From the NCBI GenBank assembly GCA_003560665.1, contig PWKK01000029.1, positions 1 through 42,917 of the forward strand: a DNA stretch of 42,917 bases. The letters run 5' to 3'. Shown in pieces: positions 1-42,917 of the stretch. Within the stretch, counting starts at the first letter, position 1; each line of letters starts with the position of its first letter. The DNA comes from Candidatus Nealsoniibacteriota bacterium (GTDB taxonomy: Bacteria; Patescibacteriota; Minisyncoccia; Minisyncoccales; PWPS01). The position numbers and the translations under genes are program-made. The notes beneath the pieces were generated by a model. It did not search any database, was not told the DNA's origin, and worked only from the letters and a program-made list of their open reading frames with translations.

Positions 1-238
1 AAAAATAGGGGACGGTTCTCTTTAGTCCCCATGCAATTCTATACGGGGCACGGCAGGGAATTCCACTATCTTAAATTATAGAGTAAAAAACTCCGACCGA
101 GACGGTTAAATGAGACATTTACAAAAACACTATTTTTCTCTCAGAACTCCGGTTCTAGACCGAGTCAACCAGCTTTATAAAATGAAAATTCCTGGAAATA
201 AAAATGATAAAAGACAGTGTATAAGAGGAAGCAATTGT
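1..238. other. Gene-free left edge
   Basis: No credible gene was found here. The stretch holds a REP-like hairpin at 8-30 and, further in, a weak set of inverted repeats (around 90-160) that could serve as a terminator for the minus-strand gene ending at 239. On the minus strand an ACCG/CGGT stem is followed by a run of T near 88-110, but it is short. A 68-residue reading frame at 110-316 runs antisense into the GLUG gene and has no family-like features. Confidence 0.5.
8..30. repeat. REP-like hairpin GGGGAC/GTCCCC
   Basis: GGGGAC (8-13) and GTCCCC (25-30) form a perfect 6-bp stem around an 11-base loop. Read on the minus strand the hairpin is followed by CTATTTTT. The wording of stem and loop resembles the palindromes found beside REP-associated tyrosine transposases (RAYT, IS200-like) in many bacteria; that likeness is from memory. 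No transposase lies in the window, so this is either a stray REP copy, the margin of an element to the left, or a minus-strand terminator. Confidence 0.4.
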
Positions 239-1444
239 TTATCTTTTTTTGGCCAATTCTATCAATTGGTCAATAATTTCTTGGACGAGAGATATCTCTT
301 TTTTAATTTCTTCTAGCTCTTCTCTAAAAAGAGGATTTTGATACCAAGGGACCACCCTGTGGCCAGATCTTTTTATTGATTTGGTGCTTTTTTCTTTAGT
401 TTCTTCAACTTCTACTTGCCACTGGAAAACGGGATAGTCACTTTCATTGTAGATATTAGACCAAATTGATTTAAAATCCCATTCCTTGTATAGCACTTCT
501 AGGGGTGGTTCACCGTAGTTATAAAAACTTTCAATCTTACCGGTATCGATAATTTGACAACCAGAGGAGTCTCCGGCACCAATACAATCAAGAGAACTAA
601 TTCCTCTGTAAGAGAAAGAGTTTTTTATTGTGCCCGTGTTTTTTCCGGTAAACAAACCCACATCTTCTTCTCCCTCTGGCTCTTCTTCTGGATTCCCGGT
701 CGAATAAGAGTTTTTGATGGTTCCCGTTATGTTTTCACCTAAAAAACCACCAACAAAATCTTCACCAATTATATTTCCAGTTGCATAGGAGTTTTGTATC
801 ATTTCTTTTTCCTCCTCTCCCCAGTTTTCTCCAACAAGACCACCAACAACCAATTCCCCCTCAACATTTGCCTTTGAATAAGAGTTCATTACTGTGCCAT
901 TTCGGTTTTGACCGACGATTCCTCCTACAAGCTGTTTTCCGATTACACTTCCTTCTACATAAGAATTTTTTATAACCCCCTCCCGGTTTCGCCCGACAAA
1001 ACCGCCGACATAAATATTTCCCGTGATATTAATATCACTTAAACCAACATCTGAAATTTGGGCTTCGTTGTATATTTTTCCAAAAAGACCTATAAAATCT
1101 TCGTTTTCTCTATTAATAAACAAGTTACTTATCACATGTCCATTGCCATCAAAAACCCCTGTGAAAGGAGTAGCTTCTGTTCCTAGCGGAGCGAATCCCA
1201 AATATTCTTCTTCGATTGCGTCATAGTTCCATTCGCTGCTATCTTTGCAATTGATATCACTGTTTAGAACATAATTACCGCTTAGGGGATAGTCATCTTC
1301 ATTACTACCGATAAGTTGTAACTCAGAGCAGTTATCAATTGTTATTGCTTCTTGTGCCACAACCTGTCCTGTCCACCGGAAGAAAACAAGGGCAAAAAAA
1401 AGAAAGGTTACTATTCTAAAATAGAGTATACTGCTTTTCATCAT
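239..1444 (-). CDS. Secreted GLUG-repeat surface protein
   Basis: A 401-residue protein of unknown role, probably exported and exposed on the cell surface. It opens with a signal peptide (hydrophobic stretch about residues 8-25, then a VVAQ-like cleavage region). Residues about 85-290 contain tandem beta-helix GLUG repeats with the pattern VGGxVGxN-(G)xIxNSYxxGxV. The C-terminus holds a short predicted coiled coil rich in Glu, Lys and Ile. GLUG repeats are known from bacterial adhesins and IgA-protease-like proteins; adhesion is inference. I place the start at 1444 (or the next Met at 1441) because an extended -10 (TGG-TATATT, 1463-1455) sits just upstream. A longer frame starts at 1498 but would put the promoter inside the gene and precede the signal peptide with extra hydrophobic residues. 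Confidence 0.8.
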   Translation of the reverse strand: MMKSSILYFRIVTFLFFALVFFRWTGQVVAQEAITIDNCSELQLIGSNEDDYPLSGNYVLNSDINCKDSSEWNYDAIEEEYLGFAPLGTEATPFTGVFDGNGHVISNLFINRENEDFIGLFGKIYNEAQISDVGLSDINITGNIYVGGFVGRNREGVIKNSYVEGSVIGKQLVGGIVGQNRNGTVMNSYSKANVEGELVVGGLVGENWGEEEKEMIQNSYATGNIIGEDFVGGFLGENITGTIKNSYSTGNPEEEPEGEEDVGLFTGKNTGTIKNSFSYRGISSLDCIGAGDSSGCQIIDTGKIESFYNYGEPPLEVLYKEWDFKSIWSNIYNESDYPVFQWQVEVEETKEKSTKSIKRSGHRVVPWYQNPLFREELEEIKKEISLVQEIIDQLIELAKKR

Positions 1445-1738
1445 ATTTTTTGTTAATATACCACAAAAAAAGAAAACAAGAAAAAATATTTCCTTCATTA
1501 AAGCGGAAAAACGGTTACAAACGGTTTCTTGATATTGTTTTTAGAAATTTATTGTACAGCACTTGCCAGTGGATAATTGAAAAAACCAACAAAAGGGGCA
1601 TTAAATTAGTTCGCGGAACAGGGGTTTATTTTCTCATGCTGGTAATTTTCTTTGTTGTTTTTTGCCTGAATAATTGAAGCGACTCGTTGAGTAAGAAAAC
1701 AGCTTGCAAGGGCGGTGGAAAAGAATTCTCGCCGTTTT
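1445..1738. other. Intergenic region between GLUG gene and pyrH
   Basis: Beyond the promoter at 1455-1463 I see no supported gene. A 75-residue plus-strand frame (1450-1677) has a hydrophobic tail but no ribosome site or recognisable family. A weak GGCG/CGCC stem followed by GTTTTTT (about 1714-1739) could act as a plus-strand terminator, but no gene needs it. I see no good terminator for pyrH itself. Confidence 0.4.
1455..1463 (-). promoter_or_regulatory. Extended -10 promoter of GLUG gene
   Basis: TGG followed by TATATT lies ten bases before the ATG at 1444. There is no convincing -35 and no Shine-Dalgarno, so the transcript would have a leader of only a few bases. The same TGGTATATT occurs before the last gene of the window (42862-42870). 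Confidence 0.5.
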
Positions 1739-2476
1739 TTACTTAATGACAGTACCGATTTTTTGTCCGAGAAGAGCTTTTTTTAAATTACCTTTTTTGT
1801 AGATGTTAAAAACAACGATATTAACGCCGTTTTCTCTGCAAAGATCAATGGCGGAGTTGTCTATTACCCTGATATCATCGTTTCTAAAAGCCTCTTCAAG
1901 GGACAGTTTTTCATATTTTTTTGCATCAGAGTTTTTTCGTGGATCTTTTGAATAAACTCCGTCTACTCCTGTTGCTTTAAAAACAGCTTCGCAGCCGAGC
2001 TCTAACCCACGCATAGCCGCTGTGGTATCGGTGGTGATAAAGGGAAGGCCGGTTCCTCCTCCGATAATAACAACTCTTCCTTTTTCGAGGTGGCGTACGG
2101 CTCTTTTTCTGATAAATGGTTCGGCAACTTCCTTGATTTCGAATGCTGTTTGAAGACGTGTAGGTACATTTCTTCTTTCTAAAGAGTCTTGTAATGCCAT
2201 TCCGTTAAAAATAGTAGCGAGCATCCCCATGTAGTCGGCTGTGGTTCTGTCTATTCCCTGTTTGCTTCCGGCAACTCCCCGAAAAATATTTCCGCCTCCA
2301 ACAACGATAACAATCTCAAAACCCTTTTTGTAAGCACTTTTTATTTCATCGGCGAGATAAAAAATAAAATCGGGATCAATCCCGAATTTTTCTTTCCCCA
2401 TCATTGCTTCACCGGAGAGCTTTAAAATAATTCTCTTATACTTTGACTGCACTTTCTTTTTTGGTTGTTTTTCCAT
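1739..2476 (-). CDS. pyrH: UMP kinase
   Basis: Bacterial-type uridylate kinase, which phosphorylates UMP to UDP with ATP in pyrimidine nucleotide synthesis. The 245-residue length matches the family. The N-terminus carries the family signature KRIILKLSGEA (about residues 14-24), then the glycine-rich VVGGGNIFRG loop (about 60-69), the DRTTADYMGM region and the phosphate-binding GGGTGLPFITTDTTA segment typical of amino-acid-kinase-fold UMP kinases. A Lys-rich N-terminal tail of about 12 residues precedes the fold. In many bacteria pyrH is next to rpsB, tsf and frr; here it stands alone, divergent from the gene at 2554. The intervening 77 bases must hold both promoters; the palindrome-like TGTGCTATAGTTTT there may serve both directions. 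Confidence 0.97.
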   Translation of the reverse strand: MEKQPKKKVQSKYKRIILKLSGEAMMGKEKFGIDPDFIFYLADEIKSAYKKGFEIVIVVGGGNIFRGVAGSKQGIDRTTADYMGMLATIFNGMALQDSLERRNVPTRLQTAFEIKEVAEPFIRKRAVRHLEKGRVVIIGGGTGLPFITTDTTAAMRGLELGCEAVFKATGVDGVYSKDPRKNSDAKKYEKLSLEEAFRNDDIRVIDNSAIDLCRENGVNIVVFNIYKKGNLKKALLGQKIGTVIK

Positions 2477-2507
2477 AATTATGGTTGTTTTTTAAAAAAG
2501 TAAAATG

Positions 2508-2516
2508 TGCTATAGT
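2508..2516 (+). promoter_or_regulatory. Extended -10 promoter (TGC-TATAGT)
   Basis: TGC directly followed by TATAGT, about 37 bases before the ATG at 2554. A TTGTTT at 2485-2490 is 20 bases away, a poor -35 spacing, so recognition would rest on the extended -10. The same TGn-TATAGT form is used at 8799-8807. Confidence 0.5.
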
Positions 2517-2553
2517 TTTGTTGTCAATTTATTATAAAAAAAATTCTAAAATT

Positions 2554-3327
2554 ATGCAAAAAACAATAGTGATAATAGTTTTTATTTTACTTCTTGGAGC
2601 AGGAACTCTTTACTTTTACGGAAATGATAAAGATCTTGTATCCGACACACCCAACGATCACTATATCAAAGGGGATATCATCAGTATCAACAAAGAAGCA
2701 CAATCGTTCTTAGTGGCTGAGGGATTAAAAGTGGAAGAATACACCGGTGACATTGATGAGTTGGAAGGTAACGCCATTCATCTAACAGTTACCGAAGAAA
2801 CAGAGATTAGAAAGGGGGACCGAGAAATCACTTTATTGGACTTGATTACGGGAGAAAAAGTGAAGGTTTGGGTGACGGGGCCGGTTATGGAATCTTATCC
2901 TGCACGTGGAACAGCTTCTTTAATTGCTGTAGAGGAAGAAGAAAAAGAGGAGATGGAAAAAGATGAAGAAAGAAGTGAAGAAGAGGTAGATGAAGAAAAG
3001 AAAAAAACTGAAACAGAGAAAACCGAAGAAAAGGAGAGAAAAGATGATGAAGGAAAAGTGGCAGAAAAAAAAGAGTGTTTTGTGGGAGGTTGTAGCGGGG
3101 AGCTTTGCACTGAAAACCTCGAAGTAATAAGCACTTGTGAGCATATCGCCGGGATGGAGTGCTTGGGAGAGGAGATGAGTTGTGAGCTTGTAGAAGGAGT
3201 GTGTACATGGGTTTTATCGGAAAAAGCAGCACGTTGTTTTTCTGAAATAGAAGAAGAATACGGCGAAATAGTGAGGAAAACAAGAATCGGATATTTTTTT
3301 GAAAAAGCGGAAAGTGTTTTAAAATAG
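2554..3327 (+). CDS. Membrane-anchored DUF3221 and eight-cysteine-cluster protein
   Basis: A 257-residue protein with an N-terminal signal anchor (residues about 3-21) and three outer parts. Residues about 30-125 resemble DUF3221 (YobA-like, OB-fold-like): a GDIISI start, a VTEETEI strand and the diagnostic VKVWVTGPVMESYPA segment. Next comes a Glu/Lys-rich linker of about 60 residues, likely a helical spacer. Residues about 193-245 hold exactly eight cysteines in the order C-x4-C-x4-C-x9-C-x7-C-x6-C-x6-C-x10-C, the pattern of the 'eight-cysteine-cluster' domain, whose function is unknown; disulphides or metal binding are both possible. I choose the start at 2554 because it begins the hydrophobic segment and follows the extended -10 at 2508-2516; an upstream in-frame start at 2485 would overlap the promoter. 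Confidence 0.75.
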   Translation: MQKTIVIIVFILLLGAGTLYFYGNDKDLVSDTPNDHYIKGDIISINKEAQSFLVAEGLKVEEYTGDIDELEGNAIHLTVTEETEIRKGDREITLLDLITGEKVKVWVTGPVMESYPARGTASLIAVEEEEKEEMEKDEERSEEEVDEEKKKTETEKTEEKERKDDEGKVAEKKECFVGGCSGELCTENLEVISTCEHIAGMECLGEEMSCELVEGVCTWVLSEKAARCFSEIEEEYGEIVRKTRIGYFFEKAESVLK

Positions 3328-3349
3328 GCTGGTGTTTTCTAAAAAAAGA

Positions 3350-3379
3350 GGCGGTTAGAACTGTCTAGCCACCTTTTTG
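3350..3379. terminator. Bidirectional terminator
   Basis: GGCGGTTAG (3350-3358) pairs with CTAGCCACC (3365-3373) over nine positions, with one mismatch and one G-U pair, around a 6-base loop. T-runs flank it on both strands (TTTTTG on plus; TCTTTTTTT on minus). It would end the gene at 2554-3327 and the convergent HAD gene, whose last codons it overlaps. Confidence 0.65.
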
Positions 3380-3801
3380 TAATAGTTTTTTTTAAACTCT
3401 TCCGGGCGATTGGCCACATATTTCTTTTCTCTAAAGAACGAAAGAATTTTTTCGTCGTCATCAACGACAAGGTCAGGCTTTTCGCTGAGGATATATTCTT
3501 TTTTTTCTTTTTCGGTACCAAGGCACTTTACAGAATGAAAAGAAAAACCTTTTTTCTGTAGCCAGCATTTTGTGTATTTCTCTGTTTTTACTGGTCTCTC
3601 TGAAGCAACTTTAATTTGAGCGGTGTTGAACAAGCGGTTTAAAATTGTAAGCATTTCCGGGTCTATTTTCGGGTTTAACAACAAGAGACCGAAAAGAACA
3701 ATTGGCCACGGAGCCTCTTTAACCTCTCTTCGCTTTATAGTCTCCCTTAAAAGAGGATCTACAAAGCACAACGTTTCGTCGATATCAAGAATGATCTTCA
3801 T
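3355..3801 (-). CDS. HAD-superfamily phosphatase, 5'-nucleotidase-like
   Basis: A 148-residue HAD hydrolase. Motif I is DIDET (residues 6-10), with Asp6 the nucleophile and Asp8 the acid/base. Motif II lies at about residues 66-70 (VASERPVKTEKYTKCWL). A Lys-rich motif III (KEKK) follows at about 97-101. Motif IV is the acidic VVDDDE (about 112-117). The order 'SERP...T..WL...GF.F' resembles 5'(3')-deoxyribonucleotidases and related small HADs; the substrate cannot be told. The gene has a clear promoter (TGT-TATAAT, 3845-3837) and a strong Shine-Dalgarno AAAGGAGGG, unusual in this window. The Shine-Dalgarno sits in a hairpin loop while the start codon is paired (see 3799-3826), suggesting translational control. 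Confidence 0.8.
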   Translation of the reverse strand: MKIILDIDETLCFVDPLLRETIKRREVKEAPWPIVLFGLLLLNPKIDPEMLTILNRLFNTAQIKVASERPVKTEKYTKCWLQKKGFSFHSVKCLGTEKEKKEYILSEKPDLVVDDDEKILSFFREKKYVANRPEEFKKNYYKKVARQF

Positions 3802-3826
3802 TCTAAAAACCCTCCTTTAAAGAATG
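3799..3826 (-). promoter_or_regulatory. Start-codon hairpin with GGAGGG loop (HAD gene)
   Basis: Read on the minus strand, CATTCT (3826-3821) pairs perfectly with AGAATG (3804-3799), whose last three bases are the start codon. An A-A internal mismatch pair separates this stem from a 3-bp AAA/TTT stem that closes a six-base loop GGAGGG (3815-3810), the Shine-Dalgarno core. The ribosome site is therefore exposed while the ATG is paired. The element at 6521-6545 has the same design with a GTG start. Confidence 0.6.
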
Positions 3827-3836
3827 ATTGGGTCAG

Positions 3837-3845
3837 ATTATAACA
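3837..3845 (-). promoter_or_regulatory. Extended -10 promoter of HAD gene
   Basis: TGT followed by a perfect TATAAT on the minus strand. Transcription should begin near 3830, just upstream of the start-codon hairpin, so the whole 5' leader would be little more than that hairpin. Confidence 0.6.
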
Positions 3846-4087
3846 TGAAAACTGAAAAAATGAAATAATGTGCAGTCGCAGGAATAAGCCCAAAAACCAG
3901 GGAAAAATTCAATAAAAAAACGGGTGACCGGAAAGAGTTATGAAGAATATTCTCCTGAACAATAAAAAAATAAATAGGGGCAGGGCAACCATCGGGCCTG
4001 AAAACCCGATTAAAGTTGGGATGTTGGAAGTGATTTCCAAAACACACTCAAAACTATAAATCATTGTTAGAATAAAGTTTAAAGAAG
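3846..4087. other. Intergenic region before ABC transporter
   Basis: No gene is supported. It holds a small perfect hairpin ATCGGG/CCCGAT (3991-3996 with 4005-4010, 8-base loop) lacking a T-run, and a TAGAAT box (4068-4073) that may be the -10 of the ABC transporter gene, 14 bases before its ATG. A 69-residue minus frame here has no coding character. Confidence 0.4.
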
Positions 4088-5884
4088 ATGAAAAGAGAAG
4101 CAGTTAGCCAAAAAGCAATTCGACAGGTACTCAGTGATTACTGGCAACAGTATAAAACATATCCTCGTGACGCGGCGGTTTCTTTTGTAATGCCCACACT
4201 TGGGACGATTTTAACTACTTTTATTCCTCCTCTTATTATCGCTGAGATAGTTAATATGTATGCAGAGCATGATGTTGTTTCGTTAGCTATGGTTAGAAGC
4301 TATATCATTCTTTTTGGGGGGTTGTGGTTGCTTGGAGAGGTTTTTTGGCGTATAGGCTTGCATTACATTATCCGACTCGAAGCGAACGGAATGAAAAATT
4401 TAAGTATTAGCGCATTTCAGCGACTCGTTAACCGGGACCATAGATTCTACACAGATAGCTTTACAGGATCACTGGTTAAGCGGGCTACTGCCTTTGTTAG
4501 AAACTTTGAACGTTTCACAGATACGTTGGCTTTCAATGTAGTTACAAATGTGTTTCCTGTCCTGTTTGCAATGGTGGTACTTTGGCTTTACTCACCGTGG
4601 ATTACAATTACACTCCTGCTGATGCTCGGGATAGCTGTTTTAATAGCTCTTCCCATTATTCGCCGTAGATCTCGGCTTGTATCTCTTCGGCATGAGGCGG
4701 GGACAAAGATGGTTGGACATCTTTCCGACTCCATTTCTAACATCTCAACCGTGAAATCGTTTGCAAAAGAAAGCAGAGAGCGTGAGTGGTACGAATACTA
4801 TGTTCATGATTTTGCAATGAAGTTCAAGAGAGCAGGTGATTATCACAATTTACGCCTTGATGTCGCCATATCTCCTCTTTATGTTCTATCCAATATACTA
4901 GGGCTGATTCTTGCTATTTATTTTGTACAGGCATTAACTCTTCAGGCTGGTGTCATTGTTGTTGTTTTCTCTTATTACAGCCGTATCACGAGAATTTTTT
5001 GGGAAATTAATAGAATTTATCGTGACATTGAATCATCAATGAATGAAGCAGGAGAATTTACCGAGATGTTTCTTGAAGACCCGGCGGTGCGTGATGCTTC
5101 CGACGCGAAAAAGCTTGCTGTTACCAAAGGGAGGATACGATTTAATGACATTACCTTTCGTTATCCAGAGCAGGAAAATAGCGAAGAAACTTTTTTGCAT
5201 GATTTTTCACTAGATATTCGTGGCGGACAAAGGGTTGGGCTGGTCGGCCCGAGTGGAGGAGGAAAAACAACAATTACGGCACTTGTTCTTCGTCTTTTTG
5301 ATCCTCACGTTGGAAGCATTACAATTGACGGACAAGACATACGTCACGTAACACAAGCATCTTTACGTGAGAATATCGCTTATGTCCCTCAAGAGCCTTT
5401 TCTTTTTCATCGCACGCTTATGGAAAATATTGCTTATGGAAAAGAGGGAGCCAAAGAAGAAGAGATTAAAGAAGCGGCTAAACTTGCTTACATTCACAAA
5501 TTTATTGTTTCTCTTCCCGATGGGTATAAAACGATGGTGGGGGAGCGGGGAGTTAAGATATCCGGAGGACAACGTCAACGAATTGCTATCGCACGAGCGT
5601 TACTGAAAGGAGCTCCTATTTTAGTACTTGATGAAGCTACCAGCTCACTTGATTCAGAGTCGGAAAAGTATATTCAAAGAGGATTGTTAGAATTAATGAA
5701 GGGTAAAACATCTTTGGTAATCGCACACCGTCTTTCAACCATTAAGCATCTTGATAGAATTATAGTTCTCAACCAAGGAAAGATAGTAGAAGATGGCACA
5801 CACGAAGAATTAATTACACGAGACGGGCTTTACACCAAGCTTTGGAATCGACAATCCGGTGACGATACGGATAAAAATCTTTAA
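4088..5884 (+). CDS. ABC exporter half-transporter (membrane domain fused to ATPase)
   Basis: A 598-residue fused permease-ATPase of the MsbA/multidrug type that works as a dimer in the inner membrane and exports a substrate using ATP. Residues about 25-320 form six membrane helices (ABC transporter type 1 domain). The ATPase domain follows: Walker A GPSGGGKTT (about 388-397), Q-loop VPQEPFLF, signature SGGQRQR (about 490-496), Walker B ILVLDEATSSLD (about 509-520) and the switch histidine in IAHRLST (about 544-550). All catalytic positions are intact. The substrate (lipid, drug or peptide) cannot be read from sequence. It stands alone with its own weak promoter, and the next gene has a separate promoter only 18 bases after its stop. 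Confidence 0.93.
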   Translation: MKREAVSQKAIRQVLSDYWQQYKTYPRDAAVSFVMPTLGTILTTFIPPLIIAEIVNMYAEHDVVSLAMVRSYIILFGGLWLLGEVFWRIGLHYIIRLEANGMKNLSISAFQRLVNRDHRFYTDSFTGSLVKRATAFVRNFERFTDTLAFNVVTNVFPVLFAMVVLWLYSPWITITLLLMLGIAVLIALPIIRRRSRLVSLRHEAGTKMVGHLSDSISNISTVKSFAKESREREWYEYYVHDFAMKFKRAGDYHNLRLDVAISPLYVLSNILGLILAIYFVQALTLQAGVIVVVFSYYSRITRIFWEINRIYRDIESSMNEAGEFTEMFLEDPAVRDASDAKKLAVTKGRIRFNDITFRYPEQENSEETFLHDFSLDIRGGQRVGLVGPSGGGKTTITALVLRLFDPHVGSITIDGQDIRHVTQASLRENIAYVPQEPFLFHRTLMENIAYGKEGAKEEEIKEAAKLAYIHKFIVSLPDGYKTMVGERGVKISGGQRQRIAIARALLKGAPILVLDEATSSLDSESEKYIQRGLLELMKGKTSLVIAHRLSTIKHLDRIIVLNQGKIVEDGTHEELITRDGLYTKLWNRQSGDDTDKNL

Positions 5885-5898
5885 ATTGGAAAATATTG

Positions 5899-5907
5899 TG
5901 ATATGAT
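5899..5907 (+). promoter_or_regulatory. Extended -10 promoter (TGA-TATGAT)
   Basis: TGA followed by TATGAT. The predicted start of transcription falls inside the AAAAGGTCG leader motif at 5912-5920, so the mRNA would begin almost exactly with that motif. Confidence 0.6.
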
Positions 5908-5911
5908 GAGA

Positions 5912-5920
5912 AAAAGGTCG
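5912..5920 (+). promoter_or_regulatory. Shared leader motif AAAAGGTCG, copy 1
   Basis: AAAAGGTCG, followed by T-rich then A-rich DNA, with 21 bases between the motif and the ATG at 5942. The same motif precedes the genes at 18232, 19691 and 27351. It is too far from the start codon to be a normal Shine-Dalgarno. Confidence 0.5.
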
Positions 5921-5941
5921 TTTTTTAAAATTTAAAAAAAT

Positions 5942-6322
5942 ATGTCCCTAAAAAAGATAAAGAAAACAAAGAAACCTGTTTCTCCAAAAAAGAAGGCTAC
6001 TCCTACTAAAGAAACAACGAAAAAGAAAGCACCTCTAAAAACAAAAAAAGCGGGAACCAAAAAAATCACGAAGGAAAAACTTATCGGGAAAGTAGTTCAC
6101 TATTTCAACAAGGCCAAGGTTGCGGTAGTAAAGCTGAAAGCCCCTCTTGCCGTTGATGAAAAGATTAGAATTAAAGGGGGAGAGACTGATTTTACACAAA
6201 AAGTAAAGTCGATGGAAGTGGACAAAAAGAAGATTAAAAAAGCAAAAGCGAAACAGGAAGTGGGGTTGAAAGTGAGTAATAAAGCTCGAGAAGGGTACAA
6301 GGTTTTTAAGGTGGTGCAATGA
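5942..6322 (+). CDS. EF-Tu domain-2-like protein with Lys-rich N-terminal tail
   Basis: A 126-residue protein. Residues 1-45 are a disordered tail of Lys, Thr and Pro, the kind that binds nucleic acid. Residues about 46-125 form a single translation-factor beta-barrel: IGKVVHYFNKAKVAVVKL, a GGETDFTQKVKSMEVD segment and VGLKVSNKAREGYKVFKV. This matches small 'translation elongation factor-like' proteins and the C-terminal domain of U32 peptidases. No GTPase domain is present, so it is not an elongation factor itself; its role is unknown. It ends with TGA, directly followed by a terminator. It has its own promoter and carries the AAAAGGTCG leader shared with HU, hinting at strong or coordinated expression. 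Confidence 0.75.
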   Translation: MSLKKIKKTKKPVSPKKKATPTKETTKKKAPLKTKKAGTKKITKEKLIGKVVHYFNKAKVAVVKLKAPLAVDEKIRIKGGETDFTQKVKSMEVDKKKIKKAKAKQEVGLKVSNKAREGYKVFKVVQ

Positions 6323-6324
6323 GA

Positions 6325-6362
6325 AAGCAGGGACAAAAAACGTCCCTGCTTGTTTTCCTTTT
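6325..6362. terminator. Bidirectional terminator
   Basis: AAGCAGGGAC (6325-6334) and GTCCCTGCTT (6342-6351) form a perfect 10-bp stem with a 7-base loop, followed on plus by TGTTTTCCTTTTT. It ends the EF-like gene and can also serve the convergent small gene ending at 6362. Confidence 0.8.
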
Positions 6363-6523
6363 TACGGCGATGAATCTTTTGATTTTGACTCCTTCTTGTT
6401 ATCGATAATGTAGCTTTTTACCCTTTCTCCCGATAGTCCTGCGTCTTCTGCCTCTCTTTTAAGCTTGAGATAATCTTCTTCACTGATTGAAAGATTTCCC
6501 ACCACCACTATTATTTTTTCCAC
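6362..6523 (-). CDS. Small 53-residue protein with GTG start
   Basis: A short gene that a length cut-off would miss. The predicted protein begins (V/M)EKIIVVVGNLSISEEDYLKL and continues with a charged helix and a hydrophilic tail ending SSP. It has no membrane segment and I do not recognise a family. Support for coding: a near-perfect promoter (TTGACA, 17 bases, TAATAA with an upstream TG), a strong Shine-Dalgarno AAAGGAGGG at proper spacing from a GTG, 53 open codons and a terminator at the end. The leader shares the 15-mer TTTAAAGGAGGGTTT with the HAD gene at 3801, and the GTG is paired in a hairpin in the same way. Confidence 0.65.
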   Translation of the reverse strand: MEKIIVVVGNLSISEEDYLKLKREAEDAGLSGERVKSYIIDNKKESKSKDSSP

Positions 6524-6545
6524 TTTAAACCCTCCTTTAAAAGTG
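6521..6545 (-). promoter_or_regulatory. Start-codon hairpin with GGAGGG loop (small gene)
   Basis: On the minus strand CACTTTTAAA (6545-6536) pairs with TTTAAAGTG (6529-6521) as nine base pairs with one bulged base, leaving a six-base loop GGAGGG (6535-6530). The final GTG of the 3' arm is the start codon and pairs with CAC. Compared with the hairpin at 3799-3826 the start codon changes from ATG to GTG and the partner changes from CAT to CAC, a compensatory change. Confidence 0.6.
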
Positions 6546-6559
6546 TACTTTCTGGAACC

Positions 6560-6588
6560 TTATTAACACAACAAAGTGAAATTGTCAA
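6560..6588 (-). promoter_or_regulatory. Promoter of small gene (TTGACA-17-TAATAA)
   Basis: A consensus -35 TTGACA (6588-6583), a 17-base spacer ending in TGT, and TAATAA as -10 (6565-6560). This is among the best sigma-70-type promoters in the window, implying a well transcribed gene. Confidence 0.65.
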
Positions 6589-6635
6589 CTCTGATTGTAA
6601 TAACAACGCTTACAATTTTATTTAAATAATTATGT

Positions 6636-7079
6636 ATGAAGATAAAGAACAAGATAATTGAATTTCAAACAAAAGGAATTTTTCATTTCATAGATTTTAC
6701 GGATAAAGTAAAAGAGTTCGGTAAAAGAACGGGAGTAAGAAACGGATTAGTTAATGTACAGATAATGCACACCTCGGCGGGATTAATTTTAAACGAAAAT
6801 GAGCCCCTTTTGCTTGAAGATATCAAGGAAAAATTTGAAAAACATGCTCCGCAGAATAATTCATATAAGCACGATGATTTAACCAAAAGAACGGTTAATG
6901 TTTGTGATAATGAGTGCGTGAACGGGCACTCTCACTGTAATGCAATCTACTTGCAAGCAACAGTTACTTTAAATTTTTTTGGCGGTGAATTACAGCTCGG
7001 TCGTTGGCAAAACGTTATGCTTGTTGAACTTGACAGATCACGTCTAAGAAAAATACAACTTCAGATTATAGGAGAGTAG
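6636..7079 (+). CDS. YjbQ/UPF0047 family protein
   Basis: A 147-residue YjbQ-family protein (UPF0047). Family landmarks are all present: HTSAGLILNENE (about residues 46-57), YKHDD (about 78-82), NGHSHCNAI (about 96-104) and the C-terminal GELQLGRWQNVMLVELD block (about 116-132). Conserved His, Asp and Glu residues form a metal or anion site in solved structures. Some members complement thiamine-phosphate synthase loss weakly, hence the label 'secondary thiamine-phosphate synthase', but the true role is unsettled. The ATG lies in an AT-rich leader without Shine-Dalgarno; another ATG four bases upstream is out of frame. It converges with metG; only a weak TAGC/GCTA stem followed by T7 lies between them. 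Confidence 0.9.
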   Translation: MKIKNKIIEFQTKGIFHFIDFTDKVKEFGKRTGVRNGLVNVQIMHTSAGLILNENEPLLLEDIKEKFEKHAPQNNSYKHDDLTKRTVNVCDNECVNGHSHCNAIYLQATVTLNFFGGELQLGRWQNVMLVELDRSRLRKIQLQIIGE

Positions 7080-7087
7080 CCTTTACG

Positions 7088-8761
7088 CTATTTTTTTAGG
7101 AGAGACAGTTGTTTTTTTACCTCTTCTTCGTCTATTTTTTTATAAAGAGGATTTGTTTTTTTAACTGAAACCTTTTCCGGAGAAGGATAAATCCATTTTA
7201 AATTGTCCGGAGAAGTGTTCATTTGATTACATATTTTCTGTGAAGTTTCAGGGAGGAAGGGAGAAATAAGAACTGCAAGGCACTTGATAACATGTGCGGC
7301 CACTGCCAGGTCTCTTTCTGCTCTTTGAGGATCGCTTTTGACCGTTGACCACGGCTCCTTGTCGTTAATGTAACGATTTCCGTAATCCACTAATTTAAAA
7401 ACAGCTTGCAGACCCTTTCTCAAGTGGCCCTTTTCAATACTTGACGCTACCAATGGGAAAGAATCTTCTGCCAACTTTAAAAAGGAAGACGAACTCTCGT
7501 CCGGGTTTTCCGGAAAAACAACGCCGTCTTTATAGTTTTTTTCAATAAAGGAAAGGGTGCGGTAGACGTAATTTCCAAAGTTTCCAATCAGTTCGCTGTT
7601 TATTTTAGAAGAAAACTCTTCCCACGAAAAATCCGCATCAGAGTTTTCCGAACCGTTAGCTATCAGGTAATATCTAAGGGTTTCAGAATCAAAATCTTCT
7701 AAAAAGTCAGAAAGCCAGATTGCCCAGTTCCTGCTTTTTGAGAACTGTTTTTTTTCCAGAGTAAGGTATTCAGAGGATATTATTTTGTCCGGGAGGTGGA
7801 GGTCTCCGTATCCCAGAAGAATTGCCGGCCAGATTACGGAGTGGAAAGGAATGTTGTCTTTTCCGTGGACATAGTAGTGAATCGCGTCTTTGTTTTTCCA
7901 AAAATCTTCCCAATTTCTTTTTTTTAACAAAGACCACTCTTTACTTGCCGAAAGATATGCGCAGACGGCTTCAAACCAGACATAGATTTTTTTTGACTCG
8001 TATCCTCTGAGAGGAACGGAAATTCCCCACTCGGTATCTCGCGTGATTGAGCGGTCGTGAAGACCCTGATGGAGCAGTTTCTCCGTGAAGTTTCTTGCGT
8101 TTATTCTCCATCCGCTACTCTCTTTAACCATTTTTTTGAGTTTTTTCTCAAAACCACTGAGCCGAAGAAAGAAGTGTTCCGCATCTTTCCAGAGGGGAGA
8201 ACTTTCACATATTTTACACTTGGGGTCGATGATTTTTTTTGTTTCCATTAAGCTTCCGCAACCGTCACACTGGTCTCCTCTAGCGGAAGTGAAGTTGCAA
8301 AGATAGCACTTACCTTCGATATAGCGGTCGGGAAGAAATTTTTTACATTTTTTACAATAAGGAAGGCGTTCTGTTTTTTTATAGATATCATTTTTCTCGT
8401 AAAGCTTTAGAAAAATGTCTTGTACTGTTTCACGGTGAACGTCAGATGTGGTTTTTGTAAAAAAGTCATAGGAAAAATCCATCCCGTCGATAAGGGTTTC
8501 GACAAACTCTCGATGGTATTTTTCGGCGATGACCGAAGGATGGGTTTTTTGTTTTTCCGCCTCGAAAAGAATCGGTGTCCCATGACAATCGCTCCCGGAA
8601 ACAAAGAGCACGGAATCTCCCTTTAAACGGAAATATCTTGCTAAAACATCAGCTCCGATAAGTCCGGCGACATGGCCAAGATGGAGAGAACCGTTAGCGT
8701 ACGGTAAGGCGGCTCCAATCATTATTTTTCTGTTCATAGTTTTTTGTTTTACTTTTACCAT
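7088..8761 (-). CDS. metG: Methionyl-tRNA synthetase
   Basis: A 557-residue class I synthetase that charges tRNA-Met for translation. The HIGH-type motif is ANGSLHLGHV (about residues 20-30). The Zn-binding insert (about 145-205) has four CxxC pairs, the double-knuckle form. The KMSKS loop reads KKQFSKSR, a common MetRS variant. The anticodon-binding helical domain follows with NRYINDKEPW. There is no C-terminal EMAP/Trbp111-like domain, so the enzyme would be the short form. The start may be 8761 or the in-frame ATG at 8737; the second begins MNRKIMIGAALPYANG, closer to usual MetRS N-termini. The gene diverges from the one at 8840. Confidence 0.96.
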   Translation of the reverse strand: MVKVKQKTMNRKIMIGAALPYANGSLHLGHVAGLIGADVLARYFRLKGDSVLFVSGSDCHGTPILFEAEKQKTHPSVIAEKYHREFVETLIDGMDFSYDFFTKTTSDVHRETVQDIFLKLYEKNDIYKKTERLPYCKKCKKFLPDRYIEGKCYLCNFTSARGDQCDGCGSLMETKKIIDPKCKICESSPLWKDAEHFFLRLSGFEKKLKKMVKESSGWRINARNFTEKLLHQGLHDRSITRDTEWGISVPLRGYESKKIYVWFEAVCAYLSASKEWSLLKKRNWEDFWKNKDAIHYYVHGKDNIPFHSVIWPAILLGYGDLHLPDKIISSEYLTLEKKQFSKSRNWAIWLSDFLEDFDSETLRYYLIANGSENSDADFSWEEFSSKINSELIGNFGNYVYRTLSFIEKNYKDGVVFPENPDESSSSFLKLAEDSFPLVASSIEKGHLRKGLQAVFKLVDYGNRYINDKEPWSTVKSDPQRAERDLAVAAHVIKCLAVLISPFLPETSQKICNQMNTSPDNLKWIYPSPEKVSVKKTNPLYKKIDEEEVKKQLSLLKK

Positions 8762-8798
8762 ATTTCTTGGTTTTTTCCAATGTATTTTTTCTATTTTA

Positions 8799-8807
8799 TG
8801 TTATAGT
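8799..8807 (+). promoter_or_regulatory. Extended -10 promoter (TGT-TATAGT)
   Basis: TGT followed by TATAGT, 32 bases before the ATG at 8840, with no recognisable -35. It probably drives the plus-strand run beginning with the TolB-like gene. Confidence 0.5.
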
Positions 8808-8839
8808 TAAAAAATACAAAATTAATAAAATAAGAAAAT

Positions 8840-9625
8840 ATGAAAAAATTAGCGTCAATTTTTGTAATACTCTTTCTTCTTGTTTCTGTGGGGATTATCT
8901 TTTCTTCCCTACGGGAAATAACGGAGATGGAAAAAACGACTGAATACGTGCAAAAAGGAGAGGCGATAAGAGTTTTAGAAGGAGAAGATGTTTTCTTTGA
9001 GTATTCGATAGAGGAGTTTAGAGAGTGGGCAAAAGAAAATTGGGACGACATCTTCGAAACGCCCCCTTCATTTGGAGAAGTAAGAAAAGTAGATCCTGAA
9101 AACTTTTACCGGTTTGATGATAACGCTGCAATTTCTCCTCATTCTAACTTTTTGGCACTTTCTGTTAACGATTACGCCGTAGCAACCAGTATTTCCTTTA
9201 TTATAGTAATTGATCTCAACAGTGAGGAAGTGAGTTTGGTTGGTAAAGAAAATATGGGGGGAGTGCAAAGCTTGCACTGGTCTCCCGATGAAAATTATAT
9301 CGCTTACATTCTCGATACCGCCAGAGCACAAGGGGATTATCTTTCGGTTGACAATAGAGAGAACATGAAAAAAGAATTTACGCTTTCAGGAGAAGATATC
9401 TCTAACGCTCTCACCGAGAATGGTGATGGGGAAGACGGCGCATCACATCTTCATTTTATTCCGCTTTTCAGGGAGGTTGAGTGGAGAGAGGAACTTAACA
9501 GATTAAAATTTATAACCAACGGCTATACTGAAGGTTGTGATGGTGTAAGATGGAGCATTGATCCTCAGGGGAGGGACTTAAAGATGGAGGAAAAAATCAA
9601 AAAAAATACAGAAGAAAAACAATAA
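8840..9625 (+). CDS. Membrane-anchored protein with TolB-like beta-propeller blades
   Basis: A 261-residue protein with an N-terminal signal anchor (residues about 5-24). Two WD40/TolB-like blade cores are visible: SPHSNFLALSVND...FIIVIDLNSEEVSLV (about 100-135) and LHWSPDENYIAYIL (about 146-159). A third strand set, EELNRLKFITNGY, may close a partial propeller. The C-terminus is a Lys/Glu-rich tail. No catalytic motif is seen; a role as envelope binding protein is inference. The GNAT gene begins two bases after its stop, so the two are co-transcribed. Confidence 0.65.
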   Translation: MKKLASIFVILFLLVSVGIIFSSLREITEMEKTTEYVQKGEAIRVLEGEDVFFEYSIEEFREWAKENWDDIFETPPSFGEVRKVDPENFYRFDDNAAISPHSNFLALSVNDYAVATSISFIIVIDLNSEEVSLVGKENMGGVQSLHWSPDENYIAYILDTARAQGDYLSVDNRENMKKEFTLSGEDISNALTENGDGEDGASHLHFIPLFREVEWREELNRLKFITNGYTEGCDGVRWSIDPQGRDLKMEEKIKKNTEEKQ

Positions 9626-9627
9626 AT

Positions 9628-10158
9628 ATGGAAGGCAAAGAAATTAGAATTAAAAAGTTTTCCACGCAAGACAAAAAAAGGGTAAAAGCTTTCTTGGATT
9701 TTAACCATTACGTGACAGAAGAGGAGCTGATGCTTGCGGAAAACAGAAGAAGAACGCCAAAAGAAGAGGAAAGGCGCTTGGAAAGAATATTGAAAGCGAC
9801 TAACAGAAAAGAAGAAGCTCTTTTGTTTGTTGAAGATGAAGAGAAAATTGTCGGAACAGTAAAAGTTAGTTTACGCACTGGCGCAAGAAGTCACGTGGCG
9901 GAAGTAAGTAGTCTTATAATCCGAAAAGATTATCGAAGAATGGGTTTGGGGAAAAGGTTGATGACCGAGGTAATCGCCACGGCGAAAAAAGAACTGAAAA
10001 GAAAACCAAAGATTCTTCGGTTAAGTGTTTTTGCAGTGAATGAACCGGCGATAAAACTTTACACCAAGTTCGGCTTTAATGCTGTAGCCAGCATCCCCAA
10101 ACAACTCCAGTACAAGAAAAAAATGGTAGACGAAACGATAATGATAAAGATAATTTAA
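9628..10158 (+). CDS. GNAT-family N-acetyltransferase
   Basis: A 176-residue acetyltransferase of the GNAT fold, using acetyl-CoA. The acetyl-CoA binding motif A reads VSSLIIRKDYRRMGLGKRLM (about residues 93-112; R-x-x-G-x-G/A loop), and motif B reads LRLSVFAVNEPAIKLYTKFGF (about 132-152). An N-terminal helix region rich in Glu and Arg fits the variable substrate side. The substrate (protein N-terminus, small amine or antibiotic) cannot be inferred. It starts right after the TolB-like gene stop and is followed after 29 bases by the HAD gene. Confidence 0.88.
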   Translation: MEGKEIRIKKFSTQDKKRVKAFLDFNHYVTEEELMLAENRRRTPKEEERRLERILKATNRKEEALLFVEDEEKIVGTVKVSLRTGARSHVAEVSSLIIRKDYRRMGLGKRLMTEVIATAKKELKRKPKILRLSVFAVNEPAIKLYTKFGFNAVASIPKQLQYKKKMVDETIMIKII

Positions 10159-10187
10159 AATTTGCTTTAAAATTTCTTTAAGATATA

Positions 10188-10805
10188 ATGGACGAAGAAA
10201 TAAAAACGTATTGCTTTGATTTTGACGGTACAATCGCCGATACCATTCCACTGATTATCAAAACATTGGATTCTCTTTTAAAGAAAAGTGGGGAAGAAGA
10301 GATAAGCGATACTTTTTTAAGGAAAATAAGGGACGAGGGGGTAGAAGAAGTTTTTCGTGAAATAAAAGTTCCGCTTTACAAGTTGTTTTTTTTATACATA
10401 AAAATAAAAAAAGAAATGAATAGCGGGGTGGTTGATGTTGCTGTTAATCCGGAAATAAAAGAAGTATTGAGGGAGTTAAAGAGCAGGGGAATTGTGCTCG
10501 GTATTTTAACTTCAAATTCTGAAAAGAATGTGCTAGACTTTCTCAAGCGTAATGATTTAAATTTTTTTGACTTTGTAATAACTTCAGGGGTACTGGGGAA
10601 AGAGAGATCAATTAAAAAACTAAAAAGAAAAGGAGGGATTTTTGTCTATATCGGCGATGAAACGAGGGATATAAAAGCAGGCAAAAGGGCAAGAGTAAAG
10701 ACGGTTGCCGTCCCGTGGGGACTTAGCTCAAAAAGAGCACTGCTTAAATCAAGACCGGATGTTTTAATTGAAAAACCAGGCGACATTTTGGAAATCTCCT
10801 TTTAG
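10188..10805 (+). CDS. HAD hydrolase, phosphoglycolate-phosphatase-like
   Basis: A 205-residue HAD phosphatase of the Gph/PGMB class. Motif I is DFDGTIAD (about residues 10-17). A helical cap occupies about 18-80. Motif II is LGILTSNSEKN (about 103-113), motif III a Lys in the GKERSIKKLK stretch (about 140-149), and motif IV YIGDETRDIKAG (about 154-165). Likely substrates are small phosphoesters such as phosphoglycolate or a sugar phosphate. A TATAAT overlaps its ATG, so it is more probably read through from the GNAT gene than transcribed from there. It precedes the glycogen genes by 26 bases. Confidence 0.87.
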   Translation: MDEEIKTYCFDFDGTIADTIPLIIKTLDSLLKKSGEEEISDTFLRKIRDEGVEEVFREIKVPLYKLFFLYIKIKKEMNSGVVDVAVNPEIKEVLRELKSRGIVLGILTSNSEKNVLDFLKRNDLNFFDFVITSGVLGKERSIKKLKRKGGIFVYIGDETRDIKAGKRARVKTVAVPWGLSSKRALLKSRPDVLIEKPGDILEISF

Positions 10806-10831
10806 ATTTTTTTCTTTTCGTAATATATATT

Positions 10832-12040
10832 ATGAATAAAAAGGTGCTAATGTTCGGTTGGGAATTTCCGCCCCATAACAGCGGGGGACTTGGAGTCGCT
10901 TGCTACGGACTTTCAAAGGCAATATCCAAGACTGGAACGAAGATAATCTTTGTTCTCCCGAAAAAATTAAAAGGCATCAAGAGCAGTTTTTTGAAAATAG
11001 TTAGCCCGGGGACAACATACAAAACCTCTTATTATTTTAATTCGTCTATTTATCCTTACGCAACATCATCAACATCACAAAAAGCGACATCAGACTTTTT
11101 TAAATTTGCAGACATTAAGGGAAACAGCTTAGTTGAAGAAGTTTTACGTTACGCCTCTTTTGGAGGAGAAGTGGCAAAAAAAGAAAAGTTTGATGTTATT
11201 CATGCACATGACTGGCTTTCTTTTGGAGCCGGGTTACAGGCAAAAAAAGAAAGCGGAAAGCCACTTGTCGCCCACGTGCACGCAACTGAATTTGATCGGG
11301 GAGGGGGAACGGGTATCAACCCCTTTGTTTATCGACTAGAGAGAAAAGGAATGGAGGGTGCAGATAAGGTGATTGCGGTCAGTAATTTTACTAAAGAATT
11401 AATCGTGAAGCACTACGGAATCTCTCCGGAAAAAGTTGAGGTAGTGCATAACGGAATTGATTTTACAGAAAAAGAAGAACTTTCGGAAAATATTCACAAA
11501 GTAAAAGAGGCGGGAAAGAAAATTGTTTTGTTTGTTGGTCGTCTTACTCTTCAAAAAGGACCTGATTACTTTATTAAGGCGGCAAAAAGAATTTGTGATT
11601 TTTCAGAAGATATCTATTTCGTTATTTCTGGGTCGGGTGACATGGAGTACCAACTGATAGAAGAAGTTGCTAGAATGGGTATCTCCGATAAAGTTCTTTT
11701 CACAGGGTTTTTAAGAGAGAAGGGGTTAAGTGAAATTTACCGCACAGCAGACTTGTTTGTGATGCCGTCGGTTTCGGAACCTTTTGGAATAACTCCACTT
11801 GAGTCATTAATAAATGGCACGCCTGTTCTTATATCAAACCAGTCAGGGGTTTCGGAGGTTATAACCCATGCCTTAAAAGTTGACTTCTGGGATGTTGACG
11901 ATATGGCCGGAAAAATTTTGGCGACACTAAATTACGGTTCACTTTCTGATTGTCTTGTTGAAAATGGAAGGAAGGAAGCGGAAAAACTGACGTGGGACAG
12001 TGCGGCGGAAAAATGCATTAGTATATATAATAACGTATAG
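10832..12040 (+). CDS. GT4/GT5-type glycosyltransferase, glycogen-synthase-like
   Basis: A 402-residue retaining glycosyltransferase with two Rossmann domains (GT-B fold). The N-terminus FGWEFPPHNSGGLGVACYGLSKA (about residues 8-30) carries the glycine loop of GT4/GT5 enzymes, and HAHDWLSFGAG (about 122-132) is the acceptor-side block. The donor domain starts at KKIVLFVGRLTLQKG, and the E-x7-E signature is SEPFGITPLES (about 315-325). As first gene of a four-gene glycogen block it may elongate or prime alpha-glucan. Its donor (ADP- or UDP-glucose) is not shown, and a different acceptor is possible. A TAATAT box ends five bases before the ATG, suggesting a leaderless start here. Confidence 0.85.
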   Translation: MNKKVLMFGWEFPPHNSGGLGVACYGLSKAISKTGTKIIFVLPKKLKGIKSSFLKIVSPGTTYKTSYYFNSSIYPYATSSTSQKATSDFFKFADIKGNSLVEEVLRYASFGGEVAKKEKFDVIHAHDWLSFGAGLQAKKESGKPLVAHVHATEFDRGGGTGINPFVYRLERKGMEGADKVIAVSNFTKELIVKHYGISPEKVEVVHNGIDFTEKEELSENIHKVKEAGKKIVLFVGRLTLQKGPDYFIKAAKRICDFSEDIYFVISGSGDMEYQLIEEVARMGISDKVLFTGFLREKGLSEIYRTADLFVMPSVSEPFGITPLESLINGTPVLISNQSGVSEVITHALKVDFWDVDDMAGKILATLNYGSLSDCLVENGRKEAEKLTWDSAAEKCISIYNNV

Positions 12041-12060
12041 AATTAAATTCTATCTAATCT

Positions 12061-13281
12061 ATGCCATCAGTCTGTTTTTACTTCCAAGTTCATCAACCGT
12101 ACAGAATAAAGAAATATACCTTTTTTGATATAGGAAAAGACTCTTCATACTTTGAAGGAGAAGGAGAGAACAACCTAAACAATCGCTTTGTAATGGAGAA
12201 GGTTGCGAGAAAGTGTTATCTTCCAACCAATAAAATGCTTTTTAATCTTCTTAAAAAGCATCCCGAACTACGTTTTACATTTTCTTTTTCGGGAACAGTT
12301 TTGGAGCAGATGGAGAGATATACTCCGAAGGTGCTAGATTCTTTTCGAGACCTTGTGAGTACCGGAAGAGTGGAAGTTCTTGCAGAAACATATTATCACT
12401 CGCTTTCTTTTTTGTATTCAAAAGAAGAGTTTAGAAAGCAAGTTTCAATGAGTAGGGAAAAAATAAAAGAGTTGTTTGCGGTAGAACCGAGAGTGTTTCG
12501 TTGTACAGAGCTTGCTTACAGCAACGAAATTGCCAAAGAGGCCGAAGAGATGGGTTTTGAAGGTATTCTGGGAGAAGGAGTGGATCACATTTTAGGGTGG
12601 AGAAATCCGAATTTTCTTTATAAGCCGAAAGGGTCAAGTATTGGTCTTTTTTTAAAAAACTACCGTCTTTCCGACGATATTGCGTTTCGTTTTTCCGAAA
12701 GAAGTTGGAAAGAACACCCTTTGACTGCCGAAAAGTTTGCTCGCTGGGTGTCCGATGTTAACGGAAACGGAGAGATAATAAATCTTTTTATGGATTACGA
12801 AACATTCGGAGAACACCAGTGGGAAGAAACAGGTATCTTTAACTTTTTAGAAGTGCTTCCCGAAAAAATATTGGAAAATCAAGATAATAATTTTTCTACT
12901 CTTTCAGAGAGCATTGATCGTTATCAGACAAGAGACGAGGTAGATGTTCCTTATATCACTTCTTGGGCAGACACCGAACGTGACCTTTCAGCGTGGGTGG
13001 GAAATGACATGCAGAAAGACGCATTAAAGAAACTCTACGATTTAGAGAGAGATGTTGTTTCCGTGGGTGATGAAGAGATGATTGATTGTTGGAGGAAATT
13101 TCAAACGTCGGATCAAGTTTATTATATGAGTACTAAGGGAATGGGAGACGGAACGGTTCACAATTATTTTAATCCTTATGGTTCTCATTACGATGCTTTT
13201 ATCTATTTTACAAATGCACTCAGTGATTTTAAGCTAAAATTAGAAGAGAAAAAAACAAACAAGGATTTTAGTAAATCATAA
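12061..13281 (+). CDS. GH57 alpha-amylase-like glycoside hydrolase
   Basis: A 406-residue retaining glycosidase of family GH57, acting on alpha-glucan. The five family motifs can be traced: HQPYR (residues 11-15), SFSGT (75-79), RCTELAYS (147-154) with nucleophile Glu150, MDYETFGEH (244-252) with acid/base Asp245, and TSWADTERDLSAW (300-312). The length fits the short archaeal-type amylases; GH57 branching enzymes are usually longer, but that activity is not excluded. No signal peptide, so it acts in the cytoplasm on stored glycogen. It lies 20 bases after the GT4 gene and 11 bases before the GT3 gene; both gaps contain AATTCTAT before the ATG and no Shine-Dalgarno. Confidence 0.9.
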   Translation: MPSVCFYFQVHQPYRIKKYTFFDIGKDSSYFEGEGENNLNNRFVMEKVARKCYLPTNKMLFNLLKKHPELRFTFSFSGTVLEQMERYTPKVLDSFRDLVSTGRVEVLAETYYHSLSFLYSKEEFRKQVSMSREKIKELFAVEPRVFRCTELAYSNEIAKEAEEMGFEGILGEGVDHILGWRNPNFLYKPKGSSIGLFLKNYRLSDDIAFRFSERSWKEHPLTAEKFARWVSDVNGNGEIINLFMDYETFGEHQWEETGIFNFLEVLPEKILENQDNNFSTLSESIDRYQTRDEVDVPYITSWADTERDLSAWVGNDMQKDALKKLYDLERDVVSVGDEEMIDCWRKFQTSDQVYYMSTKGMGDGTVHNYFNPYGSHYDAFIYFTNALSDFKLKLEEKKTNKDFSKS

Positions 13282-13292
13282 TTTAATTCTAT

Positions 13293-15089
13293 ATGGAAAT
13301 TCCAAAGGAGAACAATCCACAGTGTGACAAGTTATTCGAGGTTTCTTTTGAGGCCTGTAACCGGGTGGGTGGGATTTACCGTGTTCTGGAGTCAAAAGCC
13401 GACAAAATGATACACCACTACGGTGACAAGTATTTTCTCATCGGTCCCTATTACCGAGACAAAGCACGTGGGGAGTTCAAGGAAGAAGCAGCTCCTCCAA
13501 AAATGAGAAAAGTTTTTTATAACTTGCAAAATGAAGGGATAAGGTGTCACTACGGGAAGTGGCTTATAAAAGGAAAGCCGACCGCGATTCTCATCGATTT
13601 TAGTGATTTTTTCTATAAGGCAGATGAAATCAAGAAAGAGATGTGGGATGAATTCGGTGTTGATTCACTAGATACTGGTTACGACTTTAACGAACCTGTT
13701 GTTTGGTCCTATGCAGCCGGGAGACTCATTAGAGAGCTTGATTCTGAATACAAGGAAGAAAAAACAGTGGCACATTTTCACGAGTGGCTTTCAGGGGCGG
13801 GTTTACTGTATTTGAAATCCAAAAAGGCGGGAGTAAGAACAGTATTTACAACCCATGCGACAACTTTAGGCAGAACCCTTGCTTTCCATAGTATTAATTT
13901 TTACAACCTGCTCGATAAATTAGATCCTGAAGAAGAAGTACGTAAGTACGGCGTTCTTGCAAAGCACTCAATAGAAAAAGCATCGGCGAAAGCGTGTGAT
14001 GTTTTTACAACGGTAAGTGAAATTACGGGGATGGAAGCGGAAAAGTTTTTGGAAAGAAAACCGGATGTTTATCTCCCCAACGGATTAGATATAGAAAAAT
14101 TTTTGAGCTTTGAAGATATTGTTGTAAAACACCGTCTGCAAAGAAAAAGATTAAGAGAGTTTGTTGCTTCATACTTTTTCCCTTATTACAAGTTTGATTT
14201 AGAAGAGACACTTTTTTACTTTATTATTGGAAGAAATGAGCTGCGGGCAAAGGGAATTGATGTTTTTATTAATTCTCTCGGTAAGCTAAACCGTAAGATG
14301 AAAGAGGAAGATAGCAACCGTACAATTGTTGCGTTTTTATTTATCCCGGCGGATGTAAGAGGAATCAATCCATCTCTTCTAGAAAATGTTGAATATTTTC
14401 GCGATTTTCAGGACTCTGTAGAAGGAACTCTTCCTGAAATAGAGGAAAGAATTTTTTACAATATTCTACGTGAGAAAAAACTAACAAAGGAAAGTCTTAT
14501 TAGCGAAGACTACCTGTTGGATATCGAAAAAAAACTACACCGTATGAAGAGGGGCGGAGAAAACCCTTCTCTCTCCACACATCACCTAAACTCTCTTCAT
14601 GACGAGATAATCAACCATCTAAAAGAAGCTGGTCTTTCAAACAGAGAAGATGACAGAGTAAAAGTAATTTACTACCCGGTCTATTTAACAGGACACGACG
14701 GTCTTTCCAATCTTAGTTATGAAGAAGCACTTGAGGCTTGTCATATGGGTGTTTTTCCAAGTTTTTACGAACCGTGGGGCTATACTCCCCTTGAGGCTGC
14801 TGCTTTGGGAGTTTCCTCGGTTACGACAGACTTGGCCGGTTTTGGCCGGTTTTGTACGGGCCTCAAGGCAAAGAAAGAAAGACCTGGAATTTATGTGCTG
14901 GAAAGAGAAAAACACAGTGATGAAGATGTCGCTGAGGATCTGTACTCCTTTTTGCACAAGTTTACGAAAACATCGAGAAGAGAACGAGTTGAGAATAAAA
15001 TCGAGGCAAGAAAAATTGCGGCAAAAGCGGACTGGAGAATTTTTGTTCATAACTATATAGAAGCACACAATAAGGCACTGGACTCATAA
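13293..15089 (+). CDS. Glycogen synthase, GT3 (eukaryote-like) family
   Basis: A 598-residue glycogen synthase resembling the GT3 family of fungi and animals, rather than bacterial GlgA (GT5). Landmarks: FEVSFEACNRVGGIYRVLESKA near the N-terminus (about residues 15-36), LIGPYY (about 50-55), HFHEWLSGAG (about 162-171), TTHATTLGR, and the C-terminal FPSFYEPWGYTPLEAA followed by TTDLAGFGRF (about 488-520). GT3 enzymes typically use UDP-glucose and extend a primer. Known bacterial members occur in scattered phyla such as Bacteroidetes. It is sandwiched in the operon between the GH57 and the debranching enzyme, which starts two bases after its stop. Allosteric Arg clusters of the eukaryotic enzymes cannot be judged by eye. 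Confidence 0.9.
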   Translation: MEIPKENNPQCDKLFEVSFEACNRVGGIYRVLESKADKMIHHYGDKYFLIGPYYRDKARGEFKEEAAPPKMRKVFYNLQNEGIRCHYGKWLIKGKPTAILIDFSDFFYKADEIKKEMWDEFGVDSLDTGYDFNEPVVWSYAAGRLIRELDSEYKEEKTVAHFHEWLSGAGLLYLKSKKAGVRTVFTTHATTLGRTLAFHSINFYNLLDKLDPEEEVRKYGVLAKHSIEKASAKACDVFTTVSEITGMEAEKFLERKPDVYLPNGLDIEKFLSFEDIVVKHRLQRKRLREFVASYFFPYYKFDLEETLFYFIIGRNELRAKGIDVFINSLGKLNRKMKEEDSNRTIVAFLFIPADVRGINPSLLENVEYFRDFQDSVEGTLPEIEERIFYNILREKKLTKESLISEDYLLDIEKKLHRMKRGGENPSLSTHHLNSLHDEIINHLKEAGLSNREDDRVKVIYYPVYLTGHDGLSNLSYEEALEACHMGVFPSFYEPWGYTPLEAAALGVSSVTTDLAGFGRFCTGLKAKKERPGIYVLEREKHSDEDVAEDLYSFLHKFTKTSRRERVENKIEARKIAAKADWRIFVHNYIEAHNKALDS

Positions 15090-15091
15090 TT

Positions 15092-16771
15092 ATGAAGATT
15101 ACGCATCACCTAGGACAAAACAAAAGAATAAGTGAAGAAGCAGATGCGGATAGCTTTTTGGTTTCTAACAAAAAAGGGGATTATCTTTGGATGCACGAAT
15201 ATCCTAAAAGTCGGTACGAAGGATGGTTTTGTCGACTAAATGAAAAAGTTTATCGAACTATTGAAGGATTAGAGGTAGAGGATGGAGGAGAGGTTCTAGA
15301 GATTCAAAACGGTTTCAATTACGTTGAACGAAGAAGAGAAAACATTGAAGAATTATTTTATCTTTCTGACTTCTCTCACGGATTCGTCTATGAATTGAAT
15401 GAAAAAAAGAGAGTTAATGTTTTTTTTGACGTAAAGGAGTCTTACTCCCCGGCAGACACAAAGGAGTACAGCTTTGAAAAGGAAGGAGAGTTTTTGATTA
15501 TAGATTTTTCCGAACTAACTATGGCTATTAGATGTGAAGATGGGGAAAATGTAAAGGAGATTATAAAAAGACACTACTCTTATGACGAAAAAAGAGGCTC
15601 TCATCCTTTTTACAGAGACATTTACAAGGGGGTTTCTATCTATGGTCAAAAATTTGTTTTTGCGGTTGCCGAGAGTAAAAGTGAAGCGCTAGAAGAGGTA
15701 AAGAAGATTTTTCTAAAAAGTGTCTTTAAAGAAGAAAAAGAAATTGATGTTCTTTGTGCAAAAAGAGCGCTTGCCGGTCTTCTGGTTCCCGAAGAAAAAG
15801 GATGTTATGCGGGATTGCCGTGGTTTTTTCAGTTTTGGCCGAGAGACGCGGCAATTTCTTTGAAATCAATAATTTCTATTGACGCAGAAATTGGGAAAGA
15901 TATTTTTTTTCGCCTTCTTGAAGAAGGGCTAAGAAAAGGTCCTCGAGGGCCGATTAACATTGATGCTGCCGGATGGACATTTAAAAGAGTCGAGGACGTC
16001 TTGCCTTTGATTGATGTTGGAGAGAGAGAAAAAATCAGGAGAAGCTTAAAAAAACACATGGAAGATTTTCTTTGGTCGTTTACAGAGGATGGCCTTACAA
16101 TCAACAAGCCTAACGAAACGTGGATGGATAGCCTGGACCGTAGCGGAGCAAGAATTGAATTGCAAGCGATGAAGTTGAATATGTATAAGACGGCATTTCT
16201 CTTGGCAAAAAACAGAGGAGAAAAAGTTTTTTATAAAAAAATGGAAGAAGAAATGAGAAAAAGAGTGCGTGAAGTTTTCTTTGAAGGAGAAAACTTGTAT
16301 GATGGTTACTACCCGAGAAAAGAAGTTCCCGATAAAACAGTTCGACCGAATATATTTATAGCGGCTTATATTTATCCGGAAATGTTATCAAAAAAAGAGT
16401 GGATTGACTGTTTTGATAAAAGTCTCGCTAAGCTTTGGCTTCCGTGGGGAGGAGTTGCAACGTTAGAAAGAGAAAGTGCGAACTTTTACGATGAGCATAC
16501 TGGCGAAAATGCAAGAAGCTATCATCAGGGAGACAGTTGGTTTTATTTAAATAATCTTATAGCCCTCGTTCTTTATCGTTTTGACAAAAAAAGGTTTGCT
16601 CGTTACATAGGAGGGATAATGGAAGCAAGTAAAAGAGAGATACTCTGGAAAGGGGCTGCTGGGCATCACGGAGAAATCAGTTCGGCAAAAGAATTGAGAA
16701 GCGAGGGGTGTGTCACTCAAGCATGGAGCTCCGCAATGTACTTGGAAGCAAAAAATGAAATAGGGCTGTAG
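15092..16771 (+). CDS. Glycogen debranching enzyme (amylo-alpha-1,6-glucosidase type)
   Basis: A 559-residue enzyme with an N-terminal beta-sandwich domain (about residues 1-210) and an (alpha/alpha)6 catalytic domain, as in GDE C-terminal/GH133-type glucosidases that remove alpha-1,6 branch residues. Family blocks are AGLPWFFQFWPRDAAISL (about 232-249), NIDAAGWTF, ETWMDSLDRSGARIELQAMKL (about 341-361) and the late GENARSYHQGDSWFYLNN (about 470-487). The usual GRD is WPRD here. It is shorter than eukaryotic bifunctional debranching enzymes and lacks their transferase half; the GH57 next door may supply that activity. It closes the glycogen operon; no clear terminator is seen before the convergent gene. 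Confidence 0.88.
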   Translation: MKITHHLGQNKRISEEADADSFLVSNKKGDYLWMHEYPKSRYEGWFCRLNEKVYRTIEGLEVEDGGEVLEIQNGFNYVERRRENIEELFYLSDFSHGFVYELNEKKRVNVFFDVKESYSPADTKEYSFEKEGEFLIIDFSELTMAIRCEDGENVKEIIKRHYSYDEKRGSHPFYRDIYKGVSIYGQKFVFAVAESKSEALEEVKKIFLKSVFKEEKEIDVLCAKRALAGLLVPEEKGCYAGLPWFFQFWPRDAAISLKSIISIDAEIGKDIFFRLLEEGLRKGPRGPINIDAAGWTFKRVEDVLPLIDVGEREKIRRSLKKHMEDFLWSFTEDGLTINKPNETWMDSLDRSGARIELQAMKLNMYKTAFLLAKNRGEKVFYKKMEEEMRKRVREVFFEGENLYDGYYPRKEVPDKTVRPNIFIAAYIYPEMLSKKEWIDCFDKSLAKLWLPWGGVATLERESANFYDEHTGENARSYHQGDSWFYLNNLIALVLYRFDKKRFARYIGGIMEASKREILWKGAAGHHGEISSAKELRSEGCVTQAWSSAMYLEAKNEIGL

Positions 16772-16797
16772 ATACGTTTTTTATTCAATTCCCGAAA

Positions 16798-18051
16798 TTA
16801 AATCTTTTCCAACAACTCCTTGATAGTTTTCATTTTTTTACTTTTCAGATCATTTTCAGTTATTTTTTGTGAGATGTGCAAAGCCGCCAAAGGCTTTGTT
16901 TCTTTTTTCTTATAACGAAGAGGATAGGTGTGCTCCAAATCTCTTTCTAAAACAAAAATTTCTTTTTCCTTAAGGGCCTCTTTTTTCTCCTTTAAGGATG
17001 TTTTTCGCTTAAATTTGGGAAATTTTCTTACTCTTTGCAAGGAAGTAGAGTTTAAGGCATCGTTGTCGAGCATTATCGCATAAGGGATATTGAATATTTC
17101 ACAAAGTTCGGCATAAATATCAACGGAACCCTTTCCACTTGTGTAGACAACCTTGATGTCGGTTTCTTTTTTGTAAAAACGGTTGATCATTTCACGCATA
17201 AAAATAGCATCTGAAACTCCTTCAACCAAAAGCGCTTTGCTCGCAAAAAGTATTCCCGAGTTGTCGTCATTTATTTCTTGAACAAAGCGACTAAGATCTA
17301 AGTTTTTACCGTTAAATCCGTAGAGTGCAGTACTGTTGTTTTTATTTCGAGTGATTCTCCAAACGTAAGGAAGGTATCTTGCTTGAACAAAAGAAGGGTG
17401 GTGAGTGGTAAAGAGAACTTGATTACCGAATCGACCTTCTTTCAATATACGTAGAAATTTTTTGATAATTGAGGGATGAAGGTGAGTTTCCGGTTCATCG
17501 ATAAGAATGATTTTATAGTTCGGATGAAAGATATAGAAGAGGATTACGAAGAGACGCTTAAAGCCTTCACCCATTCTCTTGACCGAACGGCTTTTTTGAT
17601 CTGCTTGAACATTGTGAAGAAAAAGCTCTTCGTTTATCTCAATTCCCGTAAAATATTTTTCCAGGGCTTGGGAGAAATTAAGGTATTCTTCGGGAAAAGA
17701 AGTTTTAAAAAACTTAAGCTCTTTTACTACCGAAAAATAATCAACTTTGTCGTTAATACGGATAAAATTCTTTTGCGCATCTATCTGTGAGTGATTTGAC
17801 AACTTTCCGCCCTTAAGGTTAATGACGTGTTTTTCCTCATTGTCGGTAAGAGTGATTTTTATATCAGCATTCTTGTCAAAAAATCTTTCCTCTTCCACGT
17901 TTTTGTCAAAAAAAATGTGGATGGCGTCAAGAATGTTTGTTTTTCCGGCGTTGTTTGGACCAACTAGAATATGAAACTCGGAAAAGTCTCGCAAGTGAAT
18001 AGGGTCCTTGATGCTTTTGTAGTGATTAATGATGACTTCTTCAATTTTCAT
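16798..18051 (-). CDS. OLD-family ATPase/TOPRIM nuclease
   Basis: A 417-residue protein with an SMC/RecF-like ATPase and a C-terminal TOPRIM nuclease domain, the layout of OLD (overcoming lysogenization defect) proteins. Walker A is VGPNNAGKTN (about residues 31-40), the ABC-like signature region KRMGEGFKRLFVILF (about 158-172), Walker B ILIDEPETHLHP (about 181-192), and a switch His in TTHHPSF (about 209-215). TOPRIM shows LLVEGVSDAIF (about 271-281) and the IMLDNDA pair (about 319-325). Some OLD proteins serve phage defence (with GajB in Gabija) or DNA repair; no helicase partner is adjacent, so the role is open. I start at 18051 because a consensus promoter ends six bases before it; the ATG at 18072 would lie inside the promoter. 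Confidence 0.83.
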   Translation of the reverse strand: MKIEEVIINHYKSIKDPIHLRDFSEFHILVGPNNAGKTNILDAIHIFFDKNVEEERFFDKNADIKITLTDNEEKHVINLKGGKLSNHSQIDAQKNFIRINDKVDYFSVVKELKFFKTSFPEEYLNFSQALEKYFTGIEINEELFLHNVQADQKSRSVKRMGEGFKRLFVILFYIFHPNYKIILIDEPETHLHPSIIKKFLRILKEGRFGNQVLFTTHHPSFVQARYLPYVWRITRNKNNSTALYGFNGKNLDLSRFVQEINDDNSGILFASKALLVEGVSDAIFMREMINRFYKKETDIKVVYTSGKGSVDIYAELCEIFNIPYAIMLDNDALNSTSLQRVRKFPKFKRKTSLKEKKEALKEKEIFVLERDLEHTYPLRYKKKETKPLAALHISQKITENDLKSKKMKTIKELLEKI

Positions 18052-18057
18052 ACTGCC

Positions 18058-18086
18058 ATTATAATCAAACATTTATTAAATGACAA
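18058..18086 (-). promoter_or_regulatory. Consensus promoter for leaderless OLD-gene mRNA
   Basis: TTGTCA (18086-18081), a 17-base spacer and a perfect TATAAT (18063-18058) on the minus strand. Only six bases separate the -10 from the ATG at 18051, so transcription should begin at or within a base of the start codon. Confidence 0.75.
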
Positions 18087-18157
18087 ATAGAAGCAGTTGC
18101 TCGTGTCTTCCTTTTTTCTATTTTTGTTCATTTTTTTGTTATTTTCCGCCTTAGGGG

Positions 18158-18185
18158 TTGCATAATTTCAATAATTAACTATAAT
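18158..18185 (+). promoter_or_regulatory. Promoter of acidic protein gene (TTGCAT-16-TATAAT)
   Basis: TTGCAT (18158-18163), 16 bases, then TATAAT (18180-18185). The ATG at 18184 overlaps the -10, so the longer reading frame starting there is not the real one. The transcript carries the AAAAGGTCGA motif at 18199-18208. Confidence 0.65.
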
Positions 18186-18198
18186 GCTTGTAGGTTTT

Positions 18199-18208
18199 AA
18201 AAGGTCGA
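18199..18208 (+). promoter_or_regulatory. Shared leader motif AAAAGGTCGA, copy 2
   Basis: The ten-base motif AAAAGGTCGA lies about 13 bases after the -10, with 24 bases between GGTCG and the ATG at 18232. It is identical to the copies at 19654-19663 and 27386-27377. Confidence 0.5.
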
Positions 18209-18231
18209 TTTACACATTAAATAAAACAGAT

Positions 18232-18480
18232 ATGGACACTAAAAAGATACTTATCGTCATTGCGATAGTTTTGGCTGTAGTAGTAGTGGTTGCTGCTTTC
18301 TCCTTGATGGATGAACCTACCGAGCTTCCTGAAGATATAGATCTCATCGATGATGAAGACCCGTTTGTAGATGATGATGACTTTTTCGATGATTTTGAGG
18401 AAGACGACGAAGATGAAGACGACGAAGATGAAGACGACGAAGATGAAGACGACGAAGAAGAAGAAGAGATAGAAGAATAA
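18232..18480 (+). CDS. Small membrane-anchored acidic-tail protein
   Basis: An 82-residue protein: a signal anchor (residues about 5-25, with runs of Val, Ile and Ala) followed by a tail almost entirely of Asp and Glu. The tail is encoded partly by three exact 15-bp tandem repeats (18409-18453) coding EDEDD units. No family is recognised. The acidic tail would lie outside the membrane and could bind cations or basic partners. The start at 18232 follows the promoter and the GGTCG leader at the same distance as in sister genes. It is the first of three neighbouring genes that encode N-terminally anchored acidic proteins, and is ended by a strong terminator. Confidence 0.7.
   Translation: MDTKKILIVIAIVLAVVVVVAAFSLMDEPTELPEDIDLIDDEDPFVDDDDFFDDFEEDDEDEDDEDEDDEDEDDEEEEEIEE
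18409..18453 (+). repeat. 15-bp tandem repeat, three exact copies
   Basis: The unit GAAGATGAAGACGAC occurs three times head to tail (18409-18423, 18424-18438, 18439-18453), in frame, followed by GAA-rich DNA. As 15 is a multiple of three, gain or loss of a unit changes tail length without a frameshift. Confidence 0.9.
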
Positions 18481-18507
18481 AACCAATTTATTTTGAAAGA
18501 TTAGAGA

Positions 18508-18553
18508 GCCCTTTTGCATGCTCTTAGAGCGTAAAAGGGCTTTTGTTTTTTAT
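18508..18553 (+). terminator. Strong intrinsic terminator
   Basis: GCCCTTTT (18508-18515) pairs with AAAAGGGC (18533-18540). The interior forms a second small hairpin GCTC-TTA-GAGC (18520-18530). The stem is followed by TTTTGTTTTTTAT. It separates the acidic-protein gene from the GerMN gene. Confidence 0.85.
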
Positions 18554-18560
18554 CTAAATA

Positions 18561-18569
18561 TGGTATTCT
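18561..18569 (+). promoter_or_regulatory. Extended -10 promoter of GerMN gene 1
   Basis: TGG followed by TATTCT, immediately after the terminator. It places transcription start near 18576, 17 bases before the ATG at 18593, and it explains why upstream in-frame starts (18518, 18560) should be discounted. Confidence 0.45.
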
Positions 18570-18592
18570 CGTTGGTAGAGATTGGCAGAGAA

Positions 18593-19633
18593 ATGTCTAA
18601 AATTCGTAAAATAATAATTATCGGAAGTAGCATCTGTGGAACGATTGCTCTAACTGTTCTTTTTATTTCTCTAGGGGAAGAGTTTTTTCCGAGAGAGGAT
18701 GTTCCAACAATGAGAGAGGGTGGTGTTATCGCTGAAAGTTGGATAAGAAACTTTTCTCCCACATACACTCTTTCCGGAAAAGATATCTGGATTACAAACA
18801 GCGAAGAGATTGAGAGGGGAGAGTATGAGTTTGTTTTTTCGTTTATAACCGAAAGCCCTGAATACGGCACGCACGAAAATGAGATGAAGGTTAGAACAAA
18901 AAACACGGAGGTGGTAAGTGCGATTACTAATGGTATTTTCGATGAAATCAGCGGCAATTATCTAGAAAAAGAAGAAACAGTTGATCTTTATTTTGTAATT
19001 GAAGAAGAAGAGGAAAGAAGCATTCGTGCGGTAGAAAGATCAATTTCTGTTTCGGCGGTGGAAAATATCGAAGAAGTACTTCTCGCAGAGCTTTTCAAAG
19101 GACCGAGCGTAGAAGAAAAAGAAGCGGGTTATCTTACCTTTATTGAGGATGCAACAAGGATTTTTTCGTTTAGAGTTGAGAACGGAACTGCCTTTATCGA
19201 GCTTAGTACCCCTTTTGACCAGCAACCGGAAATTGCTGCAGAACAGATAAAGCGAACTCTTCTTCAGATAGATGGTGTCAGTGAAGTGAGAGCTCCGGAA
19301 AGAAGAAGGAGGGTTACTCTTGAAATAGAAGGAGTGCCGGAAGATTTTCTCTTTACAGAAGATTTAGACGAAGGATCAGAGGGAGTAGATGTAAGGTATT
19401 TACAGATTGTTTTAAACGCTGATCCTGAGACAATGGTTGCTCAGCAAGGGCCGGGATCTCCCGGCGAAGAGGTTGAGTCGTTCGGATCATCAACAACTCA
19501 CGCAGTGATGGCATTTCAAAGAAAGTATGACGATGAAATACTGAAGCCTGCAGGATTGATTTTAAGCACGGGGATTGTTGATGAGCACACAAGAGATAAA
19601 CTTAATTCTATTTTAGAAGAAAGTAGGTGGTAG
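18593..19633 (+). CDS. Membrane-anchored GerMN and peptidoglycan-binding protein
   Basis: A 346-residue envelope protein. After a signal anchor (residues about 6-25) comes an N-terminal domain (about 40-130) built around AESWIRNFSPTY, YEFVFSF and VVSAITNGIFDE, which is also present in the next gene. A GerMN domain follows (about 155-245): LLAELFKGPSVEEKEAGYLT, then FRVENGTAFIELSTPF and IKRTLLQIDGVSEV. The C-terminus (about 265-340) is a PG_binding_1-like domain with VDVRYLQIVLN...THAVMAFQRKY. GerMN domains are known from spore germination proteins GerM and from the lipoprotein LpqB, yet occur widely outside spore formers. No catalytic residues are apparent; a cell-wall scaffold role is inference. 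The start at 18593 follows the extended -10 and a weak purine-rich site. Confidence 0.82.
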   Translation: MSKIRKIIIIGSSICGTIALTVLFISLGEEFFPREDVPTMREGGVIAESWIRNFSPTYTLSGKDIWITNSEEIERGEYEFVFSFITESPEYGTHENEMKVRTKNTEVVSAITNGIFDEISGNYLEKEETVDLYFVIEEEEERSIRAVERSISVSAVENIEEVLLAELFKGPSVEEKEAGYLTFIEDATRIFSFRVENGTAFIELSTPFDQQPEIAAEQIKRTLLQIDGVSEVRAPERRRRVTLEIEGVPEDFLFTEDLDEGSEGVDVRYLQIVLNADPETMVAQQGPGSPGEEVESFGSSTTHAVMAFQRKYDDEILKPAGLILSTGIVDEHTRDKLNSILEESRW

Positions 19634-19634
19634 C

Positions 19635-19649
19635 AAGGGGAAACCCCTT
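19635..19649 (+). other. Small GC hairpin between the GerMN genes
   Basis: AAGGGG (19635-19640) and CCCCTT (19644-19649) form a 6-bp stem with a 3-base loop, directly after the stop codon of the first GerMN gene and five bases before the AAAAGGTCGA motif. It lacks a T-run, so it is more likely a transcript-protecting or processing hairpin than a terminator. Confidence 0.45.
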
Positions 19650-19653
19650 ATAT

Positions 19654-19663
19654 AAAAGGTCGA
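19654..19663 (+). promoter_or_regulatory. Shared leader motif AAAAGGTCGA, copy 3
   Basis: Identical ten-mer to copies 2 and 4, with 27-28 bases between it and the ATG at 19691. No convincing separate promoter is seen, so this copy may lie inside a longer transcript from the upstream GerMN gene. Confidence 0.5.
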
Positions 19664-19690
19664 ACTATTAATCAGTTTTAATTATGTATT

Positions 19691-20482
19691 ATGATTAACA
19701 AATTATTAATTGGAATCGTACTTGTAGTCGTTGTTGCCTTGATCGGGTTCTTCATTTCTACTTTAGATATGCCTGAGCCTCTCGACGACGACGAAGTTGA
19801 AGAGTATGTTAATATCGCTGAAGAGTGGATTCGTGAAAATGCAAAAACTTTTACCGAAAGAGGGGGATCTCAACTAGAACACATTAGAACAGTCGAGTTA
19901 GAGGAGGGGGTATACGAGATAGCTTTTGAATTTGAAGCTGCTTTCGCCGGATACGGACCGGTAGATGAAGATGAAATGGCTGCACAAGTGATTACTCCAC
20001 ACACCGTAGTGGTAATAGTGGAGGATGGAGAAGTGGTCAGCGTTATTACAGATGAGGAGTATGACGAAATGGAAGGGAGAGAGGTCGAAGCAGTGGAGGA
20101 AATAGATGAAGATATGGTTACAATAGATGTTTATTTCGTAACAGTAGAAGATGGTATGGAAGGAGTTAGTGCCGTAACAAGAGAGTTTCCGGTGCCTCAA
20201 GACATAAAAGTGTATGCTTTAAATGAGTTACTGGAAGGACCGACCAGTGAAGAAGAGGCGGAAGGGTACTCAACCGCAATAGACGAAGAAACGACACTTA
20301 ATTCCCTTTCTATCGAGGAAGGAGTCGCTTATGCAGATTTTAGTGCAGAGCTGGATGCCTCCGGATCTGCAACCGTAATGATGATTCGTGATCAGATTGA
20401 GAGGACGCTTCTTCAGTTTGAAACAGTAGATGAGGTTGTGATATCTATTGAAGGAGAAACAGAAGAAATCTTACAGCCCTAA
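19691..20482 (+). CDS. Membrane-anchored GerMN-domain protein, second paralogue
   Basis: A 263-residue, strongly acidic paralogue of the preceding protein. It has a signal anchor (residues about 4-24), the same N-terminal domain (about 35-125: AEEWIRENAKTF, YEIAFEFEAAFAGYG, VVSVITDEEYDE) and a GerMN domain (about 155-255: YALNELLEGPTSEEEAEGYSTAI, then LSIEEGVAYADFSAEL and IERTLLQFETVDEV). It lacks the peptidoglycan-binding C-terminal domain. The pair looks like a tandem duplication that diverged in its C-terminal end. It carries the GGTCG leader and is closed by a strong terminator. Function is unknown beyond an extracytoplasmic location. Confidence 0.8.
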   Translation: MINKLLIGIVLVVVVALIGFFISTLDMPEPLDDDEVEEYVNIAEEWIRENAKTFTERGGSQLEHIRTVELEEGVYEIAFEFEAAFAGYGPVDEDEMAAQVITPHTVVVIVEDGEVVSVITDEEYDEMEGREVEAVEEIDEDMVTIDVYFVTVEDGMEGVSAVTREFPVPQDIKVYALNELLEGPTSEEEAEGYSTAIDEETTLNSLSIEEGVAYADFSAELDASGSATVMMIRDQIERTLLQFETVDEVVISIEGETEEILQP

Positions 20483-20518
20483 TTCTTGAAGAGGACAGAC
20501 TTTACGGGATATTTTCTG

Positions 20519-20550
20519 AAAAACGGCGAGAAATCGCCGTTTTTCTTTTT
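20519..20550 (+). terminator. Strong intrinsic terminator
   Basis: AAAAACGGCGA (20519-20529) and TCGCCGTTTTT (20534-20544) form a perfect 11-bp stem with a GAAA tetraloop, followed by CTTTTT. It ends the second GerMN gene. Confidence 0.9.
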
Positions 20551-20562
20551 AACAAATTGATG

Positions 20563-20568
20563 TAAAAT
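20563..20568 (+). promoter_or_regulatory. -10 box for leaderless nfo mRNA
   Basis: TAAAAT followed by exactly six bases and then the ATG at 20575. It follows the upstream terminator directly, so a promoter is needed here. The -35 is weak (T-rich). Confidence 0.5.
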
Positions 20569-20574
20569 AAACGT

Positions 20575-21432
20575 ATGGCTCAAGAAAAACCTAAAATAGG
20601 TGCTCACGTTTCAGTCTCCGGAGGATTGCTCAAGGGAATAGAAAGAGCAGAGGAGATGGGGGCAGAGTGCTTCCAAATTTTTGCAGGGAGTCCGCGAAGA
20701 TACGAGGTACCTCTTTTTGCAAAAGAGGAAATAGATAATTACAAGAAAAAGATTTGTCAAAGTCAGATATCTCCTGCCTACATTCATGCAAGTTATCTGC
20801 TCAACCTTGCGTCAGAGGATGATAATATTCTCCAAAAATCTTTGAAAAGTATTCAAGATGCACTTTTTTTTGCAGATCGTATCGGTGCGGATGGCGTAGT
20901 ATATCACCCCGGCTCTCCGAAAGGAGGATCAAAAGAAAAGGCGATCAAAAGAGAGATTAAAAGTATTTTAGAGGTCTTAAGCAAAACTCCTGAAAATACT
21001 TTTCTTGTTATCGAGAACACGGCTGGTCAAAAGAAGATCGGAACTAATCCCGAGGAAGTAGGATATATTTTTCGGAAAGTGAATTCCTCCCGCCTGCGAG
21101 TTTGTATTGATACCGCTCACTCACTTGAGGCCGGAAACATAAAAAGATTTACCGAGAAAAAGATTAAGGAATGGTTTGCATTGTGGGAAAAAGAAGTTGG
21201 CGTGCAAGGCGTGTGTCTTTTGCATATTAACGATTCTTTAACTTCTCCCGAATCTCAACACGACCGGCATGCTAACATCGGAGAAGGTTTTATCGGACTG
21301 GAGGGATTTAAAAAACTGATGAGTTTCAAGAAGATTGCTGATATTCCTTGGATACTGGAAGTTCCCGGGTTTGACGGAAAGGGCCCTGATAAAAAAAACA
21401 TAGATATATTAAAGAAAATGCGGGCAAAGTAG
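20575..21432 (+). CDS. nfo: Deoxyribonuclease IV (AP endonuclease, EndoIV family)
   Basis: A 285-residue endonuclease IV of the xylose-isomerase-like TIM-barrel fold that cuts DNA 5' to abasic sites in base excision repair. The N-terminus IGAHVSVSGGL (about residues 7-17) starts the barrel. Metal ligands are seen in YIHASYLLNLAS (about 66-77), VYHPGS (about 108-113), VIENTAG (about 144-150), CIDTAHSLEAG (about 178-188), LLHINDS (about 218-224) with HDRHANIGEG (about 231-240), and EVPGFDG near the end (about 261-267). All three Zn-site clusters are intact. The length is normal. The mRNA is probably leaderless. Confidence 0.96.
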   Translation: MAQEKPKIGAHVSVSGGLLKGIERAEEMGAECFQIFAGSPRRYEVPLFAKEEIDNYKKKICQSQISPAYIHASYLLNLASEDDNILQKSLKSIQDALFFADRIGADGVVYHPGSPKGGSKEKAIKREIKSILEVLSKTPENTFLVIENTAGQKKIGTNPEEVGYIFRKVNSSRLRVCIDTAHSLEAGNIKRFTEKKIKEWFALWEKEVGVQGVCLLHINDSLTSPESQHDRHANIGEGFIGLEGFKKLMSFKKIADIPWILEVPGFDGKGPDKKNIDILKKMRAK

Positions 21433-21454
21433 AGAAAGAGTCATTTTAAAGAGT

Positions 21455-21483
21455 TTGCCTTTTTCTGATATTCAATATAAAAT
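21455..21483 (+). promoter_or_regulatory. Promoter of coaD (TTGCCT-17-TAAAAT)
   Basis: TTGCCT (21455-21460), 17 bases, TAAAAT (21478-21483). It gives the adenylyltransferase gene a leader of about 55 bases that contains the hairpin at 21495-21515. Confidence 0.5.
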
Positions 21484-21494
21484 GAGAAGAAAAT

Positions 21495-21515
21495 GGGATA
21501 AGTATTGCTTATCTC
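21495..21515 (+). other. Leader hairpin upstream of coaD
   Basis: GGGATAAG (21495-21502) pairs with CTTATCTC (21508-21515) over eight positions including one G-U pair, with a 5-base loop TATTG. No T-run follows, so it is not a terminator; it lies in the predicted leader 30 bases before the ATG. Confidence 0.4.
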
Positions 21516-21544
21516 AGATTAGTTTAATAATTAATAAAAAAGAT

Positions 21545-21991
21545 ATGACTAATGAAAAAAGAGTGGTTGTCGGAGGAACATTTGACTCTTTTCACAAAGG
21601 GCACAGGGGTTTTTTGGAAAAAGCGTCATCGCTGGGAAGTGTAAAAATCGGGCTTACTTCCGATCAAATGGCCAAAGAAACAAAAGGAGTGGAAGTTGAA
21701 CCGTTTGAAGACCGCCGTAAACATCTTCTCGAATTTCTTCCGAGTGCAGAGATAGAGGAGATAACTGATCCTGTTGGGTTTGCGACAATTGAAGATTTTT
21801 ATTATATTGTCGTTTCTCCGGAGACGAGAAACCGTGCGGAAAGAATAAATGAGGAGAGGAGAAATTCCGGTAAAGAGGAGATAGAGATTGTAGAAATGGA
21901 ATTTGTTCTTGCCGAAGACGGGGAGCCCATTTCTTCCACGAGAATAAGAGAAGGAGATATCGACAAAGAGGGTAAAGTAATAAACCGATAA
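21545..21991 (+). CDS. coaD: Phosphopantetheine adenylyltransferase, archaeal type
   Basis: A 148-residue nucleotidyltransferase that joins ATP to 4'-phosphopantetheine in coenzyme A synthesis. The adenylyl-transfer motif is GGTFDSFHKGHRGFL (about residues 9-23, T/HxGH type). The later blocks GLTSDQMA, FEDRRKHLLEFL, VVSPETRNRAERINEERRNSG and EDGEPISSTRIREGDID match the archaeal/eukaryotic PPAT family (COG1019-like), not the usual bacterial CoaD (COG0669-like). Finding the archaeal type in a bacterium suggests transfer or deep ancestry. I choose the ATG at 21545 because the motif starts nine residues later and a promoter lies at 21455-21483; a 30-residue upstream extension would start on that promoter. 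Confidence 0.85.
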   Translation: MTNEKRVVVGGTFDSFHKGHRGFLEKASSLGSVKIGLTSDQMAKETKGVEVEPFEDRRKHLLEFLPSAEIEEITDPVGFATIEDFYYIVVSPETRNRAERINEERRNSGKEEIEIVEMEFVLAEDGEPISSTRIREGDIDKEGKVINR

Positions 21992-21995
21992 AGAG

Positions 21996-22298
21996 ATGAG
22001 AAAAGTAATGGACTTCCATGAAATTGCGGAGATTATCACTAAAGCTCTCATTGAAAAGAAGATAGTAGAGATTTATTATCCGCGTACAAATAAAAGCGAA
22101 GAAGGTTGGAGAGAAATAGAACCAGAGAGTATTACAACGGACATTCCCCCTGACGGGGAAAGACTTGTTGCAGGTGAAGACAGGTTGAGTCCCGGACATA
22201 TTTTAAACGCCTATGACGCTGGGTCGAAAAGAAAAGAGTTGAAGTCTTTTATTTTTGGCAAAATTAAACAAGCACGTATTTCATCGTGTCACTGTTAA
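21996..22298 (+). CDS. Small WYL-like domain protein
   Basis: A 100-residue soluble protein. The sequence IVEIYYPRTNKSEEGWREIEPESI (about residues 22-46), the HILNAYD segment (about 68-74) and the late FIFGKIKQARIS (about 84-95) follow the beta-strand pattern of WYL domains (Sm-like fold binding ligands or nucleic acid). There is no helix-turn-helix, so it would not be a classical WYL regulator. It starts four bases after coaD and ends ten bases before the histidine kinase, so the three are probably co-transcribed. The start could also be the Met at 22008. The family assignment is tentative. Confidence 0.55.
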   Translation: MRKVMDFHEIAEIITKALIEKKIVEIYYPRTNKSEEGWREIEPESITTDIPPDGERLVAGEDRLSPGHILNAYDAGSKRKELKSFIFGKIKQARISSCHC

Positions 22299-22308
22299 GC
22301 AAAAAAGT

Positions 22309-23751
22309 ATGGATGTTGATTACCAGGCAATCATAGAAAAAGCGAGGGACGGAGTAGTGGTTGTTGATGAAGGAGTTATCAAATATGTAAATCCGTCCGT
22401 AACAAATTTTTTGGGCTATGACAAGGAAGATTTTCTCGGTGCAAAATTTTTAAGCTTTATCTATAAAAAAGACCGAGAAAAAATTCAAAAAAATTACGAA
22501 GAAAAGGTGAGAGGATCAGAGAATTTTCTCTACGAAACAAAAATGAAAAAGAAAGACGGAAGCTTGCTGACGGTGGAAGTTCGAGCACAAAAGATAAAAA
22601 ATCGGGAGAAGGTGGTAGATTTAGCAATTATTAGAGATGTTAGTTCGCGGAAAAAAGCGGAAGAAGTTTTCTTTAGGCAAGAAGAAAGATTTCATGCTGT
22701 TACGGAAAACACGCCTGACATTATTGCTCGATTTGATCGAGATTACCGTTACGTGTATATCAATGCGGCCGGAGAGGATGCTCTTGGAATTTCAAGAAAG
22801 GATATTTTTTGGAAAACAGAGAGAGATATCGGAGTAGAAGAAGAGAAAGCGGGAGCATTCGAAGACGCAATCAGTTTTGTTTTTAAAAACCGCAAAAGGA
22901 AAACTTTCTACAGCGAAATGACGGTTAAAGGTGAAAAAAGACATCACTACACCATCATGGTTCCGGAATTTTTTGCAGACGGAGATGTTAATTCGGTGTT
23001 AAGCATTACGAGGGATATTACGAAAATAAAAGAAATTGATCAGATAAAATCAGAATTTATCTCGATCACTTCACATCAACTTCGTTCTCCACTTTCTGTA
23101 ATAAGTTGGTGTTCACTGGCTCTTATTCGGGGAGACTTCGGAAAAATTTCCGAAGAGAAAAAAAAGTACATGGAAAAGATTCATGAATCTGCGCAGAAGC
23201 TAATTAAGATAACGGACGTCTTTCTTGATACGACGATGATTGACCTGGAGATGTTTATTTTTAATCCTAAAAAAGTAGATATCGCGGAAGAGGCGAAGGC
23301 AGTTACGCGAGAGTTTGCCAATCTTGTAGAAAAGAAAAAAATCAAATTCACCGAAGATTATAAGAATCTTTCTCCGGTAAGATTTGACCCCCGTGTTTTA
23401 AAAATTATTTTCCGAGGAATAATCTCTAATGCATTGGAGTATACTGCAAAAGGAGGAGAGGTTTACTTTGTCCTAGAAAAGAAAGGTGATGGAGAAATAT
23501 ATTTGGAAGTAGGCGATAGTGGCTGTGGAATATCAAAAAAGAATAAAGAAAAAATATTTACGAAGTTTTATCGTGCAAAGGAGGCGAGAGATATAAAGAC
23601 GTACGGAACCGGTCTTAACCTTTATCTTATAAAATCTATTCTGGATAACATTGGAGGAAGTATCGAGGTGCAATCTCCGAACCCGAGATTTGGCAAAGGA
23701 ACGGTTTTTTATATAAAATTTCCGGTTTCTGCCAAAGAAAAATCCCTATAA
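22309..23751 (+). CDS. Soluble PAS-PAS sensor histidine kinase
   Basis: A 480-residue histidine kinase without membrane segments. Two PAS domains occupy about residues 3-115 (VVVDEGVIKYVNPSVTNFLGY) and about 125-245 (HAVTENTPDIIARFDRDYRYVYINAAGEDALGI). HisKA follows with the H-box SITSHQLRSPLSVISW (about 253-268). The ATPase domain shows the N-box RGIISNALEYT (about 371-381), G1 VGDSGCGI (about 403-410) and G2 YGTGLNLYLIKSI (about 433-445). It should autophosphorylate on the His of SHQLRSP. No response regulator is in the window, so it is an orphan kinase. The start at 22309 is chosen since the PAS domain begins at once; an upstream start would overlap the WYL-like gene. Confidence 0.92.
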   Translation: MDVDYQAIIEKARDGVVVVDEGVIKYVNPSVTNFLGYDKEDFLGAKFLSFIYKKDREKIQKNYEEKVRGSENFLYETKMKKKDGSLLTVEVRAQKIKNREKVVDLAIIRDVSSRKKAEEVFFRQEERFHAVTENTPDIIARFDRDYRYVYINAAGEDALGISRKDIFWKTERDIGVEEEKAGAFEDAISFVFKNRKRKTFYSEMTVKGEKRHHYTIMVPEFFADGDVNSVLSITRDITKIKEIDQIKSEFISITSHQLRSPLSVISWCSLALIRGDFGKISEEKKKYMEKIHESAQKLIKITDVFLDTTMIDLEMFIFNPKKVDIAEEAKAVTREFANLVEKKKIKFTEDYKNLSPVRFDPRVLKIIFRGIISNALEYTAKGGEVYFVLEKKGDGEIYLEVGDSGCGISKKNKEKIFTKFYRAKEARDIKTYGTGLNLYLIKSILDNIGGSIEVQSPNPRFGKGTVFYIKFPVSAKEKSL

Positions 23752-23761
23752 TATTTTATTT

Positions 23762-26700
23762 GTGGAATTTGAAAAAAGATATAAAAATCTTAATACAAAG
23801 CAACGTCTCGCAGTAAACCATATTGAAGGACCCCTTATTGTTATTGCCGGCCCTGGGTCGGGAAAAACAGAGCTGTTGGCGGTAAGAACTGCTAATATTC
23901 TCAAAAAAACGGACACACCGCCACAAAGTGTTCTTTGTCTTACTTTTACCAGTGCAGCGGCAATTAATATGAAAGAAAGGCTTTTTAATCTTATTGGAGA
24001 AGAATCCTATAAGGTTCCCGTGCACACTTTTCACAGTTTTTGCCTTGGAATAATTGAAAATTACCCCGACCTTTTTTTTAAAGGAGTTGATTTTGTTTTG
24101 GCCGATCAACCTACAAAGATGAAAATACTGGAAAGTGTTTTAGAGAGATTAAGTTTTGACGATCCGTTAAAGAAGCACCATCCGGAAGGCGGGTATGCTT
24201 ATCTAAGTGATATAGAAAGAGCAATTTTTTATCTACAGGACGGGGGAGTGAGCCCCATGGAACTCGAAAAAATATTGAGAGAAAACAAAAAAGAGATTAA
24301 AAAAATAAACAAACTGATCGGAAAGTTTTTGGAAAAAAGAATAAACAAAGAAACCCTTTCTTCCCTTGAAAAGTTTTTCAATGAAAGAGAAAGGTTAACA
24401 GAAGGGAGTAGTCGTTTAAAACCACTTTCAGAGGTAGTGTTTGGCTCTTTAAAAGAAGCGGTTTTTTCCGGGGAAACGACCAATCTTTCTGAATGGAAGC
24501 GAAAGATGACAAGAAGAGATGGAGGAGTGTTGGTTTTTAAAGAAACACTGCAGATGGAAAAATTAGAAAGCTTGGCAAAAGTCTACAACACATATCGTGA
24601 AGAGATGGACAAAAGAGGTTACTATACTTTTTCCGATATGATTTTAAATGTTACAGAGGTTTTGGAAAGAAACGAATCCTTAAGGTGTGAATTAAGGGAG
24701 AAATATCTTTATCTTCAGATTGATGAGTTTCAAGACACAAGTGGAGTACAGATGCGCCTCTTAAACCTTTTAACTCGTGATCAGGTGGATGAAAAGCCAA
24801 ACATTTGTGTTGTTGGAGATGACGATCAAGCCATTTACCGTTTCCAGGGAGCAGACATTTCCAATATACTTACATTCCAAGAAAAATATGCGAATGCAAA
24901 GATGGTTGTTCTTTTGAAAAATTATCGCTCGGTGCGAAAGATAACGGATGTTTCTCGGAGGGTTGTTTTGAAGGCAGAGGACCGTTTGGAAAATCGTTTT
25001 CCCGGGATAAAGAAAGACCTTGTCTCGGAGACTAAAAATGAAGGAAATATCATCGGAAGAACATTTCAGACGAAAGAAGAAGAACTTTCTTATGTTGCAA
25101 AAGAAGTAAAGAAAAAGATAGAAAAAGAAAATCCGGAAGAGATTGCGGTGATAGCAAGAACACACAACGAGATAAAGGAAGCACTCTGCTATCTCAATTC
25201 TCTAAAGGTTCCCACTTTTTCCGAAAGAAAAGAAAATGTTTTGGAAAAATCACACATCAGAGAAATTGTAACTATTTTGAGGTTTTCCGCCTATCTTTTA
25301 GAAAAAGAAGACAAGGGCGCAGAAGCACTTCTACCCGAGATATTGTCCTTTCCTTTTTTAAAAATAAAGAGAGAAAAGATTTGGGAGATTGCAAAAGAGA
25401 GTCACCAAAAAAAAATATCCTGGATAGATTATATTCTCGATGACTCCAAGACAAGGGATACAGGAAAGTTTTTGCTGGAAGTTTCTTCACTTGCAAAGAC
25501 GCATCCGGCGGAAGATGTTATCGATGTTATCATCGGGAACAAAGAGGTAGTGCTTGAGGGGAGGAAGAAGTTTTTTTCCGGATTTAAAGATTTTTATTTC
25601 AAAGAAAAATTAGAAGAAGGGAAGACAGAAGAATATCTCTCATTCCTTTCTTCATTAAGGTGCTTTATAACCGCTGTTAGAAAACACCGAAGGAAAAAAT
25701 ATATTGGAGTAAAAGAAGCAGTTGATCTTGTTGAATTCTACGAAAAAAACAAAATTCCGATTTTAGACAAGAACCCTCTTGTATCTGAGAAAGATGCTGT
25801 TTCTTTGATTACTGCTCACGGAGCAAAGGGAAGGGAATTTGAAACGGTTTTCGTTTTAAACTGCAATCAAAGTTCATGGGGAAAAGAAAAAGGAGCCGGA
25901 AAACTTTCTTTCCCGATGAACCTTCCTCTCGAAAAGGCGGGAAACAAAAGAGATGAAATGATAAGGCTTTTTTATGTAGCGATTACTCGAGCAAAAAAAG
26001 ATCTTTATTTGACAACCTACAAAAAGAAAAGAGACGGTAGGGAGTTGATGAACCTTGAATTTATCAGTGACCTTGAGATGGAAGAAAAAAGAGAAAAAGT
26101 AGATGAGGGCGCAGTTGCTTATTCTATCAATCATGAAAATATTCTCTCTTTCTGTAAAAATGAAAAAAACCTTCTCCTCCCTTTGGCTGAAAACTATAAA
26201 CTAAGTGCAACGGGATTTAACAAGTTTTTAAATGTTGATTCCGGCGGCCCGCAAAGATTTTTTGAAGACACTCTTCTTCGCTTTCCGCAAAAAAAGACAA
26301 AAATGCTTTCTTACGGGACAGCGGTGCATGGTGCAATTGCGGAAATACAATATATTTTAAAGAAAGAAGAAAAGTTGTTGTCTGAAAAAGAGTTTTTAGA
26401 ACTCTTTGAAAAGTTTCTGGAAAGAGAAAGATTGTCTGAAGAAGATTTTTCCGAAACGTTGAAACGTGGGAAGAAAGAGCTGCCTCTTTTTTACAAGGAA
26501 AAGATAAAATATTTTTCTCCGGAAAATATTGCGGAGAAAAACTTTGCCGATGAGGGTTGTTTTATAGGAGGTGTTCCGATTACCGGAAAGATTGATAAAA
26601 TGATTATTGATGGAAAAAGCATAAAGGTTTTTGACTATAAGACGGGCGCCCCGCTTATCAGCTGGAGAGAAAAAGAAGAGAACAAAAAGATAAAAGCTTG

Positions 26701-26995
26701 GCAGTATAGAAACCAACTTCTTTTTTACAAACTTTTAATTGAGAGCTCGAGAGATTTTGACGGGTATGTTGTCTCTGATGGTTTTTTAGAGTTTATTACT
26801 CCCGACAAAGAAAAAAAAATAATCACTCTTCCTCTGAAAATCGAGGAAGAGGATGTTAGAAGAGTTACAACGCTCATCGAAGTAATAGGGAAAAAGATAC
26901 TTTCTTTAAACTTTCCTTCTGTTTATAAGTACAAAAAGAAGTCGCTGAAAAGCATTCAAAAATTTGAGGAAGACCTTCTTGAAGGAAATATTTAA
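23762..26995 (+). CDS. UvrD/RecB-type helicase with C-terminal PD-(D/E)XK nuclease
   Basis: A 1077-residue superfamily 1A helicase-nuclease for DNA repair or recombination, starting at GTG. Helicase motifs: Walker A AGPGSGKTELL (about residues 29-39), Ia LTFTSAAA, II QIDEFQDT (about 320-327), III VVGDDDQAIYRFQGAD (about 347-362), IV LLKNYRS, V TAHGAKGREFETVFVL (about 682-697) and VI RLFYVAITRAKKDL (about 735-748). The last 250 residues hold a RecB-like nuclease: YGTAVHGAI (about 850-858), GKIDKMIIDGKSIKVFDYKTG (about 945-965) and a QLLFYK motif. It resembles AddA/RecB architecture, but no AddB/RecC partner is adjacent, so it may act alone. It lies ten bases after the kinase gene with no Shine-Dalgarno. 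Confidence 0.92.
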   Translation: MEFEKRYKNLNTKQRLAVNHIEGPLIVIAGPGSGKTELLAVRTANILKKTDTPPQSVLCLTFTSAAAINMKERLFNLIGEESYKVPVHTFHSFCLGIIENYPDLFFKGVDFVLADQPTKMKILESVLERLSFDDPLKKHHPEGGYAYLSDIERAIFYLQDGGVSPMELEKILRENKKEIKKINKLIGKFLEKRINKETLSSLEKFFNERERLTEGSSRLKPLSEVVFGSLKEAVFSGETTNLSEWKRKMTRRDGGVLVFKETLQMEKLESLAKVYNTYREEMDKRGYYTFSDMILNVTEVLERNESLRCELREKYLYLQIDEFQDTSGVQMRLLNLLTRDQVDEKPNICVVGDDDQAIYRFQGADISNILTFQEKYANAKMVVLLKNYRSVRKITDVSRRVVLKAEDRLENRFPGIKKDLVSETKNEGNIIGRTFQTKEEELSYVAKEVKKKIEKENPEEIAVIARTHNEIKEALCYLNSLKVPTFSERKENVLEKSHIREIVTILRFSAYLLEKEDKGAEALLPEILSFPFLKIKREKIWEIAKESHQKKISWIDYILDDSKTRDTGKFLLEVSSLAKTHPAEDVIDVIIGNKEVVLEGRKKFFSGFKDFYFKEKLEEGKTEEYLSFLSSLRCFITAVRKHRRKKYIGVKEAVDLVEFYEKNKIPILDKNPLVSEKDAVSLITAHGAKGREFETVFVLNCNQSSWGKEKGAGKLSFPMNLPLEKAGNKRDEMIRLFYVAITRAKKDLYLTTYKKKRDGRELMNLEFISDLEMEEKREKVDEGAVAYSINHENILSFCKNEKNLLLPLAENYKLSATGFNKFLNVDSGGPQRFFEDTLLRFPQKKTKMLSYGTAVHGAIAEIQYILKKEEKLLSEKEFLELFEKFLERERLSEEDFSETLKRGKKELPLFYKEKIKYFSPENIAEKNFADEGCFIGGVPITGKIDKMIIDGKSIKVFDYKTGAPLISWREKEENKKIKAWQYRNQLLFYKLLIESSRDFDGYVVSDGFLEFITPDKEKKIITLPLKIEEEDVRRVTTLIEVIGKKILSLNFPSVYKYKKKSLKSIQKFEEDLLEGNI

Positions 26996-27030
26996 TTGAT
27001 ATTGGTGCATTTAATCACTTGATGAAAAAT

Positions 27031-27057
27031 AAAAACACTGATTTAATCAGTGTTTTT
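27031..27057. terminator. Bidirectional terminator
   Basis: A 27-base perfect palindrome (arms of 12-13 bases with A5 and T5 ends; CACTGATT/AATCAGTG core) lies between the convergent helicase and HU genes and can end both. Confidence 0.9.
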
Positions 27058-27078
27058 ATTGTCTAACCGTAGAGGTTG

Positions 27079-27351
27079 CTATTTAATCAAGTCTTTAAGC
27101 GCTTTTCCAGGCTTAAACTTGGGAACTTTAGAAGCGGCAATCTTAATCTTCTCTTGAGTTCTCGGATTGATTCCTTGTCGTGCCTTTCTCTTGGCGACAG
27201 AAAAGGTTCCGAATCCCGTGAGAGTTACATCTTTTCCTTTTTTCAGTGAAGCACTAATTTCATCCAAAATAGTGTTAAGGCTTTTTTTTGCCTCACTCTT
27301 GGATACTTTGGTTTTTTCAGCTAATTTTTCGACAAGTTCTTCTTTTTTCAT
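27079..27351 (-). CDS. hup: HU-family DNA-binding protein
   Basis: A 90-residue HU-type histone-like protein that binds and bends DNA as a dimer. It begins MKKEELVEKLAEKTKVSKSEA, the typical helical dimer part, and continues with VTLTGFGTFSVAKRKARQGINPRTQEKIKI (about residues 44-73), which includes the DNA-binding arm with the intercalating Pro in NPRT, and ends with FKPGKALKDLI. Length is exactly typical. It has its own strong promoter and a 5' leader with the AAAAGGTCGA motif but no Shine-Dalgarno. HU is normally abundant, so this leader is compatible with high expression. Confidence 0.97.
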   Translation of the reverse strand: MKKEELVEKLAEKTKVSKSEAKKSLNTILDEISASLKKGKDVTLTGFGTFSVAKRKARQGINPRTQEKIKIAASKVPKFKPGKALKDLIK

Positions 27352-27376
27352 AGATTAATTTTTTTAAATTAAATAA

Positions 27377-27386
27377 TCGACCTTTT
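27377..27386 (-). promoter_or_regulatory. Shared leader motif AAAAGGTCGA, copy 4
   Basis: The ten-mer AAAAGGTCGA on the minus strand, ten bases after the -10 of the HU promoter, with 26 bases between GGTCG and the ATG at 27351. Confidence 0.5.
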
Positions 27387-27396
27387 GTGCTAAGCC

Positions 27397-27426
27397 ATTA
27401 TAACAGTATTGGTAAATTTTTTTCAA
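27397..27426 (-). promoter_or_regulatory. Promoter of HU gene (TTGAAA-18-TATAAT)
   Basis: TTGAAA (27426-27421), an 18-base spacer ending TGT, and a perfect TATAAT (27402-27397). It has all three recognition elements and should be strong. Confidence 0.75.
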
Positions 27427-27522
27427 TAGTGGCTTGCCGTTTCAGGTGTTTGGCTATTGGTGAATATAACGGAGAAGGATTTTCTTGTCAACAGTATATG
27501 TTTTTACGGAAGCTGTAAAATC

Positions 27523-27531
27523 TGTTATGAT
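27523..27531 (+). promoter_or_regulatory. Extended -10 promoter of Pif1-like gene
   Basis: TGT followed by TATGAT, 35 bases before the ATG at 27567. The -35 is poor (TTTACG at 17-base spacing). Confidence 0.5.
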
Positions 27532-27566
27532 AAACGGGAGTTTATTTATATAAAATTTTAAAAAGT

Positions 27567-28844
27567 ATGCTGCAAAAGGATGCAATGGAGATATTAAAAG
27601 CCGGTTATAACGTTTTTTTAACGGGATGCGCGGGAACAGGAAAAACACACCTTTTAAATGAGTATATAAGCTTTTTAAGAAAAAAGGGAACTTGTGTCGG
27701 GATAACCGCATCGACGGGGATTGCGGCAACTCATCTTAACGGAGTGACTCTTCACTCTTTTACGGGAATGGGAGTTTTGAGTGAACTTACAAAAACTGAT
27801 CTTAATCGTATCCTCAAAAAGAGTTATCTCGCAAAAAATTTAGAAAAAACGCAAGTACTCGTTATCGACGAGATATCAATGCTTTCTTTAGAACAACTGG
27901 ATATTGCCGATCGGATTATAAGAGAGTTCCGTAAAAGTGATGAGCCTTTCGGGGGAATGCAGGTTGTTCTCTGTGGAGATTTCTTTCAGCTTCCACCGAT
28001 AAGAAGAGAAGATGGTTTGTATACGGAGGGAACGGGTTTTGTCTACAAAAGTCGTGCGTGGAGAGATTTAGATCTAAGGGTTTGTTACCTTACAGAGCAA
28101 CACAGACACAGGGAAAAGAGCCTTGTTTCTATTTTAAATGCTATTAGAAAAAATGATGTTGATGAAGACGTTTTAAGTCTTTTACGGAGTCGTTATCGAG
28201 CAAAGATAAAAGAAGAGGTCGAGGTAACAAAACTGTATACTCATAACGTTAATGTAGATTATATTAACAGTCGAGAACTGGCAAAACTTCCCGGAAAGAG
28301 TAAATATTTTTATATGCGAAAGAGGGGACCGGAAAAACTGGTGGAATCCTTAGGAAGAAATCTACTTGCTCCGGAACGGTTGGAATTAAAGAAAGACGCA
28401 GTAGTGATGTTTGTGAAAAACAATATCAAAGAAGGGTATGTGAATGGAACGCTAGGACGTGTCATCAGATTTAATGGAGAGATACCCGTAGTGAAAACAG
28501 TAAAAGGAAAATATATTAAAGTAGAACCGGAGAAGTGGGGGATTACAGAGGACGGTGAAGCAAAGGCGGAAGTAGAGCAGATTCCTCTGCGACTGGCGTG
28601 GGCGATTACCGTGCACAAAAGCCAAGGCACAACACTAGATGTTGCCGAGATGGACCTAAGTAAGGCTTTTGAACCGGGAATGGGTTATGTCGCTCTTTCT
28701 CGAGTACGTTCCCTTGATGGTCTTCGGTTGATGGGGTTAAACAAAACAGCTCTTATGGTAAGCGAAGAAGTAGTGCAAATGGACAAAGCTTTCCGGGAAG
28801 CTTCGAGAGGAGATGCGGAAGATTTTCGCCGAAGAAAAGATTAA
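27567..28844 (+). CDS. Pif1/RecD-like superfamily 1B DNA helicase
   Basis: A 425-residue 5'-3' DNA helicase of the Pif1 type. Walker A is LTGCAGTGKTHLL (about residues 17-29), Ia ITASTGIAATHLNGVTLHSFTG (about 47-68, the Pif1 signature), Walker B VLVIDEISML (about 97-106), motif III VLCGDFFQLPPI (about 134-145), followed by TEQHRHR (motif IV-like). The C-terminus holds ITVHKSQGTTLDVAEMDL (about 347-364) and YVALSRVRSLDGLRLMGL (about 372-389). Bacterial Pif1 proteins unwind G-quadruplexes and R-loops; the exact role here is not known. It has no extra C-terminal domains and is near the minimal Pif1 core. Confidence 0.92.
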   Translation: MLQKDAMEILKAGYNVFLTGCAGTGKTHLLNEYISFLRKKGTCVGITASTGIAATHLNGVTLHSFTGMGVLSELTKTDLNRILKKSYLAKNLEKTQVLVIDEISMLSLEQLDIADRIIREFRKSDEPFGGMQVVLCGDFFQLPPIRREDGLYTEGTGFVYKSRAWRDLDLRVCYLTEQHRHREKSLVSILNAIRKNDVDEDVLSLLRSRYRAKIKEEVEVTKLYTHNVNVDYINSRELAKLPGKSKYFYMRKRGPEKLVESLGRNLLAPERLELKKDAVVMFVKNNIKEGYVNGTLGRVIRFNGEIPVVKTVKGKYIKVEPEKWGITEDGEAKAEVEQIPLRLAWAITVHKSQGTTLDVAEMDLSKAFEPGMGYVALSRVRSLDGLRLMGLNKTALMVSEEVVQMDKAFREASRGDAEDFRRRKD

Positions 28845-28869
28845 TTCTTTCATTTTTTGATTTTTTCCT

Positions 28870-28875
28870 TATAAT
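28870..28875 (+). promoter_or_regulatory. -10 box (TATAAT) of DUF1861 gene
   Basis: A perfect TATAAT whose last bases create the ATG at 28874. With a CTTTCA -35 at 17 bases it predicts transcription start near 28882, after that ATG. The real translation start is therefore the GTG at 28919. Confidence 0.6.
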
Positions 28876-28918
28876 GAAAAGTAGGGAGGGACTGTACATT
28901 AAAAGGGAGGTGAACATT

Positions 28919-29803
28919 GTGGGGAAGGTGCTTAATTTTAAAGGAGTTGAAGGGAGAGACGTCTATAATCCTACCGCACCATTTAAAATTAACAGAATGA
29001 GATATTTAGCAGCGAGAGTTGAAGAAAGAGATGTTCTATGGCAGGATCCTGGATATAAACCCCGGATAGTTTTTTTTGCAGAAAATGACAATTCTTGGTT
29101 TCCGGTAAAAAACGTGCCAACTCTTCCTAAGTTTGAGGATCCTTTTAAAACATTTGTTTCCGGTGAGCTGATTTTTGGAGGAGTAAGAGTTTATGGGAAA
29201 CCGGGAAAAAGAAAATTTAGGACAGTTTTCTTTAAAGGGAAGTGCCTGCGGAGCTTAAGGGAGTTTGCTTGTGGTCCAGAGATGATGAAGGATATACGTT
29301 TGGTGGAATTAGTTGACGGAAGGATAGGCATTTTTACAAGACCTCAAGGGGGGAGTTATAAGAGAGGAAGAATCGGTTTTACAATCGTCCGGTCACTTGA
29401 AGATGTTAATGAAAAGAATATAGCAGATGCGGAAGTTATCAGAGAAAACCTTAAAGAAAACGAGTGGGAAGGAGTAAATGATGCCAAGTTACTTGAAAGT
29501 GGGAAAATCGGCGTTCTAGCACACCAAGCAAAGATTAAAGAAAGCGGAGAAAGGCAGTACGATGCAACCACCTTTACTCTTGACCCATACAAGATGAAGC
29601 TAGAGGCAAAAGACTTTAAAGTGATTATGACGCATGATGATGTTCCTGAAGCACCAGCAAAAACTCCTCGGCACAGAAAAATTGTTTTTTCGGGGGAAAT
29701 AAATTTTGACTACTATCTTTATACTGGCATTTATGATGCTTCGGTATATGAGGAGAAAATAGAAAATCCCTACGGCGAAAGTTTTTTAAAAAGGACCTTT
29801 TAA
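28919..29803 (+). CDS. DUF1861-family propeller protein (putative glycoside-active)
   Basis: A 294-residue protein of the DUF1861 family, related to Thermotoga TM1225, a five-bladed propeller similar in shape to GH43/GH130-type glycosidases. Family blocks: VYNPTAPF near the N-terminus, RVEERD, DPFKTFVSGELIFGGVRV, RTVFFKG, FACGPEMMKDIRLVEL, IGIFTRPQGG (a catalytic-site-like block), EWEGVNDAKLLESGKIGVLAH and YLYTGIYDASVYE. Enzymatic activity is unproven. I start at GTG 28919 because a near-ideal Shine-Dalgarno AGGGAGGTGA lies 5-7 bases upstream; the ATG at 28874 is part of the -10 box. It may link to the glycogen genes functionally, but it is not adjacent to them. Confidence 0.8.
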   Translation: MGKVLNFKGVEGRDVYNPTAPFKINRMRYLAARVEERDVLWQDPGYKPRIVFFAENDNSWFPVKNVPTLPKFEDPFKTFVSGELIFGGVRVYGKPGKRKFRTVFFKGKCLRSLREFACGPEMMKDIRLVELVDGRIGIFTRPQGGSYKRGRIGFTIVRSLEDVNEKNIADAEVIRENLKENEWEGVNDAKLLESGKIGVLAHQAKIKESGERQYDATTFTLDPYKMKLEAKDFKVIMTHDDVPEAPAKTPRHRKIVFSGEINFDYYLYTGIYDASVYEEKIENPYGESFLKRTF

Positions 29804-29815
29804 ATGAGGTCCTTT
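29790..29815 (+). terminator. Weak terminator hairpin over DUF1861 stop
   Basis: AAAGGACC (29790-29797) pairs perfectly with GGTCCTTT (29808-29815) around a 10-base loop that contains the stop codon. Only TTTACTCTT follows, so termination may be partial. Confidence 0.5.
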
Positions 29816-29828
29816 ACTCTTAAGTTGG

Positions 29829-29853
29829 CCACGGATTGTTTTGTAATCCATGG
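29829..29853 (+). other. Unassigned hairpin upstream of division cluster
   Basis: CCACGGATT (29829-29837) pairs with AATCCATGG (29845-29853) with one mismatch and a 7-base loop. It lies between two terminator-like hairpins, so a short structured RNA could be made from 29804-29907. No gene family is recognised. Confidence 0.35.
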
Positions 29854-29881
29854 AACATTTTTTGGCAACACAATAAAGATT

Positions 29882-29907
29882 AACCGGACCCAAAACCGGT
29901 TTTTTTA
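29882..29907 (+). terminator. Intrinsic terminator before the mraZ promoter
   Basis: AACCGG (29882-29887) pairs with CCGGTT (29896-29901), 8-base loop, followed by TTTTTATTA. It insulates the division cluster from upstream transcription. Confidence 0.75.
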
Positions 29908-29926
29908 TTAGTGTGGAGAAAGGGGG

Positions 29927-29955
29927 TTGACAAGTTATCATTTGTGGAATAAAAT
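29927..29955 (+). promoter_or_regulatory. Strong promoter of division cluster (TTGACA-17-TAAAAT)
   Basis: Consensus TTGACA (29927-29932), 17 bases, TAAAAT (29950-29955). Two TGG boxes lie within it, at 29945 and 29955, so MraZ bound there would block RNA polymerase. Confidence 0.8.
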
Positions 29956-30010
29956 GGGGCTACTACCCAAAATTGTGGAAAAAAGTGGGGAAAACCGTGA
30001 AAGTTGGGGA
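29944..30010 (+). promoter_or_regulatory. Putative MraZ operator (TGGRR boxes at ~10-bp steps)
   Basis: TGGAA at 29945, TGGGG at 29955, TGGAA at 29976, TGGGG at 29986 and TGGGG at 30005. The steps are 10, 21, 10 and 19 bp, near multiples of one helix turn. MraZ proteins are known to bind direct TGGG-type repeats spaced about 10 bp upstream of mraZ. Here they cover the -10 and the leader, consistent with autorepression. Confidence 0.65.
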
Positions 30011-30029
30011 AAACTAAAGAACAATAAGC

Positions 30030-30461
30030 ATGTTTATCGGTGAGTATACATATAAAATAGATGATAAGAAGAGACTCGCTGTTCCTTCTAAGTTTCGTGC
30101 GACTTTAAAGAAGAAAGCGGTAATTACAAGGGGGCTTGATAGCTGCCTTTTTCTTTTTTCAATGGAAGAGTGGAAAAACATTGCTGAAAAAATAAGTAAA
30201 CTTCCTTTCGGGCAGTATGACAACAGGGGATTTTCCAGAATAATACTTTCGGGAGCGATGGAAGTTGAGTTTGATTCTTTGGGGAGAATTATTGTTCCTG
30301 ATTATTTGAAAAAGTATGCGTCGCTTAAAAAAGAAACGGTTGTTGCCGGGCTTTATAACCGTATTGAAATTTGGGATAGAAAATTATGGGATGATTACAA
30401 GAACAAAACCGAAAAGGAATTGGGAAATATTGCTGAGAGATTAAAAGATTTTGGAGTATAG
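30030..30461 (+). CDS. mraZ: Transcriptional regulator MraZ
   Basis: A 143-residue MraZ, the first gene of the division and cell-wall cluster and its own regulator. Two AbrB-like swapped-hairpin halves are seen, each with a DxxxR motif: IDDKKRLAVPSKFR (about residues 10-23) and FDSLGRIIVPDYLKKYA (about 79-95). It would form a ring that binds TGG boxes upstream (29944-30010). Length and order are typical. The rsmH gene starts three bases after its stop, with GGAG as ribosome site. Confidence 0.96.
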   Translation: MFIGEYTYKIDDKKRLAVPSKFRATLKKKAVITRGLDSCLFLFSMEEWKNIAEKISKLPFGQYDNRGFSRIILSGAMEVEFDSLGRIIVPDYLKKYASLKKETVVAGLYNRIEIWDRKLWDDYKNKTEKELGNIAERLKDFGV

Positions 30462-30464
30462 AGT

Positions 30465-31328
30465 ATGCACATACCTGTTTTAAAGGAAGAAGTTTTGCAC
30501 TTTTTAAATCCAAAAAGAAATGAGAATTTTATCGACTGCACTGCGGGAGAAGGGGGACATGCTTTCGGTATAATAGAAAAAAATGGCCCTTCCGGAAAAG
30601 TAATGGCGATCGAGTGGGACGAAGAGCTTTATAACATTCTAAAAAAGAAAGCAACGGAAAGATTCGTTCCTGTTAACAGCTCTTATACCCTGATCAAAGA
30701 TATTGTAAAAGAGAAAAGCTTTTTTCCGGTAAATGGAGTTTTGTTTGATCTGGGTTTTTCCAGCTTTCATGTTGATGAAAGCGGAAGAGGGTTTTCGTTT
30801 ATGCGCAAAGAGCCACTGGATATGCGCTATAACAAGAAAACGACACTTACCGCCTATGAAATCGTAAACAAGTATAGAAAAAAAAACATTTTGTACATTC
30901 TTAAAAAATGGGGTGAAGAGGATTATGCCGAGAGAATTGCTCATGCAATTGTCTCCAAAAGAAGAGAGGCTCCGATAGAGACGACAGAGGACCTTACTAG
31001 GATAATTGAAAGTGTCGTTCCGAAAAATTATCAAAAAAAGACCAAGATAAATTGTGCAACAAAAACATTTCAAGCGTTGCGGATAGCAGTAAACGGAGAA
31101 CTTTTAGGATTAAAAGCAACCCTCCCGGAGGCACTGGAAGTAATGGAAAGAGGAGGGAGGATGGCTGTTATCTGTTTTCACGGAGGAGAAGAGAAACTGG
31201 TGAGAAGATTTTTTCGCTTCGCAGATGTAAAAATTCTTACCCCGCGACCGGTTGTTCCTTCGGAAAAAGAAATAAATAAAAACGTTCGTTCAAGGTCGGC
31301 TAAACTGTATGCAGTTGTAAAAAATTAG
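30465..31328 (+). CDS. rsmH: 16S rRNA (cytosine-1402-N4)-methyltransferase
   Basis: A 287-residue AdoMet-dependent methyltransferase that modifies C1402 of 16S rRNA. The N-terminus HIPVLKEEVLHFL is typical, and the AdoMet loop is IDCTAGEGGHA (about residues 23-33). VLFDLGFSSFHVDESGRGFSF (about 93-113) is the family signature, followed by PLDMRYN. KTFQALRIAVNGEL (about 201-214) and the end RSRSAKLYAV are conserved. It is slightly shorter than the E. coli protein. It lies between mraZ and ftsL, the standard order. Confidence 0.96.
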   Translation: MHIPVLKEEVLHFLNPKRNENFIDCTAGEGGHAFGIIEKNGPSGKVMAIEWDEELYNILKKKATERFVPVNSSYTLIKDIVKEKSFFPVNGVLFDLGFSSFHVDESGRGFSFMRKEPLDMRYNKKTTLTAYEIVNKYRKKNILYILKKWGEEDYAERIAHAIVSKRREAPIETTEDLTRIIESVVPKNYQKKTKINCATKTFQALRIAVNGELLGLKATLPEALEVMERGGRMAVICFHGGEEKLVRRFFRFADVKILTPRPVVPSEKEINKNVRSRSAKLYAVVKN

Positions 31329-31338
31329 TTTAAAAAAA

Positions 31339-31626
31339 ATGAAAAGTATCTTTAAAATTTCTTATCTTACACTGTTTTTCTTTGTAATTGTACTTACTTT
31401 TTCCTGTATTTTTCAGGTCATCAATTTAACACAAGAAAAATACCTCACATTGAGATATCAAGAAAAAATAAATACAATTTCCAGGAAAAATTATTCTGGT
31501 GCCCATGATGTGAAAAACGGGTTTTCTCTAAAAGAGGTCAAAAGAATTGCGAGTGAAAATAATTTTACCGAGACAGAGAGTATTACCTATCTTAAAGCGC
31601 CCGCAACAGAGGTTGTGGTCCGTTAG
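31339..31626 (+). CDS. ftsL: FtsL-like cell division protein
   Basis: A 95-residue bitopic membrane protein: a short cytoplasmic N-terminus, one membrane helix (residues about 7-27), then a short heptad-like stretch (INLTQEKYLTLRYQEKINTIS) and a tail. Sequence likeness to FtsL is weak, as usual; the call rests on position between rsmH and ftsI, size and topology. FtsL would join the FtsQ-FtsB-FtsI division complex. It starts ten bases after rsmH and ends five bases before ftsI. Confidence 0.7.
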   Translation: MKSIFKISYLTLFFFVIVLTFSCIFQVINLTQEKYLTLRYQEKINTISRKNYSGAHDVKNGFSLKEVKRIASENNFTETESITYLKAPATEVVVR

Positions 31627-31631
31627 ATAAA

Positions 31632-33296
31632 ATGTGTGACAAGCGCTTGTGGTTTATTTTCGGAGTTATAATTATTATAACGGGAGCTCTTTCCTTTAGG
31701 CTTTTTCATTTACAAGTGTTGGATGGGAGCACGTGGAGAGCACAAGCACAAGGGCAGCAAAGAATTTTTGAAAGAAGCATGGGAGAAAGAGGAAGTATTT
31801 ATTTAAGCAGTGTTAACGGATTGCCGGTACCGGTTGCGATAAATAAAAATATCTATCACGCCTACATTTCTCCCCGTGAGTTAACAAGAGAAGAGAAGAA
31901 AGAAGCACCTGCTTTATTTGCAGATATTTTAGATATTGAAGAGGATTTGATAAAAGAACATATTGAGAAAAACACCGGTTACGAGGTTTTAAAAAGAAAC
32001 TTAAGCTCTGAAGAAGTTGAGATGGTAAGGGATACTCCCAATATACACCTTTACAGAGAAAGAGTCCGTAGTTATCCGGAAGGAGATTTAGCTTCTCACA
32101 TTATCGGTTTTGTCGGAGGAGAGGGTGTTGGACAGTACGGAATAGAACAGTACTATGAAGATGTTATTGGAGGAAGAGCGGGAGTAAGAGAGGGTTTAAA
32201 AAACCCTTGGGGAAGTTTCATAGCCAAAGATTCTACACAAAGAGGGGAAGATGTAAATCTCACCGTTGATTACAACATCCAACACTTTGCTCAAAGTGCA
32301 CTGGAAAGAACAGTGGAAAGAGTTAATGCTTCGGGAGGATCGGTTTTGATAGGAAACCCGAAAACGGGAGAGATTTTGGCAATGACCAACTATCCTTTTT
32401 TTGATCTTAACAACTATTCCAGAGAAGATGTAAGTGTTTTTAAAAATTCGGCAGTACAAGAAACTTTTGAGCCTGGATCTGTTTTTAAACCTATCACAAT
32501 GGTTGCCGCCATTGATCGAGGGGCTGTTAATCCGGAAGACACTTTTTATGATAGCGGAGAAAAAAGAATCCATAATCGTGTAATTCGTAACTATAACCAA
32601 AGGGCGTACGGTCTTGTTACGGCAACGGAAATAATGGAGAAGTCTATTAATACGGGAATAGTCCATGTTAAAGACCAAGTTGGAAACGATGTTTTTTTGG
32701 AATACCTCAAAGAGTTTGGTTTTTTTGAAACCACCGGAATTGATCTCCATGGGGAAGTTTATTCTCAAAACAGAAGCTTTCTGGAAGGACATGATGCAAA
32801 CTTTGCAACCGCTTCTTATGGACAAGGAATAGAAATTACCATGGTTCAACTTTTTCGAGCTTTTGCTGTTCTCGCGAACGGAGGAGTGCTTGTTGACCCT
32901 CACATTGTAAAAAGAGAAAACGAACGAGAAACTTCTTTGTCGGAAAAAAGAATAATTTCTCCTGTCGCTGCATCTCTTGTAACCGAAATGATGGTTAGTA
33001 CTGTTGAACAGGGATTTGGAAGTACAGCGAAGATTCCGGGATACTATCTTGCCGGGAAAACGGGAACAGCGCAGGTGGCGTGGTCGAAACTAGGCTTGCA
33101 GAAAAGAGGTTATTCAGACCGAACGATTCAAGGTTTTGCCGGTTACGGTCCGGCATTTGATCCAGAGTTTGTAATTTTGGTTAAGTTAGATCAACCGCAA
33201 ACACGTTCTGCTGAAGTCTCCGCTGCTCCGTTGTTTAAAGAAATTGCCGAGTATATTCTTCGGTATAAAAAGATACCGTATGATTACGATATTTAA
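31632..33296 (+). CDS. ftsI: Penicillin-binding protein FtsI (septal transpeptidase)
   Basis: A 554-residue class B penicillin-binding protein that cross-links septal peptidoglycan. A signal anchor occupies residues about 8-26, followed by the dimerisation domain (about 38-190), including HIIGFVGGEGVGQYGIEQYYE. The transpeptidase domain has the active-site SxxK as GSVFKPITM (about residues 280-288), SxN as KSINTG (about 337-342) and KTG as AGKTGTAQV (about 475-483). All three motifs are intact. No PASTA domain follows. Position after ftsL supports FtsI over elongation PBP2. Confidence 0.95.
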   Translation: MCDKRLWFIFGVIIIITGALSFRLFHLQVLDGSTWRAQAQGQQRIFERSMGERGSIYLSSVNGLPVPVAINKNIYHAYISPRELTREEKKEAPALFADILDIEEDLIKEHIEKNTGYEVLKRNLSSEEVEMVRDTPNIHLYRERVRSYPEGDLASHIIGFVGGEGVGQYGIEQYYEDVIGGRAGVREGLKNPWGSFIAKDSTQRGEDVNLTVDYNIQHFAQSALERTVERVNASGGSVLIGNPKTGEILAMTNYPFFDLNNYSREDVSVFKNSAVQETFEPGSVFKPITMVAAIDRGAVNPEDTFYDSGEKRIHNRVIRNYNQRAYGLVTATEIMEKSINTGIVHVKDQVGNDVFLEYLKEFGFFETTGIDLHGEVYSQNRSFLEGHDANFATASYGQGIEITMVQLFRAFAVLANGGVLVDPHIVKRENERETSLSEKRIISPVAASLVTEMMVSTVEQGFGSTAKIPGYYLAGKTGTAQVAWSKLGLQKRGYSDRTIQGFAGYGPAFDPEFVILVKLDQPQTRSAEVSAAPLFKEIAEYILRYKKIPYDYDI

Positions 33297-33308
33297 AAAG
33301 AGAAGGAT

Positions 33309-33923
33309 ATGATAGGAACAATATTAAAAAGAAAAAAAGTTATTTTTATTGCAGGAGACAGGAAACGAGAAACTGCTTACTTTGCGAATTTTGTTCTAAA
33401 AGACAGCTTCACCGTTTTTTCTTCCGACAAAATGCCGTCTATCTTTGATTTTTTTTCAGTGTTAAAGAGTAGTGTTATTATTATTGAAGACAATGACAGC
33501 GAAGACCCCCTTAAGGTGAAGAATTTTTTAGAGTTGTCTCGGTTTTGTATTTTTGTGGTTACAGAGACGGAAGAAAAGGCGAGAATAAGAAAAATTCTTC
33601 AAGGGCCATTGGAAAAATTAATTCTTGTTTTGGACTTCTCGATAGCAAGAAAACTAAAGAAAAGAAAAAAGAAGGATGTTCTTACTTTTGGTATTGACAG
33701 AAAGAGAGCAGCCTTTTATATTACTGATATTCATCAAAGGGAAAAAGAAACAAATTTTAAGGTGAATTACGGAGCAAACACGATTCCTTTTTGGGTAAAA
33801 GAAAAGCTAAAAAACAAAGAGATATATGCCGTTTTGCCGGCACTTTGCCTCGCAAAAATCTTTAAACTTAATTTGGCGAATGTTTCTCATAGAATAAGAG
33901 AGGAATTAACGTCTGGTAGGTAG
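33309..33923 (+). CDS. Mur-ligase-like protein lacking the ATP-binding loop
   Basis: A 204-residue protein in the position where murE or murF normally follows ftsI. It looks like a shortened Mur ligase central domain. VIFIAGDRKRETAYFANFVL (about residues 11-30) aligns with the P-loop strand, but GxxGK[T/S] is replaced by GDRKRET, so ATP binding is unlikely. SVIIIEDNDSEDPLKVKNFLELSRFCIFVVTE (about 55-86) parallels the 'VLEMG...P...VITN' block, LTFGID (about 124-129) the post-linker LTFG block, and AVLPALCLAKIFKLNLANV (about 178-196) the family's Ala-rich helix. The C-terminal ligase domain is missing. It has a ribosome site (GAAGGA) and a terminator follows. It may be a pseudo-enzyme scaffold; an unrelated origin remains possible. 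Confidence 0.55.
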   Translation: MIGTILKRKKVIFIAGDRKRETAYFANFVLKDSFTVFSSDKMPSIFDFFSVLKSSVIIIEDNDSEDPLKVKNFLELSRFCIFVVTETEEKARIRKILQGPLEKLILVLDFSIARKLKKRKKKDVLTFGIDRKRAAFYITDIHQREKETNFKVNYGANTIPFWVKEKLKNKEIYAVLPALCLAKIFKLNLANVSHRIREELTSGR

Positions 33924-33974
33924 GGTAAAAATTTGCTATTCTCTCCTTGTTATTTAAGCTTGTGAGATAAGAGC

Positions 33975-34008
33975 AAACACAGAAGCTTGTACTTCTTTGT
34001 TTTTTTTG
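33975..34008 (+). terminator. Terminator of division cluster
   Basis: AAACA-c-AGAAG (33975-33985) pairs with CTTCT-t-TGTTT (33992-34002) with one internal mismatch and a 6-base loop, and the right arm runs into TTTTTTG. It separates ftsI and the Mur-like gene from the tRNA-Glu unit. Confidence 0.75.
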
Positions 34009-34033
34009 TATTATTTTATACAGTTGTAGACAT

Positions 34034-34109
34034 GGCCCCATCGTCTAGTGGCTTAGGACGCCGGGTTCTCAGTCCGGTAACACGGGTTCAAATCCCGTTG
34101 GGGTCACCA
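34034..34109 (+). tRNA. tRNA-Glu (anticodon CUC)
   Basis: A full cloverleaf. Acceptor GGCCCCA (34034-34040) pairs with TGGGGTC (34099-34105) with one G-U. D-stem GTCT/GGAC (43-46 with 56-59). Anticodon stem CCGGG/TCCGG with loop TTCTCAG, giving anticodon CTC at 34068-34070, which reads GAG. T-stem ACGGG/CCCGT with loop TTCAAAT. Discriminator A at 34106 and an encoded CCA at 34107-34109. The final A of CCA is also the A of the ATG of the permease gene, so tRNA and mRNA share a base. Confidence 0.93.
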
Positions 34110-35221
34110 TGAAAATTTTATACGGTATATCAATTCTTGCAGGAACAATAATCGGAGCAGGTCTTTTTTCGTTGCCTTATATTACTTCGGTAGTTGGTAT
34201 CGTGGTGATGCTCGGATACATTTTTTTTATAGGAGGAGTTTCTATTTTAGTTCATTATTTTTTAGGAGAGGTTTGTTTGAAAACTCCTGATTTTTTGCGT
34301 TTACCCGGCTTTGCCAAATATCATCTCGGCAAAAATGCACAAAAGATCGCCTACGTTTCCGGTATCTTAGGACTTCTTGGTGCAATTTTGGCCTACCTTA
34401 TTTTAGGAGGGGAGTTTTTGACGGCTCTTTTGGCTCCTGTTTTCGGAGGGGGAGTAGTGCAGTATACAACAATCTACTTTGTGCTTTCCTCTCTTTTCAT
34501 CTATTCCGGGATTAGGGCAATTTCAAAATTAGAATTTTTCGGAATTATTGTTTTTCTTGTTTTTTTATTGATTACCTTTATCCGTGGATTTGAGGAGATC
34601 GCAATTGACAATCTTTTTTTTATGCGAGAAGGGGAGTTTGATATTTTTCTTCCTTACGGAGCTCTCTTGTTTGCTCTTTGGGGCGGAGCTCTCGTCCCGG
34701 AAATTGAAGAAACTTTGTGTTTGGGGAAAGAAAGAAGAAAGCTTTTAAAAATTATACCAATCGGGATAATTCTTTCTCTCTTTATTTCTCTCTTTTTCGT
34801 TGTCATTGTGCTTGGAATTACCGGGGAACACACGACCAGAGAGGCTCTTGTCGGTCTTGAGAGTTACTTGGGCAACAGTATCGCCTCTTTGATGCTTGTT
34901 TTCGGTTTACTGGTTATTTTTACCTCTTTGGTGACCATTGGGCTTACGGTAAAGAAAATCCTCTGGTATGACTTAAAAATACAAAAAGATGTTTCTTGGG
35001 CGATTACCTGTATGATTCCCTTTATCCTTTTCCTAGTAGGAGTAAAGGACTTTATCATGGTTATCGGAATAGTTGGTGCAACGATGATTGCTGTAGATGC
35101 AATTCTTATTCTATTGATGTACGAAAAGATAAAAGAAAAGAAGGTTCGACTCATCACTTATCCTTTGATTTTTCTCTTCATTTTGGGTATTATTTACGAA
35201 ATTGTTTATTTTTTCGTGTAA
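34109..35221 (+). CDS. Amino acid permease (APC/HAAAP-like)
   Basis: A 370-residue integral membrane transporter with about eleven helices and almost no loops. The first helix holds ILAGTIIGAGLFSLPY (about residues 9-24), the substrate-binding GxG motif of amino acid/polyamine/organocation carriers, close to the aromatic amino acid (HAAAP) group. A second landmark is LPYGALLFALWGGALVPEIEE (about 180-200). It imports an amino acid, probably by ion coupling; the substrate is unknown. The ATG begins on the last base of tRNA-Glu and no other start codon precedes the first helix, so the two share a transcript and compete for one base. The next gene overlaps its stop as TAATG. Confidence 0.85.
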   Translation: MKILYGISILAGTIIGAGLFSLPYITSVVGIVVMLGYIFFIGGVSILVHYFLGEVCLKTPDFLRLPGFAKYHLGKNAQKIAYVSGILGLLGAILAYLILGGEFLTALLAPVFGGGVVQYTTIYFVLSSLFIYSGIRAISKLEFFGIIVFLVFLLITFIRGFEEIAIDNLFFMREGEFDIFLPYGALLFALWGGALVPEIEETLCLGKERRKLLKIIPIGIILSLFISLFFVVIVLGITGEHTTREALVGLESYLGNSIASLMLVFGLLVIFTSLVTIGLTVKKILWYDLKIQKDVSWAITCMIPFILFLVGVKDFIMVIGIVGATMIAVDAILILLMYEKIKEKKVRLITYPLIFLFILGIIYEIVYFFV

Positions 35222-36162
35222 TGTTTTTTAATGTTGTAATTTTTCTTTTCTCTTGCTTTTTAATTATTTTTGCAAGCAGGATTATTATTGATGCGTTGTA
35301 CCGTCTTGCGTGCCGTTTGTGCTGGAAAGAATTTATTGTTGCTTTTTTTGCTGCTTCCGTAGGAGCGGTTATACCAGAGCTTTTCATTGGAGTGAGAGCA
35401 GCGCTGAAAGGTGTCCCAGAGTTGGCCTTGGGCAGCATTATTGGTCAAAATATTATCCTTTTTACGTTATCGGTTGCAATTTGTACATTTATTTTAAAAG
35501 AGATTGTCGTTGAGAGCAGAACTGTAAGGGCGGGAGCAGCATTTTCACTTTTCGCTGTTACTCTTCCCTTTATCCTTCTCTGGGATGGGGTGTTAAGCAG
35601 AATTGATGGAGTGATTCTCATTGCGGCATGCTTTTTCTATATCTACTGGCTTTTTTCTGAAAAAGATCATTTTTTAAAGAAGTATGAAGGAGTCTCTTTA
35701 AAATCATCTGTTCCAAAAGATATTTTGACTGTTTTTTTCGGATTTCTTTTTGTAGTTCTTAGCGCGGAGGGAATAATTTATTCGGCACAGAACATGAGTA
35801 TTCATCTTGGAATCCCACTTGCTATTTTTGGAATTTTTGTTGTTGGAATGGGAGTTGCTCTCCCGGAGACATTTTTTTCTGTTGCTCTTGCTAGCAGAGG
35901 GCACTCGTGGATGATTCTTGGGGGCCTTCTCGGTGCTATTTCTCTTTCTGCAACTCTTGTTTTAGGAATTGTGGCGGTTATTAGTCCCATTGAAGTTGTT
36001 GATTTTTCTTCTCTTCGTGTTGCTCAATTTTTCTTGATTTCCGCAGGATTCTTTCTTTTTCTTTTTGTGAGGACGAACAACAAGATTACGAAAAAAGAAG
36101 CATTTTTTCTGCTTGGAGTATATCTTCTTTTCCTCTTGTTTGAATTCATAATTCTTGCCTAA
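35221..36162 (+). CDS. Sodium/calcium exchanger-family protein
   Basis: A 313-residue membrane protein with about ten helices and two inverted alpha repeats, as in CaCA-type cation exchangers. Alpha-1 is SVGAVIPELFIGVRAALKG followed by ALGSIIGQN (residues about 42-75). Alpha-2 is GMGVALPETFFSVALASRG followed by LGGLLGA (about 207-240). Both retain the ion-binding Pro-Glu pair, although the usual GTSLPE is AVIPE in the first. The ions moved (Na+, Ca2+, H+ or K+) are not certain. Start at 35221: the ATG overlaps the stop of the permease (TAATG), typical of translational coupling. A far upstream in-frame ATG (34996) lies within the permease gene and is discounted. Confidence 0.85.
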   Translation: MFFNVVIFLFSCFLIIFASRIIIDALYRLACRLCWKEFIVAFFAASVGAVIPELFIGVRAALKGVPELALGSIIGQNIILFTLSVAICTFILKEIVVESRTVRAGAAFSLFAVTLPFILLWDGVLSRIDGVILIAACFFYIYWLFSEKDHFLKKYEGVSLKSSVPKDILTVFFGFLFVVLSAEGIIYSAQNMSIHLGIPLAIFGIFVVGMGVALPETFFSVALASRGHSWMILGGLLGAISLSATLVLGIVAVISPIEVVDFSSLRVAQFFLISAGFFLFLFVRTNNKITKKEAFFLLGVYLLFLLFEFIILA

Positions 36163-36178
36163 GGAGTTGTGATTTGTC

Positions 36179-36207
36179 TTGATATTTTTGGTGTTTGGTG
36201 GTATCAT
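36179..36207 (+). promoter_or_regulatory. Promoter of rmuC (TTGATA-17-TATCAT)
   Basis: TTGATA (36179-36184), 17 bases ending TGG, TATCAT (36202-36207). Transcription would begin close to 36214, only a few bases before the ATG at 36219. Confidence 0.6.
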
Positions 36208-36218
36208 TCGGGAGCATT

Positions 36219-37190
36219 ATGGAAATTCTTTTTATTATCACAGGAATTTGTGTTCTTTTTGTTATTCTACTTTACGTGCATAAGGCAAATTTGGATGTGG
36301 AAAGAAGGTTAACAGACGTCATTACCAGCGAAATTAAAGAAATGCGTGGTAATGTCGATTTGACTTCTCGAGGAATGAACGAACAGGTTTCTTCTTTTAT
36401 TCGTGAAACCGAGAACATAAAGGAGAAGATGGAGGCGATGCAAAGTACAGTTAAAGGAATTTCCTCTTTTCAAGAGTTTTTTCGTTCTCCAAAAGTGAGA
36501 GGACAGTGGGGAGAGGCCAGTTTAAAGCACTTGCTTCAAGAATATTTTCCCGAAGAACTTTACTCTATCCAGCATAGTTTTTCTTCCGGAGAAACGGTAG
36601 ATGCCGTTCTTCGGCTTCCCGACAAGAAGCTTTTACCGATAGATGCAAAGTTTCCGTTTGATAACTTTCGGAAAATGATAGAGTGTGAAGGAGAAGAAAG
36701 AGAAGCTATACGGAAAAAGTTTTTAGAAGATGTAAAAGCAAAGATACGAGATATATCGGAGAAGTATATTCTTCCTTCCGAAAACACAGTGGATTTTGCA
36801 GTAATGTATATTCCTGCCGAAGCTGTATATTATGAAATAAATATGGCGACCGATGTTAATATTGCCGAGTTTGCCCGCTCAAAAAAGGTGATACTTTCTT
36901 CCCCGAATACTTTCTACTTAACACTGCGGGCGATTGAACAATGGTTTCGAGACACACAAATTACAAAACAGGCCCATGAAATCATGCAGCGTCTCGCAAA
37001 GATCGAAAAAGATGCCAGCAAGCTTACCGATGATTTTCGAAAACTGGGAGGACATCTTAAAAATGCTGTTTCATCATACAGGCAATCGAAAAAGAGAGTG
37101 GTGTTGTTTGATAAAAAAGTTAAAGGAGTTTTAAAAACAAGCAAAAAAGATAAAGTGAAAATAATCGCCCCGGAAAAGAAAGAAAAATAA
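36219..37190 (+). CDS. rmuC: DNA recombination protein RmuC
   Basis: A 323-residue RmuC-family protein that limits DNA inversions between short repeats in E. coli, probably as a nuclease. A membrane helix (residues about 3-20) is followed by a coiled coil (about 25-85), then the conserved domain: KVRGQWGEASLKHLLQEY (about 93-110), VDAVLRLPDKKLLPIDAKFPFDNF (about 127-150, with the PD-(D/E)XK-like DxK core) and VDFAVMYIPAEAVYYE (about 188-203). The C-terminal part (KLGGHLKNAVSSYRQS) is also typical. The ATG at 36219 follows the promoter and a GGGAG sequence; an in-frame TTG at 36195 lies inside the promoter. Confidence 0.92.
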   Translation: MEILFIITGICVLFVILLYVHKANLDVERRLTDVITSEIKEMRGNVDLTSRGMNEQVSSFIRETENIKEKMEAMQSTVKGISSFQEFFRSPKVRGQWGEASLKHLLQEYFPEELYSIQHSFSSGETVDAVLRLPDKKLLPIDAKFPFDNFRKMIECEGEEREAIRKKFLEDVKAKIRDISEKYILPSENTVDFAVMYIPAEAVYYEINMATDVNIAEFARSKKVILSSPNTFYLTLRAIEQWFRDTQITKQAHEIMQRLAKIEKDASKLTDDFRKLGGHLKNAVSSYRQSKKRVVLFDKKVKGVLKTSKKDKVKIIAPEKKEK

Positions 37191-37208
37191 CTTTCCTGCG
37201 GCAAAAAA

Positions 37209-37565
37209 ATGATAGCAGTAATTAAAACAGGAGGAAAACAGTATGTTGTTTCTCCGGGAGAGAAAATAAAAATTGAAAAACTCGAAATAAAGGAAGGGGA
37301 AAGAGTTGCTTTTGAAAAAGTACTTCTCTTTGAAGATGATAAAGGAGAGGTTGTGATTGGGACACCTTACCTAGAAGAGGTAAATGTTTTGGGGGAAGTT
37401 TTAAAGCAGGGGATGGGGGATAAAAAAAGAGTTTTTAAATACAAACCCAAAAAGAGGTACAAAGTTAAAAAGGGGCATAGACAGCCCTACACGGAAGTGG
37501 AAATAAAGGAGATTAAGAAGGGAAAGGTTGAGAATAAAGCAAAGACAGAAAAAAAGAAAAGTTAA
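37209..37565 (+). CDS. rplU: Large ribosomal subunit protein bL21
   Basis: A 118-residue bL21. The start MIAVIKTGGKQYVVSPGEKIKIEKL and the late FKYKPKKRYKVKKGHRQPYTEVEI (about residues 75-98) match the family; the last 20 residues form a Lys-rich extension beyond the usual 103 residues. It binds 23S rRNA. Unusually, rpmA (bL27) does not follow. Instead recR lies convergent, and both stop codons share the bases TTAA at 37562-37565, leaving no intergenic room for a terminator. Confidence 0.96.
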   Translation: MIAVIKTGGKQYVVSPGEKIKIEKLEIKEGERVAFEKVLLFEDDKGEVVIGTPYLEEVNVLGEVLKQGMGDKKRVFKYKPKKRYKVKKGHRQPYTEVEIKEIKKGKVENKAKTEKKKS

Positions 37566-38173
37566 CTTCTTCCCTTTAGTGCGGAGGAGAGTGTTTCTTC
37601 GTCGGCATATTCCAGCTCAGTTCCGGTAGAGAGCCCCCGCCCAAGGCGGGTGGTTTTTATTTCAAGAGAGTTTAAAACACGAGCAAGATAGATAGCTGTT
37701 GCTTCACCTTCGGTTGTCTGGTTGGTAGCGATAATCGCTTCTTTTGTTTTCGGTAAACCGAATGATTTGTGGTTTTTTATTCTTTCTTGAAGCTCTTCAG
37801 CACGAATCTTTTTTAAATCTTCTTTTTTTAAAGGAGAAACTGTTCCTCCCAGTATAAAATAGATTCCGTTATACTCGTTTGTTTTTTCGATAGAGAGAAG
37901 ATCGGTTTCCTTCTCTACAATGCACAATAATTCTTGATTTCTCTTTTTATCTTTGCAGACAGAGCACAACTCTTCTTCCTTTAAGACAGAGCGAAAACAG
38001 ATATGACAGTTTTTTACTGATTTCTTTAACTCTTCCAACCCTTCAATAAGGCTTTTAATTTCCTCATCGGGAGCAGTAAGACAGTAAAAAGCAAACCTTG
38101 TCGCCGTTCTAGGGCCGATGGTGGGAAAACGGGAAAAAAGATTAATTAGTTTCTCAATGGGAGGGGGATACAT
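37562..38173 (-). CDS. recR: Recombination protein RecR
   Basis: A 203-residue RecR, which loads RecA at gaps with RecF/RecO. The helix-hairpin-helix LINLFSRFPTIGPRTATRFAFYCL (about residues 7-30) is followed by a zinc finger C-H-I-C/C-x-x-C (about 56-73) and a TOPRIM domain beginning LLCIVEKETDLLSIEK. The block YFILGGTVSPL lacks the usual GxGPE extension after SPL. The C-terminal Walker-B-like TTRLGRGLSTGTELEYADEETL is clear. It is the last gene of the cysS-dnaB-recR operon, 16 bases after dnaB. Confidence 0.95.
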   Translation of the reverse strand: MYPPPIEKLINLFSRFPTIGPRTATRFAFYCLTAPDEEIKSLIEGLEELKKSVKNCHICFRSVLKEEELCSVCKDKKRNQELLCIVEKETDLLSIEKTNEYNGIYFILGGTVSPLKKEDLKKIRAEELQERIKNHKSFGLPKTKEAIIATNQTTEGEATAIYLARVLNSLEIKTTRLGRGLSTGTELEYADEETLSSALKGRS

Positions 38174-38189
38174 ATATAAGTTGGGAGAT

Positions 38190-39536
38190 TTAGTGTGCTT
38201 TGTCTAGGTTTCTAAAAGAAGCGGTGTTTTGGTCAAAATATAATTCGGCTTTTCCGATGGGACCGTTGCGGTGTTTGGCAACGAAAACATCAGCGATATT
38301 TCTACGAGAGGTATCTTGGCGGTAGTAGTCTTCACGGTAAATAAACATGACCACATCTGCATCTTGCTCTAATGCGCCGGTTTCACGTAAATCGGCTAAT
38401 CTTGGTATTTGTGGAGTTCTTTGTTCTACTGCTCGGGATAATTGTGAAAGAGCAAGAACGGGAACGTTTAGTTCCTTTGCTAGTGTTTTTAGCTCACGGG
38501 AGATCTCTGTCATTTGTTGAACCATTGAAGGGCTCTGTGATCTCGGCTGCATTAGTTGTAGGTAGTCAACGATAATTAGCCCGAGCCCTTTTTCTGCCTG
38601 CAGACGACGGGCCATCGTTCTCATCTGCATTACGTTAAAAGAAATAGAGTCATCGATGTAGATCGGTAGTTTGGAGAGCTCTTCGAAAGACTCTCTAATG
38701 CGTGTAAAGTCGTTTTTTTCTCCCGATTTTTTCAGATTTCCGGTGCGAAGTTTCCACAGATTAATTCCCGATATGTCGGAAATAAGACGGTCAACAATCT
38801 GATCAACGGACATCTCTAAACTAAAAATACCAACGGGAGTATTGTGTTTCAATGCCACGTTTTTTGCGATGTTGGATGCAAGAGAGCTTTTACCCATGCT
38901 TGGTCTTGCAGCGAGAATGACGAGGTCAGATTTTTGTAGTCCGGAAAGAATATTGTCCAAGTCGGTGAAACCGGTCGGAACTCCTCTTGCTTTTCCGTCT
39001 TCTGATGAAAGATGTTCGATTCTTTCAAAAGCTTCTTCCAGTGTATCTTTAAGAACAGAAAAGCTCTTTTTCATTGACCCTTGCGAGATGCCAAAAACCT
39101 TTTTTTCCGCTTCATCGAGAAGCAGCGCTACATCTCTGTTTTCATCGTAGGCAGAGATGCTTATTTCTTGTCCAAAATTTATCAAGTCACGCAAAACTCT
39201 TTTTTTGCAAATTATGTTTGCATAATCAACGACATGACTTGCGGTAGGAACGGAATTTACAAGAGAAGTAAGGTAGCTTTTTCCACCAACATCTTTCAAT
39301 AGTTTTTTCCCCTTAAGTTCCGCAGAAACGGACAGAAGGTCAATTGCTTCGTGTCGTTCTAGAAGAGTAATTATTGTTTCGTAGATATCACGATGACTCT
39401 TTTTATAAAAATCTCGTGGGGCTAAAAAATCTGCCACCCTGAAGATAGCTTCGGGATCGAGCATTAAAGACCCGAGAAGTGATTGTTCAGCTTCAAGATT
39501 TTGCGGAGGAATTTTTTCTATGTTTTTATTGGTCAT
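38190..39536 (-). CDS. dnaB: Replicative DNA helicase DnaB
   Basis: A 448-residue hexameric helicase of the replication fork. The N-terminal domain begins [22 protein letters not shown] (about residues 9-30). The RecA-like domain holds Walker [15 protein letters not shown] (about 209-222), Walker [11 protein letters not shown] (about 312-321), [11 protein letters not shown] (about 358-368) and the arginine-finger region [12 protein letters not shown] (about 420-431). Length is standard; no intein. Its first codons overlap the 3' end of cysS by 11 bases, so the two are translationally linked. Confidence 0.97.
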
Positions 39537-40902
39537 TTTTTTTTATTTTATAACCGCTCTCAACATCCTCGATTAAATAACCCCTCTTTTTAATCTTTTC
39601 TCGAATATCGTCTGCTTTGGCAAAATCCTTTTTTTGTCGTGCTTTTTCTCTTTCTTTAGCGAGAACATCAATTTCCTTGGGGATAATTTTTTCTGGACGA
39701 TCATCTTTTAGCTTTAGCCCCAAAACACGATCAAAGCTTTCAACGGTTGCTCTTTTTATTTTGTCAGATAAGGAATCATCTTTAATCAAAACCCAGATGG
39801 TTTCAAGAGCTTTGGGGGTATTAAGATCGTCGTTTATCGCATTTAAAAATCTTTCCCTGTAGTAAGGGGAGACATCTCCTGTACCTGATTCTAGTTCAGA
39901 TATCCTTTTTTGTAAATTTTTTAGTCCACTTTCTGCGCTTTCAGCTGAATCTTTAGAAAAATTGACTGGTGAACGGTAGTGAGTTCCTAGGATGAGATAT
40001 CGGTAGGAAAGGGGAGAAATGTTTTCTTTTTTCAGGGAATTAAGAGTGACAAAGCCTCCTTTTGATTTAGACATTTTTTCGTCCTTAAGATTTAAGAACT
40101 CTCCATGCATCCATATTCTAGAAAGATTCTCTCCAAAAGCCGCTTTGCTTTGAGCTATTTCGTTTGTATGATGAACACAGATATGGTCTACTCCTCCACA
40201 GTGAATGTCAAAAGGAATACCTAAATATTTGTGAGACATAGCGACACACTCTGTGTGCCATCCGGGAAAACCACGCCCCCAAGGAGAATTCCACTCCATC
40301 TGTCTCTTCTCTTCGGGTTTGGAAAATTTCCAGAGAGCAAAATCAGTAGGATTTTTCTTTTCTTTTATCTCTACTCGAGCACCCGGCCTTAGATCCACTT
40401 TTTTGAGATTGGCAAGCTCTCCATAGTCTCTTAACTTAGAAGTATCAAAGTATATACCATCCTTAATTTGATAGGTGAAGCCCTTCTTTTCCAGGGTTTT
40501 TATAAGATTGATCTGCTCTTCTATGGTTTCGGTGGCTTTTACATAAACATCCGGAGGAATAATGTTTAAATCCTCCAAATCTTTTTTGAAGGCATCGGTG
40601 TAGTAGTTTGCGATATCCCAGGCGGTTTTCTTTTTCTCTTTAGCGCTTTTTTCGATTTTGTCTTCTCCCGTGTCTTCATCGGAAGTTAGGTGACCTACAT
40701 CGGTTATATTCATCACATGTTTAACCTTGTAGTTGTTGTAATAAAGAGTTCTTTTCAGTATATCCTCAAAAATGTAAGCCCTTAAATTTCCTATATGAGC
40801 GTAGTCGTAAACAGTAGGGCCACAAGTATAAAGGCCAACTTCTTTTTTTAGAGGCTTAAAGTCTTCTTTCTTTTTAGACAGGGTGTTGTAAAGCTTAACC
40901 AT
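39526..40902 (-). CDS. cysS: Cysteinyl-tRNA synthetase
   Basis: A 458-residue class I synthetase for tRNA-Cys. [20 protein letters not shown] (about residues 26-45) contains the HIGH-type motif with the Zn-binding Cys; further Zn ligands are in WHTECVAMS (about 212-220) and HHTNE (about 243-247). KMSKS is EKMSKSKGG (about 275-283). The C-terminal anticodon-binding part ends with [25 protein letters not shown], which is conserved. The promoter -10 ends six bases before the ATG, so the mRNA is predicted leaderless. It heads the operon with dnaB and recR. Confidence 0.97.
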
Positions 40903-40908
40903 ATCGCG

Positions 40909-40937
40909 ATTTTACCATAGAGAAAGAAGCAATACAA
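40909..40937 (-). promoter_or_regulatory. Promoter for leaderless cysS operon mRNA
   Basis: TTGTAT (40937-40932), a 17-base spacer ending TGG, and TAAAAT (40914-40909). Six bases (CGCGAT) separate it from the ATG at 40902, so transcription should begin at the start codon. Confidence 0.7.
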
Positions 40938-40938
40938 C

Positions 40939-40967
40939 TTTCATTATCCCTTTTTTTATAGTAAAAT
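40939..40967 (+). promoter_or_regulatory. Promoter of small-export gene (TTTCAT-17-TAAAAT)
   Basis: TTTCAT (40939-40944), 17 bases, TAAAAT (40962-40967), then nine bases to the ATG at 40977. It overlaps the divergent cysS promoter zone, so the two may compete. Confidence 0.5.
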
Positions 40968-40976
40968 TGCACCTGT

Positions 40977-41576
40977 ATGATAGAAGATATTATTGAGAAA
41001 ATAGGTTCAGTGATACCGTTTATCGGAACAGAAGAGATCGTAACAACTCTTCTTGCGATGACACCGGTTGTTGGTATAAGAGGGGCGATACCACTAGAAA
41101 TATTTGGCTATGAGATGGATATTTACTCTGCTTACTTTTGGTCGGTATTGGGTGAGTTTTTCCCAGTTTTCTTTATCTTGCTTTTCTTGGGTGCTGTTTC
41201 TGGGTGGCTTTCGGAAAACTTTATTTTCATGAAAAGGTTTTTTGATTTTCTTTTTTCAAAAACAAGAAGGGATTACAACGGAAGAGTGGAAAAGTACGGA
41301 CTTTTCGCTCTTTTTCTTTATACCGCAATTCCACTTCCTTTTTCGGGAGCATGGACAGCGTCGCTTGTAACTTTTCTTTTCGGGCTTTCGCGGAGGAAGG
41401 CGATAGTAGCAATCTTTTTTGGTGTGCTGCTTTCGGGAATAAATATTATCTTTCTTTTGCAAATGGGAGTTGTGATAGAAAAATATCGAGGACCGATGAT
41501 GGTTGTTGGTTTGGCCGCACTTGCTTCTCTCGTCTATTTCCTATATCATCGAAGAAACAATAAAAAAAATGTCTAA
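40977..41576 (+). CDS. Small multi-drug export family membrane protein
   Basis: A 199-residue membrane protein with about five helices, of the family named 'putative small multi-drug export protein' (COG2426-like). Landmarks: TPVVGIRGAIPLEIFGY (about residues 29-45), VLGEFFPVFFILLFLG (about 57-72), VEKYGLFALFLYTAIPLPFSGAWTASLV (about 102-129) and GLSRRKAIVAIFFGVLLSG (about 134-152). The drug-export label rests on little experimental work; its fold resembles the DedA/SNARE-associated group. The dnaX ATG lies within its last codons (8-base overlap). Confidence 0.82.
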   Translation: MIEDIIEKIGSVIPFIGTEEIVTTLLAMTPVVGIRGAIPLEIFGYEMDIYSAYFWSVLGEFFPVFFILLFLGAVSGWLSENFIFMKRFFDFLFSKTRRDYNGRVEKYGLFALFLYTAIPLPFSGAWTASLVTFLFGLSRRKAIVAIFFGVLLSGINIIFLLQMGVVIEKYRGPMMVVGLAALASLVYFLYHRRNNKKNV

Positions 41577-42711
41577 CTTAGTATTATATCGTAAGTACAG
41601 GCCGCAGAATTTTTCCGAAGTAGTCGGACAGGATCATGTCACAACGACTCTTCTTAATGCTATTAAAAGTGATAAGATTTCTCACGCCTATCTTTTTTCC
41701 GGGCCAAAGGGTTGTGGAAAAACAACAGTGGCACGTCTCCTAGCAAAGGCGGTAAACTGTGAAAAAGATGATGGCCCCGAACCTTGCAACAAGTGTTCTT
41801 CTTGCAGAGAGATAATGGAGAATCGATCAATGGATATTATTGAGATTGATGCTGCGTCTCATAGGGGAATTGATGAGATAAGAGAGCTTCGTGAAAGAGT
41901 TCGCTTTGGTCCCTCAAAGTCAAAATACAAGGTGTTTATTTTAGATGAAGCTCATCAATTGACCTCTGGAGCAGCCAATGCACTTTTGAAAATGCTGGAA
42001 GACGCTCCCGCTCATGCGATTTTTATTCTTGCTACCACTGAACCGCAAAAGATGATTCCCACTATCATTTCTCGTTGTCAGCGTTTTGATTTTCGGAAGA
42101 TAGCCGTACCGGAGATGACAAAAAGGCTGGAAAAGATTGTAAAAAAGGAGGGAGTTTCGGTAGAAAAAGATGTTTTGTCAATAATCGCTTCTGCTTCCGG
42201 GGGGGCGCTTCGTGACGGAGAAAGTATTTTATCGCAAATCATCTCTTTTGTCCCCGCGGGAAGTACGGTTAAAAAAGAAGACATAAAAGGACTCTTGGGA
42301 ATAATCGAGAGAGAGGTTGTTGGTGATTTTCTTGGGTTTCTTTTAGAGGATAGGGCTGTTGAGGCGTTAGATTTGATGGAAAAGTCTTTTGTGCAAGGAG
42401 TTGGCCCGGAGGCGTTTTATGAAAACATAGTTTATTATCTTCGAGAAATGATGCTTTTGAAAATTATATCGGAAAAAGAAGGGGAGAGTGGGACAAAATC
42501 CTTAATGGACTCTCTTTTAACTAAGCTTACAGAAGAAGAGGTGGGGAGAATAAAGGAACAAACGAAAAACCTTACTACGGAGGAAATAAGTGAAATAATA
42601 GAATTTTTCTTTGAAGCAGGGAAGAGAATTAACTACTCTCCCATTCCGCAACTACCGCTGGAGGTTGCTGTTGCGGAAACAACAGAAATGTTGAGAAAAA
42701 ACTCTAAATAA
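41569..42711 (+). CDS. dnaX: DNA polymerase III gamma-type clamp-loader subunit
   Basis: A 380-residue DnaX that loads the sliding clamp. It begins LVLYRKYRPQNFSEVVGQDHV, with Walker A SGPKGCGKTTVARLLAKA (about residues 43-60), a four-Cys zinc module (C-x8-C-x2-C-x2-C, about 62-77), Walker B KVFILDEAHQLT (about 121-132) and sensor 1 FILATTEPQKMIPTIISRCQRF (about 149-170). Domain III ends near the C-terminus. Domains IV and V of the long tau form, which bind DnaB and the polymerase, are absent, so the product is gamma-like and no frameshift is needed. Start at 41569: the conserved N-terminus begins there. Confidence 0.95.
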   Translation: MSNLVLYRKYRPQNFSEVVGQDHVTTTLLNAIKSDKISHAYLFSGPKGCGKTTVARLLAKAVNCEKDDGPEPCNKCSSCREIMENRSMDIIEIDAASHRGIDEIRELRERVRFGPSKSKYKVFILDEAHQLTSGAANALLKMLEDAPAHAIFILATTEPQKMIPTIISRCQRFDFRKIAVPEMTKRLEKIVKKEGVSVEKDVLSIIASASGGALRDGESILSQIISFVPAGSTVKKEDIKGLLGIIEREVVGDFLGFLLEDRAVEALDLMEKSFVQGVGPEAFYENIVYYLREMMLLKIISEKEGESGTKSLMDSLLTKLTEEEVGRIKEQTKNLTTEEISEIIEFFFEAGKRINYSPIPQLPLEVAVAETTEMLRKNSK

Positions 42712-42730
42712 GTTATAATCCTCATGTATT

Positions 42731-42801
42731 TGCCGGGTGGTGTAATGGTAACACGGTTGGTTTTGGTCCAATTAATCTAGGTTCGAGTCCTAGCCCGGCA
42801 A
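42731..42801 (+). tRNA. tRNA-Gln (anticodon UUG)
   Basis: A full cloverleaf. Acceptor TGCCGGG (42731-42737) pairs with CCCGGCA (42794-42800), with the U1-A72 pair typical of glutamine tRNAs. D-stem GTGT/ACAC. Anticodon stem GTTGG/CCAAT with loop TTTTGGT, anticodon TTG at 42763-42765. T-stem CTAGG/CCTAG with loop TTCGAGT. The discriminator is A (42801). CCA is not encoded (the next bases are CAG), unlike tRNA-Glu, so a CCA-adding enzyme is needed. Confidence 0.93.
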
Positions 42802-42829
42802 CAGTCTTGAGATAGTGACCGAGATCATT

Positions 42830-42856
42830 AAAACCGAGTATTTGCTCGGTTTTTTG
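42830..42856 (+). terminator. Terminator after tRNA-Gln
   Basis: AAAACCGAG (42830-42838) and CTCGGTTTT (42845-42853) form a perfect 9-bp stem, 6-base loop, followed by further T and TTTT. Confidence 0.9.
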
Positions 42857-42861
42857 TTTTG

Positions 42862-42870
42862 TGGTATATT
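42862..42870 (+). promoter_or_regulatory. Extended -10 promoter (TGG-TATATT)
   Basis: TGG followed by TATATT, immediately after the terminator and 27 bases before an ATG at 42898. Identical to the box upstream of the GLUG gene. Confidence 0.5.
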
Positions 42871-42897
42871 TGAACAATATAAAATAGAAATATAATT

Positions 42898-42917
42898 ATG
42901 GAGATAAAAAACAAAGA
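42898..42917 (+). CDS. Start of a gene cut by the window edge
   Basis: An ATG followed by six open codons (MEIKNK...) runs into the window end. It is supported only by the terminator-promoter arrangement upstream and an AT-rich leader like those of other genes here. No product can be named. Confidence 0.4.

Follow-up and report, generated by a model that had tools for sequence, protein, structure and literature searches.

In a 42,917-nt stretch of DNA from a Candidatus Nealsoniibacteriota bacterium (assembly GCA_003560665.1, contig PWKK01000029.1; the whole stretch is termed the window), the first base of a permease start codon is at the same time the last base of the tRNA-Glu gene directly upstream. 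We confirm that this one-base overlap is real. It probably reflects genome packing of a conserved tRNA-Glu(CUC)-permease pair and no dedicated regulatory device. The host genome of the window is 679 kb in size (termed G000, the window being its contig C29).

The permease start codon lies inside the encoded CCA of tRNA-Glu(CUC)

The features of the locus are as follows.

34034-34109, forward strand: tRNA-Glu(CTC) with a complete acceptor stem, CCA included (ARAGORN; Rfam RF00005, 58.2 bits)
34106, forward strand: discriminator base A73 (end of the Rfam model; G1-C72 pairing by reading)
34107-34109, forward strand: encoded CCA, i.e. C74, C75 and A76 (sequence and ARAGORN)
34109-34111, forward strand: permease ATG, whose A34109 is common to tRNA A76 (open reading frame list; start aligned with relatives)
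34109-35221, forward strand: Trp/Tyr-type amino acid permease, 370 aa (PF03222, E 8.7e-17; PF01490, E 3.9e-7)
35221-36162, forward strand: Na/Ca exchanger-type gene, the next gene 3' of the permease (PF01699, E 3.9e-34)

A first-pass annotation of the window had described a complete tRNA-Glu cloverleaf with discriminator A, a CCA at 34107-34109 and a permease ATG at 34109, all of which is borne out by ARAGORN, RF00005 and the open reading frame list. The RF00005 match, which is independent of ARAGORN, covers 34034-34106 and scores 58.2 bits against a gathering cut-off of 29, which places the gene among the tRNAs; its anticodon is found at 34068-34070. The contrast drawn in that annotation with the tRNA-Gln of the same window also holds, since the latter, at 42731, ends without CCA (GCAAC followed by AGT).

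The permease start is well placed: at the alignment position of the M in MKxLYG, an ATG is found in each of the six genus members whose locus is readable, as well as in the genera g3 and g4. Upstream of the ATG the frame contains only a stop followed by WLRTPGSQSGNTGSNPVGVT, with no ATG, GTG or TTG back to the TAG in the D-loop. A start inside the tRNA upstream of 34109, a possibility raised in the first-pass annotation, is therefore ruled out. In the 3' direction the next in-frame start is a TTG at 34172 which, by our reading, is within the first membrane helix (GISILAGTIIGAGLFSLPY), and we thus agree that no alternative start precedes this helix.

Over residues 2-345 the permease matches PF03222 with 61.7 bits against a curated cut-off of 22. 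Judged from its sequence, it is a membrane protein of the Trp/Tyr family, with a substrate predicted by family. Homologues are present in 88 of 100 genomes. Moreover, the permease stop codon shares one base with the ATG (35221) of the Na/Ca exchanger-type gene (TAATG at 35219-35223), which points to tight packing like that at the tRNA/permease junction. Elsewhere in the window, at 18518-20482, two adjoining proteins have similar C-terminal regions ('ERTLLQ' or 'KRTLLQ', then a VxEV motif), and these neighbours probably represent a tandem duplication.

An overlap of this kind could also arise if a spacer of 16-100 nt had been dropped during contig assembly, and it is true that the species is represented by one genome and that its named close relatives are metagenome-assembled. 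However, the junction is found mid-contig between an undamaged tRNA and an undamaged open reading frame, no repeat is apparent there by our reading, and junctions of this type are seen in many other genomes. We consider an artefact hardly credible.

The gene pair is kept in relatives with a spacer

The tRNA-Glu(CTC)-permease pair, on one strand and with the tRNA directly upstream, is found in six genus members and in three genomes of the genera g3 and g4, the near relatives being Candidatus Nealsonbacteria metagenome-assembled genomes. The spacers within family f1 (genera g1, g3 and g4) measure 16, 17, 19, 46, 63, 64, 71, 81 and 100 nt, and within this family the start overlap is confined to the window's genome. 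In the genus g2 the spacers are 152-824 nt long, and by reading there are terminator-like hairpins 3' of the tRNA at two loci (L013 and L030). The encoded CCA varies among the relatives as well: it is present at L002, L008 and L013, and the others have C74 followed by another base. In family f3, one genome (G017) keeps the pair with a gap of 44-47 nt, and in another (G122), whose permease shows 46% protein identity, the permease ATG is found at tRNA position 75 (GTCAC followed by ATG). Position 75 in G122 is most simply explained as an independent case, and apart from it the overlap is not kept in relatives. The first-pass annotation had proposed to look for the overlap in relatives and had named a spaced tRNA and permease as the sign of an accident; spacers of 16-100 nt in the genus, g3 and g4 are just this.

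The same annotation had suggested that each transcript yields either the tRNA or the permease, so that transport would be coupled to tRNA processing. Such a switch could draw on the folded tRNA, whose acceptor stem (centroid fold) hides the sequence to within 4 nt of the ATG, and on trimming to A76, which takes away the start codon. However, the relatives are spaced, the Trp/Tyr substrate family (PF03222) offers no reason for a link to glutamate, the genome has a second tRNA-Glu gene (UUC, also with CCA), and CCATG occurs at the chance level (see below). The proposed coupling is thus not supported and we regard it as very improbable, even though G122, in which the permease ATG is again inside the tRNA tail, speaks against its full dismissal.

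Expression signals at the locus

A simple scan for hexamer pairs gave the following best candidate.

33987-34014, forward strand: candidate weak promoter (TTGTAC-16-TATTAT), 19 nt upstream of the tRNA

This pair is below the threshold of the consensus scanner, and neither a consensus promoter nor a terminator was found at the locus. In relatives the same tRNA is preceded by TTTACA-17-TANNAT at a distance of 11-12 nt (L008-L010) or by TTTACA-16-TATAAT at 19 nt (L013). We tentatively infer a promoter just upstream of the tRNA-Glu in the window; since no consensus promoter is seen just upstream, co-transcription of the tRNA and the permease is weakly supported there.

Shine-Dalgarno-like motifs are present at four of the 27 inspected window genes, if the GGGG in the acceptor stem upstream of the permease is counted. 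We do not find this GGGG convincing as the Shine-Dalgarno sequence of the permease, because the window genes mostly lack one. Most of the 27 starts have A/T-rich upstream sequences, often with a T just before the ATG. Finally, a special structure at the junction was rejected, as the precursor folds no better than shuffled sequences (z 0.30).

CCATG strings after tRNAs occur at the chance rate

In 247 genomes of the order, a T-arm pattern followed by CCA was matched 1548 times. In 93 of these (6.0%) the CCA is followed by TG, and TG also accounts for 6.0% of the dinucleotides 5-60 nt downstream. The CCATG string is thus found after tRNAs at the chance rate, with no enrichment, and an overabundance is ruled out by the identity of observed and expected values. 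About 10 of the 42 tRNAs of the window's own genome encode CCA, which corresponds to approximately 0.6 expected CCATG per genome. An open reading frame of at least 100 aa follows CCATG in 14 of 30 sampled cases. Since about half of the sampled strings lead such a frame, real start codons within CCA are fairly common in genomes of the order.

We also counted ATGs at position 75, directly after C74. This pattern has 180 matches, and 15 of 30 sampled ones lead an open reading frame of at least 100 aa. The control, in which the ATG is three bases further on, has 50 matches, with such frames in 6 of 30. The numbers of matches, 180 and 50, are near the expectation from base composition, given that the position-75 pattern specifies one base fewer; the informative part is the higher share of real open reading frames at position 75, in samples that are small and non-random. 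Moreover, 126 tRNAs were sampled from six stretches of the order without regard to what comes after each tRNA. Among them, four gene starts lie 0-2 nt after N73, compared to 1.2 per 3-nt bin further on (P ~0.04), a weak excess. In the own genome, and likewise in the stretches taken from other genomes, the distances from tRNA to ATG form an unbroken series from 0-2 nt upward.

Tail starts precede unrelated genes

Ribosomal protein L19 follows tRNA-Val with a CCATG junction in G109 and G111. In three species of one genus, CCATG opens the gene of an FAD-type oxidoreductase (proteins 65-82% identical) behind a tRNA with a GCC-type anticodon arm, by reading a tRNA-Gly. In different families it opens the gene of a large membrane protein that follows tRNA-Glu(UUC) and is 47% identical between them. 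For the tRNA-Glu(UUC)-membrane protein pair, the ATG is at position 75/76 in approximately 12 of 28 loci with the upstream tRNA, over about six families, and the remaining loci have spacers of 5-700 nt. At L113, L114, L120-L122, L124-L126, L128 and L131-L133, tRNA-Glu(UUC) is followed by this conserved membrane protein of approximately 500 aa, with its ATG at tRNA position 75 or 76. An RluD-like gene after tRNA-Val(GAC) often starts at position 75. Starts at position 75/76 precede unrelated core genes, namely those for L19 and for RluD-like, RecG-like, DnaG-like, ValS-like and RNase J-like proteins, all names which come from reading of the N-termini.

This recurrence fits packing against a fixed wall, and release of nearly leaderless mRNAs is compatible with it as well. 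Two observations count against packing: the tRNA-Glu(UUC) pair is found at 75/76 over about six families, which is more regular than free drift of spacers would suggest, and the tRNA-Glu(CTC)-permease pair abuts again in family f3 (G122).

Processing of tRNA 3' ends and the fate of the start codon

A search with the RNase Z model TIGR02651 gave no match above the curated cut-off in any of 20 genomes, the own genome included, compared to matches in all 14 control genomes, above the cut-off in nine. Matches below the cut-off are present in the own genome and in relatives, and a divergent RNase Z could escape the model. Of two weak MBL hits in the own genome, a frame of 308 aa resembles the C-terminal domain of ComEC, and one of 624 aa looks RNase J-like, judging from its size only. 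A CCA-adding enzyme is found in 18 of the 20 genomes, the own genome among them, and a search for RNase PH domains in the own genome returned only a PNPase-like two-domain protein. In many relatives the genes for PNPase and the CCA-adding enzyme are at most about 3 kb apart, and in the own genome three tRNA genes are found around them (G000:C1:18119-22649).

According to a study on Propionibacterium acnes, this bacterium has no obvious tRNase Z, a cut is made between the two Cs of the encoded CCA, and repair by a nucleotidyltransferase is proposed (PMC3848588). Here too, tRNase Z was not found and a CCA-adding enzyme is present, with the proviso that the model might not recognise a divergent RNase Z. 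Moreover, among tRNAs of the own genome and the order (L031-L060 and L203-L302), C74 is encoded in 92 of 102 tRNAs without CCA, compared to 19% C overall, and 61 of the 102 have C74-A75. Tail cuts after C74 would account for such a bias, which suggests a 3' processing route that retains C74. Cytidines directly 3' of the discriminator inhibit many RNase Z enzymes (PMC7479834).

The cut site bears on two further claims of the earlier annotation, namely that any 3' processing destroys the permease start and that a molecule can give the tRNA or the permease, not both. The first is correct for ends made at or after A76 but not for cuts further upstream: a cut after N73 leaves CCAUG and one between C74 and C75 leaves CAUG, and in these cases both products are possible. 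The either/or logic is therefore too strong, because the outcome depends on the cut site.

Packing of the gene pair would have proceeded by loss of the spacer in the window species until the start codon met the encoded CCA, which would be the last place it could occupy without harm to the tRNA body. Both the tRNA and the permease would most likely derive from transcription that is initiated a short way upstream of the tRNA. RNase P would make the tRNA 5' end, and the 3' end would probably be made without RNase Z, through an endonuclease cut at the tail that the CCA-adding enzyme would then repair. With a cut after A73, or with one that separates C74 from C75, the resulting CCAUG or CAUG piece might undergo translation as a nearly leaderless mRNA. 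This would suit a genome in which most genes have no Shine-Dalgarno site. If the cut fell downstream and the end was trimmed to A76, the molecule would give the tRNA only, and the permease would be made from uncut molecules. Either way, the overlap is probably tolerated.

A more far-reaching explanation is tRNA-punctuated leaderless expression, in which tail cuts after C74 (or N73) make mRNA 5' ends and starts at position 75/76 are selected. The bias for C74, the higher share of real open reading frames at position 75, the excess of starts 0-2 nt after N73, the many tRNA-Glu(UUC)-membrane protein loci with a start at 75/76 and the cleavage between the two Cs reported for P. acnes all argue for it. 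However, the raw counts of CATG and CCATG are near chance, starts would pile up in the same way if genes were packed against a wall, and other members of the window's own family have a spacer in the pair. On balance we find it unlikely that position 75/76 has been selected in this way. Equally doubtful is the broader proposal that an order without detectable RNase Z cuts its tails at C74 and rebuilds them with the CCA-adding enzyme, and that this cut also yields nearly leaderless mRNAs, the AUGs of many genes at 75/76 being a bacterial tRNA punctuation.

Comparison with known systems

In E. coli, thrT-tufB is a bacterial tRNA-mRNA cotranscript, and its spacer lets processing cut without touching the start codon. 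The window locus resembles it in that a protein gene lies behind a tRNA in the same direction and the two probably share a transcript. It also resembles the short -1/-4 overlaps of co-directional bacterial genes (PMC10666635), in that a one-base overlap results from tight packing, and the permease/exchanger junction is itself an overlap of this kind. In the case of the tRNA/permease junction, in contrast, the upstream partner is a tRNA, so that there is no termination-reinitiation coupling. With the pre-tRNAs of P. acnes the locus has in common that tRNase Z was not found, that a CCA-adding enzyme is present and that some tRNAs encode CCA; the accessible part of that study does not mention a start codon in CCA (PMC3848588).

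Among the open-access titles listed in literature searches, none reports that the start codon of a bacterial gene sits inside an encoded CCA. Taken alone, the tRNA-Glu/permease locus is a curiosity of compact genomes. Together, the loci raise the question of how tRNA 3' ends are made in bacteria seemingly without RNase Z, and whether the same cuts also make mRNA 5' ends. For annotators, they show that start codons can sit inside an encoded CCA, where pipelines may shift the start or trim the tRNA.

A further comparison is with tRNA punctuation in mitochondria, in which excision of tRNAs frees leaderless mRNAs. The mitochondrial tRNAs do not encode CCA, and the cut after N73 is made by RNase Z/ELAC2. 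Here, by contrast, the ATG overlaps an encoded CCA, RNase Z went undetected and single gene pairs are concerned. Common to both is a start codon placed at the very 3' end of a tRNA, which leaves a leader no space: at the window locus the spacer is zero, and the A of the permease ATG is A76 of the tRNA.
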